DNA from: Gemmatimonadota bacterium
Lineage (GTDB): Bacteria; Gemmatimonadota; Gemmatimonadetes; Gemmatimonadales; Gemmatimonadaceae
Direction of reading: 5' to 3'
Assembly: GCA_028287305.1 (NCBI GenBank)
Contig: JAQBPX010000002.1
Coordinates: 62,001 to 126,000, forward strand
Length of the DNA: 64,000 nt
Part shown: piece by piece, positions 1 to 64,000 of the stretch
Layout: the number at the start of each line of letters is the position of its first letter
How positions within the stretch are numbered: position 1 is the stretch's first letter
The notes under the pieces: generated by a model
Told to the model about the DNA's origin: nothing
The model's database searches: none
Seen by the model: only the letters and a program-made list of their open reading frames with translations
Program-made: the position numbers and the translations under genes

Positions 1-380
1 ACGTCGCCGATGGCGTTCGCGTCGGCGTCCATGGTGCTGCCGGCGGGAAGGTCGAGCGAGAACTCCTCGTCGCCCTGCACTTCGCGCACGCCGTTGAGCG
101 CGCCGAGCGCGCCGGGATTCGAGATGCCGGAGACGACGGCGATGCCGGCTTCACCGTGGACGGACTCGATGGTGCCGCCGAGGGCTGCGATGTCATCGCC
201 GAGTGAGGGGCTGAAGCCCTGCGGGCCGGCATTGAGGATGTACTTGCCGTTGCCGGAGGCGGCGACGCTGGCAGCGGCGTGCGTGCCGGTGGCGGTCGCT
301 GCGGTAACGGTGGGCTCGGAGGAGCAGGCGGCGAGCGCGAGCGCGCCGAGGGCGGGGATGAGGCGGCGAATCGAGTGCAT
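1..380 (-). CDS. Subtilisin-like (S8) protease propeptide region, lipoprotein, partial
   Basis: N-terminal 126 codons of a minus-strand gene whose 3' part lies outside the window. The ATG is at 380. A lipoprotein signal peptide with lipobox LALAAC is followed, from about residue 40, by a stretch (KYILNAGPQGFSPSL, then GGTIESVHGEAGIAVVSG) that resembles the inhibitor I9-like prodomain of bacterial subtilases: a beta-strand, a helix containing Leu-Gly-Gly, and a hydrophobic strand. The catalytic domain is not visible, so protease identity is inferred from the prodomain. A consensus promoter lies upstream at 471-499. Confidence 0.6.
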   Translation of the reverse strand, partial: MHSIRRLIPALGALALAACSSEPTVTAATATGTHAAASVAASGNGKYILNAGPQGFSPSLGDDIAALGGTIESVHGEAGIAVVSGISNPGALGALNGVREVQGDEEFSLDLPAGSTMDADANAIGD

Positions 381-470
381 GTAGCGGAGACCCTGTGGTG
401 GGAGTGGGGCTTACGAGCGAACTCATCGTGGGGAGCCCGGAACCAGCGTCGGTCCCGCTGAGCAGCCCAC

Positions 471-499
471 ATCATGCGATGCGGAGCTGACCTTGTCAA
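471..499 (-). promoter_or_regulatory. Sigma-70-type promoter for the S8-like gene
   Basis: On the minus strand a perfect -35 TTGACA (499-494) is followed after exactly 17 nt by CATGAT (476-471), four of six matches to TATAAT. The expected transcript has a leader of about 80 nt before the ATG at 380. It is one of the few classical -35/-10 pairs seen in the window. Confidence 0.5.
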
Positions 500-568
500 T
501 TCGTTTGTTTGTAAGAGACGCGCTCGCCTGCCGATTGACCCCGGGGCTTCATCCGGTCACTATCCCGC

Positions 569-2341
569 GTGCCCCCGCAGCCCATCTCGCGCCCCGACGG
601 CTCGCTGCTCGCCGTCAGGCGCGCCGCCATCACGAACGACTGGCGCCTCGCCATCCTCGCGTCCTTCACGGTCGCGACCTTCGTGCTGCGACGGGTGGGA
701 TTTCCGGCGCCGCAGGCGATGTTCTTCCTCTTCTGCGGCTGGACCCTCCTGGTGCTGGCCTTCGGCATCGCCTTTCGCCAGCTGCACACGTCGTTCGCCG
801 CGAACACCCTGCACACCGTGGTGTGGTGCCTCGACGTCACCTTCCTCAGCGCCGTATACACGCAGATCGGCGGCGGGTGGTGGCTGGGGCCGACCAACCA
901 CGCGTTCGTCGTGGTCTTCGCGTATGCGTCGCTGCCGCGGAAGCGCGCCGGCATCGTGGCCGGTTACGCGATCGTCGCCTACGTGGCGCTGAACATCCTG
1001 CTGGTGAATGGGTGGGTGAGCACGGAGCAACCCTTCTTCGGGATCGAGCCGCTCGCCGGTCGCGCGGGACTCGCCGTGACGGTCACCGCGCTCGGCACCA
1101 TCGCGCTGATCGCGTTCGCCATCGTGCAGGACGGCTTCATCCGCATCATGCGCTCATCGGAGATGCGCGCGCGGGCGCACGAGGAGCGCCTGCGCCAGGC
1201 GCAGAAGATGGAGGCGCTCGGGCGCCTGGCCGGCGGCATCGCGCACGACTTCAACAACCTGCTCACGGTGGTCACCGCGCACACGCAGTTCCTGGCGCGC
1301 GGCATCGAGCCGGGCACGTCGCGCCGCAAGGACGTGGACGCCATCCACGACGCCGCGATGCTCGCCGGCACCCTCACCAACCAGCTGCTCGCCTTCAGCC
1401 GCAAGCAGGTGGTGCAGGAGCGCATGCTCGACCTCAACGAGCGCGTCCGCTCCATGGACCGCATGCTGCACCGGCTGCTCGACGACCGCATCAGCGTGCG
1501 CACCACCTTCCACCAGCGGGAGCTGCCGATCGTCGCCGACCCCGGGCAGCTCGACCAGCTGGTGCTCAACCTGGCGCTCAACGCGCGCGACGCCATGCGC
1601 AACGGTGGCACGCTGACCATCGAGACCGACGTCGCCTTCCTCGATCCCGAGTCGGCGCAGGAGTCGGGTCACCCCACGGGCGAGTACGCGCTCCTGCTCA
1701 TGCGCGACACCGGTCACGGCATGAGCGAGGCGACGAAGCAGCAGGTGTTCGAGCCGTTCTTCACCACCAAGCCGGAAGGCGAGGGCACGGGACTCGGGCT
1801 CGCGACCGTGGCCGGGATCGTGGAGCGCTGCGGCGGCTGGATCGACCTCGACAGCGAGGAGGGCAAGGGCACCACCTTCCGCCTCTACCTGCCGCTGGGC
1901 GAGCTGCCGGCCGTGCGCACGTCATCGGTGGCGCTCATGCCGCCGCGCGGCGGCACAGAGACGGTGTTGGTGGTGGAGGACAACCAGCAGCTGCGCGACG
2001 TGACGTGCGCGATCCTTGAGCACCACGGCTACGCCATCTTCTCGGCGCGGGACGGCAAGGATGCGCTGCGCAAGCTGCAGGAGCGCGGCGGCGTGGTGGA
2101 CCTGATCGTGAGCGACCTGATGATGCCGGAGCTCACCGGGCAGCAGATGATCGAGCAGGTGTGGGTGAAGCGCCCGGAGATGCGCGTGCTGTTCGTGTCG
2201 GGCTTCGCCGAGGCGGATGCGATCGCGCGAGGCCTCACGCATCCGGGTGTGGCGTTCCTCGGGAAGCCGTTCACGCCGGATTCCCTGGCGCGGCGAGTGC
2301 GGGATGTCCTGGACGGGGTCGCACCGCCCGCGATGAAGTGA
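569..2341 (+). CDS. Membrane hybrid sensor histidine kinase with C-terminal receiver
   Basis: 590-aa protein starting at GTG. Residues about 25-200 hold several hydrophobic membrane segments with no obvious extracellular domain. A HisKA domain follows (H-box GGIAHDFNNLLT, phospho-acceptor His226), then an HATPase_c domain with N-box NLALNARDAM, G1 box DTGHGMS and G2 GEGTGLGLA. A CheY-like receiver occupies about residues 465-580, with acidic pocket VVEDN and phospho-acceptor Asp516 in SDLMMP. The HDFNN type of H-box and the attached receiver are typical of NtrB-like hybrid kinases. No response regulator is adjacent, so output probably goes through a remote partner. The first 35 residues before the membrane region are weakly constrained, so the exact start is uncertain. 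Confidence 0.9.
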   Translation: MPPQPISRPDGSLLAVRRAAITNDWRLAILASFTVATFVLRRVGFPAPQAMFFLFCGWTLLVLAFGIAFRQLHTSFAANTLHTVVWCLDVTFLSAVYTQIGGGWWLGPTNHAFVVVFAYASLPRKRAGIVAGYAIVAYVALNILLVNGWVSTEQPFFGIEPLAGRAGLAVTVTALGTIALIAFAIVQDGFIRIMRSSEMRARAHEERLRQAQKMEALGRLAGGIAHDFNNLLTVVTAHTQFLARGIEPGTSRRKDVDAIHDAAMLAGTLTNQLLAFSRKQVVQERMLDLNERVRSMDRMLHRLLDDRISVRTTFHQRELPIVADPGQLDQLVLNLALNARDAMRNGGTLTIETDVAFLDPESAQESGHPTGEYALLLMRDTGHGMSEATKQQVFEPFFTTKPEGEGTGLGLATVAGIVERCGGWIDLDSEEGKGTTFRLYLPLGELPAVRTSSVALMPPRGGTETVLVVEDNQQLRDVTCAILEHHGYAIFSARDGKDALRKLQERGGVVDLIVSDLMMPELTGQQMIEQVWVKRPEMRVLFVSGFAEADAIARGLTHPGVAFLGKPFTPDSLARRVRDVLDGVAPPAMK

Positions 2342-2367
2342 ATCGCCGAGTCGAAAAGACAAAAGCA

Positions 2368-2472
2368 GACACGAACATCACGAATGGCCGCTAACGCGGC
2401 CGCACGAAGACATCATTCAAGGCCGCAGTCTTTAGTGGAGCCGCGTTAGCGGCTCTTCGTGTCATTCGTGTC
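2368..2472. repeat. REPIN-like imperfect inverted repeat
   Basis: Two 33-nt arms (2368-2400 and 2440-2472) are near-perfect reverse complements. Each begins with GACACGAA and contains a small internal stem-loop (GCCGC-TAAC-GCGGC type). Similarity continues about 12 nt into the spacer. The architecture of outer arm, inner hairpin, spacer, inner hairpin and outer arm matches the element at 58644-58799. Confidence 0.6.
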
Positions 2473-2512
2473 CAGGCAGTTGACGAAGCGAGTTCCTGCC
2501 TGGATGCAGAAA

Positions 2513-2541
2513 GGGCACACCGAACCGAGTCCGGTGTGCCC
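2513..2541 (-). terminator. Rho-independent terminator after the SusD-like gene
   Basis: A perfect 10-bp stem (2513-2522 with 2532-2541, GGGCACACCG type) with a 9-nt loop is followed on the minus strand by TTTCTGCAT. It lies 40 nt beyond the stop of the SusD-like gene. Confidence 0.6.
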
Positions 2542-2582
2542 CTCCTGCATCACTGCATCACTGTATTACTAACTCAACGCTG

Positions 2583-3908
2583 TCACTTCGACCCATTCAG
2601 CAGCGGATTATTCTGCTTCTCCACGTCCGGCAGCGGCAGGCAAAGCGCCGATCCATACTGCCCGCCGCCGTAGAACGTCGTTCCGCTCGCAGGCGCTGGC
2701 GTGATCTGATAGCGGATCAGGTCTCCGAGGTGCTGGCTCTCGAGGTAGAGCTCGCGGCGACGCTGGTCGATCAGCGCGCTCCTGAGCTCCGCAGCGGTGG
2801 GCGCCACGAGCGGCGCCTGGTTGCCGCGCGCGCGATAGGTGTTGATGATGTTCGTCGCGTTGCCCGCGTTCGCCGCCAAGTCCGCCTCGGCGATGATGAG
2901 CTGCGCCTCGTCGTAACTCGCGATGCGCGTGGACGACGCCTGCGACGTGAACTTGCCCTGCAGGTAGATGGGCAGCCCGTAGACCGAGTTGCGCTTCTGG
3001 TCGAGGGCGGGCACGCGCGGGTCGTTGAGCGCGCGATACGACGCGGGCACCCCGGCCAACACGTTGGTGCCACCGGAGAACCCGTACTGGCGATTGGTGC
3101 GACGATCGCTGGGGTCGCCGGCGCTCGACGTCGCCATGAAGGTGAAGCCCGTTGGCACGAGCACCGCGTCGGCACGCGCACCGGCCAGGTTGCCCAGGTC
3201 GAGCCGGGTGCGGGCGCGCCCCACGTACGCCAGGTTGAGAACGCTCGCGCCCGCAGCGCCCGCCGCCTGCGCCTCGGTGATCGCTCGCGTGAACGTGGCC
3301 TCCGCAATGGCGAGTGCCTGCGCGCGCGTCATCTCGGTGCCCCAGGCGATCTGCCCCGCCGCGTCGTACACGGAGAAGACGATCGAGCAGAAGCCCTCCG
3401 ACAGCAGGAGCTGCGAGTAGGCCTCGTACGCGCTCGACGTCGCAAGGATCACCGCGCGGTTCGGAACGTCGGCGTCCGACGCGCCTGCCACGATGCGGTG
3501 GAGGTTGTTGGCGGAGACGCGCGACGCCTGGAGCGGCGTGTACGCGCCCGCGCCGCCACAGCTGCTGGTGCTGTAGCGCGAGTCCTTCGACTGGAAGGTG
3601 CGCTGGTCGTAGATGAAGAGGTCGGCGGTCTGGGTGTAGTTCTCCAGCTCCTCGCCGATCAGTCCTCCGAGCACGGCGTAGCCGCCGAAGGCGCATTCGA
3701 AGTCCGCCTGCGCGCCATTGAGGAGCAGCTGCGCGTTCGCGGCTGACTCGAGTGGGCCGGCGGGAATGCGGCTCGGCGCGTCGACGCTGAGCAGGTCGGA
3801 GGTGGAGCACGCCGCCAGCATGCCGACGAGCGCCGCCCCGGCGCCTGCAAGCACTGCCGCACGTCGTGTCCAGCGCGCCGCCCGTTCACGGGATGAAGTC
3901 ACGTTCAT
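2583..3908 (-). CDS. SusD/RagB-family outer-membrane nutrient-binding lipoprotein
   Basis: 441-aa protein. The start at 3908 is chosen for its Shine-Dalgarno-like AGGTGA just upstream and because it precedes a signal peptide ending in the lipobox GMLAAC. The reading frame stays open upstream to 4766, but that stretch lies inside the SusC gene. The family (SusD/RagB, helical TPR-like) binds oligosaccharides or peptides on the outer membrane and passes them to its SusC partner. Supporting features are the C-terminal DQRRRELYLESQHLGDLIR segment, characteristic of SusD C-termini, and co-transcription 50 nt downstream of a SusC gene. The substrate cannot be read from sequence. Confidence 0.9.
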   Translation of the reverse strand: MNVTSSRERAARWTRRAAVLAGAGAALVGMLAACSTSDLLSVDAPSRIPAGPLESAANAQLLLNGAQADFECAFGGYAVLGGLIGEELENYTQTADLFIYDQRTFQSKDSRYSTSSCGGAGAYTPLQASRVSANNLHRIVAGASDADVPNRAVILATSSAYEAYSQLLLSEGFCSIVFSVYDAAGQIAWGTEMTRAQALAIAEATFTRAITEAQAAGAAGASVLNLAYVGRARTRLDLGNLAGARADAVLVPTGFTFMATSSAGDPSDRRTNRQYGFSGGTNVLAGVPASYRALNDPRVPALDQKRNSVYGLPIYLQGKFTSQASSTRIASYDEAQLIIAEADLAANAGNATNIINTYRARGNQAPLVAPTAAELRSALIDQRRRELYLESQHLGDLIRYQITPAPASGTTFYGGGQYGSALCLPLPDVEKQNNPLLNGSK

Positions 3909-3958
3909 TCGTGTCACCTGTATGTGGGCGCGATCCGCCGTGGCGAATCGCGCGAGCA

Positions 3959-6952
3959 TTAGAAGGTCAGGCGGAGGGTCGCGAGGAACTGCTGGGACTG
4001 CGGGAGCACCGTCTGCTCCCACGAGGTATTGCCGCCGCGGCTGCCGGAGAAGAAGGTGCCTTCCGGGTCCGTGCCGGTGTACTTCGTCCAGGTCTTCAGG
4101 TTGCGACCCGAGATCGCGATCTCGGCGCGCTGCGCGCGGGCAAAGCGCTGCACGAGCTGGTCGGGAATCGAGTACGATGCCGAGAGCTCGCGGATGCGCG
4201 CGAAGTTGGCCTTGGTGATGAGGAAGTCGAGGTAGGTGCGGCTCGAGTAGATCTCGGCGATGCGCACCGCGTCGTTCTGGAAGTTCTGCGGGGCGAAGTT
4301 CTCCTCGCAGCGGCTGTTCACCGTGCAGCGCACGCGCGTGTTGCCGTCGAGCTTCTTGTGGCCGTTCTTGAAGTCGAGCATGCCGTACACGTGGAAGCGC
4401 TGGAACGCGGTGACCGTGGTGGAGAACGATCCCTCGACCGGCGGCACCGAACGGCCGAGATAGACCATCGGGGCCGAGGCGCAGGGAACGGCCGCGCCGC
4501 CCTCCTTGCCACCGGAGCCGGGGATCGTGTCGGCGCACATCAGGTTGCTCGTCTTGCCGGCGGCGTCGATCGACGCGCTCAACACGCGACGCTCGAACCA
4601 TGCGCCCACCGGGAAGCCCACCTGGTGACGGACGAAGCTGCCGCCTGACACGAAGGACTGGCCGCCCAGGTCGAGCACCTTGTTGTCGTTCGTGGCGAAG
4701 CTGAACGACATGTCGATGCCGAGCTTGTCGCCGCGGTAGGGGGTGCCGCGAACCAGCGTCTCCCATCCCCAGTTGCGGACGGAGCCGGCGTTGAACGGCT
4801 GCGTGCCGGCGAAGCCGATCGAGGGACCGACCTGCCGGTTGAGGATCGCGTCGGCGGTCTTCTTGTTGTAGTACGTGACCTCGATGCCGATGCGGTCATT
4901 GAGCGCGGCCGCGTCGAAGCCGGCCTCGATCTCCTTGCCACGCTCCGGGCCCAGGTCGGGGTTGCCGATCTCGAGGGGGCGCACCGCGGGCGTGCCGTTG
5001 GGGCCCACCGCGGAGGTGTACGTGCGCAGCGACGCATACGTCGCCGGCTGCTTGCCCGCCTCGCCGTACGCGCTGCGCAGGCGCAGGCTGCTGAGGTGGT
5101 TGAGCATGCCGTTGCCCTTGAAGAAGTCCTCGTCGCTGATGACCCAGCTCACGCTGAACTTCGGGAAGAGCGCGTTCTTGAAGTTCTTGCCGAAGGCGCT
5201 GTGCTGGTCGGAGCGCACGGCGGCGGTGAGGAACAACCGGTCGCGCCAGGCGACCTGCTCCTGCCCGTACACACCGAGCGACGCGTCCTCGCTGAACGAC
5301 TCGGCCGTGCTGAAGTTCTGCGTGGCCGCCGACACCGAGGAGAGCCCGGGCGTGGGGAACACGGAACCGAACGACTCGAGGGAGTGGAAGCTCTGGCGGT
5401 AGTACTGTCCACCCACCGACGTCGTGGTGTGGATGGAGGGCGAGTAGTTCCACATCGCGTTCGCCGCGTAGTCGGCGGTGCGGTAGCGCGTCTGTCCATC
5501 CACCACGTCCGAGGCGCCGAGCGCGTCGGAGCCGAAGCTCGGGTGCGCCACGAGCGAGTCGATGCGCGGCTGGTAGACGTGGTCCTGCGTGTTGGTGAGG
5601 TCGGCGCCGACGGTGAGGCGCTGCGTGAACCATGACACCGGCGTATGGTCGAAGCGTAGGCTGCCGGTGAAGCGGTCGAGGTCCTGCCACATGCGATAGA
5701 GGTCGTCGTACTCACTCGGCAGTCCCGAGTGATAGCACTGCTTGTAGCGGTCGGTGCAGTTCTGCGGCGCCATGGAATAGATGGTCCACACGCGACCGCC
5801 GAATCCGCCCTCGGCGGGAATGCGGGTGGGGCCGGAAACGACGCCGGTGCTGAGCGAGATCTTCATCGAGGGCATCGGCGTGAGGCCCGCGTTGAAGCGA
5901 CCGCTGTAGTGATGCATGTTGTTCGACGGCTCGGGGCCGCCGGCATCCTGATAGTTGCCGCTGAGGTAGTAGTCGAGCGCCGAGACGCCGCCGTTCACCG
6001 CGACCTCGAGCTCCTGCTGGCGCCCGGTGCGGAACTGCTTGCCGTGGCGCGCCTCGATGTCATCGTAGGTGATCTTCGTGAGCGTGCTGCCCACCATGCC
6101 GAAGTTGTCGGGGAAATACTGTCCCGGGTTCGACAGGTAGTTACCGCCCTGCCGCAGCGTCATGTTCCAGCGCGCGGCGCCATTGCGTCCCTTCTTCGTG
6201 ATGATCTGGATCACGCCGTTCGAGGCCTCGGTGCCGTAGAGCGTGGCGGCCGAGGGACCCTTGAGGATCTCGACGCTCTCGATGTCGTCGGGATTGAGGT
6301 CGTTGAGGCGCGAGATCACGCCACCGCCGAACGACGATTGCACCGCGGGACCGGAGCCCTGCGCGTTGGTGACGCGCACGCCGTCCACGTAGAGCAGCGG
6401 CTCGGCGGAGAGCGAGAGGCTCGAGATGCCGCGAATGCGGATCTTGGCGCCCGAGCCGATCTGCCCGGTGCCGGGGATGATGACGACGCCCGCGGCGCGC
6501 CCGTTGATCAGGCTGGTGACCGAGGGAATCGGCGCCTGGGCCACCACGTCGGCGGCGTTGATCTGCGACACCGTGTTGCCGAGCTCGCGGCGCGTCTGCG
6601 CGCCGGCGGTGCCGGTGACGACGACCGCCTCGAGGCTGGCGGGATTCGTGATCATCGAGACGCGCACGTTCTCATCGCCCACTCGCGCCGTGGCACGCGC
6701 GGCTCGAAAGCCGATGCGTCGCACGTCGATGGTCACCGACGATCCGGAGAGTCCCGTGAACCTGAAGTGTCCCTTGTCGTCGGACACCGTTCGCTGGCTG
6801 CTGCCGACGATGGTGATCTGTGCGGCGGCGATCGGGTCCTGCGACCCGAGTCCGGTGATGGTGCCGGCGACCGACCCGCCCTGCGCCGCCAGCGAAGCTG
6901 GCAATGCGAGGATGGCGATGGTCGCGCGGAGGAGAGATGACAAGCGTGTCAT
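3959..6952 (-). CDS. SusC/RagA-family TonB-dependent outer-membrane transporter
   Basis: 997 aa. The start at 6952 is chosen because it opens a clean signal peptide ending SLAAQ. Residues about 27-110 form a carboxypeptidase-regulatory-like beta-sandwich. A TonB plug follows with the SusC hallmarks INGRAAGV and VDGVRV, and EILKGPSAATLYGTEASNG at its end. The rest is a beta barrel ending in an aromatic-terminated strand (LRLTF). With the SusD-like lipoprotein downstream it should form a pedal-bin importer for a polymer-derived ligand, driven by TonB. It is divergent from an ECF sigma operon, which in Bacteroidota is a usual arrangement for regulated SusCD loci. Confidence 0.93.
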   Translation of the reverse strand: MTRLSSLLRATIAILALPASLAAQGGSVAGTITGLGSQDPIAAAQITIVGSSQRTVSDDKGHFRFTGLSGSSVTIDVRRIGFRAARATARVGDENVRVSMITNPASLEAVVVTGTAGAQTRRELGNTVSQINAADVVAQAPIPSVTSLINGRAAGVVIIPGTGQIGSGAKIRIRGISSLSLSAEPLLYVDGVRVTNAQGSGPAVQSSFGGGVISRLNDLNPDDIESVEILKGPSAATLYGTEASNGVIQIITKKGRNGAARWNMTLRQGGNYLSNPGQYFPDNFGMVGSTLTKITYDDIEARHGKQFRTGRQQELEVAVNGGVSALDYYLSGNYQDAGGPEPSNNMHHYSGRFNAGLTPMPSMKISLSTGVVSGPTRIPAEGGFGGRVWTIYSMAPQNCTDRYKQCYHSGLPSEYDDLYRMWQDLDRFTGSLRFDHTPVSWFTQRLTVGADLTNTQDHVYQPRIDSLVAHPSFGSDALGASDVVDGQTRYRTADYAANAMWNYSPSIHTTTSVGGQYYRQSFHSLESFGSVFPTPGLSSVSAATQNFSTAESFSEDASLGVYGQEQVAWRDRLFLTAAVRSDQHSAFGKNFKNALFPKFSVSWVISDEDFFKGNGMLNHLSSLRLRSAYGEAGKQPATYASLRTYTSAVGPNGTPAVRPLEIGNPDLGPERGKEIEAGFDAAALNDRIGIEVTYYNKKTADAILNRQVGPSIGFAGTQPFNAGSVRNWGWETLVRGTPYRGDKLGIDMSFSFATNDNKVLDLGGQSFVSGGSFVRHQVGFPVGAWFERRVLSASIDAAGKTSNLMCADTIPGSGGKEGGAAVPCASAPMVYLGRSVPPVEGSFSTTVTAFQRFHVYGMLDFKNGHKKLDGNTRVRCTVNSRCEENFAPQNFQNDAVRIAEIYSSRTYLDFLITKANFARIRELSASYSIPDQLVQRFARAQRAEIAISGRNLKTWTKYTGTDPEGTFFSGSRGGNTSWEQTVLPQSQQFLATLRLTF

Positions 6953-7049
6953 GGGGGCCCTTGGGAGAAGGGAATGGGGAATGGCGCTACCATATTGCGC
7001 CCCTGATGAGGCGGCAAGAGGGGATTGGAGATAGAATGGAGATTCGCGG
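6953..7049. promoter_or_regulatory. Divergent promoter region between susC-like and ECF sigma genes
   Basis: 97-bp spacer. On the minus strand TATGGT (6994-6989) fits a TANNNT -10 with a leader of about 36 nt to the SusC start. On the plus strand TAGAAT (7032-7037) fits a -10, and GGAG (7038-7041) lies 8 nt before the GTG at 7050. Only one of these last two can be functional for that start. A small inverted repeat (GGCGC at 6983-6987, GCGCC at 6997-7001) flanks the SusC -10 and could be an operator. Confidence 0.4.
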
Positions 7050-7694
7050 GTGACCGGGACCGGGGGGCGCTGGTTACGCCTTCTGGAGCCGTTCACCGAG
7101 GAATCCCTGTCCACTCGTCCGCTGCGCACCACGCCCGTTCCCGCCGCGCCGATGGTGACGTCGTCGCAGGTCGCCCGCGCGAAGCTGGGCGACGCCGAGG
7201 CGTTCGCCCAGATCGTGCGCGCGTACCACGCGCGTTGCGTGCGCTTCGCGCGCGGAATGCTGCGCGACCAGGGCGCGGCGGAGGATGCGGTGCAGGAAGC
7301 GTTCGTGCGGATGTATCGCGCGCTGCCGCGCTACGAAGAGCGCGACCGGTTCGACTACTGGCTGTTCCGCATCCTCGCGAACTGCTGTCGCACCGCGAAC
7401 GCCTCGCTCGAGCGGCGCGGGGAGCAACAGCTCTTCGACGAGGAGTGGGACCGCATCGAGCGGCCCGGCGCACTCGACCTCGTGGCGCGCCTCGAATCGT
7501 CGGACGCCATTCGCCGTGCGGTGGCCGAGCTGCCCGAACATCAACGCGAGATCTTCCTGTTGTTTCACGTCGAGGGCTTTTCCTACGAAGAGATGGAGCG
7601 CATGACGGGCATCGGGCGCTCGGCGCTCAAGATGCGCGTCAAGCGCGCCTGCGACATCCTGCGCGAGCGACTGGAGGGACTGCTCCATGGCTGA
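7050..7694 (+). CDS. ECF-type RNA polymerase sigma factor
   Basis: 214 aa from GTG, with GGAG 8 nt upstream; an ATG at 7152 is an alternative start giving 180 aa. Region 2 carries the sigma-70 r2 signature (FARGMLRDQGAAEDAVQEAFVRMYRA type), and region 4 has an HTH with ELPEHQREIFLLFHVEGFSYEEMERMTG. It should direct core polymerase to a specific promoter set, released by an anti-sigma factor. The next gene overlaps by 8 nt and encodes a single-pass membrane protein, which is therefore the natural anti-sigma candidate. Confidence 0.92.
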   Translation: MTGTGGRWLRLLEPFTEESLSTRPLRTTPVPAAPMVTSSQVARAKLGDAEAFAQIVRAYHARCVRFARGMLRDQGAAEDAVQEAFVRMYRALPRYEERDRFDYWLFRILANCCRTANASLERRGEQQLFDEEWDRIERPGALDLVARLESSDAIRRAVAELPEHQREIFLLFHVEGFSYEEMERMTGIGRSALKMRVKRACDILRERLEGLLHG

Positions 7695-8355
7695 GCGCGC
7701 GGAGCGAGACCCGGTGATCGAGCGCGTGGTGCACGAGATGCGGGCCACGTCGCCGTCGAGCGACGCGACCATCGCGCGCGTGGTGGCGGCCGCCGTGCAG
7801 GCGCGCGAGATGGGCGTGCTCGAGGAAGCCGAGGATGTGCCCGTACGGGTGCGCACGCCGCGACGGCTGGTGCGCTGGCGCGTGGCGGGATGGATCGCCG
7901 CGGCTGCCTCGCTGACCGGCTTCGCAGTGGGCGCGTCGATCACGGCGTGGCGCGATCGCGCGGTGCGCGTGGTGGCGCCCGTGGAAGGTCAGTCCGTCGC
8001 GGTCGCGAGCATGGCTGCGCCAACAGGCGCGCCAACAGGCGCGCCGAGTGCGGCGCTCGCGAGCAATTCCGCCGCTGAGGACGCACGCGTGGTCACGCAG
8101 TTCGTGCTCGCGCGCCCAGGCGCGGCGTCGGTGGCGCTCGTGGGCGACTTCAATGCGTGGGACAAGGCTGCCACCCCGCTCGCGCAGGAGCCGGGCAGCG
8201 GCGTGTGGTCGGTGGCACTGCCGCTCGTGCCGGGTCGTCACGTCTACGCGTTCCTGGTGAACGGCGCGGAGTGGGTTGTCGACCCGCGCGCCCCCAAGGC
8301 GAATGATCCCGACTTCGGCGTCGCCGGATCGGCCGTGGTCGTGGGGCGCCCGTGA
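7687..8355 (+). CDS. Membrane-anchored putative anti-sigma protein with CBM48/AMPK-like module
   Basis: 222 aa. Residues 1-60 are charged and cytoplasmic, with no zinc-binding HxxxCxxC motif. One membrane segment spans about 66-86. A low-complexity linker follows (GAPTGAPTGAPS, from a 12-bp tandem repeat). Residues about 136-222 match the glycogen-binding/isoamylase-N beta-sandwich: VALVGDFNAWD, a central Trp, and VYAFLVNGAEWVVDP. The start overlaps the sigma gene, so translation is coupled. The anti-sigma role is inferred from position and topology; the carbohydrate-binding fold is recognised from motif pattern. The predicted sensing side is the periplasm. Confidence 0.7.
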   Translation: MAERAERDPVIERVVHEMRATSPSSDATIARVVAAAVQAREMGVLEEAEDVPVRVRTPRRLVRWRVAGWIAAAASLTGFAVGASITAWRDRAVRVVAPVEGQSVAVASMAAPTGAPTGAPSAALASNSAAEDARVVTQFVLARPGAASVALVGDFNAWDKAATPLAQEPGSGVWSVALPLVPGRHVYAFLVNGAEWVVDPRAPKANDPDFGVAGSAVVVGRP

Positions 8356-8996
8356 AGTACGCCGCACTGTTCGTCGTGCTCGGTGCCGGCGCGCTCGGTG
8401 CGCAGGACGCGCGGCTCGCGCGGCGGCTGGACGCGCCCACGCAGGCAGCGGTCCTGAAACTGATCGACGTCGCGCGCTCGCGCGGCCTGCCCACCGAGCC
8501 GCTGGTGGAGAAGGCGCTCGAGGGCGCCACGAAGCGCGCGCCGCGCGAGGCGATCGAGCGTGCGCTCACTCGCCGCATGGATCGACTGCAGCTGTCGCGC
8601 GAGACACTGGGTGCCGCCTCGAGCGATGCCGACGTCGCCGCCGGGGCGACCGCGCTCGAGGTCGGGGTGCCGACGGATGCGATTCGCGACCTGCGCGCCA
8701 TTCGTCCCACGCGATCCGTGGCCGTTCCGCTCGCGGTGCTGGCCGAGCTGGTCGCGCACGGCGTGCCGGTGGCGAAGGCGTCGCAGATGGTGGCGGTGCT
8801 CATGCGGCGCGGCGTATCGGAAGGGCAGCTGGTGGCGCTGGGACGGGACGTACAGGGTGACATCGCGACGGGTGCGTCGCCGGAAGCGTCGCTCGACGTG
8901 CGCACGCGCTACCTGGTGGCCATGCTGCCCGTGCCCGGCGCCAACAACGGCCTGGTGAACTCGGCGATCCCCTCGGACCTGCCTCGCAAACCGTAG
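8352..8996 (+). CDS. Secreted helical protein of unknown function (ECF/CBM48 operon)
   Basis: 214 aa from a GTG that overlaps the previous stop (GTGA). A short signal peptide ends ALGAQ. The mature part is almost entirely predicted helix, rich in Ala, Arg and Leu, with repeated segments of the form VGVPTDAIRDL, AHGVPVAKASQMV and RRGVSEGQLVAL. These suggest short helical-hairpin repeats. No known domain is recognised. Tight coupling to the sigma/anti-sigma genes suggests a periplasmic component of the same pathway. Confidence 0.65.
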   Translation: MKYAALFVVLGAGALGAQDARLARRLDAPTQAAVLKLIDVARSRGLPTEPLVEKALEGATKRAPREAIERALTRRMDRLQLSRETLGAASSDADVAAGATALEVGVPTDAIRDLRAIRPTRSVAVPLAVLAELVAHGVPVAKASQMVAVLMRRGVSEGQLVALGRDVQGDIATGASPEASLDVRTRYLVAMLPVPGANNGLVNSAIPSDLPRKP

Positions 8997-9018
8997 CCCG
9001 CGTTCCTACGTTGAGGGC

Positions 9019-10086
9019 GTGCGATCCCGCCTCGCCCTGCTAACGCTGGCCATCCCGACGTCGCTCGCCGCCCAGCTGGACGTGCGCCTCGACGCCGGCG
9101 CCGCGCGCCTCTCGCAGCGCTCGCTGCCGGTGCGCAGCGCGATGACCTCGGCGCTCACGGTGCAGGATGCCGGGCGGGCGTGGTCGGTGTGGAGCTCGGC
9201 GCTCGCTGCGCGTTCCGACAGCGACGCCACCGCGCAGGGCGTGGGCGTCGCCACGGTGTTCATGCCGGTCGGAAATCGCCTGCGGATCGAAGGGGGCGTG
9301 GTGGGCGCCGCATTCGGTGCGTCGCGCGCGCTCCCCGTCACCGCGGCCAGTGGCACCGCGCGCGGACAGCTGCTCGCGGGCAACGCGTGGATCGAGGCCG
9401 GCGGATCGAGAGGCCGCGTGTGGCGCATGGGATCGAGCGCACCCCTCACCACCATCTCGGCCGGCGCGGGCTGGCGGCGGGACGCGCTCACGCTCGCTGC
9501 CGGCGCGAGTGCGGTGCGCGCAGATACCCGCTACCGCGACGCATCCCTCATCGCGCGCCTCTCGCGTGCGCGGTGGGAGCTCGGCGCCGCCGCCGGCGCG
9601 CGACACACGAGCGATGTTTCGCCGGGCGATGCCACATGGGGCGAAGTGGATGCGGCCTGGTGGCTGTCGCCACGCGTGGCGCTGGCGGCCAGCGGCGGGC
9701 GCGCCCTGGAGGATGCGACGCGAGGCGTGCCCTCCACGAGATACGCCACCGTTGCAGTGCGCGTGGCGCTGCGGTCGCGAGCCTGGTCACATGCGGCCAC
9801 GCGCGAGCGGCCTGCGCTCTCGATCGAAATGCACGGCGAGCAGCAACTCCTCACCGTGAGCGCCGCGGGCGCGCAGCGCGTGGAGTTGATGGCGGACTTC
9901 ACGGGATGGGAGCCCGTGGAGCTCACGCAAACCGGCGCGTCGTTCAGCATGACGCTCGCTCGAGTAGCCGCCGGATCGCACCACGTGGCCATTCGCGTGG
10001 ACGGCGGCGCGTGGCTGGTGCCCGCCAACCTCTCACCAGCCGATGACGACTTCGGTGGCCGCGTGGGACTGCTGTCGGTGCCGTAG
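9019..10086 (+). CDS. Outer-membrane barrel-like protein with C-terminal CBM48-like module
   Basis: 355 aa from GTG, with a signal peptide ending SLAAQ. Residues about 20-260 show alternating small and aromatic residues in short strands, with repeated Gly-Ala-rich turns, resembling an outer-membrane beta barrel. Residues about 275-355 form a second glycogen-binding-like sandwich (RVELMADFTGWEPVEL, GSHHVAIRVDGGAW) related in pattern to the end of the membrane protein at 7687-8355. It lies 22 nt after the preceding gene and closes the operon. No ribosome-binding site at proper spacing is visible, so translation may depend on coupling. Confidence 0.6.
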   Translation: MRSRLALLTLAIPTSLAAQLDVRLDAGAARLSQRSLPVRSAMTSALTVQDAGRAWSVWSSALAARSDSDATAQGVGVATVFMPVGNRLRIEGGVVGAAFGASRALPVTAASGTARGQLLAGNAWIEAGGSRGRVWRMGSSAPLTTISAGAGWRRDALTLAAGASAVRADTRYRDASLIARLSRARWELGAAAGARHTSDVSPGDATWGEVDAAWWLSPRVALAASGGRALEDATRGVPSTRYATVAVRVALRSRAWSHAATRERPALSIEMHGEQQLLTVSAAGAQRVELMADFTGWEPVELTQTGASFSMTLARVAAGSHHVAIRVDGGAWLVPANLSPADDDFGGRVGLLSVP

Positions 10087-10097
10087 TCGCCGCGCGT

Positions 10098-11336
10098 TCA
10101 GGGAATGGAGCCGATCCTTCCAATGAACAGGATCGTGCCCGAGAGCCGCTCGCGAATCACGAGCACGAATGGCCGGTCCACGGTCACGTCCACGAACTGT
10201 GGCGCCGACGTGAGCACCACCGTCACGCTCGTCGCTGCGGCAGCCTCGGTGCCTTCCTCGTCCACCTGCACGAAGGTCTTCTGCTTCACCGAGGAGATCT
10301 GCACGGGCACCGAGGGCGACATGCGGCTGAAGTCCGCCGCATCGCTGAACGCGACGCCCATTCCGAGCGCGGTGAGGTCCGGCCCCAGCTCACGCTCCCA
10401 CTCGAGCCGCAGCTTCGGCAGCGAAAGCGACACTGCCCGCTCGCGCATGGCGCCAACGATCGCGGCGAATGCGGGCGCGTCGAGCGAGGCCACGAGCGCA
10501 TTCGCCGTGGTGCCGGCCTTCGGCAGGAGCACGGTCATGTTCCAGGCCGCGTTCCCGTATGGCAGTTCCACGGCCTGCCACGTGGAACCCTCGGCGTAGC
10601 TCACCTGCCCGCTGCGATGCATCATGCGCACCTGCAACGCGCCTGACTGCGTGGTGAACGGTGCGTCGGTGGTGCGGCTCACGTCGAACTTGTCGCGCCA
10701 GCTTCCCTTGAAGTAGAGCGCATTGATGAGGAACATCACCGCATCCCCGGGAATGGATTCCACGATGGTCGGGATCTTCCCGTTCGTCGCGGTGCTCACC
10801 CATCCGTTGATCGTGGGCACGGCCTGCGCGCTGCCGAAGTCCAGCGCCTTCGCCTCGGCGCCGAACCAGCGCTTGTCCTCGTCGATGAACGCCTGGCTGA
10901 AGGGAAACTGCTGGCGCCACCAGATGGAGTTTGCCACGCGCACGTCGGTGGACGGGTCGAGCGACGTGAGCAGCGCGGTGAGCGTGCTCCAGCTCTCGCC
11001 GATCGCCTGGCGGTCCATGGTGGCGGGAAACTCGAGCGACGCGCGCATCGCGCTGAAGGTGCTGCCGTTCGCGCCGTTCATCGCCATGCCGAGCGCGTAG
11101 CTGGCGCTGAGGGGAGACGCGAAGGCGTTGTCCGCGGGCGCGGTGGTCACCACCTGCCGGAACAGCGAGAAGGTGAAGGCGTTCGCGCTCGAAACGGTGC
11201 TCGCCTCGCCCGCCGAGAGGGCACGCGGGAGGGTGGTGAGGGCCGTCGGCTGCCCACCCTTGGGGGACACGCCGGTGGTGCTGGAGCAGGCGCCCCCGAG
11301 CAGCATGCTGGCGAGCGCGAGCGTACGCAGGGACAT
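10098..11336 (-). CDS. Serpin-family protease inhibitor, lipoprotein
   Basis: 412 aa. The signal peptide has lipobox LLGGAC. The full serpin fold is recognisable: the breach/shutter segments FLINALYFKGSW and VELPYG, the hinge of the reactive centre loop EEGTEAAAAT (small residues that permit loop insertion, i.e. inhibitory type), and the C-terminal DRPFVLVIRERLSGTILFIGRI. The scissile bond lies near LTSA, about 15 residues after the hinge Gly, which would favour elastase-like or subtilisin-like targets; P1 cannot be fixed by eye. It probably protects the outer membrane or periplasm from proteases. Confidence 0.92.
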   Translation of the reverse strand: MSLRTLALASMLLGGACSSTTGVSPKGGQPTALTTLPRALSAGEASTVSSANAFTFSLFRQVVTTAPADNAFASPLSASYALGMAMNGANGSTFSAMRASLEFPATMDRQAIGESWSTLTALLTSLDPSTDVRVANSIWWRQQFPFSQAFIDEDKRWFGAEAKALDFGSAQAVPTINGWVSTATNGKIPTIVESIPGDAVMFLINALYFKGSWRDKFDVSRTTDAPFTTQSGALQVRMMHRSGQVSYAEGSTWQAVELPYGNAAWNMTVLLPKAGTTANALVASLDAPAFAAIVGAMRERAVSLSLPKLRLEWERELGPDLTALGMGVAFSDAADFSRMSPSVPVQISSVKQKTFVQVDEEGTEAAAATSVTVVLTSAPQFVDVTVDRPFVLVIRERLSGTILFIGRIGSIP

Positions 11337-11420
11337 GGTGGCACCAAGGTGGCGGTTACATGCCCAACCGTCAGATTGTAGCTGGCGTCACCGGCTACGA
11401 GACCACCCTGTGAGGATGAC

Positions 11421-12755
11421 ATGACCCGAACGACTCCGCGCATCGCATTGCTCACGCTGGCGCTGCTGGGCGCCTGCGGCAGCGAACAGAAGGTGAGTGA
11501 CACGACCCACGCTGCCGCCGACACCAACGCGTCGGTCGCCCCGAAGTCGAGCTGCCCCGGCGACAACGGAGGCCTGACGCTCGCCAGTGGATTCTGCGCC
11601 ACGGTGTTCGCCGACACGGTGGGCCCGGCGCGCCACGTGGTCGTGAGCGCGGGCGGTGACGTCTACGCCACCATGCAGACGGCGACATGGGAGAAAGGCA
11701 GCGCCGCCAAGGCCTATCCTGCCGTGGTCGCGATGCGCGACACCAACCACGACGGCGTGGCCGACGTGATCGCGAAGTTCGGGCAGGCCGGCGGCACCGG
11801 CATCGCCATCCACGACGGCTTCCTGTACGTGGACCAGCAGACGAAGATCACGCGCTACCGGATGACGGCGGGGCAGCTGCTGCCGGACACGACGCCGCAG
11901 GTGGTGCTCGACGGCCTTCCGATGGATGGCGACCACAAGGCGCGCAACATCGTGATCGGCGCCGACGGCGCGCTCTACGTGAACCTCGGCTCCGCCTCGA
12001 ACTCCTGCCAGCAGAAGGACCGCACCCCGGAGTCGCCGGGGAAGGATCCCTGCGTGGAGCTCGAGACGCGGGCCGGCATCTGGAGGTACGACGCCGCGAA
12101 GCTCGGCCAGCACTTCTCGAAGGCCGGCCGCTTCGCCACGGGCATCCGCAATGCCGTGGGCCTCACCGTGGACGCGAAGGGGCGCGTGTGGACCACGCAG
12201 CACGGCCGCGACCAGGTGGACATGTTCGCCGCGCACTTCACGCACGAGCAGAACGCGGAGGTTCCCGCCGAGGAGCTGGTGCAGGTGAACAAGGGTGAGG
12301 ACTTCGGCTGGCCATACTGCTACTTCGACCCGACCGCCAAGGCACTCGTGCTTGCGCCGGAGTATGGCGGCGACGGCAAGAAGGTGGATCGCTGCGCGAG
12401 CAAGAAGGCGCCCTTCGCCTGGTTCCCCGCGCACTGGGCGCCGATGTCCGCCCTCTTCTACACGGGCACCATGCTGCCCGACCAGTACAAGACCGGTGCG
12501 TTCATCGCGTTCCACGGGTCGTGGAATCGCGCGCCCATGCCGCAGGCGGGCTACAAGGTGGTGTACACGGCGCTCGCGAATGCCCCGTGGGGCGGGAACT
12601 ACGAGACCATTGCCGACGGATTCGCCGGCGGCAACATGCAGCCCGACGCCGCGAAGCATCGCCCGGTGGGACTGGCTCAGGCGCCGGATGGCGCGCTGTT
12701 CATCACGGATGACAAAGGTGGCAGAATCTGGCGCGTGACGTATACACCGAAGTAA
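11421..12755 (+). CDS. PQQ-type soluble sugar dehydrogenase-like lipoprotein
   Basis: 444 aa, with lipobox LLGAC and a good GAGG ribosome-binding site before the ATG. It is a six-bladed propeller of the GSDH/sorbosone dehydrogenase family: FATGIRNAVGL, NKGEDFGWPYCY, FIAFHGSWNR and GLAQAPDGALFITDDKGG are conserved blade motifs. Family members oxidise aldoses or sorbosone in the periplasm with PQQ, passing electrons to quinone or cytochrome. PQQ synthesis genes are not in the window. It is divergent from the serpin (84 bp). Confidence 0.8.
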   Translation: MTRTTPRIALLTLALLGACGSEQKVSDTTHAAADTNASVAPKSSCPGDNGGLTLASGFCATVFADTVGPARHVVVSAGGDVYATMQTATWEKGSAAKAYPAVVAMRDTNHDGVADVIAKFGQAGGTGIAIHDGFLYVDQQTKITRYRMTAGQLLPDTTPQVVLDGLPMDGDHKARNIVIGADGALYVNLGSASNSCQQKDRTPESPGKDPCVELETRAGIWRYDAAKLGQHFSKAGRFATGIRNAVGLTVDAKGRVWTTQHGRDQVDMFAAHFTHEQNAEVPAEELVQVNKGEDFGWPYCYFDPTAKALVLAPEYGGDGKKVDRCASKKAPFAWFPAHWAPMSALFYTGTMLPDQYKTGAFIAFHGSWNRAPMPQAGYKVVYTALANAPWGGNYETIADGFAGGNMQPDAAKHRPVGLAQAPDGALFITDDKGGRIWRVTYTPK

Positions 12756-12788
12756 CGTACGGGATACCTCCTTCCCCGGAGCCGTTCC

Positions 12789-13379
12789 ATGCGCTGCCGC
12801 TTCGCAGTACTGCTGTTGCTCGCCACTCCGCTCACCCTGCACGCCCAGCGCAAGGCGCGGACGATGCCGTCGCTCGACCCGGGCAACGGCCAGTCCGGGC
12901 CGCGCGCGGAGCAGATGATGCCGCAGATGTCCCGCAAGGACTACGAGCGGAGCACCACCATCGGCTACCTGCTGGACTGGAAGAAGAAGCTGCACCTCGA
13001 GGAGCCGCAGGTGGCGCGCCTCGAGGTGCTCCGCGACTCGCTGCGCACGCTGGCGGCTCCCTCGCTCGAGACGATCGACTCGGCGCGCGGTGCCGTGAAG
13101 GGAATCTCGATGGGCCAGGAGATGCCGGCTGAGGACCGCGAGAAGGTCATGTCGGCTCGCGGCGCGGCGCAGGGCGCAATGAACACGCTCCGCATGCTGG
13201 AGCTGGGCTCGGCGGTCAAGGCGATGGCGGTGCTGACCGACGACCAGCGTCCCGAGGCCGAGAAGCAGCTGCAGGAAGAGCACAAGAAGGCCGACGAGGA
13301 GCGCCAGAAGAATCGCGGCGGCGGCGGTGGTGGCGACGCGAACTTCGGGGGCGGCGGTCGGAGGCCGCCCCTCTCCTGA
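12789..13379 (+). CDS. Periplasmic Spy/LTXXQ-like protein
   Basis: 196 aa, with a signal peptide ending LHAQ and CGGAG ribosome-binding site 7 nt upstream. The mature part is helical with the pattern LHLEEPQVARLEVLRDSL and, later, VLTDDQRPEAEKQL, which mirrors the paired LTXXQ motifs of the Spy/CpxP chaperone family. The C-terminus is a Lys/Glu-rich coil followed by a Gly-rich tail. Its likely role is an envelope-stress chaperone or metal-responsive protein; the family assignment is by pattern only. It follows the sugar dehydrogenase gene by 33 nt. Confidence 0.6.
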   Translation: MRCRFAVLLLLATPLTLHAQRKARTMPSLDPGNGQSGPRAEQMMPQMSRKDYERSTTIGYLLDWKKKLHLEEPQVARLEVLRDSLRTLAAPSLETIDSARGAVKGISMGQEMPAEDREKVMSARGAAQGAMNTLRMLELGSAVKAMAVLTDDQRPEAEKQLQEEHKKADEERQKNRGGGGGGDANFGGGGRRPPLS

Positions 13380-13382
13380 CCG

Positions 13383-14309
13383 CTACCTGATCTTTCCCCA
13401 GCGGGGAAACTGGTCGTCCGACCCGATCGACTTCGTCACGTTGCGCGCGCTGGATCCGTCCGCCTTCGCCACGAAGATGTCGCGCCGCCCGCCCACGAAG
13501 CGGGCGAACGCGATCCAGTGACCGTCGGGCGACCAGGTGGGATCCATGTCGTCCTCGGTGCCGGGGATCAGCATGCGGAGCCCGCTGCCGTCGGCGTTCA
13601 TCACCCAGATGTTGCTCGGCTCGCCGCCCACGGTGCGGGCGAAGAGCAGCTTGCTGCCGTCGGGTGACCACGCCGCCCCGTCGTCGCCCATGCTCACGCC
13701 CGGCGCGCTCACGCTGATGCGACGCAGCTCGGTGCCGTCCACGCGCATGAGGTGGAGCTCCACCAGCCCCGAGCCGGGCCCCGACGCCTTCTGCGACGAG
13801 AACGCGAGGCGCGTCTCGTCCGGCGAGAGCGAGGGCGACTGCTCGTCGAGCGTCATCGTATCCAGCAGCGCGAGCGCGCCGCTCGCCAGGTGGAGCTTCC
13901 AGACCTTCTGCTCCACCGTCGAGTAGAAGTACAGCGTGCGCTCGTCGCGCGACCACTCGGGAAAGCCCACGCGCGCCGCCGCGGTGGTCACCACGCGCCG
14001 GTCGCTGCCGTCGGAGTTCATGGTCCAGAGTGAGGTGCCGTTCGCGAAGGCGATGCGGCTTCCCGATGGCGAGACGGCCGAGAAGATGTCGCCACCCAGC
14101 CCGGTGGGTGAAAGCCGGATCGGGTCGCTGCCATCGGGACGCACGCTCCAGAGCGCGGAGCCACCGGTCGCCAGCGAGGTGAAGACGAGGCGGGTATCGG
14201 CGGCTGGCGTATCCGCCGGGTCGGCGACCACGGGTGCGACCGGTGCGCCCGCGTCATGGCCGCAGGCCGCGAGCAGGAGCACGAACGGAAGGACCAGGCG
14301 ATGGCGCAT
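13383..14309 (-). CDS. TolB-like beta-propeller lipoprotein (PD40 repeats)
   Basis: 308 aa, with lipobox LLLAAC. Six or so WD40-like PD40 repeats are visible: WSVRPDGSDPIRLSP, SPSGSRIAFANG, WSRDERTLYFYS, SPDETRLAFSS, WSPDGSKLLFAR and WSPDGHWIAFAR. The protein would sit in the periplasm as a propeller scaffold. Similar propellers accompany secreted peptidases or act alone, and no catalytic residues are identifiable. The start is 6 nt downstream of a TANNNT element (TAAGCT, 14320-14315), consistent with a nearly leaderless transcript. Confidence 0.8.
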   Translation of the reverse strand: MRHRLVLPFVLLLAACGHDAGAPVAPVVADPADTPAADTRLVFTSLATGGSALWSVRPDGSDPIRLSPTGLGGDIFSAVSPSGSRIAFANGTSLWTMNSDGSDRRVVTTAAARVGFPEWSRDERTLYFYSTVEQKVWKLHLASGALALLDTMTLDEQSPSLSPDETRLAFSSQKASGPGSGLVELHLMRVDGTELRRISVSAPGVSMGDDGAAWSPDGSKLLFARTVGGEPSNIWVMNADGSGLRMLIPGTEDDMDPTWSPDGHWIAFARFVGGRRDIFVAKADGSSARNVTKSIGSDDQFPRWGKIR

Positions 14310-14314
14310 GCCGG

Positions 14315-14320
14315 AGCTTA
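14315..14320 (-). promoter_or_regulatory. TANNNT -10 element, leaderless start of TolB-like gene
   Basis: TAAGCT on the minus strand lies 5 nt before the ATG at 14309. It begins 9 nt beyond the base of the terminator hairpin of the upstream M13 peptidase gene. Confidence 0.4.
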
Positions 14321-14329
14321 TGACAAAAA

Positions 14330-14357
14330 GCGGGCCCGGTCCACAGACCGGGCCCGC
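14330..14357 (-). terminator. Rho-independent terminator of the M13 peptidase gene
   Basis: A perfect 11-bp stem (14330-14340 with 14347-14357, GC-rich) with a 6-nt loop is followed on the minus strand by CTTTTT. It lies 42 nt after the peptidase stop codon. Confidence 0.85.
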
Positions 14358-14398
14358 CACCCCGCTTCAGCCGCGCAAACATCCGTGCACTCGCCTGC

Positions 14399-16447
14399 CT
14401 ACCAGATGCGGGCGCGCAGTGCCTGCGCGCGCACCATCGGGTCGTTCGCCATGCACTTGAAGGCCTCGGCGAACTCGGGCATGTTCGAGAGCGGGCCGTT
14501 CACGCGCCAGTAGTTCGGCGCATGCTCGTCGGCGCTCACCAGCATCCGCGTGTACTCGTCGCGCGCCTTGCTGCGCCACACCTGCGCCCACGCGAGGAAG
14601 AAGCGCTGCTCCGGCGTCCAGCCGTCGATCGTCCGGCGCGCTTCCGGGTGCTTCGCGAAGTGATTCTCCATCGCCGCGTAGGCGATCTTGAGACCGCCCA
14701 GGTCCGCGATGTTCTCACCGAGCGTGAGCTTGCCGTTCACGTGCGTGGCGGTGTCGAGCATGGTGTAGCTGGCGAACTGGTTCTCGACCTGCTTCGCCTG
14801 CGCGTTGAAGCGGTCGTTGTCGCCCGGCGTCCACCAGTCGCGCAGGTTGCCCTGTGCGTCGTACTGCCGGCCCTGGTCGTCGAAGCCGTGCGTCATCTCG
14901 TGCCCCACCACCGCGCCCATCGCGCCATAGTTGAACGCGTCATCGGCGCTCGCGTCGAAGAAGGGGAACTGGAGGATGCCCGCGGGGAACACGATCTCGT
15001 TCATTAGCGGGTTGTAGTACGCGTTCACCGTGGGCGGCGTCATCCCCCACTCGTTGCGATCCACCGGCTTGCCGATCTTCGCCCAGTTGCGCGCCGTCTC
15101 GTAGCGGGTGGCCGCGCGGCGATTTTCCAGGTACGTGGACGGCGACACGGCGATGGACGAGTAGTTCTTCCACGTGTCGGGGTAGCCGATCTTGCGCTGG
15201 TAGGCCACGAGCTTGTTCGACGCCTGCTGCTTCGTGGCCGCATCCATCCACTCGAGGCCCTTGATCTTCTGGCCGAGCGCCTCGGTCAGGTCGTTGATGA
15301 TGGAGAGCGCGCGAGCCTTCGCGGCGGGCGTGAAGGCGACCTTCACGTACTCCTGCCCAAGCGCGTCGCCCAGGTGCCCGTCGGTCTGGCGGATGCAGCG
15401 CTGCCAGCGCGGGTTGAGCACCTTGCTGCCGCTGAGCTGCTGGCTGAGGGTGAAGTTCTCCTTCACCACGTCGGTCGACAGTGCCGACGCGTTGGCGTGG
15501 ATGGCGCGCCAGCGGAGGAAGTTCTTCCACTGGGACACCGGCACGTTCGCGACCAGCGAGTCCATGGCGGAGAAGAACTCCGGCTCGGCCACGATCAGCT
15601 GCGTCACGCCCCTGCCGCCCTGCCGCGTGATGAACGCGTTCCAGTCCATGTGCGGCGTGAGCTTGTTGAACTCCGCCACCGTCATCTTGTGATAGGTGGC
15701 GCTGGGGTCGCGCAGCTTCACGCGCGAGTAGCTCGCATTGGCGATTGCCGTCTCGATGCGGAGCACGTCGTCAGCGCCCTTCTGCGCGTCGGCCGCCGAG
15801 AGGCCGGAGAGCTGCAGCATGCGCATCACGTGGCCCGCGTAGAAGGTGCGCACGGCCTTCATGTGCGCCTCGTCGGTCAGGTAGTAGTCGCGGTCGGGCA
15901 GCACCAGCCCGCCCTGCCCAGCCTGCGCGATGATCGTCTTGCTGTCCTTCGCGTCCTGGTCGGCACTCGCGCCGAATGGCGCAAGGCCATCGGAGAACTC
16001 GAGCTCATTCAGCGCGCGGGCGAGCGAGCGGGAGTCGGTGATGCCATCGATGCGCCTGAACGCGGCCGACAGCGGCGCGAGCCCGAGCTTGTCGATCGTG
16101 GTGGTGTCCATGCAGCTCGCGTAGAACGCGCCCACGCGGTAGCGCGAGGACCCGGGCTTTGCGGCGCCGCGCTTCACGTCGGCGGCCGCGGCCTCGAGGA
16201 TGGTGCGAAGCTGCGCCTCGTTGTTGTCGTTCAGCTCCAGGAATCCGCCGTACATGGGATACGACGCCGGGATCTGCGCGCGCTTCGCCCAGCCACCATT
16301 GGCGTAGTTGTAGAAGTTGCCGCAGGCCGCGCAGGTGGTGTCGAGGTTGGCCGGGTCGAGCGCCTTGTGCACGGGCGCCTGGGCAGCGGCAATCGAGGCG
16401 GCGGCGACGAGAACTGCCGCCGAGAGGCGGAGGGAGGGGCGAGTCAT
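14399..16447 (-). CDS. M13-family zinc metallopeptidase (neprilysin/PepO-like), secreted
   Basis: 682 aa, with a signal peptide ending IAAAQ. The N-terminal M13_N domain is present (YANGGWAKRAQIPASY). The catalytic site is complete: HEMTH at 516-520 with the following GFDDQGRQYD, and the third ligand in GENIADLGG (Glu578). The substrate-binding motif appears as NEIVFPAGILQ. The usual C-terminal CxxW is ARIW here, so the terminal Cys is missing. It degrades small peptides outside the cytoplasm. A TAGATT element about 38 nt upstream of the start is a possible -10. Confidence 0.95.
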   Translation of the reverse strand: MTRPSLRLSAAVLVAAASIAAAQAPVHKALDPANLDTTCAACGNFYNYANGGWAKRAQIPASYPMYGGFLELNDNNEAQLRTILEAAAADVKRGAAKPGSSRYRVGAFYASCMDTTTIDKLGLAPLSAAFRRIDGITDSRSLARALNELEFSDGLAPFGASADQDAKDSKTIIAQAGQGGLVLPDRDYYLTDEAHMKAVRTFYAGHVMRMLQLSGLSAADAQKGADDVLRIETAIANASYSRVKLRDPSATYHKMTVAEFNKLTPHMDWNAFITRQGGRGVTQLIVAEPEFFSAMDSLVANVPVSQWKNFLRWRAIHANASALSTDVVKENFTLSQQLSGSKVLNPRWQRCIRQTDGHLGDALGQEYVKVAFTPAAKARALSIINDLTEALGQKIKGLEWMDAATKQQASNKLVAYQRKIGYPDTWKNYSSIAVSPSTYLENRRAATRYETARNWAKIGKPVDRNEWGMTPPTVNAYYNPLMNEIVFPAGILQFPFFDASADDAFNYGAMGAVVGHEMTHGFDDQGRQYDAQGNLRDWWTPGDNDRFNAQAKQVENQFASYTMLDTATHVNGKLTLGENIADLGGLKIAYAAMENHFAKHPEARRTIDGWTPEQRFFLAWAQVWRSKARDEYTRMLVSADEHAPNYWRVNGPLSNMPEFAEAFKCMANDPMVRAQALRARIW

Positions 16448-16581
16448 TGTGGGCGGATGAGGGTGCGACAGGAAGGACCGATCTCAATCTACCCCCGTCC
16501 TCGGCAATGGTCACGCAGTGCAGGGCAAGGGTTGACGCCAGCCCTCGCCCGCTCGTCATTCCCCGTACCTCATCCCCCGCC

Positions 16582-18426
16582 ATGCCCTCCTGGATCACGC
16601 AAGTCCTGCAGGTCTTCCAGACCCTTCGGCAGATCGCGCCCTACATGCGATTTCGCCGGCGGACGCTGGTGCTGCTGCTCGGCGTGCTCATGCTGGCGAG
16701 CCTGCTCGAGGGCATCGGCATCGGCCTGTTGATCCCGCTCCTCTCGCTGCTCACGGGCGACATCGCGCATGCGGGGGGCGCCATCACGCTGCTGCAGGGG
16801 TGGTTTCCGGGCGGCTCCCGCAGCTTCTACCTGCTCACCTGTGCGCTGCTGGTCGTCTGCTCGATCGCGTTCAAGAACTGGTTCATCGTGATCGCGGCCC
16901 GCATGACCGCCGCCGCCTCTCGCCGCGCGACCGTCAACCTGCGCGAGGCGATGTACGACCGGCTCGCCATCGCGGAGCTCGGGTTCTTCGACCGCACCGC
17001 GGCGGGCGCGATCGCGCGACTGATGATGGAGGAGGTGCCGCGCGCCGTGAGCACGCTCACGGCGAGCCTCCAGGTCTTCCAGCAGATGGCGATGACGCTG
17101 GTGTACATCGCCGGATTGATCCTCATCTCGTGGAAGCTGGGCAGCACCGTGCTCGTGCTGGGCGTGCTGCTCGGAAGCGCGATCGCCCTGGTCTATCGGC
17201 GGCTGCAGCAGGGCGGTCACGACTACACCGCGCTGAGCATGCTGCTCTCGGCGCGACTGTCGGAGACCTTCGCCGGCGTGCGCGCGGTGCGCGCGGCGAA
17301 CGCGCAGCGCGCCGAGCAGCGGCGATTCAAGGAATTGAATGGCCGTCAGTCGCGCGCCGAGGAACAGAACGTCGCGGGTCACGCCACCATCCAGCCGCTG
17401 GTGGAGACGCTCGCCGTGCTCGGCGGCATGCTGGTGGTTGCGTCGGCGTATCGCTGGCTGGTGCTTCCGGGCAGCCTCTCGAGCGCGGCATTGCTCGCGT
17501 TCGGCGTGCTGCTGCTGCGCATCATCCCGCTGCTCAGTCGCATCTACAGCTCGCAGGGCTACCTGGTGTACGCGTCGGAGGGCGTTCGCGTCATCAACAA
17601 GTGGCTCGAGTTGCCCGAGCGACCGGCGCGTCCCTTCGGGTCAGCCCTCATGCCGCCGATCGCGCAGGGGATCGTGATTCGCGACCTGACCTTCGCATAC
17701 GGCGTGGGACGTCCCGCGCTGGATGCGCTGACGCTCGAGATCGAGGCGGGACAGTTCGTGGCGGTGGTGGGCCGCTCCGGCAGCGGCAAGTCCACGCTGG
17801 CGGCGCTGCTGATGCGACTGCGCGCGCCGTCGGCGGGAACGGTGCTGGTGGATGGGGTGGACTACTGGTCCATCGGTGCCGACGAGTGGCACGGGAGCGT
17901 GGCGCTGGTGGAGCAGGACGCCTTCCTCTTCAACGACACCTTCGCGGCGAACGTGGCCTATGGCCTGGACGACGTGTCGCGCGCCGACCTCGAGGGCGCC
18001 GTGCGTCGCGCGCACCTGGACGACGTGGTGCAGGAGCTTCCGCAGGGATATGACACCGTGCTCGGCGAGCGCGGCGCCACGCTGTCGGGCGGGCAGCGCC
18101 AGCGCCTCGCGATCGCGCGGGCGCTGGTTCGCAACCCGAGAGTGCTCATCCTGGACGAGGCCACCTCGCACCTCGACACCGTGAGCGAGCGCATCGTGCA
18201 GGCGGCGCTCGAGGACGCGGCCGAGGGCCGCACCACCATCGTGATCGCGCACCGGCTCTCCACCGTGCGGAACGCCGACCGGATCGTGGTGATGGAGGAT
18301 GGGCGCGTGGTGGAGCAGGGAACGTGGGACGAGCTGGAGCGCAGGCAGGGGGCGTTCGCGGCGCTGCTCAGCCACGGGGTGCTGGTCCAGTCTGATGAGC
18401 CGGCCGAGGTCACGCTTCAGTCGTAG
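16582..18426 (+). CDS. ABC exporter, fused transmembrane and ATPase domains
   Basis: 614 aa half-transporter. The ATG at 16582 is chosen because the frame upstream lies inside the 5' end of the M13 gene on the other strand. Residues about 30-320 form the six-helix type I exporter domain. The ATPase carries Walker A GRSGSGKS (about 396), signature LSGGQRQR (about 500), Walker B VLILDEATSHLD (about 520) and H-loop IAHRLS. It acts as a homodimer or heterodimer exporting a lipid, peptide or drug-like substrate. The lack of an N-terminal C39 domain argues against a bacteriocin exporter. No partner gene is adjacent. Confidence 0.92.
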   Translation: MPSWITQVLQVFQTLRQIAPYMRFRRRTLVLLLGVLMLASLLEGIGIGLLIPLLSLLTGDIAHAGGAITLLQGWFPGGSRSFYLLTCALLVVCSIAFKNWFIVIAARMTAAASRRATVNLREAMYDRLAIAELGFFDRTAAGAIARLMMEEVPRAVSTLTASLQVFQQMAMTLVYIAGLILISWKLGSTVLVLGVLLGSAIALVYRRLQQGGHDYTALSMLLSARLSETFAGVRAVRAANAQRAEQRRFKELNGRQSRAEEQNVAGHATIQPLVETLAVLGGMLVVASAYRWLVLPGSLSSAALLAFGVLLLRIIPLLSRIYSSQGYLVYASEGVRVINKWLELPERPARPFGSALMPPIAQGIVIRDLTFAYGVGRPALDALTLEIEAGQFVAVVGRSGSGKSTLAALLMRLRAPSAGTVLVDGVDYWSIGADEWHGSVALVEQDAFLFNDTFAANVAYGLDDVSRADLEGAVRRAHLDDVVQELPQGYDTVLGERGATLSGGQRQRLAIARALVRNPRVLILDEATSHLDTVSERIVQAALEDAAEGRTTIVIAHRLSTVRNADRIVVMEDGRVVEQGTWDELERRQGAFAALLSHGVLVQSDEPAEVTLQS

Positions 18427-18452
18427 GGGTCTCGTGGCGTAATCGCCTTTTT

Positions 18453-18515
18453 GGTTCCAACGGAAAGGGCCGCGGAGTTCAAGTCAGTTCGTCCGCGGGA
18501 GTCTCCGTTGGAACC
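18453..18515. repeat. Nested perfect-arm palindrome
   Basis: The outer arms (18453-18464 and 18504-18515) are a perfect 12-bp inverted repeat. An inner perfect 7-bp pair (CCGCGGA, 18470-18476 with 18492-18498) is nested inside it. Neither strand has a U-tract after the stem, so it does not look like a simple terminator. It sits between the ABC gene and deoC. Confidence 0.55.
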
Positions 18516-18597
18516 GCAGGTCTGTACAAGGCGAGCGAAACGAAATGCGGCTGGGATGAGGTCGGTTCGGTCCCTCGCCCCCCGGCCCCCGCCGGCC

Positions 18598-18631
18598 TAC
18601 ATTAAATAGGGCGGACCACCCTGGTCCGCCC
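18598..18631 (+). promoter_or_regulatory. Candidate deoC promoter with 5'-terminal stem-loop
   Basis: TACATT (18598-18603) fits a TANNNT -10. About 6 nt on, a 10-bp perfect stem (18609-18618 with 18622-18631, loop CCC) would form the very 5' end of the deoC leader. The stem is followed by TTTCGTCTTT, so it could instead act as a weak terminator for the upstream gene. Confidence 0.35.
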
Positions 18632-18651
18632 TTTCGTCTTTCCGGCAGATT

Positions 18652-19707
18652 ATGTCCGCGAAACGCACCTTCGAGACGCTTCCGCGCTCCGGAGGGGGGA
18701 CCGGCCCCAGCCGGCCGACGCTCGTCACCAACGAGCGACCCATCCCCCCCACCGGCCACGTCGAGCGCAATCCCGGCATGCCGCTCGACCTCGACGTCGT
18801 GCGGTCCATCCGGGTCAATCGCAGCGCCGTCGAGCGCCGCGCCGCCACGCTCCCCACGCGCCGCACGGTCAAGAAGGAGTGGCAGGCCGCCTGGCTGCTC
18901 CGCGCCATCACGCTGATGGACCTCACGACGCTCTCCGGCGACGATACCCCCGGGAACGTCCGCCGGCTCTGCGCCAAGGCCCGCCGCCCCGTGCGCCAGG
19001 ACATCCTCGAGGCGCTCGGCGCCCAGGACCTCGGCATCAGGGTGGGGGCGGTCTGCGTCTATCACGGCCTGGTGCCCACCGCTGTCGACGCCCTTCGCGG
19101 CAGCGACATTCCGGTCGCGGCGGTCAGCACCGGCTTTCCCGCTGGCCTGAGCCCGTTCGAGCAGCGCCTCGAGGAGATTCACGCCTCGGTGGCCGCCGGC
19201 GCGCGCGAGATCGACATCGTCATCACGCGCGCCCACGTGCTCACCGGCAACTGGTCGGCGCTGTACGACGAAGTGAAGGCGTTCCGCGAGGCCTGCGGCG
19301 ACGCGCACATGAAGTCCATCCTCGCCACCGGCGAGCTGGCGACGCTCACCAACGTGGCGCGCGCGAGCGTGGTCGCGATGCAGGCGGGCTCCGACTTCAT
19401 CAAGACGTCCACCGGCAAGGAGGGCGTGAATGCCACGCTCCCCTTCGGCATCGTGATGACGCGCATGATTCGCGAATACTTCGAGGCCACCGGCTACGCC
19501 GTGGGCTTCAAGCCGGCGGGCGGGATCCGCACGGCCAAGCAGTCGCTCGAGTTCCTCTTCCTCATGAAGGAAGAGCTCGGCCGCCGCTGGCTGGAGCCGG
19601 ACCTCTTTCGCTTCGGCGCCAGCTCGCTCCTCACCGACATCGAGCGCCAGCTCGAGCACTTCGTCACCGGCCGCTACGCCGCGGCGCACCGCCACCCAAT
19701 GCCATGA
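18652..19707 (+). CDS. deoC: Deoxyribose-phosphate aldolase
   Basis: 351 aa, longer than the 250-aa E. coli enzyme and resembling the long DERA type, with about 90 extra N-terminal residues. It cleaves 2-deoxyribose-5-phosphate to glyceraldehyde-3-phosphate and acetaldehyde. Active-site residues are visible: Asp90 in MDLTTL, Lys221 in MKSILATGEL, and Schiff-base Lys251 in SDFIKTSTGK. GFKPAGGIR forms the phosphate site. Its stop overlaps the next start (ATGA), coupling it to an aldehyde dehydrogenase that could remove the acetaldehyde. Confidence 0.95.
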   Translation: MSAKRTFETLPRSGGGTGPSRPTLVTNERPIPPTGHVERNPGMPLDLDVVRSIRVNRSAVERRAATLPTRRTVKKEWQAAWLLRAITLMDLTTLSGDDTPGNVRRLCAKARRPVRQDILEALGAQDLGIRVGAVCVYHGLVPTAVDALRGSDIPVAAVSTGFPAGLSPFEQRLEEIHASVAAGAREIDIVITRAHVLTGNWSALYDEVKAFREACGDAHMKSILATGELATLTNVARASVVAMQAGSDFIKTSTGKEGVNATLPFGIVMTRMIREYFEATGYAVGFKPAGGIRTAKQSLEFLFLMKEELGRRWLEPDLFRFGASSLLTDIERQLEHFVTGRYAAAHRHPMP

Positions 19708-22115
19708 CCAGCGTCGCCGAGATCTTCCAGACGATGGACTACGGCCCCGCGCCGGAGAGCGACAAGGACGCGAACGGGTGGCTCACGCTGCACGACCGCG
19801 CCTTCGGCCACTACATCAACGGCGAGTGGACTGCGCCCCTCGACACCTTCGAGGTCATCAACCCTGCGACGAAGAAGGTGATCGCGCGGGTGAGCCAGGG
19901 AACCACGAGCGACGTGAACGCCGCGGTGGCGGCCGCGAAGGCTGCGCTCCCCGCATGGCGCGCACTGCCGGGCCACGCTCGCGCGCGCTGGCTCTACGCG
20001 CTCGCGCGCGAGCTGCAGCGCAACGCGCGCCTGTTCGCCGTGATCGAGAGCATGGACAATGGGAAGTCCATTCGCGAGACGCGCGACATCGACATCCCGC
20101 TGGTCGCGCGGCACTTCTATCACCACGCCGGCTGGGCGCAGCTGGCCGCCACGGAGTTCGAGGGCTACACCGCCGTCGGCGTGGTCGGGCAGATCATCCC
20201 GTGGAACTTCCCGCTGCTCATGCTCGCGTGGAAGGTCGCGCCGGCACTCGCGGCAGGGAACACGGTGATCATGAAGCCGGCGGAATTCACGCCGCTCACT
20301 GCGCTGCTGTTCGCGGAAATCTGCGAGAAAGCCGGGCTGCCGCCCGGCGTCCTGAACATCATCACCGGCGACGGTGAGACCGGCAAGGCGATGGTGGACC
20401 ATCCGGACATCGACAAGATCGCGTTCACCGGCAGCACCGAGGTCGGTCGCGCGATCCGCAAGGCGACCGCGGGGAGCGGCAAGAAGCTCTCGCTCGAGCT
20501 GGGCGGCAAGAGCCCGTTCATCGTGTACGAGGACGCCGACCTCGACTCCGTGGTCGAGGGCGTGGTGGACGCGATCTGGTTCAACCAGGGGCAGGTCTGC
20601 TGCGCGGGCTCGCGCCTGCTCGTGCAGGAAGGCGTGGCCGACAAGCTCATCGCCAAGCTGCGCGCCCGCATGGAGACACTCCGCATCGGCTCGCCGCTCG
20701 ACAAGGCGGTGGACATGGGCGCGATCGTGGCGCCCGTGCAGCTCGAGCGCATCCAGCAGCTGGTGCAGCAGGGGCAGGACGAAGGCGCCACGATGTGGCA
20801 GCCGAGCTGGGCGTGCCCCACCGACGGCTACTTCTATCCGCCCACGCTCTTCACGGAAGTGCAGCCCAGCAGCACCATCGCGCAGGTCGAGATCTTCGGC
20901 CCGGTGATGGTGACGATGACCTTCCGCACGCCGGAGGAGTCCGTGGCGCTCGCGAACAACACGCCATACGGCCTGGCGGCGAGCATCTGGACGGAGAACA
21001 TCAACCTCGCGCTCGATATCGCGCCGAAGATCAAGAGCGGCGTCGTGTGGATCAACGCAACCAACCTGTTCGATGCGTCGGCCGGTTTCGGCGGCTACCG
21101 CGAGAGCGGCTTTGGCCGCGAGGGCGGGCGCGAGGGAATGTTCGAGTACCTGGTGCCGGCCTGGGAGCGCGAGCAGGGCAGTGCGCAGCGCAATGGCAAG
21201 CACGCCGCGGCGAAGGTCGCGAAGAAGAGGGAAGCCAGGACGACGACAGGCTCCCCCTCCGACATGCCGTCGCTCGATCGCACGCCGAAGCTGTTCATCG
21301 GCGGCAAGCAGGCGCGCCCCGATTCCGGCTATGCGCGCAAGGTGTTCGGCGCCGACGGCGCATTCATCGGCGAGGTGGGCGAGGGCAACCGCAAGGACAT
21401 CCGCAACGCGGTCGAGGCGGCGCATGCCGCGAGCAAGGGCTGGTCGAAGGCGACGGGACACGCTCGCGCGCAGATCCTCTACTACATCGCCGAGAACCTC
21501 TCGGCGCGCCGCGACGAGTTCGCGCAGCGCATCACCTCGTTGAGTGGCGCGAGTTCGCGTGACGCACTGCGCGAGGTGGACGCGTCCATCTCGCGCCTGT
21601 TCACGTACGGGGCGTGGGCCGACAAGTACGACGGCGCGGTGCACAACGTGCCGATTCGTGGCGTTGCGCTCGCGATGAACGAGCCGATCGGCGTGATGGG
21701 GCTCGCATGTCCCGACGAGGCGCCGCTGCTCGGCTTCATCTCGCTCGTGGCGCCGGCGATCGCGATGGGCAACACGGTGGTCGCAATCCCGAGTGAGCAG
21801 TGGCCGCTGGCGGCAACGGACTTCTACTCCGTGCTCGACACGAGCGACCTGCCGGGCGGCGTGATCAACATCGTCACCGGGCCGCGCGAGGCGCTGGCCA
21901 GGGTGCTGGCCGAGCATGACGACGTCGAGGGCATCTGGTACTTCGGCCCACAGTCGGGCGTGAAGGACGTGGAGCTCGCGAGTGCCGTCAACATGAAGCG
22001 CACGTGGGCGTCGAAGCACGCGCGCGACTGGACTGACGCGGCGCAGGGCGAGGGGCGTGAGTTCCTGCGCGAGGCAACGCAGGTCAAGAACATCTGGGTT
22101 CCGTACGGCGAGTAA
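19704..22115 (+). CDS. ALDH16-type double-domain aldehyde dehydrogenase
   Basis: 803 aa, with two tandem aldehyde dehydrogenase domains. Domain 1 (about 30-490) has the full active site: general-base Glu in LELGGKSPF and nucleophile Cys299 in NQGQVCCAG, plus IIPWNFPLLM. A Lys/Ala-rich linker (about 490-530) leads to domain 2 (about 530-800), which keeps the Rossmann-like core (PIGVMGLACPDEAPLLGF) but has no GQxC nucleophile. This active-plus-degenerate pairing defines family ALDH16. The start overlaps deoC by 4 nt. The likely physiological substrate is acetaldehyde or another product of deoxynucleoside catabolism, inferred from linkage. Confidence 0.9.
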   Translation: MTSVAEIFQTMDYGPAPESDKDANGWLTLHDRAFGHYINGEWTAPLDTFEVINPATKKVIARVSQGTTSDVNAAVAAAKAALPAWRALPGHARARWLYALARELQRNARLFAVIESMDNGKSIRETRDIDIPLVARHFYHHAGWAQLAATEFEGYTAVGVVGQIIPWNFPLLMLAWKVAPALAAGNTVIMKPAEFTPLTALLFAEICEKAGLPPGVLNIITGDGETGKAMVDHPDIDKIAFTGSTEVGRAIRKATAGSGKKLSLELGGKSPFIVYEDADLDSVVEGVVDAIWFNQGQVCCAGSRLLVQEGVADKLIAKLRARMETLRIGSPLDKAVDMGAIVAPVQLERIQQLVQQGQDEGATMWQPSWACPTDGYFYPPTLFTEVQPSSTIAQVEIFGPVMVTMTFRTPEESVALANNTPYGLAASIWTENINLALDIAPKIKSGVVWINATNLFDASAGFGGYRESGFGREGGREGMFEYLVPAWEREQGSAQRNGKHAAAKVAKKREARTTTGSPSDMPSLDRTPKLFIGGKQARPDSGYARKVFGADGAFIGEVGEGNRKDIRNAVEAAHAASKGWSKATGHARAQILYYIAENLSARRDEFAQRITSLSGASSRDALREVDASISRLFTYGAWADKYDGAVHNVPIRGVALAMNEPIGVMGLACPDEAPLLGFISLVAPAIAMGNTVVAIPSEQWPLAATDFYSVLDTSDLPGGVINIVTGPREALARVLAEHDDVEGIWYFGPQSGVKDVELASAVNMKRTWASKHARDWTDAAQGEGREFLREATQVKNIWVPYGE

Positions 22116-22143
22116 GGCCCGAACCAACAACCTCGTGGTGACC

Positions 22144-23139
22144 ATGCGCCCATCTTCCCGCTGCTCGTTGCTTGCGCTCGCGTTGCTCGCCGCGTGCGGC
22201 GGGAGCGCGACCGACTCGGGTACGATCACGACCACGGGCACCGTCACGAACGGCACCTTCAACACCTCGCCGCTCGTGCTCGACCAGGTGTCGTCGATCA
22301 TTCCCCTGGGCAACATGCTGCCTCCGGACCAGGTGCTGCCGGCGGATCATGTCTCCTTCGTGATCGCCGGCACCTCCGGCGCCACGGCGGGGCGCACGGT
22401 GGTCGCACCGGGGAAGGGCACCGTGGAGAAGGTCGGGAGCAACCGCATCACGATCGCCTCCGGCGGGGCGATCCACTACTGGCTCCAGAACATCACGCTG
22501 CTCTCCACGCTCTCGGTGGGAACGGCGATCACGGAAGGCCAGACGCTCGGCACCACGACCGGCAAGAACGACATGCTCGACTTCGGCGTGTACAGCGACC
22601 TGGTCGCCGTGCGCAACCTGCTCTCACCGGGCCGCTATGCCTTCGAGACGCTGCACGCCATCGCGCCACTGCCGCTGTTCGGGGACCCGAGCAAGTCGTA
22701 CCTCTCGGCCAAGGTGAAGTCGTCGGTGGACCAGAACGGGAAGCTGGACTGGGACCAGACCAACAAGCTGGTGGGCAACTGGTTCTCCTCCTCGCTGCCC
22801 CAGGATGCGAGCAGCACGGTGGCCGCGGCCAACCCGAAGCAGGTCGCCTTCGGCTATGACGCGGTGTCCACCGGGCAGGTGCGCATCTCGATCGGCGGCC
22901 AGCTCTCGATCACGGGGCTGTTCGCGCCATCGGGCGATGATCCCACGCCGGACGCCGTGAACTTCTCCACCGGCAAGGTGCTCTACACGCTCTATCCGCC
23001 GGTGAACAAGCCGGATCGCACCGCGATCGGCTACCTGCTGGTGCAGATGGAGACGCCCACCCAGATCCGGGTGGAGACCTTCGCGGTGCGGCCGGCCACG
23101 CTGGCATTCACGACAGCCGCGCAGGTCTACGTGCGGTAG
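22144..23139 (+). CDS. Lipoprotein with M23-like beta-domain, function unknown
   Basis: 331 aa, with lipobox ALLAAC. The start ATG at 22144 directly precedes the signal peptide; GTG at 22138 is an alternative. The segment RTVVAPGKGTVEKVGSNRITI, then HYWLQNITLLSTLSVGTAITEGQTLGTT, then MLDFGVYSD resembles the biotinyl/M23 peptidase beta-sheet core, where a peptide hydrolase would show G-x-H-x-x-x-D and H-x-H zinc ligands. Those ligands are missing, so catalysis is unlikely. It lies 28 nt downstream of the ALDH16 gene and may share its transcript. Confidence 0.6.
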   Translation: MRPSSRCSLLALALLAACGGSATDSGTITTTGTVTNGTFNTSPLVLDQVSSIIPLGNMLPPDQVLPADHVSFVIAGTSGATAGRTVVAPGKGTVEKVGSNRITIASGGAIHYWLQNITLLSTLSVGTAITEGQTLGTTTGKNDMLDFGVYSDLVAVRNLLSPGRYAFETLHAIAPLPLFGDPSKSYLSAKVKSSVDQNGKLDWDQTNKLVGNWFSSSLPQDASSTVAAANPKQVAFGYDAVSTGQVRISIGGQLSITGLFAPSGDDPTPDAVNFSTGKVLYTLYPPVNKPDRTAIGYLLVQMETPTQIRVETFAVRPATLAFTTAAQVYVR

Positions 23140-23240
23140 CGGCAGTCCGGCGGCCGGAAAGTCTGCCGGAACTGCGGGACCCGGTTGGCTCCTTTGGTGA
23201 ATACAGGGGTATGACCCCTTGCAACCAATGAGGAGACCCG

Positions 23241-23477
23241 ATGTCGCGTTTCCAGTTTTCCCTGAACAACAACGAGCACGTCCGGCAGGCCGGCGTGGTG
23301 CAGTCGGCAACCTTCGATGAGGCGCTCGAGCTGCTGCGCGCCCGCGTATCCGCCAAGCCGGGCGACGTCCTCGAGCTTGGCGTCCCCGGCTTCCCGCCCG
23401 CGCAGTTCGACTGCGTAGCCAGCCTGCTGGATGGCAAGGCGGCGTGGTCTCCGAGGGGCAGGTCGCTCGCGGCGTAG
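23241..23477 (+). CDS. Small conserved-looking protein, unknown function
   Basis: 78 aa, with a strong GAGGAGA ribosome-binding site 5-6 nt before the ATG. The sequence has no signal peptide and a mixed alpha/beta composition (FDEALELLRARVSAKPGDVLELGVPGF). It ends 24 nt before the convergent DUF5916 gene. The strong ribosome-binding site and balanced composition argue that it is real, but no family is recognised. Confidence 0.55.
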   Translation: MSRFQFSLNNNEHVRQAGVVQSATFDEALELLRARVSAKPGDVLELGVPGFPPAQFDCVASLLDGKAAWSPRGRSLAA

Positions 23478-23500
23478 CCGCGAGCTCCCCAGCTCCCGCA

Positions 23501-26200
23501 CTACCGCCCCATCCAGTACGTCGCCTTCACCAGGAAGACGTTGGTGGGAATCGTGTGGAAGATGTCTCCCACGTTGCTGCCGGCGTCGAACTCCCCGCTC
23601 GGGTCGAAGCCGCTGCGCTGCTGCTGCCACACGAAGAACAGCGCCGAACCCGGGCGGTACTCCCACCGCACCACCGCGTTGCCGCGCAGCGAGCGCACGT
23701 TGAAGTTCGGGTTCTGGATGCCGAACGATGGCGAGCTGCCCGCGCCGTCGGGATCCACGGAGTAGCCGACCACCGCGCCCTTCGTGTCGGTGAGCGGCGC
23801 GATCGTCCCCTGCTGCGAGCCGTACTTCGCGAAGCGATACGTGCCGGGCTGCTGGAACTCCATGTACCCCGTGTAGCGCCCCGCCGCCACGAACGGCTGC
23901 GCGTACATCTGCAGGCTCAGCGTGGGGGACAGCGTGACGTCGATGCGCGTGTCGAGGCCGAGCGTCGTCTGCTGCAGGTCGGCGAAGACGTAGCGGCGAC
24001 CGTACGTGTTCGTCGCATTCGCGTCCGTCACCGCCTGCACGTACTGCACGGCGCCATCGTCCACGCTCATGTTGGGGCCGAAGCTGATGTGCACGTTCGA
24101 GGAGGGGCGCGCATCCACCGACACGTTCCCACCCACGGAGGTGCTGCCGTAGTCGTCGCGCTGCCAGTTCGCGCCGGCATTGTAGAAGAGTCGCTTGCGG
24201 CTGTCGGTGCCCGCGTACACGTTGGCGTTCACCGACGAGGGCGTCTTCGCCAGCGGGCCGCCGCGGAGGAGCCGGTCGCTGAACGTGCTCGCGTTGAACC
24301 CGCCGCCAACTCCCGCGTTCCAGAGGTTGTTGAAGGTGAAGTTGCTGCCGAAGGCAACGGCATTGAAGATCAGGTCGTCGTCGAAGTTCCACGCCTGGTT
24401 GGTGTACGCGTACGCACTCCAGTTGCGCAGGTGCTTCGACTGCTCGAAGCTCTGCCGGCCGCCGAGCAGCGAGAGGGAGCGATAGTCCGTGCGGCTCTGG
24501 AAGCCCATGTCGTTCAGCTCGAGGCCCGGGCTCGATTCCTTCACGGCAATCGAGGCGAAGTTGGTGCCGTTCAGCTGGAACGCGACCTCGCCGATGTGCC
24601 CCTGGAGCGACGTCAGGGCGGGATTGAAGCGCGACGATTTTGCATCGGGTCGCTGGTAGTAACGCGCGCTCGAGCGCTCCGTCGCGGTGATGGTCGGAAT
24701 CGAGCCATCCACGCGCGATGCGCCGAGGAAGCCGGAGAGGATGTACTTGCGCTGCTGCATGTCATGCTCGAAGTCCACGCCGCCGAACAGGGCGCGGTGG
24801 CGCAGCAGGTTCACGAACACGGTGTCGCCGGCGTCGCGGTGAGTGCCCTGCAGTATCGCCCCGATCGTGGTCGCGCCACTGTTGAAGTCCCGCCGTACCC
24901 GACCCGCCAGATAATTCGTGAGCGGCTCGACGGGCGTGTCATAGCGCTGGCCGGTGACGGACTGCACGCTGGCCTCCTGCACGCGCGTCACCGCATCGAG
25001 CAGGCCCACGGTCCAGGGGCCCGTCTTGCCGGAGAGCTTCACCGCGCCCGCAATGCGGGCCTGTTCCGGCGCATCCACGTAAGCCACCGTTGGGCCGCCG
25101 ACGAAGCGCTGCGGCTGCCGTCCGACACGGCGCGAGTAGAAGAAGTTCTGGCTGCCGTAGTCGTTCTGCCGCACCACCTGCCCGAAGTTGAAGATGTCGG
25201 AGCCCTCCAGGAAAAAGGGCCGCTTCTCCGGGAAGAACGACTCGTAGGCCGAGAGGTTCACCACGGCGGGATCCACTTCCACCTGGCCGAAGTCGGGGTT
25301 CACCGTGGCGCTGAGCGTCAGGCCGCCCGGCACGCCGTACTTCAGGTCAACTCCCGCATTCGCCTGCGATGCCGTCTCGTGGAAGAAGGGATTGGCCTTC
25401 TCCCCGGGTTCGCGCGTCGCGCGCTCACTCACGTACGGCGTCACCTCGATGCGCTGTGGAACCGCCACGTCCACCAGCCCGGCCAGGTCGCCGAAGCGCG
25501 AGACGAATCCGCCCATCTGCGGCGTCCACGGGCTCCACGTATCGCGCTCGTTCCGGCGCGCGATGTCGCGCTGCACCTGGAAGCCCCACACCCGCTCCTG
25601 TCCGGCCGCCGACTTTCCGTAGCGCAGCTGCGAGAGGGGAATGCGGTACTCGGCCACCCAGCCCTGCGAGTCGATCGCGGTGCCGACCTCCCAGATCGCG
25701 TCCCAGTTGATGTCCTCGGGACCGTCGTTGGAGGTGTACACGTCCTTCTTCACGCCCACCGGGTTCGCCGAGAAGCGGAAGGAGGTACGGCGGTCGTGAT
25801 ACGAATCGATGATGAGGTGCACCCAGTCGGTGTAGATGCCATTGGCAGCCGTCGCGTCGCGACGGCCAAGCTCCGCGGCGATCGAATCCGGGTGCGGGTC
25901 GAACATCCGAATGCCCACGTAGATGGCGGCGTCGTCGTACAGCACGCGCACCTCGGTGCGGTCGGGCGCGGGCTTTCCCTGCGCGGGATAGCTCTGCGTG
26001 AAGTCACCGGTGACCTCGGCCTTCGACCATGCGGGCTCGTCGAGCCGGCCATCCAGGTGAATCTCGGACGTGCGGCGCGCCGCATGCGCCACGCGCACGG
26101 GAGTGGCCGATGGACCCGATTGCTGTGCGACCAGGGCGGCGGGCAGGGCGAGTGCGGCGATGGCCGCCCCGCGGTGGAGCGCGGAACGCGAGAAGCGCAT
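23501..26200 (-). CDS. DUF5916 outer-membrane protein with N-terminal CBM9-like domain
   Basis: 899 aa. The start at 26200 precedes a signal peptide ending ALVAQQ. Residues about 35-230 form a carbohydrate-binding family 9-like domain (EIHLDGRLDEPAWSKAE, VLYDDAAIYVGIRM, EYRIPLSQLRYG). The rest is the DUF5916 region, with NPDFGQVEVDPAVVNLSAYE and FFPEKRPFFLEGSDIF, followed by a long beta-rich part that looks like an outer-membrane barrel. The architecture is widespread in Bacteroidota and Gemmatimonadota, and its role is unestablished (surface glycan or peptide handling is often proposed). Phased direct repeats lie about 100 nt upstream (26301-26318). Confidence 0.85.
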   Translation of the reverse strand: MRFSRSALHRGAAIAALALPAALVAQQSGPSATPVRVAHAARRTSEIHLDGRLDEPAWSKAEVTGDFTQSYPAQGKPAPDRTEVRVLYDDAAIYVGIRMFDPHPDSIAAELGRRDATAANGIYTDWVHLIIDSYHDRRTSFRFSANPVGVKKDVYTSNDGPEDINWDAIWEVGTAIDSQGWVAEYRIPLSQLRYGKSAAGQERVWGFQVQRDIARRNERDTWSPWTPQMGGFVSRFGDLAGLVDVAVPQRIEVTPYVSERATREPGEKANPFFHETASQANAGVDLKYGVPGGLTLSATVNPDFGQVEVDPAVVNLSAYESFFPEKRPFFLEGSDIFNFGQVVRQNDYGSQNFFYSRRVGRQPQRFVGGPTVAYVDAPEQARIAGAVKLSGKTGPWTVGLLDAVTRVQEASVQSVTGQRYDTPVEPLTNYLAGRVRRDFNSGATTIGAILQGTHRDAGDTVFVNLLRHRALFGGVDFEHDMQQRKYILSGFLGASRVDGSIPTITATERSSARYYQRPDAKSSRFNPALTSLQGHIGEVAFQLNGTNFASIAVKESSPGLELNDMGFQSRTDYRSLSLLGGRQSFEQSKHLRNWSAYAYTNQAWNFDDDLIFNAVAFGSNFTFNNLWNAGVGGGFNASTFSDRLLRGGPLAKTPSSVNANVYAGTDSRKRLFYNAGANWQRDDYGSTSVGGNVSVDARPSSNVHISFGPNMSVDDGAVQYVQAVTDANATNTYGRRYVFADLQQTTLGLDTRIDVTLSPTLSLQMYAQPFVAAGRYTGYMEFQQPGTYRFAKYGSQQGTIAPLTDTKGAVVGYSVDPDGAGSSPSFGIQNPNFNVRSLRGNAVVRWEYRPGSALFFVWQQQRSGFDPSGEFDAGSNVGDIFHTIPTNVFLVKATYWMGR

Positions 26201-26300
26201 GACTGGTCCAGGGGAGGGGAAGGACTTCCCGTATTGGACGGTACAGTTGCGCAAAAGGTTGGCAGGCGGAAGTGCGAGCGGCGTGAGGGTTTGGCCCGCG

Positions 26301-26318
26301 CGCTTACACGACGCTTAC
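26301..26318. promoter_or_regulatory. 11-bp-phased direct repeat, possible operator
   Basis: CGCTTAC occurs at 26301-26307 and again at 26312-26318, one helical turn apart. The spacing is like that of tandem half-sites bound by OmpR/PhoB-type regulators. It lies about 100 nt upstream of the DUF5916 gene. The regulator is unknown. Confidence 0.25.
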
Positions 26319-26337
26319 GCCCCCTCGGGACGCCTGG

Positions 26338-26844
26338 TCAGGGCGTGACCGCCACCCACTGATGGCCGGGAAACCGGCTGCCGACAATCGCGCCGATCAG
26401 GAACCCACCGACCGCCCCGATCGCGATCCCCCGCAGGCTGTGGTCCGGCTTGTTGCAGTCCGCCTGCGCAACGCCGCAGGTGGACGCATCGTTCGGCGTG
26501 GCGTTGTTGCGCTCCGCGTAGGCGAGACCCACCACGCCACCGAGCAGCGCGACGGAGAGTCCGAGGCGCCGCGCGCCGCTCCAGCGCGGCCGGTTCCGCA
26601 TCTGCTCGATGCGCGTGTAGTCGTTCTCGTGGAGGGCCATGTACCGGTCGGGCACGAAGGAGTGCATGATCAGCGAGTCCCCATTCACGGCCGACAGGGT
26701 GCCGACGATCACCGGCGGGCGTGACGGCGACGGTTCGCGCGGCGCGATCAGGCGCGTGTCCCGGCCCACCTCGATGTGCTGCGCCTGCACGGTCACGGGC
26801 CCGAGGATGAGGGCCGCCAGCATGATGATGTACTTCGTCTTCAC
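26338..26844 (-). CDS. Small membrane protein with glycine-zipper-like helices
   Basis: 168 aa from GTG at 26844, chosen for the GGGAG ribosome-binding site 6 nt upstream and the signal peptide VKTKYIIMLAALILGPVTVQAQ. The mature part has a beta-like stretch (VIVGTLSAVNGDSLIMHS) and two Gly-rich hydrophobic helices near the end (LGLSVALLGGVVGLAY and a GAVGGFLIGAIVG segment). It contains a CGVAQADC loop that could form a disulphide. Similar proteins are uncharacterised in this phylum. A TAGCTT -10 lies at 26902-26897. Confidence 0.6.
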   Translation of the reverse strand: MKTKYIIMLAALILGPVTVQAQHIEVGRDTRLIAPREPSPSRPPVIVGTLSAVNGDSLIMHSFVPDRYMALHENDYTRIEQMRNRPRWSGARRLGLSVALLGGVVGLAYAERNNATPNDASTCGVAQADCNKPDHSLRGIAIGAVGGFLIGAIVGSRFPGHQWVAVTP

Positions 26845-26896
26845 GAATCGCTCCCGGGAAATGCTCGATCGCGCCGGCGTGTCCGGCGACTGACCC

Positions 26897-26902
26897 AAGC
26901 TA
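26897..26902 (-). promoter_or_regulatory. TANNNT -10 element for the 26338-26844 gene
   Basis: TAGCTT on the minus strand, about 52 nt before the GTG start. The same hexamer precedes the leaderless genes at 36108 and 49117. Confidence 0.35.
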
Positions 26903-26943
26903 CGGTCGCGTACCGCCCCCGGAAAGAGCGCGAGGCCGCTCGA

Positions 26944-27924
26944 TCAGCGCGGCGCCGGCAGCGTCCAGATATCGACTCGGCCCAGCCCCGACACGGGAAT
27001 GGCGACGCGATTCCGCTTCGTGTCCACGCCGATGTCGGCGGGCACCGGAACGTGACGGATGACCTGCGTATCGCGCGCGCCGTCGATGATGTGCAGGCTC
27101 GAGTCGGCCCAGCTCGAGACGAGGATGCGTCCGTCGCCGAGCACTTCCACGCCGTCCCATCGGCCACGGCCGGTGGCGAGCTGCGTCCGGGTGCTGTCGT
27201 CGCGCGGCATCGAGTACAGCACGCTCCGGAAGTCGTCGAACGTCACCACCAGCCAGCGATTGCGCTTCGCATCCCACGTCAGGCCGTTCGGCTTGGGATA
27301 GGGTGCACCCGCAGCGATCACGCGCACCGAGCGGCCCGCGCCGATCACGAAGATCCGGTCGCCGGTGGTGTCGGGAAGCACGCCGACCTCGCTCAGCACC
27401 ACGCCAGTGTCGGTGACGCGAATGCTGCCGTCGGGACCCATGGCCACGTCGTTCAGCAGCGTGGGATGCCACGGCGTGAGGTCCACCTCGCCGAGCGGCG
27501 CGCCAGTGTTGCGGTCGAACGCGCGAAGCACGTCGATGTCAGCCACCCAGAGGGTGTCGCCATGAATGGCCATCCCCTTCGGGGCATTGAGCGTGACGCC
27601 GCGCACGCCGCCCTGTGCCAGGATGCGCGAGTCGGCGATGTTCGCCGCGTTCACGCGCGCGAGGTAGCCGTTGCCGTCCTTCCACGAGCCGAACAGGAAC
27701 ATGTTCGACACGTAGAACGCGTCCAGCTCGGCGTCATAGCGCACCGATTCGGGTGAGAGAAAGCCAGGGATCGACGCGACCCGGCGCGCCCCCGATCCGG
27801 CTTCGTCGTTGGCGGTGGAGTCCACGGCGGCGTGTGCCTCGCGGTCGGAGCAGCCGGCGAGCGCACCCGAGCAGGCCACGAGCGCCGGCGCCGCCAGCCT
27901 CAGCAATGCGAATCGGGCTTTCAT
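26944..27924 (-). CDS. SMP-30/NHL-like beta-propeller lipoprotein
   Basis: 326 aa, with lipobox ALAGCSD. A six-bladed propeller pattern is visible: PESVRYDAELDAFYVSN, APKGMAIHGDTLWVADID, NDVAMGPDGSIRVTDTG, PNGLTWDAKRNRWLVV, WDGVEVLGDGRILVSSW and PADIGVDTKRNRVAIPV. These match the calcium-dependent SMP-30/gluconolactonase family in blade order, but individual catalytic residues cannot be assigned by eye. It is periplasmic or outer-membrane anchored. It is followed closely by an unrelated small membrane gene in the same orientation. Confidence 0.7.
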   Translation of the reverse strand: MKARFALLRLAAPALVACSGALAGCSDREAHAAVDSTANDEAGSGARRVASIPGFLSPESVRYDAELDAFYVSNMFLFGSWKDGNGYLARVNAANIADSRILAQGGVRGVTLNAPKGMAIHGDTLWVADIDVLRAFDRNTGAPLGEVDLTPWHPTLLNDVAMGPDGSIRVTDTGVVLSEVGVLPDTTGDRIFVIGAGRSVRVIAAGAPYPKPNGLTWDAKRNRWLVVTFDDFRSVLYSMPRDDSTRTQLATGRGRWDGVEVLGDGRILVSSWADSSLHIIDGARDTQVIRHVPVPADIGVDTKRNRVAIPVSGLGRVDIWTLPAPR

Positions 27925-27970
27925 GCGCCGGTTCCCGTGCAGGAGCCGGGCCTTCGCGCGCCCGCGACGC

Positions 27971-28522
27971 CTACTCGGCTATCGGCTCCGGCCTGGGTAC
28001 GGGCTGGGCGAACGCGATGCCGCCGGCGATGGAAACCAGGTAGCAGAGCACGCCAACGAGGAACACGCCGCGGGCGATCCTCGTGTCGTTGTTCGTCTGG
28101 CCCCACGCATCCAGGATGTTCATCCAGTCATGGCCATCGCTGCCCTGCTGGCCATCCAGCAGCGTGAGCTGCAGGGCGCGCGCGTCGCCGATGTAGACGC
28201 TCACGTCCCAGAGGTTCTGCGCCACCCACCACATCACCGCCGACGCCGCGAACCGGTCCCCGCGCCTGAGGAAGTACGCCACGAAGAAGCAGGGGAACAT
28301 CACCTGGAACAGCGAGCCACCCAGGAACATCATGGTCTCGCCGAAGGGGCCGAAGATGATGTGCCCCGTCTCGTGAATGCCGGTGTCGATGGCATGCACG
28401 ATGGTTTCCATGGGATCGCGCATGATCGCGAACCCCCACCAGGCGAGCACCGCCACCAGCGCCAGCCGCATCCACACCACGGCCTTCTCCGGCAGCTGGA
28501 CCGTGCCTTCGCTCGTGGTCAC
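27971..28522 (-). CDS. Multi-pass membrane protein with HExxH motif (putative site-2-like metalloprotease)
   Basis: 183 aa with four hydrophobic segments (about 15-34, 56-83, 92-110 and 152-172). HETGH at 50-54 lies at the membrane-proximal start of the second segment and fits the zinc-binding HExxH motif. His131-Asp132 in DGHDWMNIL is a plausible third-ligand region, comparable to the downstream metal ligand of M50 proteases. The start codon overlaps the stop of the upstream Crp/Fnr gene (ATGA), so the two are translationally coupled. Zinc binding and proteolysis are inferences from motif and topology. Confidence 0.6.
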   Translation of the reverse strand: MTTSEGTVQLPEKAVVWMRLALVAVLAWWGFAIMRDPMETIVHAIDTGIHETGHIIFGPFGETMMFLGGSLFQVMFPCFFVAYFLRRGDRFAASAVMWWVAQNLWDVSVYIGDARALQLTLLDGQQGSDGHDWMNILDAWGQTNNDTRIARGVFLVGVLCYLVSIAGGIAFAQPVPRPEPIAE

Positions 28523-29241
28523 GCGTCGCCCTCCGCGAGCGCCCGCAGCGCGCCGAGATCGGCCACTGAGTACTTCCCCGAGCCCGCGGGCTCGATCACG
28601 CCACGCGTTCGCAGCTCCCGGAGCCCGCGCACCACCACCTCGCGCACGGTGCCCAGCTCCTCGGCGGCCTCCTGCTGCGAGCGCCCGAGGGAAAAGGCAT
28701 CACCGTCCGCGGCCTCGTGCCGCGCGAGCACCAGCGCCGCGAGTCGCAAGAGCGCCGGTTGCGTGGTGCGATGATCCACGCGCTCCACCAGCATGCGCAC
28801 GCGCGCCGCCATTCGCGCCAGCAATGCCAGCGCGACGTCGCCGTCCTCGCGCACCGCCGCGATCACCACGTCGCGCGTGAGCACCAGGCAGCGCGTGTCC
28901 ACCGCTGCCACGGCGGTGGCGGGATAGTCGCCACCCTCGAAGAGCGGCACCTCGCCGAGCGTGCCCCCGGCGCGCTCCACGTGGATCACGTGCTCGCGGC
29001 CCGCGGCGGAGCGCAGCACGCGCACCTCTCCCTCGAGCACCATGAAGAGCCCACGCGCCTCGCTGCCCTCCGTGAAGATCGTGGTCCCGGCCGGGTAGCT
29101 GCGCTCGATCGCGCGTGCGCGCAGTCGCTCGGACACGCCTGGCGGCAGCTCTCCCAGCAGGCCGGCGGCGCGAGGGACTTTCGTCCCTGCGCCCCCGGCA
29201 CGCGCGGGCGATGCTGTACCTGCAGGCCCCGAGTCCTTCAT
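28519..29241 (-). CDS. Crp/Fnr-family transcriptional regulator
   Basis: 240 aa. The N-terminal cyclic-nucleotide-binding-type beta barrel is clear (SYPAGTTIFTEGSEARGLFMVLEGEVRV, then GGTLGEVPLFEG). A long dimerisation helix and a C-terminal winged HTH (SQQEAAEELGTVREVVVRGLREL) follow. The Fnr iron-sulphur cysteines are absent, and the key cAMP-binding Arg/Ser pair of Crp is not evident, so the ligand is unknown. It is coupled to the membrane HExxH protein, which may be its target or signal source. It is divergent from the gene at 29269 (27 bp between starts). Confidence 0.9.
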   Translation of the reverse strand: MKDSGPAGTASPARAGGAGTKVPRAAGLLGELPPGVSERLRARAIERSYPAGTTIFTEGSEARGLFMVLEGEVRVLRSAAGREHVIHVERAGGTLGEVPLFEGGDYPATAVAAVDTRCLVLTRDVVIAAVREDGDVALALLARMAARVRMLVERVDHRTTQPALLRLAALVLARHEAADGDAFSLGRSQQEAAEELGTVREVVVRGLRELRTRGVIEPAGSGKYSVADLGALRALAEGDA

Positions 29242-29268
29242 CTTTCGCTCACCCGAATCCGCAAGGCC

Positions 29269-29808
29269 ATGTTCACGTACGCCTCGATCGACGCTCCCCG
29301 GCGCGCCATGCTGCTCGCCGCGCTGCTAATCATTCCGACGACCATCCACGCGCAGGATCACACTACCCACGCCGGCCACGCCGCGATGGCCGCAGCCGGG
29401 GACACCGCCTTCAAGGGAATGAAGGAGCGTGGCGCGAAGGTGATGGGCGTGGACCAGGAGTCCTCGCTGCACCACTTCGACGACCTCGCGAACGGCGGCC
29501 GCATCGCGCTCGAGCGCGACACGACTGACAGTGCCGGCATCACCGCGATACGCGCACACATGCGCGAGATCGCGGCGCAGTTCGCCAGCGGCGACTTCTC
29601 CGCGCCCAGCGCGGTGCACGCGACGAACGTCCCGGGCACCGCGACGATGAAGGCCAACGCCGCGCGGATTCGCTACGAGGCGCGCGACCTGCCCGGAGGC
29701 GCCGAGGTGCGCATCACGACGTCCGACGCGGCTTCGACACGGGCCGTGCACCGCTTCCTCGCGTACCAGCGGAAGGAGCATCGCGCGCCGGGCGTTTCAA
29801 TGCCCTGA
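29269..29808 (+). CDS. Secreted His-rich protein, function unknown
   Basis: 179 aa. ATG at 29269; a later ATG at 29308 would shorten the signal peptide, which ends TIHAQ. The mature N-terminus is His-rich (DHTTHAGHAAM), then VMGVDQESSLHHFDDLANGGRIALE. Similar sequences exist widely as small secreted or cytoplasmic proteins, often mis-annotated as aspartate carbamoyltransferase; I know of no proven function. The paired His could bind a metal. It overlaps the convergent alkyltransferase-like gene by 95 bp at the 3' end. Confidence 0.65.
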   Translation: MFTYASIDAPRRAMLLAALLIIPTTIHAQDHTTHAGHAAMAAAGDTAFKGMKERGAKVMGVDQESSLHHFDDLANGGRIALERDTTDSAGITAIRAHMREIAAQFASGDFSAPSAVHATNVPGTATMKANAARIRYEARDLPGGAEVRITTSDAASTRAVHRFLAYQRKEHRAPGVSMP

Positions 29809-30127
29809 GCACGGCCGGCGACGGCTTCCACTGGTAACTTTTCAGTGCAAGGCGACCGTTGCCGAGGAGGAACACGCCCTCCTGCTCGAGGCGGTGGCGC
29901 TGGGGAATCCCGGCGCCCTCGCCCCCCGCGCGCATGCTGATCGCGCCCTGCGCGTTCACCACGCGATGCCAGGGCACGCGGGAGCCCGCCGGCAGCGCCG
30001 CCATGGCGTATCCCACCTGGCGCGCGTGCCCTTCGTACCCCGCGAGCGTGGCCACCTGGCCGTAGGTGGCGACGCGCCCCTTCGGGATGCGCCGCACCAC
30101 GGCGAGGATCCGCTCACGCGATAGCAC
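29714..30127 (-). CDS. Alkyltransferase-like (ATL) DNA-repair protein
   Basis: 137 aa from GTG at 30127, 20 nt after the Ada stop codon. The MGMT DNA-binding fold is clear (PKGRVATYGQVATLAGYEGH, GYAMAALP). The catalytic PCHRV motif is PWHRV: the alkyl-acceptor Cys is replaced by Trp, which defines ATL proteins. These bind O6-alkylguanine and flag it for nucleotide-excision repair instead of repairing it directly. The last 30 residues form a basic tail that overlaps the convergent gene. Confidence 0.9.
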   Translation of the reverse strand: MLSRERILAVVRRIPKGRVATYGQVATLAGYEGHARQVGYAMAALPAGSRVPWHRVVNAQGAISMRAGGEGAGIPQRHRLEQEGVFLLGNGRLALKSYQWKPSPAVLRALKRPARDAPSAGTRGSGARPVSKPRRTS

Positions 30128-30146
30128 CGGTATGTCCCGGGCGCGC

Positions 30147-31187
30147 CTACTGCTCGCCGCGCTCGCGGGCGAGCAGCCGTTCCTTGCGCGACACGCCCCA
30201 ACGATAGCCGCCCATGGAGCCATCCCCCCGCACTACGCGGTGGCAGGGAATGACGAGGGCCACGGGGTTGGTCGCGCAGGCGCGAGCGACCGCGCGCGCC
30301 GCCGTCGGCTGGCCGAGCGACTCGGCGACCGCCGCATAGGAGCGGGTGCTGCCGCGCGGGATGCGCTGCAGCAGGCGCCACACCTTCCACTGGAAGGCGG
30401 TGCCCTTCACGTCGAGGGGGACGTCGGCGGTCGCGTCGCCCTCCACCATCCGTGCGACGGAGGACGCGAGCGCGCGCATGTCGTGATCGTCGCTGGTGAG
30501 CTCCGCCTTCGGGAAGTGCGCGGCGAGCTCCTGGGCCAGCGTGCCCGCGTCGTCACCGATGGTCACGCTGCACACGCCCTTGTCGGTCGCCGCCACGAGC
30601 ATGGTGCCGAGGGAGGTGGGCACCGTGGTGTAGCGGATCGTCGCGCCGGGGGCGCCGCGGCGGACCGCCGCGGGCGACAGCCCTTCGTGCATGGTGCGCT
30701 CGTAGACTCGGCTACTCGCGCCGTATCCAGCTTCGTACGTGGCTCGGCTCACGGTGTCTCCCTTGTGCAGTCGTTCGGTGAATCGCTTGCGCCGCAGTGC
30801 GTCGCGGTACTCGCGGGGCGAGACGCCGATGACGCGCGCGAAGGTGCGCTGCAGGTGTGACGGGCTCACCTTCACGCGTCGCGCGAGTTCTGCGAGCGTC
30901 CACGGCTCGAGCGGCGCCTGCTCGATCAGTCGCGCCGCCCGCACCGCCGCGCGCTCGGCGTGGTTGACGAGCCCAATGTCGTCAGGCCGGCAGCGTTTGC
31001 AGGACCGATATCCCGCAGCGCGTGCCTGAATGCCGCTGGGGAAGAACGACACCCGGTCGCGGCGCGGCCGGCGAGAGGGGCACGAGGGGCGGCAGTAGAT
31101 GCGCGTGGAGCTCACCGCGTAGACGAACGTGCCGTCCCGGGTGCTGTCCCGCTGCTCCACCGCCGCCCATGCCTTGTCTGCGCGCAT
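30147..31187 (-). CDS. ada: Ada: adaptive-response regulator and methyltransferase
   Basis: 346 aa with all three Ada parts. The zinc-binding N-terminus has Cys32, Cys36, Cys63 and Cys66 (YCRPSC and RSCKRC); the first of these also accepts methyl groups from phosphotriesters. A central AraC-type HTH follows (LAELARRVKVSPSHLQRTF). The C-terminal O6-methylguanine methyltransferase has nucleophile Cys315 in IPCHRV. Methylated Ada should activate alkylation-repair genes, here including the ATL gene just downstream. TATCTT lies 6 nt before the ATG, so the mRNA is likely leaderless. Confidence 0.97.
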   Translation of the reverse strand: MRADKAWAAVEQRDSTRDGTFVYAVSSTRIYCRPSCPSRRPRRDRVSFFPSGIQARAAGYRSCKRCRPDDIGLVNHAERAAVRAARLIEQAPLEPWTLAELARRVKVSPSHLQRTFARVIGVSPREYRDALRRKRFTERLHKGDTVSRATYEAGYGASSRVYERTMHEGLSPAAVRRGAPGATIRYTTVPTSLGTMLVAATDKGVCSVTIGDDAGTLAQELAAHFPKAELTSDDHDMRALASSVARMVEGDATADVPLDVKGTAFQWKVWRLLQRIPRGSTRSYAAVAESLGQPTAARAVARACATNPVALVIPCHRVVRGDGSMGGYRWGVSRKERLLARERGEQ

Positions 31188-31193
31188 GGAATG

Positions 31194-31199
31194 AAGATA
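31194..31199 (-). promoter_or_regulatory. TANNNT -10 element, leaderless ada
   Basis: TATCTT on the minus strand ends 6 nt before the ada ATG at 31187. This spacing places the transcription start at or next to the start codon. Confidence 0.45.
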
Positions 31200-31297
31200 T
31201 GGAATCGCGGTGAGGGGACTACCCGGATGTTGCGATCGAACCAGGCTTTGGGTGCGGGGCGCTGGCGCACAAAAAGACTATCGCTCGCTTCGCTCGC

Positions 31298-31397
31298 GCA
31301 CGCCGAAAGGCGCCGGAGGAGCCGAAAAGGCCACGAAGACAGTGCCGTCGCCGTTCTTGCGGCGCAGTTTCGGCCCTTTCAGCGATTTTCGGCGTGC
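31298..31397. repeat. Imperfect inverted repeat between pntB and ada
   Basis: The 11-bp ends (31298-31308 and 31387-31397, GCACGCCGAAA type) are perfect reverse complements. The similarity continues inward with gaps for about 40 nt, including two GCCGAAAA-like blocks. The 230-bp spacer 31188-31417 holds no other gene. Confidence 0.4.
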
Positions 31398-31417
31398 CCA
31401 ATTCTGTTGGGCCAGCC

Positions 31418-32806
31418 TTACACGTTCTTGATCTCCCCCACCAGCGCCGTCAGCGATCCCTTCGCATCGCCGAACAGCATCGACGTCTTCGCGTCGTAGA
31501 ACAGCTCGTTCTCGATCCCCGCGAAGCCCGCACCCATGCTGCGCTTCATCACGATGATCGTGCGCGCCTTGTCGGCATCCAGGATCGGCATCCCGTAGAT
31601 CGGCGAGGTGGGATCCGTGCGCGCGGCCGGATTCACCACGTCGTTCGCCCCGATCACCAGCGCGATGTCCGCGCGCTCGAACTCGGAGTTGATCTCGTCC
31701 ATGTCGTACAGCTTGTCGTACGGGATGTTCGCCTCGGCCAGCAGCACGTTCATGTGCCCCGGCATTCGTCCCGCCACCGGGTGAATGGCGTACTTCACCT
31801 CGCCGCCGCGCTTCTCGATCTGCTCCGCCATCTCGCGCACCGCATGCTGCGCCTGCGCCACGGCCATGCCGTACCCCGGGATCACGATCACCAGCTGCGC
31901 GTACGCGAGCTGGATCGCGGCGTCCTCCACGCTGATCGATCGCACCGTCAACCCTTCCGACGTCTTGCCGCCCTTCGCCGCGGGCGCCGAGCCGAACGCG
32001 CCGAACAGCACGTTCGAGAACGAGCGGTTCATCGCCTTGCTCATCAGGATCGAGAGGATGAACCCGCTCGCGCCGTCGAGCGCGCCGCACACGATCAGGA
32101 TCACGTTGCCGATCGCGAACCCGGTCGCGCACGCCGCGAGCCCCGAGTAGGAGTTCAGCAGCGCCACCACCACCGGCATGTCCGCGCCGCCGATCGGGAT
32201 CACCAGCAGCACGCCGAACACGAAGGCCAGCCCGAGCAGCGAGTAGAACAGCACCTGCGCCGCGGGGTGCGCGATGAGCCACCCGAACATCACGAGGATC
32301 ACGAGGAACAGCAGGGCGTTCGCGAGGTTCTGCAGCGGAAAGGTGATCGGTTTCGACGGCAGCACTTCCTGCAGCTTGCCCGCCGCCACCAGCGTGCCCG
32401 CCACCGTGATCGACCCCAGCAGCACCTCGAAGCCGAGTGCCGCCATCTTCGCGGTCGCCACCACGTTTCCGTCGTGCATCTCCGTGTAGTACTCGGCCAC
32501 GCCTACCAGCGTCGCGGCGAGGGCGGAGAAGCCGAGCGACAGCGCGATGCGCTGCGGCATGGCGGTCATCGGCACCCACTGGCCCATGGGGTAGCCGATC
32601 ACCGCGCCGATCACGAGTCCCGCCGCGATCCAGCGGTAGTCCACGATCGTGTGGTTCACGAGCGTGCCGGCGATCGCGAGCACCATTCCCAGCGCGGCCT
32701 GCTGCATCCCGCGGCGCGCGAGGTCGGGACGCGTCAGCGAGCGGAGGCCGAGGATGAAAAGGACCGAGGCCGCGAGGTACACGACCTGGATGAACAGCTC
32801 ACGCAT
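31418..32806 (-). CDS. pntB: NAD(P) transhydrogenase, beta subunit
   Basis: 462 aa. The N-terminal half has about nine transmembrane helices; the C-terminal half is the NADP-binding domain III with IVIPGYGMAVAQAQH, HPVAGRMPGHMNVLLAEA, GANDVVNPAA and MKRSMGAGFAGIENELF. It forms the proton channel and NADP site of the proton-translocating transhydrogenase, which makes NADPH from NADH using proton motive force. It overlaps pntAB by 8 nt and is the last gene of the pntAA-pntAB-pntB operon. Confidence 0.97.
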   Translation of the reverse strand: MRELFIQVVYLAASVLFILGLRSLTRPDLARRGMQQAALGMVLAIAGTLVNHTIVDYRWIAAGLVIGAVIGYPMGQWVPMTAMPQRIALSLGFSALAATLVGVAEYYTEMHDGNVVATAKMAALGFEVLLGSITVAGTLVAAGKLQEVLPSKPITFPLQNLANALLFLVILVMFGWLIAHPAAQVLFYSLLGLAFVFGVLLVIPIGGADMPVVVALLNSYSGLAACATGFAIGNVILIVCGALDGASGFILSILMSKAMNRSFSNVLFGAFGSAPAAKGGKTSEGLTVRSISVEDAAIQLAYAQLVIVIPGYGMAVAQAQHAVREMAEQIEKRGGEVKYAIHPVAGRMPGHMNVLLAEANIPYDKLYDMDEINSEFERADIALVIGANDVVNPAARTDPTSPIYGMPILDADKARTIIVMKRSMGAGFAGIENELFYDAKTSMLFGDAKGSLTALVGEIKNV

Positions 32807-33116
32807 CGTCGAGCGCTCCCGTCACGCGATCCGCCGGCTTGGGCTTGCCGCGCTGGAACATCTTCAGCATGCGGTCGGTGATCAGGAACCCGCCGACGAT
32901 GTTGCTCGTCGCGCAGACCACCGCGATGAACCCAAGCACTGTCGCCACGTTGCTGTGCCGCGCGCCGGCGGCGATCAGCGAGCCCACCAGCGAGATCCCC
33001 GAGATCGCGTTCGTCGCCGCCATCAGCGGCGTGTGCAGCAGGGGTGGCACCCGCGAGATCACCATGTAGCCCGTGAACGCGGCGAGCACGAAGACGTACA
33101 ACTCCAGCATCATCAT
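32799..33116 (-). CDS. pntAB: NAD(P) transhydrogenase, alpha subunit part 2 (membrane)
   Basis: 105 aa with three to four transmembrane helices (LYVFVLAAFTGYMVI, TPLMAATNAISGISLVGSLI, VLGFIAVVCATSNIVGGFLI). It corresponds to the C-terminal membrane part of E. coli PntA, encoded separately here as in many three-subunit transhydrogenases. It overlaps its neighbours at both ends, which suggests tight translational coupling. Three consecutive Met codons leave the exact start open by one or two residues. Confidence 0.95.
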   Translation of the reverse strand: MMMLELYVFVLAAFTGYMVISRVPPLLHTPLMAATNAISGISLVGSLIAAGARHSNVATVLGFIAVVCATSNIVGGFLITDRMLKMFQRGKPKPADRVTGALDDA

Positions 33117-34222
33117 GCGCGGGCCGCTCCATTGTGGGTGACAACCATGGCGCCGGTGATCTCGTCATTCAGGTCGATCGTCATCGTGGTTTCCTTGCCC
33201 GTGAGGTGCTGCAGCAGCGTGAGGACGTTCCGGCTGAACATCTGGCTCGCGTGAAAGGGCACGCTCGACGCGAGGTCGAGCGGCGCGAGGATGGTGACGT
33301 CATGCGCCACCACCGTCTCTCCCGGCACGGTGAGCTCACAGTTGCCACCACTCTCGGCGGCCACGTCCACGATCACCGAGCCCGGCCGCATCGTCGCGAC
33401 CATCGCGGCCGAGATGAGCTTCGGCGCGGGCCGGCCGGGGACCTGCGCGGTGGTCACCACCATGTCAACGTCGGGGAGGTGCGCCGCCATCGCAGCCAGC
33501 GTCTTCTCGCGCTCTTCATCCGTCTGCGCGCGCGCGTAGCCTCCCTTCGCCTGCGCGTCCGCCGAGACGGAATCGCCGCCGACGAAGGTCGCCCCCAGCG
33601 ACAGCACCTGCTCGCGCGCCGCGGGCCGAATGTCGAAGCCGCTCACGACCGCGCCGAGTCGCCGCGCGGTGGCGATCGCCTGCAGCCCCGCCACGCCGGC
33701 GCCGATCACGAACACGCGCGACGGCTGGATGCTGCCCGCCGCGGTAGTGAGCATCGGGAGGAAGCGCGGCAGCAGCTCCGCGCCCACGAGCACCGCCTTG
33801 TAACCGGCCACCGTGGACTGCGACGACAGCACGTCCATGGACTGGGCGCGCGTGATGCGCGGCACCAGCTCGAGCGCGAGCCCGGTGAGCTTGCGCGCCG
33901 TGAGCGCCGACACCAGCTCCGCGTTGCGCCCCGGCTTCATCAGGCTGATGACGGAAGCGCCGGGATCGATCAGTGCGATCTCCCCGGCGCTCGGTGGCTG
34001 TACCTTCGCGACCACGCTTGCGCCCGCACACGTCTCGGCGGCGCTGGCGGACAGGGTTGCCCCCGCGGTCGCGTATTGCGCATCACGAAACCCGGCGCGC
34101 GCACCGGCGCCCTGCTGCACCACCACCTCGTGGCCGGCCTTCACCAACCGGCCGATGCTGTCCGGCACCAGGGCGACGCGTCGCTCCCCAGGGGCTGTTT
34201 CCGTCAGTACACTGATCCGCAT
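33113..34222 (-). CDS. pntAA: NAD(P) transhydrogenase, alpha subunit part 1 (NAD-binding)
   Basis: 369 aa. Start at 34222 (MRISVLTETAPGERRVAL), which is the conserved N-terminus of the family. The alanine-dehydrogenase/PNT fold is clear: NAD-binding motif VIGAGVAGLQAIATARRLGA, then FDIRPAAREQVLSLGA, and the mobile-loop region VDMVVTTAQVPGRPAPKL. It is the soluble NAD(H) domain I of the enzyme. TATCAT lies 10 nt before the start codon and may be the operon -10. Confidence 0.96.
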   Translation of the reverse strand: MRISVLTETAPGERRVALVPDSIGRLVKAGHEVVVQQGAGARAGFRDAQYATAGATLSASAAETCAGASVVAKVQPPSAGEIALIDPGASVISLMKPGRNAELVSALTARKLTGLALELVPRITRAQSMDVLSSQSTVAGYKAVLVGAELLPRFLPMLTTAAGSIQPSRVFVIGAGVAGLQAIATARRLGAVVSGFDIRPAAREQVLSLGATFVGGDSVSADAQAKGGYARAQTDEEREKTLAAMAAHLPDVDMVVTTAQVPGRPAPKLISAAMVATMRPGSVIVDVAAESGGNCELTVPGETVVAHDVTILAPLDLASSVPFHASQMFSRNVLTLLQHLTGKETTMTIDLNDEITGAMVVTHNGAARA

Positions 34223-34341
34223 GGCGGGGAAGATGATAGCCGGGGTAATGTTTGTGTAGGAAGGGTGCCCGATCACTGGCACCTTCGGGTACGCAGTGCG
34301 TAATACCAGTGTTGCCATTTCCTACCAAATCCGGAGCTCGC

Positions 34342-36024
34342 ATGACCCGATCCGTCAACCGGCCCCTGGCCGCCCTGGGAGCGTTGATGCTCCTGCCGGC
34401 GCTGGGGGTTGCACAGATGAGCCAGCCGGCTCCGCTTCCCCTCAAGTACACGGGCAAGCCGACCACGCCCGCGATCTCGGCGGCCGACGCCATGACGCGC
34501 CTCTACATCTTCGCCGACGACTCCATGATGGGCCGCGCGACAGGCACCATCTACCAGGTCAAGGGCACCGACTACATCGCCGCCGAGGCGAAGCGCATGG
34601 GCCTGGTGCCCGCCGGCGAGAACGGTGGCTGGTTCCAGAACATCGGCATGTTCGACCGGAAGATCTCGCCCCTCTCCAAGGTCACCGCGGGCGGGCACGA
34701 CTTCATGGCCGGCACCGACCTGCTCTTCCGCGATGACGGCCCGATGCAGCGCACGTACGCCGGCGCGCAGGCTGTCTTCGGCGGCGTCTTCACCCCCGAC
34801 GGCTCGCAGCTCATCGCCCCCGCCGACGTCGCCGGCAAGGTGGTCGTGATCACGGTGCCGAACGGCTGGCAGGCGAACCGCGGTGGGCTCATCCAGCGCT
34901 ACTTCACTGCGGCCGCCATCGTCATCGCGAGCTACGATGCAATGCCCGCCGATGTCCGCACGCAGCTCAGCGAGCCGACCTCCTACCAGAAGGGAGGCGA
35001 CGACGGCCCGGCCCTCCCGGCATTCTTCTATGCGTCGAAGACTGCGGCGCAGGCGATCATGGGCGCGTCGCTCGACGGAATGGCCAGGGGCACGGCCGGC
35101 ACCACGCTCGGCGGCTCCTTCTCCTACGACGAGACGCAGTCCCTCGGCCGCAACGTGGTCGCGATGATCCCGGGGTCCGACCCGAAGTTGAAGAACGAGT
35201 ACGTGGCGTTCGGCGCGCACAACGACCACATCGGCTTCACCAACCAGCCGGTGGACCACGATTCACTGCGCGCCTACAACACGGTCGTGCGCCCCGGTGG
35301 TGCCGAGGACCCGGATCGCAAGGCGACGGACGCCGAGTGGATTCGCATTCACGCGATGATCGACAGCCTGCGGAAGATCCATCCGCCGCGGCTGGACTCG
35401 ATCAACAACGGCGCCGATGATGACGGCTCGGGCACGGTGGGCCTGCTGGAGATCGCCGAGAATTTCGCGGCGGCCAAGGTGAAGCCGAAGCGCTCGCTGC
35501 TCTTCGTCTGGCACGCTGGCGAGGAGCTTGGAATGCTGGGCTCCGGCTGGTACACGGACCATCCGACCGTTCCGCGCGATTCGATCGTGGCGCAGCTCAA
35601 CATCGACATGATCGGCCGCGGCAGTCCCGACGACCTGAAGGGTGGCAAGCCCGGCTACCTGCAGCTGATCGGGTCGAAGCGCCTCTCCACGGAGCTCGGC
35701 ACCATCGTGGAGCAGGTCGGCAGCAGCGCCGTGCCGGCGTTCAGCTTCGACTATCAGTACGACACCAACGGCAACCCGAACCAGTACTACTGCCGCAGCG
35801 ATCACTACGAGTATGCGCGCTACGGCATCCCGATCACCTTCGTCTCGACCGGCGGCCATCGCGACTACCACCAGGTGACGGACGAGCCGCAGTACATCGA
35901 CTATGCGCAGCTGGCGCGCACCGCGCAGCTCGTGCACGACGTCGGCCTCAGGGTCGCCAACCTGGACCATCGCGTGGTGGTGGACCATCCGAAGCCCGAT
36001 CCGAAGGCGCCCTGTCGCCAGTAG
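34342..36024 (+). CDS. Secreted M28-family zinc aminopeptidase-like protein
   Basis: 560 aa. ATG at 34342 with GGAG 6 nt upstream; the signal peptide ends LGVAQ. A PA-domain-like insertion lies in the first half (APADVAGKVVVITVPN). The M28 core has co-catalytic zinc ligands: H in GAHNDHIG, D in NNGADDDGSGTVGLLE, E in WHAGEELGMLGS, D in NIDMIGRG, and H in STGGHRDYHQVTDE. The family removes N-terminal residues from peptides. Unusually, a 50-residue loop separates the first two ligand motifs. A hairpin terminator follows the gene at 36065-36093. Confidence 0.92.
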   Translation: MTRSVNRPLAALGALMLLPALGVAQMSQPAPLPLKYTGKPTTPAISAADAMTRLYIFADDSMMGRATGTIYQVKGTDYIAAEAKRMGLVPAGENGGWFQNIGMFDRKISPLSKVTAGGHDFMAGTDLLFRDDGPMQRTYAGAQAVFGGVFTPDGSQLIAPADVAGKVVVITVPNGWQANRGGLIQRYFTAAAIVIASYDAMPADVRTQLSEPTSYQKGGDDGPALPAFFYASKTAAQAIMGASLDGMARGTAGTTLGGSFSYDETQSLGRNVVAMIPGSDPKLKNEYVAFGAHNDHIGFTNQPVDHDSLRAYNTVVRPGGAEDPDRKATDAEWIRIHAMIDSLRKIHPPRLDSINNGADDDGSGTVGLLEIAENFAAAKVKPKRSLLFVWHAGEELGMLGSGWYTDHPTVPRDSIVAQLNIDMIGRGSPDDLKGGKPGYLQLIGSKRLSTELGTIVEQVGSSAVPAFSFDYQYDTNGNPNQYYCRSDHYEYARYGIPITFVSTGGHRDYHQVTDEPQYIDYAQLARTAQLVHDVGLRVANLDHRVVVDHPKPDPKAPCRQ

Positions 36025-36064
36025 TGATCCCGCAGGGCAGTGATGCAGGAACTACGAGTAGCGC

Positions 36065-36093
36065 GGGCAGGTGGCGAGGGTCGCCACCTGCCC
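36065..36093 (+). terminator. Terminator hairpin of the M28 gene, leading straight into a promoter
   Basis: A perfect 12-bp stem (36065-36076 with 36082-36093) with a 5-nt loop is followed by GTAGCTTTTCCC. The TTTT at 36099-36102 would be the U-tract. The -10 element TAGCTT of the next gene starts 2 nt after the stem. Confidence 0.65.
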
Positions 36094-36094
36094 G

Positions 36095-36100
36095 TAGCTT
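36095..36100 (+). promoter_or_regulatory. TANNNT -10 element, leaderless start at 36108
   Basis: TAGCTT is followed by exactly 7 nt and then ATG, the typical geometry of leaderless transcripts in high-GC bacteria. The upstream terminator stem leaves no room for a Shine-Dalgarno sequence. Confidence 0.5.
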
Positions 36101-36107
36101 TTCCCGC

Positions 36108-36604
36108 ATGTCACGACTCCGGCTCCTGGTTCCCCTGGTTGCGTCCCTCGGCTGCGCGAAGGCGGCGAAGATGATGCCGGGAGCCGAGAAGCGGGAAGTC
36201 GCGGCGGCGGCGAAGGAGACGGCCGAAGCGCTGCCGACTGGCTTCGCGCGCTCCACCTCCGATGCGAAGCTCTCGCGCACGCTCGAGCTCCGCGACGGCA
36301 TGACGCGCGCGAACGCATGGCGCTCGATCAACGACCTGCTCGGCCAGCGCTTCATCGTGGACGTCGTGGACCAGAAGGCGGGCTTCGTGATGACCACGTG
36401 GCAGGCGAGCTGGCTACGGGATGGCGTGCCGGACCTCCGCTATCGCACGCGTCTCGTGGTGCGATTCCAGGGCGACGACGGTCGCCAGCTGCAGGTGCGT
36501 TGCGAGGCGCAGTACCAGCGCGGCGATGAATGGGACGTCGGCACCGACAGCACGCTGCTCGACTCGGTCGCGGCGGACCTCCGGGCGCGGGTCGGCAAGA
36601 AAGC

Positions 36605-36608
<4 letters not shown>
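36108..36608 (+). CDS. Small lipoprotein, unknown function
   Basis: 166 aa. The signal peptide has lipobox ASLGC. The mature protein is mixed alpha/beta: a helix-rich start (EKREVAAAAKETAEALP), then a beta-rich domain with FIVDVVDQKAGFVMTTWQASW and RTRLVVRFQGDDGRQLQVRCEAQY, resembling a small lipocalin-like or outer-membrane assembly lipoprotein fold; no family is confidently recognised. Its stop codon overlaps the stop of the convergent kinase gene (shared CTAG, 36605-36608). Confidence 0.7.
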
Positions 36609-38557
<1,949 letters not shown>

Positions 38558-38625
38558 CTATAGAGGACCTGCCCGTAGAGTATCGCCGCGAAGGGGGCGG
38601 CGAAAGATCCCCGCCGCCCAAATCG

Positions 38626-39156
38626 CTACTGCCAGCCCTTCCGGGACCTCAACCCTGTGACGTGCGCCACATGATGGCGGCCGTGCCACGCGTAGAGCTC
38701 GAGGATGAAGTCCAGCGCGATGTCGCCGCGCTCCGAGTGGCGCATGGTCCGCTGGAACTGCTCCGGCGACATCGCCCGGAAGGTGGCGACCCAGCGCGCG
38801 TGCAGCGCGTCGAGCAGGGCGAGCGACTCCGTTACGAGCGGGCCCCGCCCATCGGGGAGCCTGGCCCACTCGTCCTCGTCGTACGCCTTGATGTCGGGGT
38901 TGTCCTCCACGAGCGCGGACTTCGTGCGGAGGTAGGCATGCATGTGGCTGTCCGCCACGTGATGTACCACCTGGCGCACCGTCCAGCCGTCGGGACGGTA
39001 CGGCGTGTCGAGCTGCTCGTCCGTGAGCCCCTGCACGGCGGCGCGAAGGGCAGCTGGTGCAGCGGCCACCCGCTCCATCGCCGTCGCCCGGCTGTATCCG
39101 TCGTACGAGGACGGAGGGGCGAACTTACCCACCGGGAAGCGAAGGTCGTCGGTCAT
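38626..39156 (-). CDS. DinB/YfiT-family putative metal-dependent transferase
   Basis: 176 aa, a four-helix-bundle protein. The metal triad of the DinB/YfiT group is visible: the first His in VHHVADSHMH and the last pair in WHGRHHVAHV. The closest pattern is YfiT, the Bacillus bacillithiol-S-transferase-like protein (PDGWTVRQVVHHVADSH). Members transfer thiols or hydrolyse small electrophiles; the thiol cofactor in this organism is unknown. TAGATT lies about 42 nt upstream of the start as a possible -10. Confidence 0.88.
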   Translation of the reverse strand: MTDDLRFPVGKFAPPSSYDGYSRATAMERVAAAPAALRAAVQGLTDEQLDTPYRPDGWTVRQVVHHVADSHMHAYLRTKSALVEDNPDIKAYDEDEWARLPDGRGPLVTESLALLDALHARWVATFRAMSPEQFQRTMRHSERGDIALDFILELYAWHGRHHVAHVTGLRSRKGWQ

Positions 39157-39199
39157 GTGAGGAGGGGCTGGTGGGGAATGCCGCAGTGCTCGCGAAAAT

Positions 39200-42100
39200 C
39201 TAGACGGCCGCCGGGTAGAGCCGTAGGGTGCCGGGCGTGCGACGAAACCCTGCCCGCTCGAACGCCTCCCGATGTGGGCTCATAGTGGCCGGCATGTCGT
39301 CGATGCGCTCGATGTCCAGGGTGCGGCGGCTGCCGCCACGCGCGTACGCCGCGGCGAACGCCCGCGCGGCTTCGGTCACGTCATCCCCGGAGAGTCCCTC
39401 CCGCACGCGCACCCGCCGGCCACGCGACTCGCTCGACAGCATCACCTCGCCGGCGCGCAGCACCAGCGACGCGCCGCGACCGCGAGGCTGGTTCAGCGCG
39501 TCGCGCGCCACGCCCGGCAGCCGGGGAAGCGCATAGGGATTGGCGGGGTCGCTGGAGGCGATGGCGATCATCTCCGCGCGGGCATCGGGCTCGGCCCGCA
39601 GCAACTCGACCGCGTGCGGCAGGGCGAACTGCGCACCTCCCAGTCCCTCGACGAAGTATCCGCGACGCACTTCGCCTCGAAACTCGAGGCGCTTGAGCTC
39701 CCGATAGATCAGCCGCCATCCGACCGCCGGGCGCTCCATGCGCCACCAGTCTCGCGACACTACTCCGTAACGGTCAAGCCACTGACGTGCAATCTCCGTT
39801 GCCGCCGCCTCTTCCTCCATCGGCTGCGCGCGAATCAGCGACCACCGACCCGGCCACGATCGCTCTCCCCCAGCCTGGTCAGGCCGCCTCCATTTCGGCA
39901 ACCGCCGCAGGTTCGCCCGGCGTTGCACGATCGGCCGGGGGGTGAACTCGGCCGGCAACCAGCGGGTCGGGTCCACCTCCTCCGCGCGCTTCGCCACCGC
40001 CGGACGCCAGCGCGCCACCAGGCGCATGGCGTCCACGGTGTCGTTCGTGGCGAGGCCCGCGGCGACCAGCTCGCGAATCGCATCACGAAGCCCCGGGGTG
40101 CCGAGCCCCGTGGCCTGCTGCAGCTCCGGAAAGAAGCTGGCGCCGCGCTGGTCGAGCGCGTCGCGCACGCTCGCGGCGCCCGCAGAGAGCGTGACGCTTC
40201 GCTCCGCGCTCCACGCTCGCTCGGTTCCGCGCTGCACGAAGCGAATCCCCTTCAGCGTATCGCTTCCATCCTCGCGGCGCCCGCCGTCCCCCAGCCACGC
40301 GAGCTCGCCCGAAACGCTGAGCATCGTGAGGTCGTCGAGCGACGCATTCTCCACGCGACTCGGCAGGAGCAGCCGCTCCCATTCGTCCGCCGACCTGGAG
40401 AGTCCGTAGAGCTGCCGCACGATCGCCGCCGCGCCGTCGGCGCCGCGCAGGCGCGCGTCCGGACTCACGTGCTGCCACGTGAGCAGGAACTGCGCGAAAC
40501 GCGGCAGCGCGACAGCCCGGATCTGCTTGCGCATTGCCGCCAGCTCGCGGCGGCGCGCCTGTTCCACCAGCCTCCGCGAGGCCCAGCGGCTCGCGCCCGC
40601 CACGCCGCCGAACAGTCCGCGAACGAGCCGCCCCTGCTTCTGCCAGTCCTTCAGTCGCTTCTCGAGCCAGCCCGCGTCCAGGTCGTAGCGCGCGCGCACC
40701 TCCTCGAGCGTGAAGGGCGACGCGAGCGCGATGTAGCGAATCAACAGCTCGCGTCGCGCGGCCTCCGGCGTGAGCACCGCGCTGCGCAGCGCACTCGGCA
40801 CCACCGCCGGCGCCTCGCCGAGCGCCGCGCCGAACACGGCGAGGTAGCGAGGCCAGCTCTCCACCAGGATCACTCGCTCATCGGGCCCCTGCGACGTGGG
40901 AATCGCGATGCGCGTCACGCGCCCAGCCGCCAGCAGGGCGGCGAGCGGATCCTCGGCGGGGCGCTCGCCCTCGGCCGCGATGCGCTCGCGAACCTCCAGC
41001 TCGGTGAGGTCGCCGGCGCGATCGAGCAGGATCGCCAGTTCGTCCGCGGTGCGCGCCTGCCGCTCGGGTGCCGTGCCGCGACGCCGCGCGAGCATCTCGT
41101 CGAGGGCGCCGATCGTTCCCTCGTCAGCGCCCTCCTCTCCCAGCAGCTCGTCGAGCATCGCGCGGTCGAGCGAGAGGATCGCCGCGCGCTGCTCCGCGCG
41201 GGGCGCATCGTCCGCGTACATCCAGTCCATCACGAACCCGAACTGCAGCGAGGCCGAGAAGGGCGACGCAACCTCGGTCGCCGCCACGCGCACCGAGATG
41301 CGCCCATCCGCCAGCGCTCCCAGCACCTCTCGCAGCGCAGTCATGTCGAACGCGTCCTGCAGCACGTCACGATACGTCTCGACCAGGATCGGGAAGCTCG
41401 GGAAGTCGCGCACCGTCTGCAGCAGGTCGAGCGCCTTGAGCCGCTGCAGCCAGAGCGGCATGCGTCGCCGCGGGTTGCCGCGCGGCAACAGCAGCGCGCG
41501 CGCGGCGTTCATCCGGAAGCGCGCGCCGAACAGCGACGACGACCCGACTTCGTCCAGCACCCGCGTCTCGGCTTCGGCGTAGCCGAGGTCGCGCAGGAAG
41601 TCGAGCGGGGGCGCGCCACCCAGGTCGGGAAGGCGCAGCAGGATCCCGTCATCGGTGGTGAGCACCTGGATCTCGTGCGGCGGGATCTCGCGCCCGTCGC
41701 GCGCGCCCCGCGCACCAGCCAGCCCCTCCACCAGCCGCTGGCGGAGCGCCATCCCCCACGGTGCGTTCACGCGCCCGCCGAAGGGAGTGTGCAGCACTAC
41801 GCGCACCGACCCCACCTCGTCGCGATAGTGCTCGATCAGCAGCACGCGATCGTCGGGCACCACTCCCGTGACCGCGCGCTGCTGCTGCACGTACTCGGTC
41901 ATGGAGGTGATCGTCTCCTCGTCGGCGCCATACCGGTCGGCCATGCCCCGCACCTGCTCGAGCGTGCGGACGTCGGCCAGCTCGCGCCGAAGTGCGCCCA
42001 CGCGCGGCGCGAGGTGCGAGGAGCGTGCGCCGTACTCGCCGTGCCAGAAGGGCATGCGTGCCGGCGCACCCGGCGCCGGCACCACGATCACGCGATCGTG

Positions 42101-43759
42101 CTCGATCGCCTGCACGCGCCACGTGGAGGAGCCGAGCTGGAACGCATCGCCGATGCGCGTCTCGTGCACGAACTCCTCGTCCAGTTCGCCCAGCCGCGTG
42201 CGATCGGGAAGGTTCACCGTGTAGAGGCCGCGGTCGGGAATCGTCCCCGCGTTCACCGTGGCCACGATACGCGCCGAGCGAGACGGGGCGAGCCGGTCGG
42301 TTGCCCGGTCCCACACCATGCGCGCATCGAGCTCGCTCGCGACGTCGCTCGGATACTTGCCCGACAGCATCTCGAGCACCTCGTCGAACGCAGTGCGCGA
42401 CAGCCGGTGGTACGGGTACGCGCGGCGCACGAGCGCGAACAGCCCGGCGCTCGTCCAGTCGTCATCCACCGCGACCGCGGCCACGAGCACCTGCGCCACC
42501 ACGTCCAGCGCGTTCTGTACCACGCGCGTGGGCTCGACGTCGCCCTCCTTCATCGCCGCGACGATCGCCAGCGTCTCCATCGCGTCGTCGCGAAAGGTGG
42601 GCACGAACACGCCGCGACTCACCGCGGTGATGGTGTGTCCGGCGCGACCGACCCGCTGCAGCCCTGCCGCTACGCGCTTCGGCGACTGCAGCTGCAGCAC
42701 CAGGTCCACGGAGCCCACGTCGATCCCGAGCTCGAGTGCGGAGGTGCTCACCAGCGCGCGCAGCTCCCCGGCCTTGAGCTGCCTCTCGAGGATCATGCGC
42801 CGCTCGCGCGACAGCGACCCGTGGTACGGGAGCGCGAGCTCCTCTCCCGCGAGTGCGTTCACCCGCGCCGCCATCCGCTCCGCCTGCGCGCGGTTGTTCA
42901 CGAACACGATCGTCGTGTTCGCCTCCCGGATCTTCGCGAGCACCAGCGGCGCCACGTGCGGCCACACCGTTCCGCCGCCCACATGCCCCAGGTCCGGCAC
43001 CGGCGAGCGCACGGTCACTTCCGTCTTCTTCACCAGCCCGCAGTCCACGATGCTCACCGCGCGCGGCGTCTCGTCGTCGTGCTGCCCGCCGAGGAATCGC
43101 GCGATCTCCTCCAGTGGCCGCTGCGTGGCCGAGAGCCCGATGCGCTGCGGCGCATGCTCGCATCGCGCGTCGAGCCGCTCGAGGGTGAGCGCGAGGTGTG
43201 CACCGCGCTTCGAACCGGCGAGCGCATGGATCTCGTCCACGATCACCGCGCGCACCATGCTGAACATCCCGCGCCCCTTGAGCGACGTGAGCATCAGGTG
43301 CAGCGACTCGGGCGTGGTGATCAGGATGTGCGGCGACTTGCGCAGCATGCGCGCGCGCGCCGAGGGCGGCGTGTCGCCCGTGCGCACGGCGACCCGCATC
43401 TCCGGGAACTTCTCGCCCGCCGCCTCGAACCGCGCGGCGAGTTGCGCCAGCGGGCCCTCGAGGTTGCGCTGGATGTCGTTGTTCAGCGCCTTGAGCGGCG
43501 ACACGTAGAGGATGTGCACCGCATTCGCGAGCGGCGAGCCCAGCCCTTCCACCAGCAGCGCGTTCAGCTCCCAGAGGAACGCCGTGAGCGTCTTGCCCGT
43601 GCCGGTCGGCGCGAGGATGAGCGTGTGCGCGCCGCTCGCGATCGTCGGCCAGCCCAGGCGCTGCGGCTCGCTCGGCTTGCCGAGCGTGTCCGCAAACCAT
43701 CGCCGCACGATGGGATGAAAGGGCTTCAGGGCAGGATGCGGGCGCGGAGCGGTCACCAT
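39200..43759 (-). CDS. lhr: Large ATP-dependent helicase Lhr
   Basis: 1519 aa, close to the 1538 aa of E. coli Lhr, so full length with the core plus the large C-terminal domain. Superfamily 2 motifs are in order: Q-like EPQRLGWP, motif I APTGTGKT, Ia VSPLKALNND, motif II DEIH, motif III SATQRP, motif V STSALELGIDVGSVDLV and motif VI QRVGRAGH. A winged-helix and Lhr-specific domain follow. Lhr unwinds DNA and RNA-DNA hybrids with 3'-5' polarity and is linked to repair. Start codons of Lhr and the divergent Old Yellow Enzyme gene are only 16 bp apart. The second codon is GTG and could be the real leaderless start. Confidence 0.96.
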   Translation of the reverse strand: MVTAPRPHPALKPFHPIVRRWFADTLGKPSEPQRLGWPTIASGAHTLILAPTGTGKTLTAFLWELNALLVEGLGSPLANAVHILYVSPLKALNNDIQRNLEGPLAQLAARFEAAGEKFPEMRVAVRTGDTPPSARARMLRKSPHILITTPESLHLMLTSLKGRGMFSMVRAVIVDEIHALAGSKRGAHLALTLERLDARCEHAPQRIGLSATQRPLEEIARFLGGQHDDETPRAVSIVDCGLVKKTEVTVRSPVPDLGHVGGGTVWPHVAPLVLAKIREANTTIVFVNNRAQAERMAARVNALAGEELALPYHGSLSRERRMILERQLKAGELRALVSTSALELGIDVGSVDLVLQLQSPKRVAAGLQRVGRAGHTITAVSRGVFVPTFRDDAMETLAIVAAMKEGDVEPTRVVQNALDVVAQVLVAAVAVDDDWTSAGLFALVRRAYPYHRLSRTAFDEVLEMLSGKYPSDVASELDARMVWDRATDRLAPSRSARIVATVNAGTIPDRGLYTVNLPDRTRLGELDEEFVHETRIGDAFQLGSSTWRVQAIEHDRVIVVPAPGAPARMPFWHGEYGARSSHLAPRVGALRRELADVRTLEQVRGMADRYGADEETITSMTEYVQQQRAVTGVVPDDRVLLIEHYRDEVGSVRVVLHTPFGGRVNAPWGMALRQRLVEGLAGARGARDGREIPPHEIQVLTTDDGILLRLPDLGGAPPLDFLRDLGYAEAETRVLDEVGSSSLFGARFRMNAARALLLPRGNPRRRMPLWLQRLKALDLLQTVRDFPSFPILVETYRDVLQDAFDMTALREVLGALADGRISVRVAATEVASPFSASLQFGFVMDWMYADDAPRAEQRAAILSLDRAMLDELLGEEGADEGTIGALDEMLARRRGTAPERQARTADELAILLDRAGDLTELEVRERIAAEGERPAEDPLAALLAAGRVTRIAIPTSQGPDERVILVESWPRYLAVFGAALGEAPAVVPSALRSAVLTPEAARRELLIRYIALASPFTLEEVRARYDLDAGWLEKRLKDWQKQGRLVRGLFGGVAGASRWASRRLVEQARRRELAAMRKQIRAVALPRFAQFLLTWQHVSPDARLRGADGAAAIVRQLYGLSRSADEWERLLLPSRVENASLDDLTMLSVSGELAWLGDGGRREDGSDTLKGIRFVQRGTERAWSAERSVTLSAGAASVRDALDQRGASFFPELQQATGLGTPGLRDAIRELVAAGLATNDTVDAMRLVARWRPAVAKRAEEVDPTRWLPAEFTPRPIVQRRANLRRLPKWRRPDQAGGERSWPGRWSLIRAQPMEEEAAATEIARQWLDRYGVVSRDWWRMERPAVGWRLIYRELKRLEFRGEVRRGYFVEGLGGAQFALPHAVELLRAEPDARAEMIAIASSDPANPYALPRLPGVARDALNQPRGRGASLVLRAGEVMLSSESRGRRVRVREGLSGDDVTEAARAFAAAYARGGSRRTLDIERIDDMPATMSPHREAFERAGFRRTPGTLRLYPAAV

Positions 43760-43775
43760 TGCATACTATTCGGCC
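43760..43775. promoter_or_regulatory. 16-bp divergent promoter core between lhr and an OYE gene
   Basis: TACTAT (43764-43769) is a TANNNT -10 lying 6 nt before the plus-strand ATG. Offset by one base, the opposite strand reads TAGTAT (43768-43763), also TANNNT: 3 nt before the lhr ATG, or 6 nt before its second codon GTG. No room exists for a Shine-Dalgarno sequence on either side. Confidence 0.45.
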
Positions 43776-44840
43776 ATGTCACTCTTCGCACCCCTCGAGC
43801 TGCGCGGCGTCACGCTGCGCAACCGGATCGTCGTGTCGCCCATGTGCCAGTACTCCAGCAACGATGGCTTCGCCGACGACTGGCACCTGGTGCACCTCGG
43901 ACAGTTCGCCACGGGCGGGGCATCGCTCGTGCTCACCGAGGCGATCGCCGTCACCGAGGACGGGCGCATCAGTCCGCAGGACCTCGGCATCTGGAAGGAT
44001 GAGCACGTCGAGATGCTGGCGCGCATCACGCGCTTCGTCTCTGCGCAGGGAGCGGCGATGGGCGTGCAGCTCGCACACGCCGGCCGCAAGGCGAGCACCC
44101 GCCGGCCGTGGGAAGGGCGCGGCGCGGTGACGGTCGAGCAGGGTGGATGGACGCCCATCTACGCGCCCAGCGCAATCCCCTTTGCCGACGACTGGCAGGT
44201 GCCGCAGGAGCTCGACGAGCAGGGCATCGCCCAGCTGCAGCGCTCGTTCGCGCGCGCAGCCGAGCGTGCGCTCGAGGCCGGCATGACCGTGATCGAGCTG
44301 CATGCCGCGCACGGCTACCTGCTGCACGAGTTCCTCTCGCCGCTATCCAACGTGCGCACCGACCGGTACGGTGGCGACTTCGCGGGACGCACGCGCATGC
44401 TGCTCGGGACGGTGGACGCCGTGCGCGCGGTGTGGCCGGAACGGAATGCGCTGTTCGTGCGCGTCTCCGCCACCGACTGGACGGAGGGCGGATGGACCCC
44501 GGACGAAACCGTGGAGCTCGCGAAGCTGCTCGGCGCTCACGGCGTGGACCTCGTGGACTGCTCCTCGGGCGGCAACGTGGCTCGCGCGCAGATCCCGCTG
44601 GGGCCCGGCTATCAGGTGCCCTTTGCTGCGCGCGTGAAGCGCGAGGGCGGCATGCGCTCAGGTGCGGTGGGGATGATCACCGAGCCGGCGCAAGCCGATG
44701 CGATCATCCGCAATGGCGAGGCAGACGTGGTGTTCCTCGCGCGCGAGCTGCTGCGAGATCCGCACTTTGCCCTGCGCGCCGCCAGGGAACTCGGCGTCGA
44801 GGGGCCCTGGCCGGTGCAGTATGAGCGGGCCAAAACGTAG
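43776..44840 (+). CDS. Old Yellow Enzyme family NADH:flavin oxidoreductase (YqjM-like)
   Basis: 354 aa, a single TIM barrel with FMN. Thermophilic-like/YqjM class features are present: SPMCQYS with the flavin-tuning Cys, QLAHAGRKAS, ELHAAHGYLLHEFLSPLSN with the substrate-binding His pair, and NRTDRYGG-like NVRTDRYGG. It reduces activated C=C bonds with NAD(P)H. The [4Fe-4S] and second nucleotide domain of the long form are absent. Probably leaderless (see the 16-bp spacer). Confidence 0.95.
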   Translation: MSLFAPLELRGVTLRNRIVVSPMCQYSSNDGFADDWHLVHLGQFATGGASLVLTEAIAVTEDGRISPQDLGIWKDEHVEMLARITRFVSAQGAAMGVQLAHAGRKASTRRPWEGRGAVTVEQGGWTPIYAPSAIPFADDWQVPQELDEQGIAQLQRSFARAAERALEAGMTVIELHAAHGYLLHEFLSPLSNVRTDRYGGDFAGRTRMLLGTVDAVRAVWPERNALFVRVSATDWTEGGWTPDETVELAKLLGAHGVDLVDCSSGGNVARAQIPLGPGYQVPFAARVKREGGMRSGAVGMITEPAQADAIIRNGEADVVFLARELLRDPHFALRAARELGVEGPWPVQYERAKT

Positions 44841-44845
44841 GCTCG

Positions 44846-45055
44846 CGTAACTACGGGGCCTGGGGCGTGTGGCTGGGGCTCGGGCGAATGGGCATGTGTA
44901 ACGACGGCGTGGGGCTGAGGGCGTGAACAACTGGGCTTGGGTGTCCGTCTCGAGCCCAATCAGTTCACGCCCGTAGCCCCACGCCGTCGTTACTCACGCC
45001 CGAGGACACTCGCCCCAGCCACAAGCCTCACGCCACGCTGTTACTCAAGCCCCGC
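44846..45055. repeat. Large imperfect palindrome between convergent genes
   Basis: Two arms of about 95-100 nt meet near 44945-44950. The best segments are a perfect 19-bp pair (44898-44916 with 44975-44993) and a perfect 10-bp pair (44919-44928 with 44963-44972); homology continues to the ends with small indels. Each arm itself contains two related units (GTAAC-N-ACGG, then GTGGGGC). The left arm is G-rich, with four G3-4 runs at 44855-44884 that fit a G-quadruplex. The region 44841-45078 has no gene. Confidence 0.7.
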
Positions 45056-45078
45056 TGTTTTCGGCGCGCGGTCGCCAG

Positions 45079-45945
45079 TTACATAACGATGGCATCCGCG
45101 ATGTTCACGCGCAGCTGCGCGCCCTCTGCGAGGCACGACTCGTACTTCGTGCTCATCTTCGCCGCCGCGGTGCCGGCTGCCGCACCCGCGGCCGCGCCGA
45201 TCACCGTGGACTTCGTGCTCTTGCCGAAGATCTGGCCGAGCACCGCGCCCGCGATCGCGCCGCCGATCACCTTCTTCGTGTCGGAGTTGCCCGCCTTCGC
45301 CACCTGCGTGCGCTCGAGCCCCGCGTCCGTCGCCACCTGGCCGGTGACCGGGAACGTCATGTCGCCGATGATCACCGACTTCACGCGCAGCGAGAGCTGC
45401 GGGTTGTCACCGCTCGACACGGCCGCCACCTCGAGCACCACCCGCGATCCCGCCGGGATGCGCGCACCGTTCGAGCCGGTGACGTCCTGCATCACCGTGG
45501 CCGTGAGCTTGTCACCCACCAGCGCGCTGGTGCAGACCTTCGAGTTGCTCGTCATCGAGATCCCCGACCCGGCGCCGATCTGCCCGCGAGCCGGTGCCGG
45601 CGCGGGAGCCGCGGCGGGCGCCTCGGCCACGCGCGTGGGTTGCGGCACGGGCACCGGGGCCGGGCGACGCACGGTCGACGTCACCACGCGCCCGCCACCA
45701 CGCTGCGGTGCGGGCGAGGCGGCGACGACGGGCGGCTGCGGCGACCGGGTGGGAGCCGCGCCGAGCGCGGTGTCCTGGAAAGTCGGCTGCGCCTGGACCT
45801 GGCCCGCGAGGGCCATGTCCCGGGAGAGGTCGGAATCGGCGTTCTTCGAGCGGCTGTCCTTGCAGCCGGCCACGAGTGCGCCGGCGGCGAGGGTAGCGAT
45901 CAGCGCGCCGCGCAGCTGCGCCGGGCGGGCAAGGAGAGGCAACAT
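45079..45945 (-). CDS. Lipoprotein with glycine-zipper helix, function unknown
   Basis: 288 aa. Start at 45945, with CCGGAG 8 nt upstream; lipobox ALVAGC. Residues about 50-130 are Pro/Ala-rich and disordered. A beta-rich domain (KLTATVMQDVTGSNGARIPAGSRVVLEV, LSLRVKSVIIGDMTFPVTGQV) resembles the conjugation/outer-membrane beta-barrel fold of TrbI/VirB10-like or SLP-type envelope proteins. A glycine-zipper helix follows (VIGGAIAGAVLGQIFGK, then VIGAAAGAAAGTAAAK). It is likely embedded in the outer membrane. Confidence 0.6.
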   Translation of the reverse strand: MLPLLARPAQLRGALIATLAAGALVAGCKDSRSKNADSDLSRDMALAGQVQAQPTFQDTALGAAPTRSPQPPVVAASPAPQRGGGRVVTSTVRRPAPVPVPQPTRVAEAPAAAPAPAPARGQIGAGSGISMTSNSKVCTSALVGDKLTATVMQDVTGSNGARIPAGSRVVLEVAAVSSGDNPQLSLRVKSVIIGDMTFPVTGQVATDAGLERTQVAKAGNSDTKKVIGGAIAGAVLGQIFGKSTKSTVIGAAAGAAAGTAAAKMSTKYESCLAEGAQLRVNIADAIVM

Positions 45946-46004
45946 GAGCGTGGCTCCGGTGGGATGGTGCGTTCCCACTCTCTACCCCGGGCGCGGGGCG
46001 GAGT

Positions 46005-46415
46005 TCACCGCCAGGCGCCCAGGATGGCTCCCATGATCACCATCATCAGCACGCGGTATCCCGCATTGATCATGAAGAGGCGTCGCGGGTAGTTGGCGTA
46101 CATGTAGTCGGACAGGAGCGTGACCGCATAGACGCCGACGCCGAGCAGGAGCCCCACCTTCACCCCCGTGACGACGGTCACGGTGCCCTCGTAGAACTTT
46201 GCGAGCACGAGCTCGATCGAGAGCGCGGTGACCAGGGTCGCGATGAACCCGACGGTCATCGCCTGGCCCATCTTGCCCATCTCCTCGCGCTGCTTGCCGA
46301 GGTCCGCCATCCACTGCGTGGCGAAGAGCGGCGGGGAATACCAGGCGGCGCCGAGCGCGTAGCCGGCAATCGTGGCGACGAGCACGGCAATCCAGTTCAC
46401 GTGGTAATCCATCAT
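46005..46415 (-). CDS. DUF1761-family membrane protein
   Basis: 136 aa with four transmembrane helices (VLVATIAGYALGAAWYSP, AMTVGFIATLVTALSIELVLA, VGLLLGVGVYAVTLLSDYMY, VLMMVIMGAILGAW). The WYSPPLFATQWM segment after helix 1 is the characteristic DUF1761 feature. A GAGGAAA ribosome-binding site lies 5 nt upstream of two consecutive ATGs (46415 and 46412). Function in this family is not established. Confidence 0.8.
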   Translation of the reverse strand: MMDYHVNWIAVLVATIAGYALGAAWYSPPLFATQWMADLGKQREEMGKMGQAMTVGFIATLVTALSIELVLAKFYEGTVTVVTGVKVGLLLGVGVYAVTLLSDYMYANYPRRLFMINAGYRVLMMVIMGAILGAWR

Positions 46416-46523
46416 GGCGTTTCCTCTGCGAATCGTGGGGGCTGGGGCAGGCTCGGCCAGATTGCCGATCGCAAGAGGGACGTCGGCACGGTGAGGAGGG
46501 TCACAGTCGTGCCCGCCAAATGT

Positions 46524-47264
46524 TTACGCCTCCAGCCGATACCCCGCCTTCCATACCGTCACGATGTGCCGCGGCTCCGCCGGGTCCGGCTCCAGCTTCC
46601 GGCGCAATTCCGCGATGTGCGTGTCCACCGTCCGGCTCATCACGTCGCTGCCATACCCCCACACCTCGCTCAACAGCTCCCCCCGCCCGCGCACGCACCC
46701 GGGGCGCTTCGCCAGCGCGAGCAGCAGGTCGAGCTCCTTGGGTGTCAGGTCCACGGTCTCTCCCGCCCGCCGCACGTGGCGCGCGCTCGCATCCACCTCC
46801 ACGTCCCCGAACTGGATCAGCGCCCGCTGCTCCGGTAGCGGCAACAGCGACACGGCATTCGCGGGACGCGAGCGACGCAGCAGCGCCTCGATTCGTGCGA
46901 GCAGCTCCAGCACCCCGAACGGCTTCGTGACGTAGTCGTCCGCCCCCAGGCGGAATCCCGCGACCTTGTCGGCCTCCTCGCCCCGCGCGGTCAGCACCAG
47001 CACGGGGACGTCGAGCCCTGCGTCGCGCAGCGCCTTGAGCACGCGGAAGCCATCCAGCTCGGGCAGCATCAGGTCGAGCACCACGAGGTCGGGGCGCTCC
47101 GCCAGCGCGCGCGTCACGCCCACGCGGCCATCGGCGGCGAGGAGCACCTCGTGCCCCGCGATCTCGAGGCTGTTCTTCAGCCCGTACGCGAGGTCCGGGT
47201 TGTCCTCCACCACCAGCACGCGCGAGACGGCAACCTGCAGTTGTGGGGCGACGGCGGTGCTCAT
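46524..47264 (-). CDS. OmpR/PhoB-family response regulator
   Basis: 246 aa. Receiver domain with acidic pocket VVEDN (about 18-22), phospho-acceptor Asp64 in VLDLMLPELDG, Thr in VLTARG and Lys in DDYVTKPFG. The C-terminal winged helix (TPKELDLLLALAKRPGCVRGRGELL, SRTVDTHIAELRRKLE, TVWKAGYRL) binds DNA as a dimer on direct repeats. Encoded 25 nt downstream of the sensor kinase at 47290-49023, its cognate partner. Confidence 0.95.
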   Translation of the reverse strand: MSTAVAPQLQVAVSRVLVVEDNPDLAYGLKNSLEIAGHEVLLAADGRVGVTRALAERPDLVVLDLMLPELDGFRVLKALRDAGLDVPVLVLTARGEEADKVAGFRLGADDYVTKPFGVLELLARIEALLRRSRPANAVSLLPLPEQRALIQFGDVEVDASARHVRRAGETVDLTPKELDLLLALAKRPGCVRGRGELLSEVWGYGSDVMSRTVDTHIAELRRKLEPDPAEPRHIVTVWKAGYRLEA

Positions 47265-47289
47265 GACGGCAGTCCTCGTGAATGATTCG

Positions 47290-49023
47290 TCAGTGCGACG
47301 GCAGCAGCGATGGCGCGGGCGATGTTCCCTCGACGCGCGATTCCGCGCGCGCGGGCGAGGTCACGACGACGGCAGGGGGAAGCTCGATCACGAAGCGCGC
47401 GCCGCCGGCCGGCGAGCTCTCGATGCGCACCACGCCCTCCTGCCGCTCGATCAGCTCCCGCACCACGGCAAGCCCGATCCCGCTCCCGGCGACCGACGAG
47501 TTGGCATCGCGCGGCAGGCGACGGAAGGGCTCCCACACGCGCTCGCGCTCCGACGCGGGAATTCCCGGCCCCTCGTCCTCCACCGCGACGCGCGCGCGAT
47601 CGCCGCCAGTGAGCGTGATGCGCACGTCCTGTCCATCGGGGCCGTACTTCACCGCATTGTCCAGGAGGTTGATGAGCACCTGCCGCAGCGCGCCCGCGTC
47701 CACCATCGCGCCCACGCGCTCGTCGAGCTGCAGCGTGAGCGTCACGCGTCGCGCGCGCGCCAGCGGGGCGAAGGCGTCGCGCACTTCCATGAGCAGGGGC
47801 GCCAGCGCCACGGTCTCCACGCGCAACGGCACCTTGCCCCGCTCCCCGCGCTCGAACGCCAGTACGGTGTCGACCAGGTGCGAGAGGCGGCGCGCCTCCT
47901 GGTCCACGATCTCGAGGGAGCGCTGGCGTTCCTCCTCGTTCCGGATCCAGCCCATGCGCAGCAGCTCCGCGAACATGCGGATCTGCGCGAGCGGCGTGCG
48001 CAGCTCGTGCGACACGCTCGACACGAAGTCGGCCCGCATGCGCGCCAGCGCGGCCTCGCGCCGCAGCTGCCGGAACGCCACGACGATCAGCGCGAGCGTG
48101 AGCGCCAGGAGCCCCAGGATCATCGGCACGCGGCTCGGCGCCGCCGCGCCCACCAGGAGCTGGTTGGCGACGTCCGGCTTCAGCGTCGCCTCCACCGTGA
48201 GCGCCGACAGGAAGCGCTGCTGGATCTGGTACGAGGACCGATAGGCGGACTTGTACTGCTTCTGCGACGCGTACACCACGTGGCCTTCGTCGTCCGTCAC
48301 GCGAATGGAGACCATCGAGTCGGAGCGCAGCTTGCCCGTGATGGAGGGGGGCAGCAGTGGCCACTCACGCATCACCTGCGGGAAGATCGCCTGGCCGAAC
48401 GCCTCGGGAGAGTTCACCAGCCCGTACGCGATCACCGGTGTGTTGGCCGTGTCGCGCACCACCGAGTAGGCCACGGCGCGGTGCTGCCATCCCACCTTTC
48501 CGACGAACGCCACGGCGCGAAAGTTCATCTTCGCGTATTGCGCCACGTGATGGCGCAGGCTGTCCACCAGCCATTGCCGCTCGGCCGCGTCGGGCGCCGA
48601 GTCGCCGGCGATCGCCACCGCGCCATTGCGCAGGTCCACGCGGAAGTAGTACGCCGCGGGGAGCACGAACGCGCAATTGCAGCGCTTCACCTCGTCGTTC
48701 GCGTCGATCAGCATCGTCGGCGCGGGCAGGTGAGACAGGTCCGCCGGCCCGAGGTCGGACACGGGCCGCATCAACTCCGAGATCGAGAGGTAGATCTCCT
48801 CCTTGGCCGAGGAGGCGAATTCCCAGGCGGCCACGCCCGCGTATTCGCTGAGGGCCGTAGTCGCCGTGCGCCGCTGGTCACGTTCCGCGCGCCATCCCTG
48901 CAGCGCCAGCGCCGCCATGAACACGAGCGCGGCCACCAGCGCGGCGAGCGTCGGCAGGCGCCGTACCCGGTGGCGCAGGTGGCTGAGGCGCGAGGCGCCC
49001 TCGGGCGGGGGAGCGGGGACCAT
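47290..49023 (-). CDS. Membrane sensor histidine kinase
   Basis: 577 aa. Two membrane helices (about 25-45 and 298-318) flank an extracytoplasmic sensor of about 250 residues that contains a CNC motif (KRCNCAF) and no recognised sensor family. The kinase has H-box SVSHELRTPLAQIRMFAELL with His339, N-box INLLDNAVKYG, G1 VEDEGPGIP and G2 GSGIGLAVV. The C-terminus is a Pro/Ser-rich tail. Its partner is the OmpR-type regulator just downstream. TATGAT lies 5 nt before the ATG, so translation is probably leaderless. Confidence 0.94.
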   Translation of the reverse strand: MVPAPPPEGASRLSHLRHRVRRLPTLAALVAALVFMAALALQGWRAERDQRRTATTALSEYAGVAAWEFASSAKEEIYLSISELMRPVSDLGPADLSHLPAPTMLIDANDEVKRCNCAFVLPAAYYFRVDLRNGAVAIAGDSAPDAAERQWLVDSLRHHVAQYAKMNFRAVAFVGKVGWQHRAVAYSVVRDTANTPVIAYGLVNSPEAFGQAIFPQVMREWPLLPPSITGKLRSDSMVSIRVTDDEGHVVYASQKQYKSAYRSSYQIQQRFLSALTVEATLKPDVANQLLVGAAAPSRVPMILGLLALTLALIVVAFRQLRREAALARMRADFVSSVSHELRTPLAQIRMFAELLRMGWIRNEEERQRSLEIVDQEARRLSHLVDTVLAFERGERGKVPLRVETVALAPLLMEVRDAFAPLARARRVTLTLQLDERVGAMVDAGALRQVLINLLDNAVKYGPDGQDVRITLTGGDRARVAVEDEGPGIPASERERVWEPFRRLPRDANSSVAGSGIGLAVVRELIERQEGVVRIESSPAGGARFVIELPPAVVVTSPARAESRVEGTSPAPSLLPSH

Positions 49024-49028
49024 GTTCC

Positions 49029-49034
49029 ATCATA
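49029..49034 (-). promoter_or_regulatory. -10 element, leaderless sensor kinase
   Basis: TATGAT on the minus strand, 5 nt before the ATG at 49023; five of six matches to TATAAT. Confidence 0.45.
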
Positions 49035-49103
49035 ATGGCGGCTGGAGCGGCCGGCTGTCAGCGATCTGTCAGGCCGCCGCTCGCCCTTCCCGGGCGGACG
49101 CGG

Positions 49104-49109
49104 TAGCTT
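49104..49109 (+). promoter_or_regulatory. TANNNT -10 element, leaderless start at 49117
   Basis: TAGCTT followed by exactly 7 nt and ATG. Same hexamer and spacing as at 36095-36107. Confidence 0.5.
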
Positions 49110-49116
49110 CGCGAAG

Positions 49117-49809
49117 ATGGCTTCCCGCCCGTCACGGCCTACCTCGCCCGCTCAAGCTTCGCTCGCCGACCTTACCGCGGCTCCCGTGCGCACGCTCGGG
49201 AGCGCGGTGCTGGCCTCGGCCGAGCGAATCGCCGCTGCCCTGGCGCTCGAGCAGGCCGAGTTGCCGGCGACCCTCGCGAAGTCGAGTGGGGAGTGGAAGG
49301 GCTCGGAGGTGGAGATCGTCAGCCGCGCGTGGAAGGGGAGCAGCGTCGCGTGGGCGCGCCTCGCCTGCCTGCACGGCGAGGGCGTGGAAGCGGCGAGCCT
49401 GCTCGTCATCAGTCGCTCGTCGTACGCGCTCCCGACCCTCGGCGCCGACCTCGTGTCCATCGGGGGCCGGGGAGGAATGGTCAGCGCGGGACTCGAGCTC
49501 GACCCCGTGGGAGACGCACCCGTCCGTCGCGCGGTCCGCATGCCCCGCGCGCGCGTAGCCGGCGAGCGACTGCCGCGTGTGGCGCAGATGCTCGATGCAT
49601 TCGTGGATGAATGGATCACCACCGCGCGCGTCGCGCGCGAGGTGGACCCGCTCCTTCATCCCACCGTGCTGCGCGACCAGGAAGCGTTCGCCCGCGCGCA
49701 TCGCACGGGCGACAAGTCGCTCGGCCTCATCGCGCGCATCTTCGACCCGCGGTGGGCCGAGAAGTTTTTGGCGCAGGTGTTGTTTCCGGACCTGGGCTCG
49801 ACGCGGTAG
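49117..49809 (+). CDS. Possible ferredoxin-dependent bilin reductase-like protein
   Basis: 230 aa, soluble. The central motif YALPTLGADLVSIGG, followed by SAGLELDPV, matches the LPxxGxDxV ... DLxP core of ferredoxin-dependent bilin reductases (PcyA/HY2 family), including the catalytic Asp (here Asp111). The C-terminal RWAEKFLAQVLFP also fits their ending, and the length is close to the usual 240-250 aa. The His that partners this Asp in PcyA seems absent. No heme oxygenase or photosynthesis gene is nearby, so substrate and activity are open. If the match is wrong, this is an orphan hypothetical protein. Confidence 0.45.
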   Translation: MASRPSRPTSPAQASLADLTAAPVRTLGSAVLASAERIAAALALEQAELPATLAKSSGEWKGSEVEIVSRAWKGSSVAWARLACLHGEGVEAASLLVISRSSYALPTLGADLVSIGGRGGMVSAGLELDPVGDAPVRRAVRMPRARVAGERLPRVAQMLDAFVDEWITTARVAREVDPLLHPTVLRDQEAFARAHRTGDKSLGLIARIFDPRWAEKFLAQVLFPDLGSTR

Positions 49810-49857
49810 GGCGGTTTGGGGATTGGGGTTTGCGGCTTGCGGAACTGCATCCCGGCA

Positions 49858-50523
49858 TCATCCCGCCCGCGCCGGCCACAGCTCCGTTTGCGGCAGCTCT
49901 CCCTCGAGCTGCAGGCGCACGCGATCGGCCAGCGCCTCGATGGCGGCGGGATCGGACTGCAGGTCGTAGTCGCGCACGTCGAGAAAGAGCACGGGGCAGT
50001 AGCGAAATCCCGCGACCCACGTTTCGTACCGCTCATGCAATTGCGCCCAGTACGCCTCGGGCGTGTCCTTCTCCATCGCGCGACCGCGCCGCTGGATGCG
50101 CTCGAGGATCACGGGGAGCGGCGCATAGAGATAGATGAGCAGCCGCGGCGGGCGTGCTGCGGGGCTGTAGAGCAGCTCGCGATAGAGCTGGCGGTAGAGC
50201 TGCCAGTCGTCGTCGCCGAGCAGCCCCTGGTCATGCAGGCCGCGCGCGAAGATCTCCGCGTCCTCGTACCAGGTGCGGTCGAGGATCCAGCTTCCGCCGG
50301 TGCCGCGCATGCGTCGCAGGCTCGCGAACCGCGTGGCGAGGAAGTGCAGCTGCAGCTGCAGCGCGTGCGTCCGCATTCCCTCGGGCCCGTCGTAGAACTT
50401 CTCGAGCCACGGGTTGTCCTCGTCCACGCTCTCGAGCGCCAGCTGCAGCCCGAATCGCGCGGCGAGCGCGCGCGTGAGCGTGCTCTTGCCGGCACCGACC
50501 ATTCCCGCGACGCCGAGGATCAT
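49858..50523 (-). CDS. Deoxynucleoside kinase
   Basis: 221 aa. P-loop GMVGAGKST (7-15), the dNK-type DRTWYEDAEIFA (equivalent of the D-R-S substrate motif) and LID-like RIQRRGRAMEK. It phosphorylates deoxyadenosine, deoxyguanosine or related deoxynucleosides to monophosphates for salvage. DeoC elsewhere in the window handles the opposite, catabolic direction. The start lies 99 nt downstream of the Rieske gene stop. Confidence 0.9.
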   Translation of the reverse strand: MILGVAGMVGAGKSTLTRALAARFGLQLALESVDEDNPWLEKFYDGPEGMRTHALQLQLHFLATRFASLRRMRGTGGSWILDRTWYEDAEIFARGLHDQGLLGDDDWQLYRQLYRELLYSPAARPPRLLIYLYAPLPVILERIQRRGRAMEKDTPEAYWAQLHERYETWVAGFRYCPVLFLDVRDYDLQSDPAAIEALADRVRLQLEGELPQTELWPARAG

Positions 50524-50542
50524 GAGAGCAGGATGACGGGTA

Positions 50543-50614
50543 TTGGGGGCTGAGGTGCTGAGGAGTCAGGCTGGTCATGAACGGTTGGGCAGTCCCCAGC
50601 CCCCCAGCCCCTCA
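50543..50614 (-). terminator. Imperfect GC-rich hairpin after the Rieske operon
   Basis: Two arms (50543-50563 and 50594-50614) of GGGGCTGAGG-like sequence pair with several G-U wobbles when read on the minus strand. The hairpin lies just beyond the stop of the last Rieske gene; there is no clear U-tract, so a terminator role is tentative. Confidence 0.3.
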
Positions 50615-50622
50615 GCTCCTGA

Positions 50623-51048
50623 CTACCCGATGGTCAATGTATCCGTCGCCGCCACGTAGCTCGTGCTGAACGCCCGCAGCGAGCGGCCCGCGGGGCCCTC
50701 CACCACGTGTCCGTCGCTCGCGAACTGCGACCCGTGCGTGGGACAGTAGAAGCGCTGTCCCTGCACGCGCGTGCGGTTGACCTCGTGCGTGCACGTCATG
50801 TCGAACGCCGAGAAGGTCGCGCCGCCGGTGCGCACCACCGCCACCTGCGTCAGCACCTCCACCGGCTGCCCGATGGTGGCGAGCGCCGCGAAGTCCCCGA
50901 CCTTGATCGTGGTCGGTCCGCTCAGGGTGGCCGACGGCCCCAGCCCGATGATGCCGTCGCCACACGCAGCCACCAATGCCGCCACCGCCGCAAGCGCTGC
51001 GGAACGACCGAGAAACTCACGCCGGTTCAGGCAGTCGTCACAGGACAT
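50623..51048 (-). CDS. Tat-exported Rieske [2Fe-2S] lipoprotein
   Basis: 141 aa. Twin-arginine signal NRREFLGRS followed by a lipobox-like ALVAAC. Rieske cluster ligands are complete: Cys86 and His88 in CTHE, Cys102 and His105 in CPTHGS. The N-terminus has a CDDC pair just before the twin arginine, similar to the CTGC pair of the next Rieske protein upstream. It is the last gene of a compact operon with two membrane proteins and a second Rieske. The expected location is the periplasmic face, transferring electrons to or from the membrane cytochrome. Confidence 0.93.
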   Translation of the reverse strand: MSCDDCLNRREFLGRSAALAAVAALVAACGDGIIGLGPSATLSGPTTIKVGDFAALATIGQPVEVLTQVAVVRTGGATFSAFDMTCTHEVNRTRVQGQRFYCPTHGSQFASDGHVVEGPAGRSLRAFSTSYVAATDTLTIG

Positions 51049-51069
51049 CGGTCGTTCCCCGTTCCCTTT

Positions 51070-51594
51070 TTAGAGGCGAACCAGCGCAGCCTTCCACTCC
51101 GCGGCATCATCGTCCTCGCGCAACAGCTTGTCCACGTCCACCACCAGGTTCGCGCCGTCGCGACGGATCGCATACCGATCCATGCTCCGGGTCGCGCGCC
51201 CCTCGATGAACTCCCCGTCCATCCGGTAACGGGACTTGTGCTTGGGGCACTGGAAGCGCGACTCGCTCGCATCCCAGCGCAGCGCCGTGTTCTGGTGCGG
51301 GCACGCCAGCCCGAAGGCGTACGCGACCCCCGCGCTGCGCGCGATGATCACCGACTCGTCCTTGTCGATCTGCACGCCGTCCGCGGCGGGAATGGGGTAC
51401 GCGTGCTCATTCCGCGCGCCGCCTTCGCGGCGGCCCGACACGAACTCCAGCGGCAGCGCGCGCGCCACCGACGGGGTCATCCCCGCTGCCACGAGCGCGC
51501 CAAGGGCCAGGCGCCCCATGTCGCGCAGGAACGCGCGACGGTCGCCAAGGGCCTCACATCCGGTGCAATCGTCCGGTGCTTCATGCTGCGTCAT
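51070..51594 (-). CDS. Tat-exported Rieske [2Fe-2S] protein
   Basis: 174 aa; start at 51594, before a Tat-like signal (DRRAFLRDMG, then a hydrophobic stretch ending VARA). Rieske ligands are Cys98 and His100 in CPHQ, and Cys116 and His119 in CPKHKS. It lacks the Gly-rich CTHLGC...CPCHGS pattern of bc1 Rieske proteins, so cluster potential may differ. An N-terminal CTGC precedes the twin arginine. The spacing to its neighbours is 21 and 35 nt, so it is co-transcribed with the second Rieske and two membrane proteins. Confidence 0.92.
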   Translation of the reverse strand: MTQHEAPDDCTGCEALGDRRAFLRDMGRLALGALVAAGMTPSVARALPLEFVSGRREGGARNEHAYPIPAADGVQIDKDESVIIARSAGVAYAFGLACPHQNTALRWDASESRFQCPKHKSRYRMDGEFIEGRATRSMDRYAIRRDGANLVVDVDKLLREDDDAAEWKAALVRL

Positions 51595-51629
51595 GCAATC
51601 CTCGACGTCGGATTTACGAGAGTGAATGC

Positions 51630-52103
51630 TCAGGCCGCCTCGACGAGCACGACGCCGAGCAGGGTGATCAGGAGCCACAATGCCAGGCTGATGACCGCGC
51701 TCCGGCGCAACGCGCCCCACCGTGCGCCCCGCTCGGCCCGCTGCATCAGCAGCCCATTCCCGAGCAGCGCGAGCACGAGCGCCATCTTGCTCCAATACAC
51801 CAGCGAGACCGCAAAGGTCTCCACGTCCGACGCGAACAGCAGCACGCCACTGAGCACGGTCACGACGAGCGCGCCGATCACCACCCGGTGCGTACCCGCG
51901 AGATCGAGCAGGTGGCGACGCTCGGCGTCCGCGTCACCCGCCGCAACCCGCAGCGTCGAGCGATCGGCCGCCACCGCGATCCCGCCTCCCACCAGCAGCG
52001 CCCCGAGATGCGCGAAGGTCACTGCGACGGACACCACCTTGGAATGGGAGTACAGCTCCGACCAGGGCTTCACCGCATCGGACAGCGTTTCTACGAAGGG
52101 CAT
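51630..52103 (-). CDS. Four-helix integral membrane protein of the Rieske operon
   Basis: 157 aa with four transmembrane helices (about 23-46, 72-92, 99-119 and 132-155). His32 lies within helix 1 and His72 at the start of helix 2, positions that could ligate one heme; His20 and His64 flank the membrane. No family is recognised with confidence (a CopD- or b561-like fold is possible). It lies 5 nt downstream of the predicted cytochrome b gene. Role by context: quinone or heme-carrying membrane subunit. Confidence 0.75.
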   Translation of the reverse strand: MPFVETLSDAVKPWSELYSHSKVVSVAVTFAHLGALLVGGGIAVAADRSTLRVAAGDADAERRHLLDLAGTHRVVIGALVVTVLSGVLLFASDVETFAVSLVYWSKMALVLALLGNGLLMQRAERGARWGALRRSAVISLALWLLITLLGVVLVEAA

Positions 52104-52108
52104 TGGCG

Positions 52109-52708
52109 TCAGTGGCTCGAGAGCTTCATGGCAAGGCCGCTCACGGTCGTGAGCGCCATCGCCGAGAGCGCGATGGTCCGGTGCTGGCTGCGCGCGTTCG
52201 CGTCAGTCTCGGCCCGGTTCGACAGCACTGCCCCTGCATACGTAAAAGCCGCGTCCGCCGTTAGCATTGCCAGCGCGTGCAGGTTGCGCTTGGTCCGACC
52301 CTGGGGCTGGTTGCGCGACTCCCACCAGTTCCAGCCGCCCGTGACCGTGTTCACCGTGAACATCCCGGCGAGCAGCGAGGCGCCCACCCGATGCCCGTTC
52401 CGTGCCCAGGAGGGAGCATTCGCGCCCTTGTTCCACACCTGCTGCCCGGCGACCCATTGCAGCCCGAACACGGGGATCGTCGCGTAGGCCACCCATTGAT
52501 GAATGGCGAGGCGCGTGGCGTAGGAATCGCTCACTTCCACCGCGCGGACGCGCTTGTGCAGGGTATCACCCCTGTTCAGCAGCGGCGCGCTCGCAGCCAT
52601 CGGCCGCGGCGCGGGAGCCTGGCGAAGCACGGAGTCGGCCCCTGCGGCTGGGCCCGTCGCCACGGTGAGCGCGGCGGCCAGCAGGTTGAAGATCAGCGTT
52701 CCGGTCAT
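52109..52708 (-). CDS. Predicted diheme cytochrome b-like membrane protein
   Basis: 199 aa. After a signal peptide and a spacer there are four transmembrane helices (about 67-88, 103-123, 141-162 and 176-196). One His sits at the N-terminal end of each helix: His70, His106, His144 and His176. Because successive helices run in opposite directions, His70/His144 fall on one membrane side and His106/His176 on the other, giving two bis-His heme sites as in b561-type cytochromes. The heme prediction is inference; the helix and His pattern is directly visible. Confidence 0.7.
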   Translation of the reverse strand: MTGTLIFNLLAAALTVATGPAAGADSVLRQAPAPRPMAASAPLLNRGDTLHKRVRAVEVSDSYATRLAIHQWVAYATIPVFGLQWVAGQQVWNKGANAPSWARNGHRVGASLLAGMFTVNTVTGGWNWWESRNQPQGRTKRNLHALAMLTADAAFTYAGAVLSNRAETDANARSQHRTIALSAMALTTVSGLAMKLSSH

Positions 52709-52823
52709 GGCGCGGGAGCAAGGGGGGCCTGCGTCGCCTTGTCGTTGCGGCGGCAGCGCCCGCCGTACACGATTGATATGTCAACTATCCTAACACCTTG
52801 CCCGTCCGATACCCCAATCCTGA

Positions 52824-53471
52824 ATGAGTGAGCAACCTGCCCGTCCCGGGGCCGACGAGTGGCTTCCCACGCTGGAATGCCTGCTCCGGGGACTGGCCCA
52901 TGGAATGGGAAACCGGGTGAGCGCGGTCTCGGCGCTGGCCGACCTCTCGAGCGACGCCACCGGCCTGGACGAGGACTTTTCACTCACCGACCTGCTCCGA
53001 AACGAAGGGGTGGCGATGCGCACCATGCTGCAGTCGGTGCGAATGCTGGCGCCGGACGGCCGCTCGCGCCCCGAGGCGTTCGTCGCCTCCGAGGCTGCGG
53101 CCGACGCGCTCGAGCTCCTCCAGCTCCACCAGGACTGGAGGCTCTGGACGATCGACGACTCGGGCCTGGCCGCCGGACCCGCCTTCGCGCTCCGCGCCCC
53201 GCGGTGGGCGCTCGTGCATGCGCTGCTCGCGATGACGTCACGTGCCGTGGGCATGAGCGAACCAGCCACGCTGCGCGTTGCACTCGAGGGTGACGATGCC
53301 TCCGTCACGTTCTCCGTAAGTGCGTCTCCCGCTGCCGCATGCTTGCAGGGACCGGGCGAATACCTGGAAGGACTGATGCCCGACCTGCACGCCACGCTTC
53401 ACCAGGAGGGCGGCACGCTTCGGCTCACCCTGCCGTCGCTCGCCGAACTCAGGCGACGCGAGCGCGCATGA
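52824..53471 (+). CDS. Orphan DHp-like (histidine phosphotransferase-type) protein
   Basis: 215 aa, soluble. The segment LRGLAHGMGNRVSAVSALADL has an H-box pattern (His26, Asn30) of HisKA/HisKA_7-type dimerisation domains. The second half (about 120-215) keeps the length of an HATPase fold, but no N-box, G1 or G2 motif is visible. The combination resembles ChpT-type histidine phosphotransferases, which lack ATP binding. It overlaps the TIGR01777 epimerase gene by 4 nt. Assignment by pattern only. Confidence 0.55.
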   Translation: MSEQPARPGADEWLPTLECLLRGLAHGMGNRVSAVSALADLSSDATGLDEDFSLTDLLRNEGVAMRTMLQSVRMLAPDGRSRPEAFVASEAAADALELLQLHQDWRLWTIDDSGLAAGPAFALRAPRWALVHALLAMTSRAVGMSEPATLRVALEGDDASVTFSVSASPAAACLQGPGEYLEGLMPDLHATLHQEGGTLRLTLPSLAELRRRERA

Positions 53472-54370
53472 CCGTGGTCGCGATCTCGGGGGCGAGCGGG
53501 TTCATCGGCGGTGCGCTGGTGCGCGACCTCACGGCCGCGGGACATGACGTCAGGCGCTTCGCGCGGCACGGTCCCGTGCGGTTGCCGGGCGACATTGCCT
53601 GGGATCCCGAGGCGGGCACCCTCGACTCCGCCGCTCTCGCAGACGCCGACGTCATCGTGCACCTGGCCGGCGCCCCCGTTGCGCAGCGGTGGAGCGCGGC
53701 CGTGAAGCGCGACATCCGCGACAGTCGCGTGCACGGCACGCAACTCATCGCGCAGTCGCTCGGCGCACTCGCGCGCACGCACCCGAAGCCACGCGTGCTG
53801 CTCAGTGGATCCGCGGTGGGCATCTATGGCGATCGCGGCGACGAATGGCTGGACGAGCAGTCACCCGTGGGCTCCGACTTCCTGGCGCAGGTGGGCGCCG
53901 AGTGGGAGGGCGCCGCACAGCCGGCCAGCGACGCAGGCGTGCGCGTGGCATTCCTGCGCACCGGGTTCGTGCTGCATGAGTCCGGGGGCGCGCTCGAGCG
54001 CATGCTGCCGCCATTCCGGCTCGGCGCCGGTGGGCGGCTGGGCAGCGGCGCGCAGTTCGTCAGCTGGATCTCGCTGCACGACGTGCTGCGCGCCATCAGG
54101 CACCTCATGGATCACCCGGTGCGCGGGCCGGTGAACATCGTGGGCCCCGCACCGGTGACGAACGAGGAATTCACGAGTGCGCTCGGGCACGCGCTCAACC
54201 GACCGGCGGTGATCCCGGTGCCCGAGTTCGCACTCGCGCTCGCATTCGGCGAGATGGCGCGCAACGTGTTGCTCGCGAGCCAGCGCGTGCGCGCCACCGT
54301 GCTGCACTCCACCGGCTTCCGCTTCGACGACGACACGCTCGAGGGCGCGCTGCAGCGCGCCCTCCGCTGA
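53468..54370 (+). CDS. TIGR01777-family NAD(P)-dependent epimerase-like protein
   Basis: 300 aa SDR-extended protein. Rossmann motif SGASGFIGGALVRDL, then HLAGAPVAQRW, SGSAVGIYGDRGDE and SWISLHDVLRAI are all typical of the YfcH/TIGR01777 family, including the GxYG active-site Tyr. The physiological substrate is not known. Start ATG at 53468, overlapping the stop of the preceding gene. Confidence 0.9.
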   Translation: MTVVAISGASGFIGGALVRDLTAAGHDVRRFARHGPVRLPGDIAWDPEAGTLDSAALADADVIVHLAGAPVAQRWSAAVKRDIRDSRVHGTQLIAQSLGALARTHPKPRVLLSGSAVGIYGDRGDEWLDEQSPVGSDFLAQVGAEWEGAAQPASDAGVRVAFLRTGFVLHESGGALERMLPPFRLGAGGRLGSGAQFVSWISLHDVLRAIRHLMDHPVRGPVNIVGPAPVTNEEFTSALGHALNRPAVIPVPEFALALAFGEMARNVLLASQRVRATVLHSTGFRFDDDTLEGALQRALR

Positions 54371-54372
54371 CA

Positions 54373-56190
54373 TCAGGCGAGCGTCGGGTGTCGCAGGTGA
54401 AAGTCGGTCACCGACTGGTAGGCGTGCGCGAGCGCGAGCGCCTTCTCGTCGTCGTAGAGTGCGCCGAGCACGGTGAGCGACACCGGCACCTGCGGTCGCG
54501 GTGAGGGTGCCGGCGTCGCCGGCGGCGTCCATGGTTCGCCGGCCACCGCGCTCGCCGCCACGCCGGGTCCCAGCACGCTCGCCTCGCGGAAGCCGTGCGG
54601 CAGGATCACCGCGGGATGTCCCGTCATGTTCGTCGCGCTGAGCTGGCCGGCGGCGTTCGTGGGCGTGACGATGACGTCCACGTCGCGGAAGAGCTCACGC
54701 CACTTCTCGAGCGCGAGCGTGCGCACGCGGTTCGCATTGATGTAGTCCACCGCGGGGATGAATCGCGACGCGCGAAACGTCGTCGGCCAGTCGCCCGCGC
54801 CGTGCTGCACCATCTCGTCGATGCGGCCATTGCGTGTCACTTCGTCGAACGCGGCGCCCGCCTCGGCCTGCAGGATCACGCCGAGCGCCTGCGCGTTGAT
54901 GTCGGGCAGCTCTACCGGAATCAGCGTCACGCCGAGCTTGTTGCGCAGCACGTCGAGCGCGGCGTCGTCGTACGCCTTGAGTCCGTGCACGATGCGATCG
55001 GCATTCTTCGGGTCGCGCTCCGGCAGGTCGAACGCGCTCCTGATGTAACCGACGCGCAGCGCCTTCACCGATTTCGACGCATCCCACGGGAAGGCGACGT
55101 CCTTCACCGTGCGGTCGAGTCCATCGGGTCCCTGGATGGCGGAGAAGACGAGCGCGCAGTCCTCGGCGCTGCGGCAGATCGGGCCGATCTTGTCCATGCT
55201 CCACGAGAGCGCCATGGCGCCGGTGCGCGGGACGCGGCCGAAGGTGGGGCGGAGTCCGGTGGTGCCGCAGCGAGTGGAGGGCGACGAGATGGAACCAAGC
55301 GTCTCGGTGCCGATGGCGAAGCCCACGAGGCCTGCGGCGGTGGCGGAGGCGGGGCCCGCGGACGAGCCGCTGGATCCCTGCTCGGGCCACCACGGATTGC
55401 GCGTCACTGCACCGAACCAGACGTCGCCCTGCGCGAGCTCGCCGAGCGAGAGCTTGGCGACGAGGATCGCTCCGGCATCGTCGAGGCGGCTGACGACGGT
55501 CGCGTCGCGGTCGATCACCTGGGCCTTGTACGGGCCCGCACCCCACGTGGTGGGATAGCCCTTCGCCGAGAGAAGGTCCTTCGCTCCCCACGGGATGCCA
55601 TGCAGCGGACCGCGGTGCTTGCCGCGTGCAGTCTCGGCGTCCAGTGCCCGGGCCTGCGTTCGCGCGCGCTCCTCGGTGAGCGTGATGACACAGTGGAGCA
55701 CGGGGTCGAATCGCTTCAGTCGCCCGAGGTACATGTCAGTGAGGGCGAGGGCGGTCACCTTGCGGCGCTTCACCAGGTCGGAGAGGATGGTGATGGGCGC
55801 GAAGGCGAGCTCCTCGAGCGAGGGTGGAGTCGCCATGAGCGGCACGCGGCTCGGCTTCATGATGCCGCGGGGCTTCACCGGCAACGCCATGCCCGGGGGC
55901 AGCGGGTCGAAGCTGAAGGCTGGCGCGACGGCGTTGTCGAGCGGAACCTTGTGCAGCGCGTCGATGGTGGCGCGGTAGCCCTTCACGTTGCGGAGCACCT
56001 GCTCGCGTTGCGCATCGGTGAGGGTCACGCCCGCGATCTCCTCGGCGGCGGCGAGGGAGGCTGGGGTGATCTCGAGGCCGGACTGGAGGCGGGACCAGAC
56101 GACCCCGGGGAGCAGGGAGCTTCCGAGGCCGAGTGCGGCGAAGTGTACCAGAAACACTCGGCGGTCGCTATTTCCGGCGCGCTGCGTCAT
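54373..56190 (-). CDS. Exported amidase-signature hydrolase
   Basis: 605 aa. A Tat-like signal (SDRRVFLVHFAALGLG) precedes about 110 residues of unassigned helical sequence, then the amidase-signature domain. Catalytic triad: Lys204 in GAKDLL, cis-Ser in the GSSGSSAG loop (273-280) and nucleophile Ser300 in GTETLGSIS. The absence of GatB-like neighbours and the export signal argue against a GatA role. It probably hydrolyses amides or peptides outside the cytoplasm. TAGGGT lies 5 nt before the ATG. Confidence 0.9.
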   Translation of the reverse strand: MTQRAGNSDRRVFLVHFAALGLGSSLLPGVVWSRLQSGLEITPASLAAAEEIAGVTLTDAQREQVLRNVKGYRATIDALHKVPLDNAVAPAFSFDPLPPGMALPVKPRGIMKPSRVPLMATPPSLEELAFAPITILSDLVKRRKVTALALTDMYLGRLKRFDPVLHCVITLTEERARTQARALDAETARGKHRGPLHGIPWGAKDLLSAKGYPTTWGAGPYKAQVIDRDATVVSRLDDAGAILVAKLSLGELAQGDVWFGAVTRNPWWPEQGSSGSSAGPASATAAGLVGFAIGTETLGSISSPSTRCGTTGLRPTFGRVPRTGAMALSWSMDKIGPICRSAEDCALVFSAIQGPDGLDRTVKDVAFPWDASKSVKALRVGYIRSAFDLPERDPKNADRIVHGLKAYDDAALDVLRNKLGVTLIPVELPDINAQALGVILQAEAGAAFDEVTRNGRIDEMVQHGAGDWPTTFRASRFIPAVDYINANRVRTLALEKWRELFRDVDVIVTPTNAAGQLSATNMTGHPAVILPHGFREASVLGPGVAASAVAGEPWTPPATPAPSPRPQVPVSLTVLGALYDDEKALALAHAYQSVTDFHLRHPTLA

Positions 56191-56195
56191 TGATT

Positions 56196-56201
56196 ACCCT
56201 A
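56196..56201 (-). promoter_or_regulatory. TANNNT -10 element, near-leaderless amidase
   Basis: TAGGGT on the minus strand ends 5 nt before the ATG at 56190. Confidence 0.35.
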
Positions 56202-56290
56202 TGATGGTGCCATGATGGCGTCAAATCCAGAAGGCGCGGTGTCGGTATGAAACATCCTCCGATCATCCCGCGTGGTGTGTTCTACAAGAT

Positions 56291-56557
56291 ATGACTGAAA
56301 TCATCACTGAGGGTGTGCTGTTCGTCGTGCTGCTCGCGACGGTGGCCACCCTTTTCTACTACGCAGTCCTCTACGGCACGTCAGCTGGAATGCGGGTCCG
56401 CCAGACGCGGAACCGAAAGAGGCTCGATCGCGCGGCCGAGCTGGCGTGCCCCATTCATGGGCCGCAGCGATCAGACAACCTGGTTCGCCTCACCAGCGGG
56501 GACAGCATCTGCCCCGAATGCTACAAGGAGACAGTACATGGGTACCTCGATCGGTGA
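56291..56557 (+). CDS. Small single-helix membrane protein with zinc-ribbon-like tail
   Basis: 88 aa. One transmembrane helix (GVLFVVLLATVATLFYYAVLYG), a basic stretch (RVRQTRNRKRLDR), then CPIHG and, 22 residues later, CPEC: three Cys and a His that could bind zinc. It overlaps the prohibitin-like gene by 20 nt, so the two are translationally linked. It may be a membrane adaptor for the prohibitin complex. No family is recognised. Confidence 0.7.
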   Translation: MTEIITEGVLFVVLLATVATLFYYAVLYGTSAGMRVRQTRNRKRLDRAAELACPIHGPQRSDNLVRLTSGDSICPECYKETVHGYLDR

Positions 56558-57467
56558 CCGCTTCAGCATGGGCACGAACTCCCAGGACGGGGGCGAGTTC
56601 CGCACGAAGCTGCGCCGCATCATCATCGGCGCCGCGGCCCTCTTCGCGCTGGTGTTCCTGCTCCCGAGCACCTTCACGTACATCAACCCGGGCTACGCAG
56701 GCATCGTGATTCATCGCGCTGGTGGTGGGGTGGACCCGATCCCCCTGGGCCCGGGGATCCACGGGCGCATTCCGTTCGCCACCGGGATCGAGGAGTATCC
56801 GGTCTTTCTCAAGACACTCGTGCTCACGCGCGCCACCTCCGAGGGTTCGGCGCTCAACGACGAGATCAACGTGAACAGCGTGGAGGGACAGCCCCTGTCC
56901 ACCGACGTGTCGCTCTCGTTCCAGCTCGACCCGGCGCAGACGCCGAAGCTGTACCAGACCTTTCGCACCGACATCGATGCCATCATGCACGGCTTCGTGA
57001 AGCAGACCATTCGCCAGGCCATGCAGGAGGTGGTGGGGCAGGAACCAGTGGCGGACATCATCGGTCCCAAGAAGGCCGAGGCCACCCGTCGCGTGCAGGA
57101 CCTGATCAGCAAGCGACTCGCTCCGTTCGGCTTCCAGGTGATGCAGTTCACCATCAATGAGCTGCGTGCGCCCTCGACCGTGATGGAGGCGATCAACACC
57201 AAGAACGTGATGCAGCAGCAGGCGCTCACGGCGCAGAACGAGTTGCAGAAGAACACCTTCCAGTCGCAGGGCGACTCGATCAAGGCGGGTGGTCGCGCAA
57301 AGGCGATCCTGGCCGAGGCCGAGGCGCAGAGCGAGGCCAACCGCAAGCTTTCGGCGAGCATCACCCCCACGCTCGTGCAGTACGAGATGGCGAAGCGCTG
57401 GAATGGACAGATGCCGCAGGTGACGGGTGGAGGGATGCCGTTGCTGCAGCTCGGCAAGGCGCCGTAA
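56538..57467 (+). CDS. Prohibitin/SPFH-family membrane scaffold protein
   Basis: 309 aa; ATG at 56538 with AAGGAG 7 nt upstream. N-terminal transmembrane helix (RIIIGAAALFALVFLLPS), then the SPFH band-7 domain (about 50-210: VNSVEGQPLSTDVSLSFQLD, RQAMQEVVGQEPVADI, FGFQVMQFTINELRAPSTV) and a coiled coil (ALTAQNELQKNTFQSQGDSI, AILAEAEAQSEANRK). Prohibitin-like proteins form ring-shaped membrane scaffolds that modulate proteases such as FtsH. The neighbour upstream is a small zinc-ribbon membrane protein. Confidence 0.9.
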   Translation: MGTSIGDRFSMGTNSQDGGEFRTKLRRIIIGAAALFALVFLLPSTFTYINPGYAGIVIHRAGGGVDPIPLGPGIHGRIPFATGIEEYPVFLKTLVLTRATSEGSALNDEINVNSVEGQPLSTDVSLSFQLDPAQTPKLYQTFRTDIDAIMHGFVKQTIRQAMQEVVGQEPVADIIGPKKAEATRRVQDLISKRLAPFGFQVMQFTINELRAPSTVMEAINTKNVMQQQALTAQNELQKNTFQSQGDSIKAGGRAKAILAEAEAQSEANRKLSASITPTLVQYEMAKRWNGQMPQVTGGGMPLLQLGKAP

Positions 57468-57500
57468 CTGCGGGCTTTGGGCTTTGGGCTTTGGCAGGAG

Positions 57501-57530
57501 CGGGCGGTCATCCTCGGGGGTGACCGCCCG
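57501..57530 (+). terminator. Terminator hairpin of the prohibitin operon, abutting a promoter
   Basis: A perfect 10-bp stem (57501-57510 with 57521-57530, CGGGCGGTCA type) with a 10-nt loop is followed by TTCCTTATATTT. The -10 element of the next gene (57536-57541) lies in this T-rich tail. A triple GGGCTTT repeat occurs just upstream (57472-57492). Confidence 0.7.
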
Positions 57531-57535
57531 TTCCT

Positions 57536-57541
57536 TATATT
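57536..57541 (+). promoter_or_regulatory. TANNNT -10 element, leaderless start at 57549
   Basis: TATATT followed by exactly 7 nt and ATG. Confidence 0.5.
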
Positions 57542-57548
57542 TCCTGCC

Positions 57549-58061
57549 ATGCCGATTACGTCATTTGCAGCACTTCCCGATAACGCTCGCGTCTGGATTT
57601 TTGCCAGTGACCGGCCGCTGCTGGCCGCTGACGCCCACGCGTTGCTCGGCGAGGCGGACCAGTTCCTCGGCGCATGGAAGGCGCACGGTGCGCCCCTCGC
57701 CTGCGCGCGCGAGTGGCGCGACGACCGCTTCCTGGTGATCGGCGTCGATCCCACGGTCGAGCAGGCATCCGGATGCTCGATCGACGGACTCTTCCGCGCG
57801 CTGCAGAAAGTCGAGCGCACCCTCGACACGCGACTCCTCGCCGGTGGTCGCGTGTTCTACCGCGACGCTGCCGGTGACGTGCAGCGCGCCGGCCGCGACG
57901 AGCTGGCCGCGCTCGCGTCATCGGGGACGCTCACTCCCGACACGCCGGTGCTCGACCCGTCCATCACGAGCGCCGCCGACTACCGCGCGCGCTTCGAGCG
58001 TCCGCTCACCGAAAGCTGGGCCGCGCAACTCCTGCCGCAGCTCGCGACCCGCACCTCGTAA
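57549..58061 (+). CDS. Small soluble protein of the so-called ABC transporter ATPase family
   Basis: 170 aa, start ATG at 57549. The pattern VWIFASDRPLL, FLGAWKAHGAPLACAREWRDDRFLVIGVD and QASGCSIDGLFRALQKVE matches a small conserved family common in Bacteroidota and usually mis-annotated as an ABC transporter ATPase. There is no Walker motif. Function is unknown. Leaderless transcription is likely. It is followed 7 nt later by the nitroreductase gene. Confidence 0.7.
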   Translation: MPITSFAALPDNARVWIFASDRPLLAADAHALLGEADQFLGAWKAHGAPLACAREWRDDRFLVIGVDPTVEQASGCSIDGLFRALQKVERTLDTRLLAGGRVFYRDAAGDVQRAGRDELAALASSGTLTPDTPVLDPSITSAADYRARFERPLTESWAAQLLPQLATRTS

Positions 58062-58068
58062 TCCTCGC

Positions 58069-58629
58069 ATGCACATTTCCGACGCCATTCGCGACCGCCG
58101 GTCCACGCGCCGCTTCACCAGCCGCGAGGTGACCCGCGATGAGATCGAGACGCTGCTTTCCGCCGCGGTGCTCGCGCCCAACCACAAGCTCACGCAGCCG
58201 TGGCGCTTCCACGTGCTTGGCCCCGAGGCGCGCTACGCCTACGGACTGGCGCTCGGCAATCGCAAGGCGAAGAAGATCGAGGATCCGGCGGCGGCGAACA
58301 CGATGCGCGAGAACGTGGCGAAGGAGCATCGCGCGCTGCCGGTGATGATCGCCGTCGCCGTGGCGGACACGCAGGACGCCGAGGCGCGCGAGGAGGATTA
58401 CGCGGCCGCGATGATGGCGATCCAGAACCTGTCGCTCACCGCGGTGTCGCTCGGCCTGGGCACGCACATCAAGACGGGCGCGATCATGAACGACCCCGCC
58501 GCGCGCGCCGCGGCCGGCGTGGGCGACGGATATCGCATCGTGGCGGTGGTGAATGTCGGCGAGGCGTCCGAGGCGGCGCCCGCGAAGGTTCGGCAGCCGG
58601 CGAGTGCGCTCACTACGTGGATGCCGTAG
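58069..58629 (+). CDS. Nitroreductase-family FMN oxidoreductase
   Basis: 186 aa, small single-domain nitroreductase. FMN-binding motif IRDRRSTRRFTSREV at the N-terminus, APNHKLTQPWRFHVL, and NLSLTAVSLGLGTHIKTG are typical of the YdjA-like subgroup. It reduces nitro or quinone substrates with NAD(P)H. Likely co-transcribed with the small protein upstream and terminated by the hairpin at 58710-58734. Confidence 0.92.
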   Translation: MHISDAIRDRRSTRRFTSREVTRDEIETLLSAAVLAPNHKLTQPWRFHVLGPEARYAYGLALGNRKAKKIEDPAAANTMRENVAKEHRALPVMIAVAVADTQDAEAREEDYAAAMMAIQNLSLTAVSLGLGTHIKTGAIMNDPAARAAAGVGDGYRIVAVVNVGEASEAAPAKVRQPASALTTWMP

Positions 58630-58643
58630 GGCGAACTGCTTGA

Positions 58644-58799
58644 GACACGGATTTCACTGGTCGCGCCTTGGGCGCGACACACTGATCCAACCATCCAAAA
58701 AAAAGAACAATCATCCCGGCCCGGCCGGGGTGATTTTTCTTCAGCGGCCACTACCGCAGTACCAGTGTGCCGCCGCAGGCGGCCAGTGAAATCCGTGTC
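58644..58799. repeat. REPIN-like element with perfect 17-bp ends
   Basis: Ends 58644-58660 and 58783-58799 (GACACGGATTTCACTGG type) are perfect inverted repeats. Just inside each is a small hairpin of different sequence (58661-58677, stem 7 bp; 58769-58783, stem 6 bp), and beyond it the similarity resumes (CACACTG). A bidirectional terminator sits in the middle. Overall layout equals the element at 2368-2472. Confidence 0.65.
58710..58734. terminator. Bidirectional rho-independent terminator
   Basis: A 10-bp stem (58710-58719 with 58725-58734, one G-U pair) and 5-nt loop. On the plus strand it is followed by TTTTTCTT, on the minus strand by TGTTCTTTTTTTT. It lies between the convergent nitroreductase and DapA-like genes. 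Confidence 0.85.
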
Positions 58800-58820
58800 G
58801 AGAGCAGTTGCAGTTGAGGC

Positions 58821-59852
58821 CTACGCCATCCACCGATCCAGGTTCTCGCGCACGAACTGATCGTCGGCAAGCCCGGGATTCTGCCGGCATACCCGGTCGA
58901 TCTCCTCAGCCTGCCCCGCCGACAGTTCCTCGTGCTCGTCCAGGCACCAGCGACCCGCGAGCAGTCCCTGCCGGCGCAGGATCTCGTGGATCCCGGGAAT
59001 GCAGCCGGCGAAGCCATTCGCGGCGTCGAAGATCGCTGCGTTCGCATCGGTGAGTGCGGCGCCGGTCGCGAGCAGCTTCGTGTCGATCGCGCCGGACTCG
59101 CGCGCCGCGCGCGCCTCGGCATGCAGGCGCACCGCCGAGTGCGTCCACACCGCCCACTGGCCGAGCAGGCCGCCCACGATCGAGCGTGAGCCGCGCGAGG
59201 TCGCGATCGGCGTCACGAGGTCGCTCACGATCGCGTCGTCGTTGCCGGTGTAGAGCGCCACGTCGTCGCGGCCCGCGTCGGCCACCCCGCGCACCACGTC
59301 GAGTGTCTGGTATCGGTTGAACGGCGCGATCTTGATCGCCCACAACCTCGGCACCCGTTCCGCAAGCGCGCGCCAGAACGCGTACGAGAGCGGCCGCCCT
59401 CCCACCGCGGGTTGCAGGTAGAAGCCGAAGAGCGGGAGCACCTCGCTCACCGCCGCGCAGTGTTCCACCAGCTCGCCGTCGCTCGCGTCGCGCATGGCTG
59501 CGAGCGAGAGCAGCGCCACGTCATAGCCGAGTCGCTCCGCCACAACGGCCTCGCGCACGGCCTGCGCCGTCTCGCCGATCACGCCGGCCACCCGCACGAA
59601 CGGCGTGTCGCCGGCGCGGCGCCATTCGTCGATCGCGCTCGCAGCCAGCGCCAGCACCGGTTCGTACAACCCAAGCTCGCGAATCGCGAACTGCGTGGTG
59701 TGCACGCCTGCTGCGATTCCGCCCGCACCGGCATCCATGTAGTAGCGCAGAAGCGCGCGCTGTCGCCGTTCGTCGAGCGTGCGTTCGCTCGTGAGCGCGA
59801 GCGGCATCGCCGGAATTGCCTGCCCCGCCGCGAGGTGCGCCCGCACGCTCAT
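58821..59852 (-). CDS. Dihydrodipicolinate synthase-family (DapA-like) lyase/aldolase
   Basis: 343 aa TIM-barrel protein. The start at 59852 overlaps the stop of the preceding epimerase gene. DapA/NAL superfamily pattern: MPLALTSERTLDERRQRALLRYYMDAGAGGIAAG near the N-terminus, and LWAIKIAPFNRYQT carrying the probable Schiff-base Lys. It probably cleaves or forms a pyruvate- or aldehyde-derived C-C bond. It is longer than DapA (about 290 aa) and lacks the lysine-biosynthesis neighbours, so a catabolic sugar-acid role is more likely. Confidence 0.75.
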   Translation of the reverse strand: MSVRAHLAAGQAIPAMPLALTSERTLDERRQRALLRYYMDAGAGGIAAGVHTTQFAIRELGLYEPVLALAASAIDEWRRAGDTPFVRVAGVIGETAQAVREAVVAERLGYDVALLSLAAMRDASDGELVEHCAAVSEVLPLFGFYLQPAVGGRPLSYAFWRALAERVPRLWAIKIAPFNRYQTLDVVRGVADAGRDDVALYTGNDDAIVSDLVTPIATSRGSRSIVGGLLGQWAVWTHSAVRLHAEARAARESGAIDTKLLATGAALTDANAAIFDAANGFAGCIPGIHEILRRQGLLAGRWCLDEHEELSAGQAEEIDRVCRQNPGLADDQFVRENLDRWMA

Positions 59853-60907
59853 CAGAAGCTGCCGTCCCTCGCCTGGAAGTGCGTCGGCTTGCCGAGCAGC
59901 GGCCGGCCGGCCGAGACCCACGACGCGGTCCAGCGCGCGAGCGCGTCGATGTCCACCTCAGGGGCCGGGAGCAGCTCGCGCATGCGGCTCGCGTCGCTCA
60001 GCAGTGCGTCCGGCGCCTCGCTGCCGCTGAACTCCGGCGCGCGCCCCAGCGCAGTGCCGACCATGATCGCAAGATCGCGCACCGAGTGCTTCGCTCCGGT
60101 GACGTTCACCACGAGCGGCGGCGAGCTGGCGTAGGGCAGCAGCTCGAGCGCGACACGGTTCGCATCGCCCTGCCAGATACAGTTGACGTACCCCATGGTG
60201 AGGTCGATCGGCTGCGCGTTGAGGATGCGCGTCGCAAGGTCGGTGAGCACGCCGTAGCGCAGGTCGACGGCGTAGTTCAGCCGCACGATGACGACGGCGG
60301 TGCCGTTCGCCGATGCGTAGTGCTCGAACACGCGCTCGCGAGCGAGGCAGCTCGCAGCGTATTCGCCGATGGGCGCCGGCATGTCGCCCTCGCGCGAGCC
60401 TTCACCGTCGCGCGACGTGAGCGAGTAGACGTTGCCCGTGGAGAAGGCGACGACCCGCGCGTGCGGAAAGCGCTCGGCGCAGATCGCGGGCACGATCGCG
60501 TTCATGGCCCACGTGCTGGCCGGCGCGTCGCGCGTGCCGAACTTCTGCCCCGCCATGAAGATCACGTTGGGCGCGTCCGGCAGCTGCGCGACCGCCGCGC
60601 GATCCAGCAGGTCGCAGGAGATGGTCTCCACGCCGTTCACCTGCAGCGCCCGCTCCGCATCGGCGTTGTGGAAGCGGCTCACCGCGATCACCCGGCGCGC
60701 GGTCGAGCCGTGGTCGGCGCGGGTTGCGGCTTCACGCGCCATGCGCGCGAGCGTGGGCCCCATCTTGCCGCCGGCGCCGAGCACGAGGATGTCGCCCGGG
60801 CATTCGTGCAGCGCGCGGATGGTCTGCTCGCGAGGCTCGCTGAGCAATGCCTCGAGCTCCTCGACCGAATGCGGTCCCTCGCCGCTGGCGCCTGCCGCGT
60901 CGCTCAT
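59852..60907 (-). CDS. NAD-dependent epimerase/dehydratase
   Basis: 351 aa SDR-extended protein; start at 60907, overlapping the preceding gene by 4 nt (ATGA). Motifs: ILVLGAGGKMGPTLARMA (Rossmann, variant GxGGxMG), VIFMAGQKFGT, FSTGNVYSLTS and EYAASCLARERVFEHYA. The catalytic Tyr region is GEYAASC rather than YxxxK, so the usual YxxxK Lys is replaced; the reaction may be atypical. It forms an operon with the DapA-like enzyme and a DUF6526-like protein. Confidence 0.75.
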   Translation of the reverse strand: MSDAAGASGEGPHSVEELEALLSEPREQTIRALHECPGDILVLGAGGKMGPTLARMAREAATRADHGSTARRVIAVSRFHNADAERALQVNGVETISCDLLDRAAVAQLPDAPNVIFMAGQKFGTRDAPASTWAMNAIVPAICAERFPHARVVAFSTGNVYSLTSRDGEGSREGDMPAPIGEYAASCLARERVFEHYASANGTAVVIVRLNYAVDLRYGVLTDLATRILNAQPIDLTMGYVNCIWQGDANRVALELLPYASSPPLVVNVTGAKHSVRDLAIMVGTALGRAPEFSGSEAPDALLSDASRMRELLPAPEVDIDALARWTASWVSAGRPLLGKPTHFQARDGSF

Positions 60908-61341
60908 GCGCGCACGTAGTCGGGGCGCCAGTCGCGAATCTCGCGCTTGATGTCGTCGGGCTTCGAGAGCTGGCCGGCCAGGCAACGCTCGACGAGCGCC
61001 GGGAGCTCGGCGTCGCCGGCAAAGCGAAGCGCGATCAGCTGGCCAAGTCGCAGGTCGCTGATGCGAGCGCGTTGCTCCGGGGGAAGCATGGCGAGGAGGC
61101 GGAGGCGCATCTCGAGCCCGATCAGGCGGTTCTGCACGATGAGCACCATGCTGCGCGCCACGAGCAACCCGGCAACGAGTCCCGCGGCGAAGAGCACGCG
61201 CCAGGCGGAGAGCCAGGTGGGGTAGCGCAGCGTGTGCGCGATCTCGAAGCCCACGTTGGCGACGAGGATCGGCATCGCCACGTAATGGTAGAGCGGCTGG
61301 AAGCGCCGGTGATTCGCGTAATCCTGGACCTTGTCGGCCAT
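60904..61341 (-). CDS. DUF6526-like membrane protein
   Basis: 145 aa. Two transmembrane helices (YHYVAMPILVANVGFEIAHT and VLFAAGLVAGLLVARSMVLIV) and a soluble helical tail with RLIGLEMRLRLLAMLPPEQRARI and RFAGDAELPALVERCLAG. The NHRRFQPLYHYV start and the tail match a small membrane family seen in Acidobacteriota and Gemmatimonadota. Function unknown. First gene of the epimerase operon. Confidence 0.7.
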   Translation of the reverse strand: MADKVQDYANHRRFQPLYHYVAMPILVANVGFEIAHTLRYPTWLSAWRVLFAAGLVAGLLVARSMVLIVQNRLIGLEMRLRLLAMLPPEQRARISDLRLGQLIALRFAGDAELPALVERCLAGQLSKPDDIKREIRDWRPDYVRA

Positions 61342-61374
61342 GTGATGCGTGGTTGAGGTCCGGTGGTTCCGAGG

Positions 61375-61821
61375 TCAGCTCGCCGCGGCGAGGGCTGCGT
61401 GGCGCTTGATGCGGCCGAGCATGGCGGTGAGCCCGGCCTCGCGGCCGGCGAGCCCGATGCCGTCCATCATCTGCCGGACGAAATCGGGGGGAATGTCGAG
61501 GATGGCCTGGGGCGTCTCGCCATTCACGGCCTGGAAGAGGATCGCGAGGAAGGCGGCGACGGTGGGCGACTGCCGCACGTTGACGTCGGCGTAATAGTAC
61601 ATCCGTCCGTCGCGGAACTCGGGAAAGAGGTCCACCCGGGTCTGGCACTCGTGGACCATGAAGTCGTTACGGTCGAGCTCGCGGAAGCGCTCGGGAAGTG
61701 GCTCGAGCTTCTTGGAGTACGAGACCAATGCCTGCATCTTTTCCTCGCGCCCGAGCGAACGAAAGCGCGTGAGCACGCGTTCGACCGTGGCAGGGAGGGG
61801 CGGGGTGGCGTCGTCTGGCAT
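61375..61821 (-). CDS. sufE: SufE-family sulphur acceptor
   Basis: 148 aa; start at 61821 (the frame stays open upstream). SufE fold with acceptor Cys59 in HECQTRVDLF (equivalent of E. coli GCQSQVW), EEKMQALVSYSKKLEPLP and QSPTVAAFLAILFQAVNG. It stimulates the cysteine desulfurase SufS in Fe-S cluster assembly. No other suf gene is nearby. It is divergent from an OsmC gene. Confidence 0.92.
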   Translation of the reverse strand: MPDDATPPLPATVERVLTRFRSLGREEKMQALVSYSKKLEPLPERFRELDRNDFMVHECQTRVDLFPEFRDGRMYYYADVNVRQSPTVAAFLAILFQAVNGETPQAILDIPPDFVRQMMDGIGLAGREAGLTAMLGRIKRHAALAAAS

Positions 61822-61892
61822 GCGTGAAGGAAAAGCGACGACGCGCGCGTCCGTCAAGCGCGAGACAATCACACGAGCGAGGAGTCAGGACA

Positions 61893-62318
61893 ATGCCGAC
61901 GAGGACTGCGAGTGCAACGTGGAAGGGAAAGCTGCGCGATGGCAGCGGCACCTTCAAAGGCGAGATGGGGATCGGGGGGAGCTACTCGTTCGCGTCGCGC
62001 TTCGAAAATGGCGCGGGGTCGAACCCCGAGGAGCTCGTGGCGGCGGCGCTGGCCAGCTGCTACAGCATGGCGCTGAGCGTGGGGCTGGACGCGGCCGGGA
62101 TGACGCCGGAGCAGATCGACACGAGCGCCGCCTGCACGGTGGAGAAGGTCGGAGACGGCTTCCAGGTGACGAAGATGAAGCTCACCTGCCGCGCGAAGGT
62201 CGCGAATGGCGACGCCGCGAAGTTCGAGCAGGTCGCGCAAGCCACCAAGGATGGCTGCCCGATTTCCAAGCTGATGAAGGGCAACGTGGAAATGACACTG
62301 GACGCCGCGCTGGCCTGA
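61893..62318 (+). CDS. OsmC-family peroxiredoxin
   Basis: 141 aa; ATG at 61893 with GGAG/AGGA upstream. Both redox cysteines are present: Cys56 in ALASCYSMAL and Cys122 in DGCPISKLM. GSNPEELVAAALASC is the canonical OsmC motif. It reduces organic hydroperoxides using a thiol system. Divergent from sufE, with a 71-bp spacer. Confidence 0.95.
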   Translation: MPTRTASATWKGKLRDGSGTFKGEMGIGGSYSFASRFENGAGSNPEELVAAALASCYSMALSVGLDAAGMTPEQIDTSAACTVEKVGDGFQVTKMKLTCRAKVANGDAAKFEQVAQATKDGCPISKLMKGNVEMTLDAALA

Positions 62319-62327
62319 GCTCGCGGC

Positions 62328-62636
62328 TCAGGCGCCGTAGAATTCCTTGATGCAGAGGGTGACGACCTTCTGCAGCAGGCGCGTCTGCTGTTCCGCGGTG
62401 GGGAGGGAGTCGAGGGCCGGAAGCGCGTACCACAGGTCCTTGAGCACCACGAGCAGCTGCTCGGGGTGCATGTCCCGCTCGCGCGCCGCCTCGGACAGCT
62501 CACGCAGTGCGCCCCGCAGCGAATCGGCATCCTGGCCGTTCTGCAGGAAGGCCGTGAGCGCGCGACGAACGGACTCGAGAGTCTCGCTCGGAAGCGGCTG
62601 GGGCGGGGGAGGCGACCAGTCTGGCGCCATCATCAT
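62328..62636 (-). CDS. Small helical protein, unknown function
   Basis: 102 aa, three consecutive ATG codons at 62636, 62633 and 62630. A Pro-rich start (SPPPPQPLPS) is followed by helices (LESVRRALTAFLQNGQDADS, HPEQLLVVLKDLWYALP, TRLLQKVVTLCIKEFYG). Soluble, with no signal peptide. Ends 10 nt from the convergent osmC stop. Supported by amino-acid composition only, as no ribosome-binding site is visible; the open frame continues upstream but that part looks non-coding. Confidence 0.5.
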   Translation of the reverse strand: MMMAPDWSPPPPQPLPSETLESVRRALTAFLQNGQDADSLRGALRELSEAARERDMHPEQLLVVLKDLWYALPALDSLPTAEQQTRLLQKVVTLCIKEFYGA

Positions 62637-62867
62637 GCAGGAGCAGCGAGAACGGGGAAGGATGCGACAGTCGTTCGCGCACCACGGAGGGAATTCGCGT
62701 ACGGGACGAATGTTTACCTCGGGTCTGGCGACGTCAAGTGACATTTCACTAAACGGACAAATCAGGTGTGTTTCGCGAACACAATCGTCCACTGGCGTAC
62801 GGATTGCCGCGAATAGTTCGACGAGCTCCCCGCACGGCGGCACCTTCCTCGTAGTTTCCCCTGCGAC
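62637..62867. other. 231-bp intergenic region with no recognised gene
   Basis: It is less GC-rich than its surroundings between about 62730 and 62820. It holds the -10 candidate TAGTTT (62852-62857), 10 nt before the ATG at 62868. Nothing else is recognised. Confidence 0.4.
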
Positions 62868-63242
62868 ATGTCCCCGCTCGACGTCCTCGTCCTGACCGCC
62901 GACGCGCTCGGCAGCGCCCTGCTGGGGGCGGCGGTCGAGCTGTCCGGTCATCGTCCCGTGTTTCCCCAGGCGCGAGAAAGCGCGCGCGCCGCGCTGCTCA
63001 GGGTGCGCCCCAGGGTGGTGCTCGTCGAGCACTCCCATCCGGAAGGCGGCGACGAGCGATTCCTGGGGCCCGCGATCATGACCGGTGCGCGACCGATTCT
63101 CGTGTACACGGGCGGTCACCAGGATCCACATGGGCTCGCTTCCGCCCGGGCACTGGCCGAGCGGCTCGGTGTGCCACTCTGCATCCTGCCAGAGGAGAGC
63201 GAGGAGCTGGCCAACCTGCTCGACGCGGAGGCGCGCGCGTAG
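62868..63242 (+). CDS. Degenerate response-regulator receiver-like protein
   Basis: 124 aa, alpha/beta. DVLVLTADALGSALL opens like a CheY receiver, and RPRVVLVEHSHPEGGDE sits where the phospho-acceptor Asp should be (here Glu/His). GARPILVYTGGH matches the Thr strand. The acidic pocket and conserved Lys are not visible, so phosphorylation is unlikely. It may act as a pseudo-receiver. Followed 12 nt later by a cupin gene. Confidence 0.5.
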   Translation: MSPLDVLVLTADALGSALLGAAVELSGHRPVFPQARESARAALLRVRPRVVLVEHSHPEGGDERFLGPAIMTGARPILVYTGGHQDPHGLASARALAERLGVPLCILPEESEELANLLDAEARA

Positions 63243-63254
63243 CATCTTGCGCGG

Positions 63255-63629
63255 ATGCCGACATCCGCTGAAGCCACGCTCCAGAAGTGGAGCGACGTAC
63301 CCCTCGAGAACCTCTCCCCGCTCCTCGACCGGCGCCTGATCACCGGCGACCGCATCATGCTCGCGCACGTGCTGCTCAAGAAGGGCTGCATCGTGCCGCG
63401 ACACCAGCACGAGAACGAGCAGTTCACCTACATCCTGTCGGGCGCGCTCCGCTTCTGGATCGGCGAGGATGAATCGCGCGAAGTGATCGTGCGCGAGGGC
63501 GAGGTGCTGCACCTGCCGAGCATGGTGTGGCACAAGGCGGAGGCGATCGAGGACACGCTCGACTTCGACATCTTCAGCCCGCCGCGACAGGACTGGATCG
63601 ACAAGACCGACTCGTACCTCCGCAAGTGA
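63255..63629 (+). CDS. Small cupin-fold metal-binding protein
   Basis: 124 aa. Cupin motif 1: PRHQHENEQFTYILSG (HxH...E ligands), motif 2: EVLHLPSMVWHKAEA (His ligand). Likely binds Fe, Mn or Ni; the reaction is unknown. TAGCAT (63240-63245) lies 9 nt before the ATG and is a possible -10. It precedes an SDR gene by 7 nt, which suggests a two-step pathway or shared regulation. Confidence 0.85.
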   Translation: MPTSAEATLQKWSDVPLENLSPLLDRRLITGDRIMLAHVLLKKGCIVPRHQHENEQFTYILSGALRFWIGEDESREVIVREGEVLHLPSMVWHKAEAIEDTLDFDIFSPPRQDWIDKTDSYLRK

Positions 63630-63636
63630 GCGACGC

Positions 63637-64000
63637 GTGGACCTCGGACTGAAGGGCAAGGTCGCACTCGTCGCCGCGGCGAGTCGCGGGCTGGGACGCG
63701 CGATCGCGCACGAGCTGGCGGCGGAGGGCGCGCGCGTGGTGATGAGCGCCCGCGGCGAGGAGGCGCTGCGCGCGGCGCGCGACGAGATCGCGCGCGACAC
63801 CGGTGGCGAGCTGATCGCGATCCCCGGCGACGTGAGCCGCGTGGATGACCTCGTACGCCTCGCGCGCGAGGCGGAGCAGTGGGGCGGTGGACGCGTGGAC
63901 ATCGTGGTCAACAATGCGGGTGGTCCACCATCGGGACCGTTCGAGGACCTGCCGTGGGACAAGTGGGCCGACGCGATCGACCTTACGCTGCGCAGCGCGG
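63637..64000 (+). CDS. Short-chain dehydrogenase/reductase, partial (3' end outside the window)
   Basis: 121 codons visible, from GTG. Classical SDR N-terminus: KGKVALVAAASRGLGRAIAHEL (Rossmann GxxxGxG variant AAASRGLG), GDVSRVDDLVRL, NNAGGPPSGPFEDLPWDKW. NNAGGPP suggests the 3-oxoacyl-ACP reductase-like subgroup. The catalytic Ser-Tyr-Lys region is beyond the window edge. Seven nucleotides after the cupin stop. Confidence 0.85.
   Translation, partial: MDLGLKGKVALVAAASRGLGRAIAHELAAEGARVVMSARGEEALRAARDEIARDTGGELIAIPGDVSRVDDLVRLAREAEQWGGGRVDIVVNNAGGPPSGPFEDLPWDKWADAIDLTLRSA

Follow-up and report, generated by a model that had tools for sequence, protein, structure and literature searches.

Which signal might reach the ECF sigma factor encoded at this locus, and which genes would it switch on in response? 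The window, by which we mean the whole analysed stretch of 64,000 nucleotides, belongs to a genome of 4.37 Mb, which, judged by its relatives, is probably that of a Gemmatimonadota member from a family near MAGs labelled Gemmatimonadaceae/Gemmatimonadetes, and carries on its forward strand, at 7152-10086, genes for an ECF sigma factor, a membrane protein, a secreted helical protein and an outer-membrane barrel. The first-pass annotation had described these four genes as an operon divergent from a SusC/SusD pair, and every gene of this arrangement is present. The features considered in this study are the following.

2583-3821 (-): SusD-like lipoprotein, neighbour (SusD_RagB 3e-7)
3959-6952 (-): SusC-like TonB-dependent receptor, divergent neighbour (TIGR04056, 411 bits)
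6989-7017 (-): putative sigma70-like promoter of SusC, read by eye (TTGCCG, 17 bases, TATGGT)
7049-7076 (+): predicted ECF promoter, GGTGAC (7049-7054), 17 bases, GGTTA (7072-7076), a motif common to the sigma upstream regions
7152-7694 (+): ECF sigma factor with regions 2 and 4 (Sigma70_r2 5.7e-16, Sigma70_r4_2 2.8e-13); the first base of the start codon is uncertain
7687-8355 (+): predicted anti-sigma factor with a cytoplasmic N-terminus (about 1-65), one membrane helix and a periplasmic CBM48 domain at 134-222 (CBM_48 1.4e-8, AMPK1_CBM 4.3e-8)
8352-8996 (+): secreted all-helical protein (HEL), a conserved module member with the core motif GLPxxPLxxKxxEGxAKxxP
9019-10086 (+): outer-membrane beta-barrel of 355 aa with 14 strands, a porin fold and a C-terminal CBM48 domain at about 266-355 (structure model, and AMPK1_CBM in homologues)

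The genes for the sigma factor and the membrane protein share 8 bases (7687-7694). HEL of the window has no Pfam family above cut-off, and a 727-aa open reading frame that starts at 4766 is an over-extension of the SusD gene. Convergent to the barrel gene lies a serpin gene at 10098-11336 (-) (PF00079, 3e-98); in one orthologue of the window copy (L219), a serpin-like gene recognised by eye and unscanned occupies the equivalent place at 6623-7858 (+).

Distribution of the module in Gemmatimonadota

The four-gene arrangement is not a product of chance, since two paralogous copies are present in the same genome and since it recurs throughout the phylum. Both further copies in the home genome are complete, one on contig C37 (L008) and one on contig C4 (L009), the barrel gene standing first in order in the latter. 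A profile of the membrane protein matched 269 of 395 genomes of the phylum at E-values up to 1e-6; about 15 of these matches are weak enough to be possibly glycogen enzymes, and about 250 is the safer count. A genomic survey of the kind suggested by the first-pass annotation revealed that the four genes co-occur widely in related genomes: the sigma factor and the membrane protein were paired in all 40 newly fetched loci, and 36 of these contained all four genes. In other families of the phylum the same genes are found near each other, their order sometimes being rotated, and the sigma homologues are co-directional in paralogous and relative loci. HEL accompanies the sigma/anti-sigma pair outside Gemmatimonadota as well. 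In a tree of the sigma factors, the three copies of the home genome fall into separate clades, each of which includes members from other genomes, and this identifies them as old paralogues. Among the Gemmatimonadota genomes sampled, approximately two thirds have the module at least once and many have two to five copies, so that it probably represents a principal route of signalling in this abundant but poorly studied soil phylum.

The home genome also contains one orphan barrel gene (L010). At L010:8634-10360, a barrel-CBM48 gene is followed by one for a secreted protein with part of the HEL motif, neither a sigma nor an anti-sigma gene adjoining.

A survey of the flanks yielded DUF4382 as the only strongly recurrent neighbour family and no recurring glucan enzyme. 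The DUF4382 protein is encoded beside the module at L063, L066, L067, L072, L155 and other loci, which include distant families and a copy from Chitinispirillaceae. Separately, a long same-strand cluster of alpha-glucan/trehalose enzymes, named from their sequences and including three CBM_48 matches, is located in the home genome (L011, contig C24:82000-101900), distant from all three modules.

The membrane protein as a probable anti-sigma factor

By descent, the membrane protein encoded at 7687-8355 is very probably an anti-sigma factor, because its relatives include fusions of zf-HC2 with CBM48 and because RsiW and RseA rank first in a profile search of the PDB. The fusions came from a scan of a genome collection with a seven-row alignment, which returned relatives from MAGs with labels of other phyla. 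Those labelled Desantisbacteria and Clostridia encode zf-HC2 and CBM48 in one protein, both above the Pfam cut-offs and beside a sigma factor, and a third relative (Chitinispirillaceae) has an HxxxCxxC motif; the phylum labels of MAGs can err, and the zf-HC2/CBM48 fusion is independent of them. The PDB search used a profile of the N-termini of distant Gemmatimonadota members, which start with MxxELxxYLDGELxxxxLxxE...APxxLExRVMA. Below an E-value of 1 it matched only RsiW (0.0036) and RseA (0.0078). Moreover, the NCBIfam 'antisigma' model matches 20 of 58 members. Judged from these sequences, the zinc seems to have disappeared from the Gemmatimonadota membrane proteins and their N-terminal domain to have been shortened.

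The N-terminal domain of class I (ASDI) anti-sigma factors consists of four helices. In the model of the window protein, two helices (9-20 and 26-41) are accompanied by a short third element (pLDDT 49-84), and this N-terminus had no significant match in the Pfam and NCBIfam scans. The relation to class I is seen at the family level, among the distant members and relatives, and the gene lies beside an ECF sigma gene as in class I, overlapping it in the window and accompanying it in 40 of 40 loci. We infer that the reduced N-terminal domain of the window copy would bind the sigma factor. An anti-sigma factor of the FecR type was rejected, since the matches of the window protein (Pfam, E up to 1) are confined to CBM families and a disorder repeat and since no FecR domain is among the best 25 Pfam families listed for the 58 membrane-protein homologues; models of SigI or RsgI were also absent from the Pfam and NCBIfam matches listed. 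The zf-HC2 fusions, the RsiW and RseA matches and the CBM48 model described below thus lend support to the original proposal of a non-FecR anti-sigma factor with an external CBM48 domain.

CBM48 domains are best known from glycogen enzymes, and this would suit a protein that serves as a scaffold in glycogen metabolism and is merely encoded beside a sigma gene. However, the constant presence of that sigma gene in the 40 loci, the zf-HC2 domains of relatives, the profile matches to RsiW and RseA, and the lack of a catalytic domain make such a role very improbable.

CBM48 domains and the putative outer-membrane channel

The first-pass annotation had suspected a CBM48-like module in both the membrane protein and the barrel, and the structure models of both contain the CBM48 sandwich. 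In the membrane protein, this domain (134-222) is modelled with a pLDDT of about 97 and superimposes on AMPK beta (1z0m) with a Z-score of 13.8 and an rmsd of 1.4 over 80 residues. The window protein scores 35.4 bits against PF02922 (cut-off 22.4), and all 58 membrane-protein homologues match both CBM_48 and AMPK1_CBM. Taken alone, the AMPK1_CBM match at the C-terminus of the window barrel is weak (0.0036, below the cut-off), and 42 of 43 barrel homologues match this family at E-values up to 1.

In AMPK, the substitutions W100G and K126Q abolish glycogen binding, and W133L weakens it (PMC6274970). When the equivalent residues were mapped through alignment, the W100 equivalent was present in all of 95 membrane proteins and all 88 domains of the barrel group, which may include a few short membrane proteins. 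The W133 equivalent is kept in 80% of the former and 93% of the latter, and the K126 equivalent is Ala in the window copy and usually not Lys elsewhere. It is plausible from the residues that these domains bind glucans; since K126 is not kept, the ligand may differ from that of AMPK, or the domains may instead mediate contacts between proteins.

The barrel model (mean pLDDT 88.4) consists of 14 strands followed by the CBM48 sandwich. Among solved structures it most resembles CymA (Z 19.7) and OmpG (Z about 18-19) in fold, and general porins are among its Foldseek matches. An outer-membrane barrel with an even number of strands has both of its ends in the periplasm. Since the model has 14 strands, it places the C-terminal CBM48 of the barrel in the periplasm, off the cell surface, where it would face the CBM48 of the anti-sigma factor. 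This result divides the earlier idea that the barrel presents the ligand at the outer membrane: its role as a partner is backed by the shared domain and the shared promoter control, but the placement at the surface does not agree with the strand count. CymA is a channel for cyclodextrins (PMC8049027); a porin-like fold alone is no demonstration of sugar transport, and we regard the barrel as a putative channel. At the Chitinispirillaceae locus L155, a possible barrel without CBM48 or Pfam match is encoded directly before the sigma gene, at 2821-3789 (+), and this may be the ancestral partner.

A predicted promoter upstream of sigma and barrel genes

The sequences preceding the sigma genes share a motif consisting of KGTGAC, about 17 bases and GGTTA or GGGTA, the typical form being TGTGAC N15-18 GGGTTA or a near variant of it. 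It was found with 12 of 12 positions in 14 upstream regions, some of which are duplicate fetches of one locus, and shuffled sequences never exceeded 10. Of 40 held-out regions, 23 reached 10 or 11 of 11 positions, as compared to 7% of shuffles. The promoter of the window (GGTGAC N17 GGTTA, at 7049-7076) scores 10 of 12, which is reached by 3.7% of shuffles; three orthologues of the window copy have a GTGAC-N17-GGTT block at the equivalent position, surrounded by diverged flanks. Where the barrel gene stands before the sigma gene, the motif precedes the barrel gene in seven of seven cases (L009, L048 and, by eye, L053 in the first set; L097, L112, L117 and L121 in the held-out set). It is absent upstream of the orphan L010 and of three barrel genes that lie 120-180 bases behind their operon. 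A search for the strict motif in 128 genomes returned ten sites and zero control matches, and assignment by coordinates put all ten just before module sigma genes of one clade.

Given the presence of the motif both before the sigma genes and before separate barrel genes, the sigma factor very likely directs transcription of its own operon and of the barrel gene. The circuit therefore looks self-inducing through the predicted promoter. A wider regulon was also considered. A relaxed pattern gave four sites in the home genome, approximately the number expected from base composition (an estimate), and two of the four are not sigma promoters; the sites were taken as chance and the wider regulon rejected. 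One of these two (G000 contig C20:27930-27958 (-), L085) has the sequence TGTGAC-N17-GGGTTA and precedes a SusC-like gene by about 270 bases, which could be a chance occurrence.

The divergent SusC/SusD pair

Of 44 loci, only 2, the window and L064, have SusC and SusD homologues inside the fetched stretch, and the pair is therefore best treated as a neighbour of the module. SusC is probably no fixed part of it. A module that controls the divergent importer, in the way in which FecI/FecR pairs do in Bacteroidota, would account for the head-to-head layout of the window and for the SusC/SusD genes near one of the three orthologues of the window copy (L218, with two genes between). Against such control stand the low count of loci, the sigma70-like promoter of SusC, the lack of an ECF motif on the SusC strand between the divergent genes, and the absence of FecR from the Pfam families listed for the membrane-protein homologues. 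We consider it improbable, and the coupling to SusC/SusD put forward in the first-pass annotation was not borne out as a general property; for the window copy it may still hold.

Proposed circuit

Based on the present data, the module probably senses a sugar polymer or the state of the envelope, and then switches on channel genes. Between these inputs, we lean towards an autoregulated ECF sigma/anti-sigma module for which the periplasmic CBM48 is the input and an alpha-glucan-like compound the likely ligand. The kept equivalents of W100 and W133 and the resemblance of the barrel to the cyclodextrin channel CymA speak for such a ligand. In the resting state, the sigma factor would be tethered to the inner membrane by the N-terminal domain of the membrane protein, and the periplasmic CBM48 of that protein would serve as the input domain. 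An alpha-glucan-like poly- or oligosaccharide, the most likely input, would cross the outer membrane through the porin-like barrel; the CBM48 of the barrel, likewise periplasmic, may hold the same ligand or pass it on. Ligand binding would then free the sigma factor, so that its own operon is transcribed and more sensor, HEL and channel are made. The direction of this response is the one we would predict, and HEL is presumably a co-induced component. More tentatively, and with somewhat less than even confidence, we suggest a two-membrane circuit: the channel in the outer membrane and the anti-sigma factor in the inner one would bear matched modules for glucan binding that face each other across the periplasm, and the freed sigma factor would make more of both.

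Against the alpha-glucan explanation count the K126 equivalent that is not kept, the want of a recurrent glucan enzyme among the neighbours, the short N-terminal domain of the window copy, and the reuse of many glycan-binding folds without sugar. RseA reads the folding of outer-membrane proteins, and the module might similarly be an envelope-integrity circuit in which no free sugar takes part: the two CBM48 domains would bind each other or one envelope polysaccharide, and the anti-sigma factor would read the placement of the barrel. Matching periplasmic domains on the inner and outer membranes, an N-terminus related to RseA, a strict promoter that marks sigma genes only, and the lack of glucan enzymes recurring nearby are all consistent with such a circuit. 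On the other hand, both domains retain the two tryptophans with which AMPK binds glucan, and binding between proteins would need neither of them; we rate the envelope-integrity circuit as rather unlikely.

The module offers a predicted promoter with which its targets can be mapped, together with a testable, direct sugar input to an ECF sigma factor. Bacteria would here employ the fold with which AMPK reads glycogen for the control of transcription from outside the cytoplasm. If the two-membrane glycan circuit is true, no ECF system before it would have had a CBM48 as its sensor; it would be spread through a whole phylum, and the several paralogous copies per genome may read different glycans.

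Comparison with known systems

The first-pass annotation knew of no described system with this architecture. In Clostridium thermocellum, RsgI anti-sigma factors carry CBMs and sense polysaccharides, with several paralogous SigI/RsgI pairs per genome and a sigma factor that directs its own promoter (PMC4711584). Given this precedent, the claim that there is no parallel was too strong. Paralogous pairs and a self-directed promoter are among the features that the two systems share, but SigI and the N-terminal domain of RsgI represent a different sigma/anti-sigma family. The sensors of RsgI are CBM3, PA14 or GH10 domains displayed by a Gram-positive cell, and its targets are cellulosome genes, whereas the present module combines an ECF sigma factor, an N-terminus of the class I type and CBM48 with a Gram-negative periplasm and a barrel partner.

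The zinc class I anti-sigma factors (RsiW, RseA, zf-HC2; PMC7406223) share with the module a profile-related N-terminus, a sensor that follows one membrane helix, and a canonical zinc motif, which is seen in the outgroup members; the Gemmatimonadota members differ in having no zinc motif and in having CBM48 as the sensor. According to a survey of class I anti-sigma factors, such proteins are associated with about 79% of the ECFs of Gemmatimonadetes, and its main text does not contain the words carbohydrate, glycogen or CBM (PMC7406223). A search of the literature for CBM48 or glycogen binding with anti-sigma factors or Gemmatimonadota yielded no description of the module, which is weak evidence of absence as few subscription journals were covered. 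The FecI/FecR-SusCD systems of Bacteroidota resemble the locus in having an ECF sigma and an anti-sigma factor near a SusC/SusD pair, but no FecR match is listed for the module and SusCD is not conserved with it.

With the glycogen-binding domain of AMPK beta (1z0m/1z0n) the module shares the CBM48 fold and the equivalents of W100 and W133, while it differs in the absence of K126, in the extracytoplasmic position of the sensor and in having no kinase. The barrel shares its fold with the monomeric 14-strand porins CymA and OmpG (Z about 18-20 over about 220-235 residues), although identity is 5-7% and neither porin bears a C-terminal CBM48. The principle of sensing through a CBM thus has a precedent, and the combination of an ECF sigma factor, an N-terminus of the class I type, CBM48, a periplasmic position and a barrel partner is new.

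Follow-up and report, generated by a model that had tools for sequence, protein, structure and literature searches.

The open reading frame (ORF) at 49117–49809 on the plus strand of the window, by which we mean the whole 64,000-nucleotide stretch of Gemmatimonadaceae DNA analysed here, begins with ATG and runs uninterrupted to encode a 230-aa protein resembling the ferredoxin-dependent bilin reductases (FDBRs), as judged by profile match and structural model, and the motif quoted in the original prediction is present in its translation. The codon-usage score peaks in the ORF's own frame (0.365, compared with -0.09 and -0.32 for the forward-shifted frames and 0.07, 0.21 and -0.33 for the opposite strand), and is lower than that of all 14 window ORFs with which it was compared (0.43–0.67). 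A Pfam scan identified the divergent neighbour as a histidine kinase (47290–49023, minus strand) and the convergent neighbour as a deoxynucleoside kinase (49858–50523, minus strand). Flanked in this way by minus-strand genes, the FDBR gene is probably transcribed alone. A promoter scan of 48900–49950 produced one minus-strand match, located before the histidine kinase gene, and none for the FDBR gene, and no RNA families were found in the window at the Rfam gathering score. No globin, heme oxygenase (HO), V4R or B12 genes were recognised by Pfam among the ten ORFs neighbouring the FDBR gene. We note that two adjacent Rieske [2Fe-2S] domain proteins are encoded nearby (50623–51795, minus strand).

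The original prediction had recognised a PcyA/HY2-like core in this protein, and the profile search it recommended bore this out, with the Pfam family Fe_bilin_red (PF05996) matching at 70.3 bits (E 2.5e-19; cut-off 31 bits) and the sole other Pfam row, CobT, falling below its cut-off. All five FDBR equivalogs of NCBIfam were also matched, in each case far below the cut-off (the best was PcyA with 36 vs 206 bits), a pattern which says that the protein is FDBR-like yet none of the named enzymes. PcyA was found in the PDB by a single-sequence phmmer search with the 230-aa protein (9.3e-7), compared with 4.9e-19 for a profile built from three Gemmatimonadaceae FDBR rows.

For structure prediction we used an alignment (A4) of the window protein, its two Gemmatimonadaceae relatives (from the Gemmatimonadetes MAG RYN_360 and the Gemmatimonadaceae MAG Bin6.2, hereafter G211 and G413, with G000 the genome of the window) and 23 phage FDBRs. 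As A4 contains FDBRs, the resulting AlphaFold2 model (mean pLDDT 85.8, pTM 0.82) is not independent of the FDBR assumption, whereas the profile match is. Residues 7–22 of the model have pLDDT values <50 and the rest is well ordered, with the FDBR-type seven-stranded alpha/beta/alpha sandwich present; this was the fold on which the original prediction had been made to depend, and it was therefore not refuted. In a Foldseek search of the PDB the best 46 rows were FDBR or red chlorophyll catabolite reductase (RCCR) chains (top 1.2e-10), including two PcyA chains within a Chlamydomonas complex, with CPO chains next. A structural aligner placed the model closest to PcyA 2g18_D (Z 23.6, rmsd 2.6, 209 residues aligned), followed by PebB (23.1), HY2 (21.9), PcyX (5owg; 19.2) and PebS (18.6–19.0), and the identity with PcyA over the structural alignments was 18–20%.

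These comparisons also bear on whether the protein might not be an FDBR at all but an RCCR-like or coproporphyrinogen-oxidase-like (CPO-like) protein, or one carrying a convergent motif. RCCR (Z <=17.8) and CPO (Z <=15.8) do share the fold, and the PebS rows come near RCCR, but the PcyA, PebB, PebA and HY2 rows are higher (Z 21.4–23.6), and both the significant Pfam match and all five NCBIfam matches are to FDBR families. RCCR or CPO membership was rejected on these scores, and we regard any non-FDBR reading as very improbable and largely refuted. Between the two options first offered, a diverged tetrapyrrole reductase or a convergent motif, the profile match, the fold and the full-length alignment agree on the former and practically exclude the latter. 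The 230-aa protein is confirmed as a genuine FDBR homologue by family and by predicted fold.

The active site is less conserved than the fold. In A4, with codon places counted along the plus strand, the PcyA His74, Glu76, His88 and central catalytic Asp105 columns are occupied in the window protein by Arg81 (49357–49359), Ala83 (49363–49365), Ser94 (49396–49398) and Asp111 (49447–49449; also placed by the match to PcyA in the PDB), respectively. The catalytic Asp is thus retained and the partner His lost, as originally proposed, and Glu76 is lost too. The same columns read R/A/S/E in G211 and R/A/N/D in G413, and H/E/H/D in 23/23 phage rows, which is expected of rows gathered as relatives of a phage PcyA. 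Glu76, His88 and Asp105 are the catalytic residues of PcyA (PMC10151467; PMC9800206), and as Glu76 is described as needed for 18-vinyl reduction (PMC10151467), phycocyanobilin would not be expected as a product here. With His88, Glu76 and His74 replaced and the central Asp kept, the window protein is not a PcyA. Its D199 falls in the column of PcyA D220, adjacent to that of N219; the second Asp of the PebB/PebS pair corresponds to GtPEBB Asp-219 (PMC6755814).

The window protein is also shortened. The window and G211 proteins each have 112 residues from the central Asp to the LF motif, compared with 142 in G413 and 136–140 in the 23 phage FDBRs, and the 24–30 residues that the two lack, which would fall between the final two model strands, include the LPxW...FS segment. 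Alignment and model place the site of the missing stretch at about residues 130–141 (49504–49540, plus strand). Known FDBRs probably have this part of the chain close to the substrate, and without it the window protein might bind its substrate less well.

Such losses raise the question of whether the gene encodes an enzyme. It could instead specify a bilin-binding protein without reductase activity, acting as a carrier or scavenger, or be a decaying gene, and the replacement of three of the four PcyA active-site residues compared, the lost stretch, the orphan locus, the Glu for Asp substitution in G211 and a codon score below those of the 14 compared ORFs would all be in keeping with this. However, the ORF is open and scores best in its own frame, the central Asp is kept, the model shows good order everywhere but at the N-terminus, and activity was measured for pre-PcyA enzymes that have neither His88 nor Glu76 (PMC10151467), and we consider the loss of reductase activity rather unlikely.

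The original prediction had assumed that FDBRs normally make bilins for phytochromes or phycobilisomes, and this needs correcting, as FDBRs of non-phototrophic heterotrophs have already been published as pre-PcyA enzymes and proposed as the source of cyanobacterial PcyA (PMC10151467). In the same source, Asp105, His88 and Glu76 are all absent from pre-1, pre-2 has Asp105 with Asn at position 88 and is encoded in a three-gene cluster with a B12-binding protein and a globin, and pre-3 has Asp105 with Thr at position 88 and belongs to an Fe-S/V4R/globin/HO cluster. The window protein differs from pre-1 in having Asp111. It is like pre-2 (Chondromyces CAP_1520; PMC10151467) in coming from a heterotroph and in having the central Asp but no Glu76 or His88, but has Ser instead of Asn at position 88, is 24–30 residues shorter and is not part of a cluster. 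With pre-3 it shares the central Asp and a hydroxyl residue at the His88 place (Thr there, Ser here), but the Fe-S/V4R/globin/HO cluster is not found alongside, where there are two Rieske-domain ORFs among the ten neighbours. PcyA has the same fold and Asp105 and is the best structural match, but its Glu76–His88–Asp105 triad is replaced by Ala83, Ser94 and Asp111 and there is no equivalent of His74. PcyX shares the fold and also has no Glu76 (PMC10151467), but is phage-borne and a weaker match than PcyA or PebB. The window protein departs from a defining residue of PcyA, pre-1, pre-2 and pre-3 and for this reason we do not file it under any of them; it is similar to heterotroph pre-PcyA enzymes but has the residue pattern of none of the three published lineages, and it may be either a new FDBR branch or a drifted member of pre-2 or pre-3. 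The main text of PMC10151467 does not name Gemmatimonadota, although it does mention "other bacterial lineages" in connection with pre-1, and the published trees may include some.

FDBR genes are rare amongst the relatives of this bacterium. PF05996 matches, counting G000, were found in 2/395 genomes of the phylum, 2/394 of the class and 3/179 of the family (these sets overlap), and in one of 14 controls, a cyanobacterium. The three Gemmatimonadaceae genomes are G000, G211 and G413, and the window protein shares 33% identity with the G211 and 32% with the G413 protein. In our phylogenetic tree the three formed one clade (100/99) apart from the 23 phage FDBRs and unresolved inside, and it should be noted that this tree has long branches and deviating composition and was constructed without published pre-PcyA, RCCR or cyanobacterial rows. 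When used as a query, the window protein matched one of 59 genomes, namely G000; a single-protein scan of genome contigs gave no close relatives and the three-row profile recovered only G211 and G413, so that neither yielded Myxococcota or other pre-PcyA rows. Transfer from phage was considered and rejected, as the window protein had only one weak PHROG match (7.3e-6) and the G413 FDBR matched 3/50,697 phage records, these being cyanophage PcyA (2e-6, 24% identity). Viral contigs searched with the FDBR profile (A1) gave no relative, and neither the G413 FDBR nor its globin matched anything in plasmids.

In G413 the ORF for a B12-binding protein is followed, after a 7-base gap, by that for a 260-aa globin, which in turn overlaps the FDBR ORF by 4 bases. 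Pfam assigns no family to the globin, which bears the RGMC motif reported for BBAG-2 globins (PMC10151467). Its model (pLDDT 75, from a two-row alignment) gave no Foldseek match <0.001, with hemoglobins and 14-3-3 chains also listed, and in the best 50 rows of the structural aligner the first half of the globin is matched to photocobilin, phycobiliproteins and fluorescent proteins (Z 15.3–17.2). With Asn at position 88, Asp105 and the B12-binding/globin/FDBR cluster, G413 has the published pre-2 arrangement in a Gemmatimonadaceae MAG. G211 encodes a 240-aa protein related to the G413 globin (31% identity) four bases from the FDBR gene. This adjacency of globin and FDBR genes in two relatives suggests that the FDBR serves B12/bilin light sensing. 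However, BBAG-2 globins bound biliverdin and not the reductase product (PMC10151467), which makes such a role of the reductase less certain even in pre-2 clusters.

A profile built from the G413 and G211 globins matched at least 12 of the 179 family genomes, with mostly 14 candidates scored in each genome. Among them is G000 (3.2e-7), where the match falls on the globin half of a globin+B12 protein of 362 aa encoded on contig C27, separate from the FDBR contig. This protein matches photocobilin 8j2x (4.7e-25) through its B12 domain (i-Evalue 0.018 for the globin stretch by itself), and its Pfam Phycobilisome match is below the cut-off (15.8 vs 22.2 bits). Like the photocobilins or photoglobins (PMC10979010) it has globin and B12 domains with W, EH and ExH residues spaced as in SasPcob; compared with those described there, it has the globin-then-B12 order with an ABM-domain protein encoded before and a histidine kinase after. 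We infer that the 362-aa protein is a possible client of the window FDBR, and the likeliest one.

The ABM-domain ORF on C27 overlaps the start of the globin+B12 gene and has an N-terminal ABM domain (PF03992, 2.4e-14) which is nearest to the IsdG/HmuQ heme-degrading enzymes, far below the equivalog cut-offs (32.6 vs 130 bits). Of the 11 fused loci found, which come from ten genomes, five (L016, L020, L021, L023 and L024) have an ABM ORF immediately before the globin+B12 gene. By eye, all five ABM ORFs have Ser at the place of IsdG Asn7 and keep the His at the place of His77, which we take to be functionally relevant positions in IsdG. These ABM proteins are a possible source of bilin for the globin+B12 receptors. 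We also note that the ABM / globin+B12 / histidine kinase run (L020:389-3335; L032:5410-8356) is downstream of two tRNA genes.

The original prediction was right in stating that no heme oxygenase or photosynthesis gene is near, and for three Pfam families this extends to the whole of G000 (rated 100% complete), which had no match to PF01126 (HO-family heme oxygenase), PF00360 (PHY) or PF00124 (Photo_RC). PF01126 was matched in 3/14 controls and 13/179 family genomes but in none of the three FDBR genomes, of which G413 is just 72% complete, and amongst the 12 globin genomes found only G089 has a match. The description of the protein as lying outside a phototrophic context agrees with the lack of a Photo_RC match but need not mean outside light sensing, because G000 encodes a photocobilin-like protein. 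All three FDBR genomes are among the 12 globin genomes found in the 179 (hypergeometric 2.3e-4), although this co-occurrence is partly by construction, as G413 and G211 built the globin profile and only G000 is independent; for this one case the chance is 10/177 = 0.056.

Taking these results together, we think it reasonably probable that the window gene encodes an FDBR of the pre-PcyA kind which reduces bilin by two electrons in support of bilin/B12 light sensing. Its substrate would be a linear tetrapyrrole, in all likelihood biliverdin, bound on the face of the sheet and protonated by D111, and single electrons from ferredoxin would bring about the two-electron reduction, probably at the A ring and with a product of the phytochromobilin type; the pre-2 enzyme that was assayed likewise converts biliverdin to phytochromobilin (PMC10151467). 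The reaction might set the bilin pool of B12/bilin light sensing, represented here by the photocobilin-like protein on C27. Counting against this are the location of the FDBR and photocobilin-like genes on different contigs, the Glu at the Asp position in G211, and the lowest codon score of the ORFs compared.

The absence of PF01126 from G000 would also be consistent with a retuned FDBR which reduces a tetrapyrrole other than the biliverdin made by HO, such as the product of an IsdG-like (ABM) enzyme, with the shortened stretch altering the pocket. The ABM ORF with IsdG/HmuQ as its nearest families overlaps the start of the photocobilin-like gene, ABM ORFs directly precede globin+B12 genes in the five loci noted above, and the stretch is missing alike from the window and G211 proteins. 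We nonetheless find this reading fairly unlikely: the ABM match is well short of its cut-off and has Ser at the Asn7 place, the ABM gene is tied to the FDBR gene by the shared genome alone, and G413, with a full-length FDBR, is likewise without a PF01126 match. A more far-reaching version, which we put forward as distinctly unlikely, is that some Gemmatimonadaceae carry out bilin/B12 light sensing without HO, with an IsdG-like ABM enzyme encoded beside the photocobilin opening heme and a shortened FDBR lineage (the window protein and that of RYN_360, which share Ser in place of His88) reducing the bilin for the receptor. If true, a photoreceptor pigment would be made from heme by a path that bypasses HO, and the FDBRs of pre-PcyA grade would gain a fourth lineage.

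To the FDBRs of heterotrophs these results add the Gemmatimonadaceae, a shortened variant whose active site differs, and genomes in which a reductase and a globin of the bilin type occur without any heme oxygenase being recognised. Two questions are thereby made directly testable, namely the substrate of these reductases and the origin of the bilin. In the literature we found nothing joining bilin reductases with gemmatimonads, or photocobilins with bilin reductases.

The globin and FDBR genes of G211 sit behind a paa gene cluster (L006:194-4260) in which PaaA and PaaC were identified by PF05138, and paaB, paaD and HPPD- and homogentisate-dioxygenase-like ORFs by reading; we know of no reason for a link with phenylacetate breakdown. 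Such a link was rejected for G000, where PaaA/PaaC matches exist but the sole FDBR and globin matches are on other contigs. The PaaA/PaaC-family matches of G000 are at the ends of contigs C29 and C35 (L119, L122 and L123), as if split by assembly. Finally, the 260-aa G413 globin (L008:668-1450) resembles a tandem duplication of a photoglobin domain, as one half matches the other (6.9e-7) and both match the globin domain of G000 (6e-13 and 9e-10; pairwise, with composition correction off), whereas the halves of the G211 globin (L006:816-1538) match the G000 domain weakly (6e-5 and 9e-5) and not each other.

Follow-up and report, generated by a model that had tools for sequence, protein, structure and literature searches.

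Four consecutive minus-strand genes, here called A, B, C and D, lie in the window, the 64,000-nucleotide stretch of Gemmatimonadota DNA analysed in this study (Table 1). The initial annotation of this DNA had described four same-strand genes separated by gaps of 5, 35 and 21 nt, and the list of open reading frames and their coordinates confirmed this layout. Gene C is the ATG-started part of a longer frame beginning with TTG, and the relatives of C agree with the ATG start. In a Pfam scan of the flanks, deoxynucleoside kinase and histidine kinase genes were recognised downstream of the operon. The opposite flank has a divergent open reading frame that matched nothing in Pfam, together with an epimerase-like and an amidase gene. 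The promoter/terminator scan yielded no consensus site upstream of A. The CxxCH motif of a cytochrome c1/f partner was absent from the sequences of A to D, and the description of the locus as a compact membrane redox unit without cytochrome c1/f or a large cytochrome b was borne out.

Table 1. Genes and Rieske cluster-binding stretches of the operon (window positions).
Feature	Position	Strand	Description and basis
Gene A	52109..52708	-	199 aa; signal-peptide-like N-terminus and four transmembrane helices; predicted b561-like two-heme protein
Gene B	51630..52103	-	157 aa; four transmembrane helices; distantly like DUF2214/DUF6644/HemJ (UPF0093)/CopD
Gene C	51070..51594	-	174 aa Rieske protein; Tat signal; CxxC precedes twin arginine
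Cluster-binding stretch of C (CPH...CPKH)	51238..51303	-	Motif (L037 9239-9304) and Pfam Rieske
Gene D	50623..51048	-	Rieske protein of 141 aa; lipobox Cys (C29) in its Tat signal
Cluster-binding stretch of D (CTH...CPTH)	50734..50793	-	Motif (L037 8735-8794)

Two small four-helix membrane proteins

The AlphaFold2 model of A (pLDDT 85.4, pTM 0.72) contained four helices, at residues 61-97, 100-130, 138-166 and 170-196, each of which carries one histidine. Conservation of these histidines in homologues had been chosen in advance as a test of the annotation. H70, H144 and H176 were present in 76/76 relatives and H106 in 74/76, and a first set of 53 sequences contained all four in every case (53/53). 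Judged from the helix positions, the bundle would have H70 and H144 close to one of its ends and H106 and H176 close to the opposite one. Model and conservation together uphold the earlier description of A as a four-helix protein with one histidine per helix and two potential bis-His sites. In exactly two of the 76 relatives (L106 2789-3379 and L120 5854-6441) H106 is replaced by methionine; methionine is a heme ligand too, and a His/Met heme is possible in these proteins. In the cytochrome b of bc1 and b6f complexes two heme-ligand histidines are located on each of two helices, whereas A has one invariant histidine on each of four. The bc-type families PF00033 and PF13631 were not among the listed matches of A (25 of 35 families).

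The arrangement in A, with four consecutive transmembrane helices and one ligand-like histidine on each, is that of the eukaryotic-type cytochrome b561 family (PF03188, which includes the CYBDOM proteins). The histidine spacing of A is 36/38/32, compared with 36/34/39 in human Dcytb as derived from the residue labels in the excerpted text of PMC10691727. The same excerpts assign the non-cytoplasmic b561 heme to the first and third histidines, and place small heme-packing residues at H3+4, H3+18, H4+4 and H4+18. Small residues occur at corresponding offsets in A, at H1+4 (76/76), H2+4 (76/76) and H4+4 (73/76), and glycine is found at both H1+18 and H2+18 (76/76 each). Positions H3+4 (Met, Phe or Leu), H3+18 (mostly Leu) and H4+18 (Met) are not small, and the presumed heme-packing glycines are therefore on helices 1 and 2 in A and not, as in b561, on helices 3 and 4. 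A also differs from b561 at H1+20, where it most often has Gln and no conserved Arg or Lys. In CYBDOM proteins, according to the excerpts of PMC10691727, the N-terminus lies outside the cell and bears a redox partner domain, a layout that A as predicted here would resemble; unlike in b561, the partner of A is a separate Rieske protein.

The N-terminus of A is signal-peptide-like, with AxA-like sites in 74/76 relatives under a loose pattern. With the N-terminus outside, the H70/H144 site would be periplasmic. The net charge is +2 both in the stretch before helix 1 and in the loop between helices 2 and 3, which does not favour this topology. A conserved cluster of polar and aromatic residues (N120, T121, T123, W126 and N127, together with R66) lies beside the H70/H144 site, and columns conserved at 90% or more made up 15/64 on this face and 10/74 on the opposite face.

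Searches of A against the b561 and DUF families, as had been proposed with the annotation, gave weak matches for single relatives, to DUF4079 (61/76, best 2.2e-5), Ni_hydr_CYTB (15/76) and Cytochrom_B561 (2/76 at E≤1, best 1.8e-3), and the window protein itself remained below all cut-offs, with 13.6 bits against DUF4079 (PF13301, cut-off 31.4) and 12.3 bits against cytochrome b561 (PF03188, cut-off 23). No Pfam or NCBIfam match of window A exceeded a cut-off, and its placement in a known family of either collection was rejected. Fold searches brought up mainly designed or generic four-helix bundles and did not set natural heme proteins apart from designed ones; the natural b561 structure 4o6y was recovered with a Foldseek E of 1.2-1.3 and a TM score of 0.36-0.40, below designed bundles. 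A profile match in the PDB to the designed two-heme protein 4D2 (E 0.0016) was suggestive but weak. On the basis of sequence and model, A is predicted to be a small integral-membrane cytochrome of b561-like layout with two hemes, and its topology is predicted in the same way.

The description of B as a second four-helix membrane protein was supported by a confident model of four long helices (pLDDT 96.1). H32, D47, H72 and K106 are invariant (59/59), as are N116 and W143. Weak matches of B proteins were obtained to DUF2214 (47/59), DUF6644 (39/59), UPF0093/HemJ (34/59) and CopD (20/59), and B shares with these families the four helices and a conserved His and Lys. In contrast to them, B is linked to Rieske genes, and the window protein scored below their curated cut-offs (UPF0093, 15.5 vs. 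34.2; DUF6644, 12.5 vs. 27), gave no DUF2214 or CopD match at E≤1, and had nothing above cut-off in Pfam or NCBIfam. In the model H32 and H72 appear to lie at different helix depths, so that B is no obvious bis-His protein; assigning it a function with heme or quinone is guesswork. The possibility that A and B are copies of one fold was rejected (profile comparison probability 0.5%).

A and B might also not be redox proteins at all, with the histidines binding a metal or serving the structure and the Rieske genes being unrelated cargo. No homologue has been solved and the Pfam matches are under cut-offs, as this explanation would have it, but the four histidines are near-invariant, are replaced only by methionine and are accompanied by b561-like spacing and packing residues, and the linkage to Rieske genes is steady in two phyla. 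We regard a non-redox role as the most improbable of the explanations considered here.

The Rieske proteins C and D

C and D both matched the Pfam Rieske family (PF00355) with 38.0 and 38.4 bits, respectively, against a cut-off of 20.3, and they are homologous to each other (profile comparison 98.9%). The cluster ligands are invariant in both, C98, H100, C116 and H119 in C (60/60) and C86, H88, C102 and H105 in D (37/37). Family scores and sequences agree with the annotation of both as Tat-exported Rieske proteins with a CxxC ahead of the twin arginine (C10/C13 followed by R19R20 in C, C3/C6 followed by R9R10 in D). This CxxC, located in the cytoplasmic part of the Tat signals (window 51020-51594), is widely kept: each Cys was present in 59/60 C proteins, and the two in 30/37 and 27/37 D proteins. 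The signal of C is cleavable-looking, with AxA within range in 52/60. D has a lipobox Cys in 37/37, and the residue that follows is Gly in 32/37. According to the sorting rule of E. coli, Gly after the lipobox Cys allows an outer-membrane location; by this analogy, which may not hold in the host, the rule would allow D to reside in the outer membrane. Longer forms of D (~270-293 aa) were encountered at L119 7063-7881, L145 6977-7786 and L149 6573-7451, and by length also at L124, L144, L147 and L153. Two Rieske motifs were seen in L051, L057 and L059, the counterparts of the long-D loci L119, L145 and L149.

The residues around the cluster differ between the two proteins. C carries S121 (60/60) and Y123 (57/60), and D has Ala (25/37) or Ser (11/37) at position 107 and Phe (33/37) at position 109. 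In the yeast Rieske protein the Ser adds ~130 mV and the Tyr ~65 mV to the potential, and an anammox Rieske protein without the Tyr is still above +300 mV (both from excerpts of PMC12954380). From its Ser/Tyr pair, C is predicted to have a higher potential than most D proteins, a prediction to be taken with the caution that the anammox example imposes. C is without the disulfide Cys pair and has T103 (59/60) and K/R118 instead; the pair was found in 16/37 D proteins and is missing from the window D. The first His ligand of C is flanked by Pro99 (59/60) and a nearly invariant Gln101. In bc1, the residues flanking this ligand matter for quinone reactivity, as described in the excerpted part of PMC3758308, and since Pro99 and Gln101 are unlike the bc1 pair, they weigh against a quinol-oxidation site formed with C.

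C and D resembled both arsenite oxidase small subunits and b6f Rieske proteins, and the closest solved relatives of C included the arsenite oxidase subunit AioB. C resembles AioB as a Tat-exported Rieske protein and, judged from the excerpts of PMC3758308, shares with NT-26 AioB the Pro beside the first His ligand, but it retains the Tyr that AioB replaces by Phe. The scan of the operon and of five genes flanking it revealed no AioA molybdopterin subunit. These relatives bear on a reading in which electrons enter through the module, a periplasmic donor reducing the Rieske proteins and A carrying the electrons inward to the quinone pool. The small subunits that C and D resemble receive electrons from a catalytic partner, whereas no molybdopterin or other dehydrogenase subunit was present in the flanking genes scanned, and with the high predicted potential of C the reduction of menaquinone would be uphill. 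Electron entry by this route is very unlikely in our estimate.

Distribution, linkage and gene order

Named genomes were scanned with a single peptide pattern, which cannot show absence of A elsewhere; judged by record title, the best 80 of 101 confirmed A loci comprised 79 from Gemmatimonadota, two of which come from one Longimicrobiaceae record set, and one from Terriglobia (L159). A was present in 46/99 genomes of relatives, in 90/298 genomes drawn from the phylum (one of these, G020, by a 35-residue match with an internal stop), and in 8/347 genomes of Acidobacteriota, the phylum of L159 (including one short 25-bit match and one match with an internal stop). No match to A was found in 72,556 plasmid records. 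Of the 99 genomes, 40 had both A and a strong B match (E below 1e-40), 6 had A without B, 5 had B without A and 48 had neither (Fisher p = 1.4e-15), a co-occurrence far beyond chance. Conservation of the operon extends over many Gemmatimonadota and reaches a few Acidobacteriota.

Linkage was evaluated at the 44 of the 80 loci where the cluster is flanked on either side by 2.5 kb or more (interior loci); the other 36 lie at contig edges and were left out. Retention of Rieske neighbours by the homologues was a second test set beforehand, and a Rieske gene accompanied A at 41/44 interior loci, the exceptions being L129, L164 and L172. A, B and C occurred together at 36 of these loci, C at 37 and D at 32. 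Over all 80 loci a Rieske gene was found at 71, and six of the nine loci lacking one were edge loci. The genes are closely spaced, with a median A-B gap of 4 nt and gaps of ≤60 nt in 50/53 (A-B), 51/58 (B-C) and 29/34 (C-D) cases. In Acidobacteriota, B and/or C adjoined A or the remains of A at 8/9 loci, as seen in flanks of only 1.5 kb.

The annotation had treated the four genes as one compact electron-transfer unit, and here the comparison led us to a different view. With A, the genes were found in the orders A-B-C-D, A-D-B-C, B-A-C-D, B-C-A, A-D and A-C; without A, there were B-C loci (L209 and L212) and a B-D locus (L214), and B occurred without any Rieske match at L210, L211, L213, L215 and L216. 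D was missing at many loci and at some was the sole partner of A. A second copy of A in the source genome, located on another contig, is partnered by a D-type Rieske protein only (L038 7203-8241; C24 ~337.2-338.2 kb). To explain the A-D arrangement, the tree of A needs four changes or more; this rules it out as a single subfamily of A and shows that partners were swapped repeatedly. Such swapping favours a mix-and-match set of small redox components over a complex of four fixed subunits. The core is A-B-C, Acidobacteriota included, and D is an accessory Tat lipoprotein. The idea that the two Rieske proteins serve as alternate acceptors found no support, as C belongs to the core with B, and D is a predicted Tat lipoprotein absent at many loci.

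At one acidobacterial locus (L228, genome G516) B-C is intact and A persists only in fragments, one with a stop, a natural loss of A. Together with the B-C pairs at L209 and L212, this locus indicates that C is not dependent on A everywhere. At four loci (L140, L155, L158 and L169) a convergent gene with an ABC-ATPase-like start, as read by eye, is inserted between A/D and B/C. A link to a conserved neighbouring enzyme was rejected, as the other flanks looked at differ. Tandem pairs of weak relatives of B near small exported proteins were seen in other Gemmatimonadota (L217-L220) and probably form a separate DUF6644-like family. The lone B gene of L213 (~4992-6710) adjoins a gene whose start, by eye only, is like that of an exported cupredoxin.

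The modular gene content is relevant to a possible role in supplying reductant to the periplasm. In analogy to heme donors of the MsrQ type, A (or B) would receive electrons from menaquinol or from a donor in the cytoplasm and pass them to the Rieske proteins C and D, and these to reductases or oxygenases of the periplasm or outer membrane. The operon has no catalytic subunit, C looks released, D is predicted to be lipid-anchored with Gly after the lipobox Cys, and partners are swapped (A-D, B-C and B-D), all of which would suit a supply line of this kind, but no recurring target enzyme was seen in the flanks looked at. We consider reductant supply unlikely, if better placed than the other alternatives.

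Metabolic setting and proposed function

The source genome gave no match to the bc-type cytochrome b families PF13631 or PF00033. On its contig C9 an NrfD-family match has as neighbours a protein with five CxxCH motifs and a Tat protein of 1021 residues, a locus that is probably an alternative complex III operon and would provide the housekeeping quinol:cytochrome c step with unrelated proteins encoded elsewhere in the genome. NrfD-family proteins were present in 99/99 genomes and are not all necessarily complex III. A bc cytochrome b was found in 24/46 genomes with A and in 27/53 without A (Fisher p = 1.0). The simple reading of the A module as a replacement for complex III was rejected, because the presence of A is independent of bc cytochrome b and the source genome has a probable alternative complex III. 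With no bc cytochrome b detected in that genome, these observations make the module look accessory. In a Gemmatimonadota survey (PMC9426454), petB was reported in 23% of genomes and alternative complex III, by KEGG, in <10%, the quinone was menaquinone, and the authors allowed for complex III modules that are novel or unrecognised; the word 'Rieske' does not appear in the survey. A search for the NosZ family, related to a nos-type Rieske link, was blank everywhere, controls included, and is hence uninformative.

The initial annotation had called the unit functionally like bc1/b6f. In its strongest form this would be a minimal, independent bc-like quinol oxidoreductase, in which menaquinol would give up its electrons on the periplasmic side, at a site between C and the first heme of A: one would go to C and on to a soluble acceptor, and its counterpart would cross both hemes to reach a quinone on the cytoplasmic side, as in a Q-cycle. 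Like bc1/b6f, the module combines two predicted b hemes across the membrane with an exported Rieske protein, and a bc-like function would account for the high-potential type of C (its Ser and Tyr), for the conserved residues N120, T121, T123, W126, N127 and R66 beside H70/H144, and for a source genome without bc cytochrome b. Unlike bc1/b6f, the module has neither cytochrome b/b6 nor c1/f, C lacks the disulfide pair and has other quinone-side residues, Pro and Gln in place of the bc1 quinone-reactivity pair described in the excerpts of PMC3758308, and its signal looks cleavable, unlike a lasting membrane anchor. The source genome also encodes a probable alternative complex III, and the presence of A does not track the loss of bc cytochrome b. 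We judge a bc-like oxidoreductase distinctly unlikely, and the functional likeness was not sustained given the b561 pattern of A, the Pro/Gln of C and the probable alternative complex III. The parts of the operon are of known kinds and may work like a Rieske/heme-b unit, yet the unit departs from both bc1/b6f and b561 in defining features that were tested.

The reading that we prefer, with moderate confidence, is that A forms the b561-like two-heme conduit of an accessory unit and trades electrons, one at a time, with a Rieske carrier in the periplasm. One heme b would be bound close to one face by the histidines of helices 1 and 3, and a second close to the other face by those of helices 2 and 4; with hemes so placed, A could move single electrons from one side of the membrane to the other. 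C, exported by Tat, would dock on the periplasmic face of A and/or B and act as the one-electron partner there. B would be a HemJ/CopD-like four-helix companion that may bind heme or quinone, and D, where present, would be a lipid-anchored second Rieske protein extending the chain. The partner on the n-side would most likely be menaquinone, the presumed path linking quinol or another n-side partner to C (and D) through the two hemes of A, and the unit would be accessory to alternative complex III. Gene order, conservation, the Rieske motifs, the co-occurrence and the undetected bc cytochrome b are observations; heme binding, topology, the use of quinone, assembly into a complex and the direction of electron flow are inferred.

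This conduit reading is supported by the histidine conservation of A, its b561-like spacing and packing offsets, the weak matches to cytochrome families, the Rieske linkage, the co-occurrence of A and B, the Ser/Tyr pair of C and the better-conserved H70/H144 face. Against it stand the Pfam scores of A and B below cut-offs, the unspecific fold matches, the charge distribution of A, the B-C loci without A and the A loci without Rieske genes (3/44). A bolder proposal, which we put forward only tentatively and think rather doubtful, is that A-B-C(-D) is a new, independently assembled Rieske/heme-b respiratory module, with a b561-type path and both released and lipid-anchored Rieske proteins. Its role would be to conduct electrons drawn from menaquinone through the periplasm, possibly as far as the outer membrane, or even to serve as a minimal quinol oxidase with bifurcation.

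Known examples of Rieske proteins cooperating with membrane heme b come mainly from bc1/b6f complexes with their large cytochrome b. In open-licence papers we found no description of a b561-like four-helix protein paired with a Rieske protein, and none of such a unit in the literature under the HemJ and DUF names. In the conserved operon described here, the predicted two-heme protein that accompanies the Rieske proteins has 199 residues and is laid out differently. If the proposal is true, it would illustrate how small a set of proteins can suffice for a transmembrane heme/Rieske path, and Gemmatimonadota would have an unrecognised respiratory component encoded by genes of about 600 bases or less.
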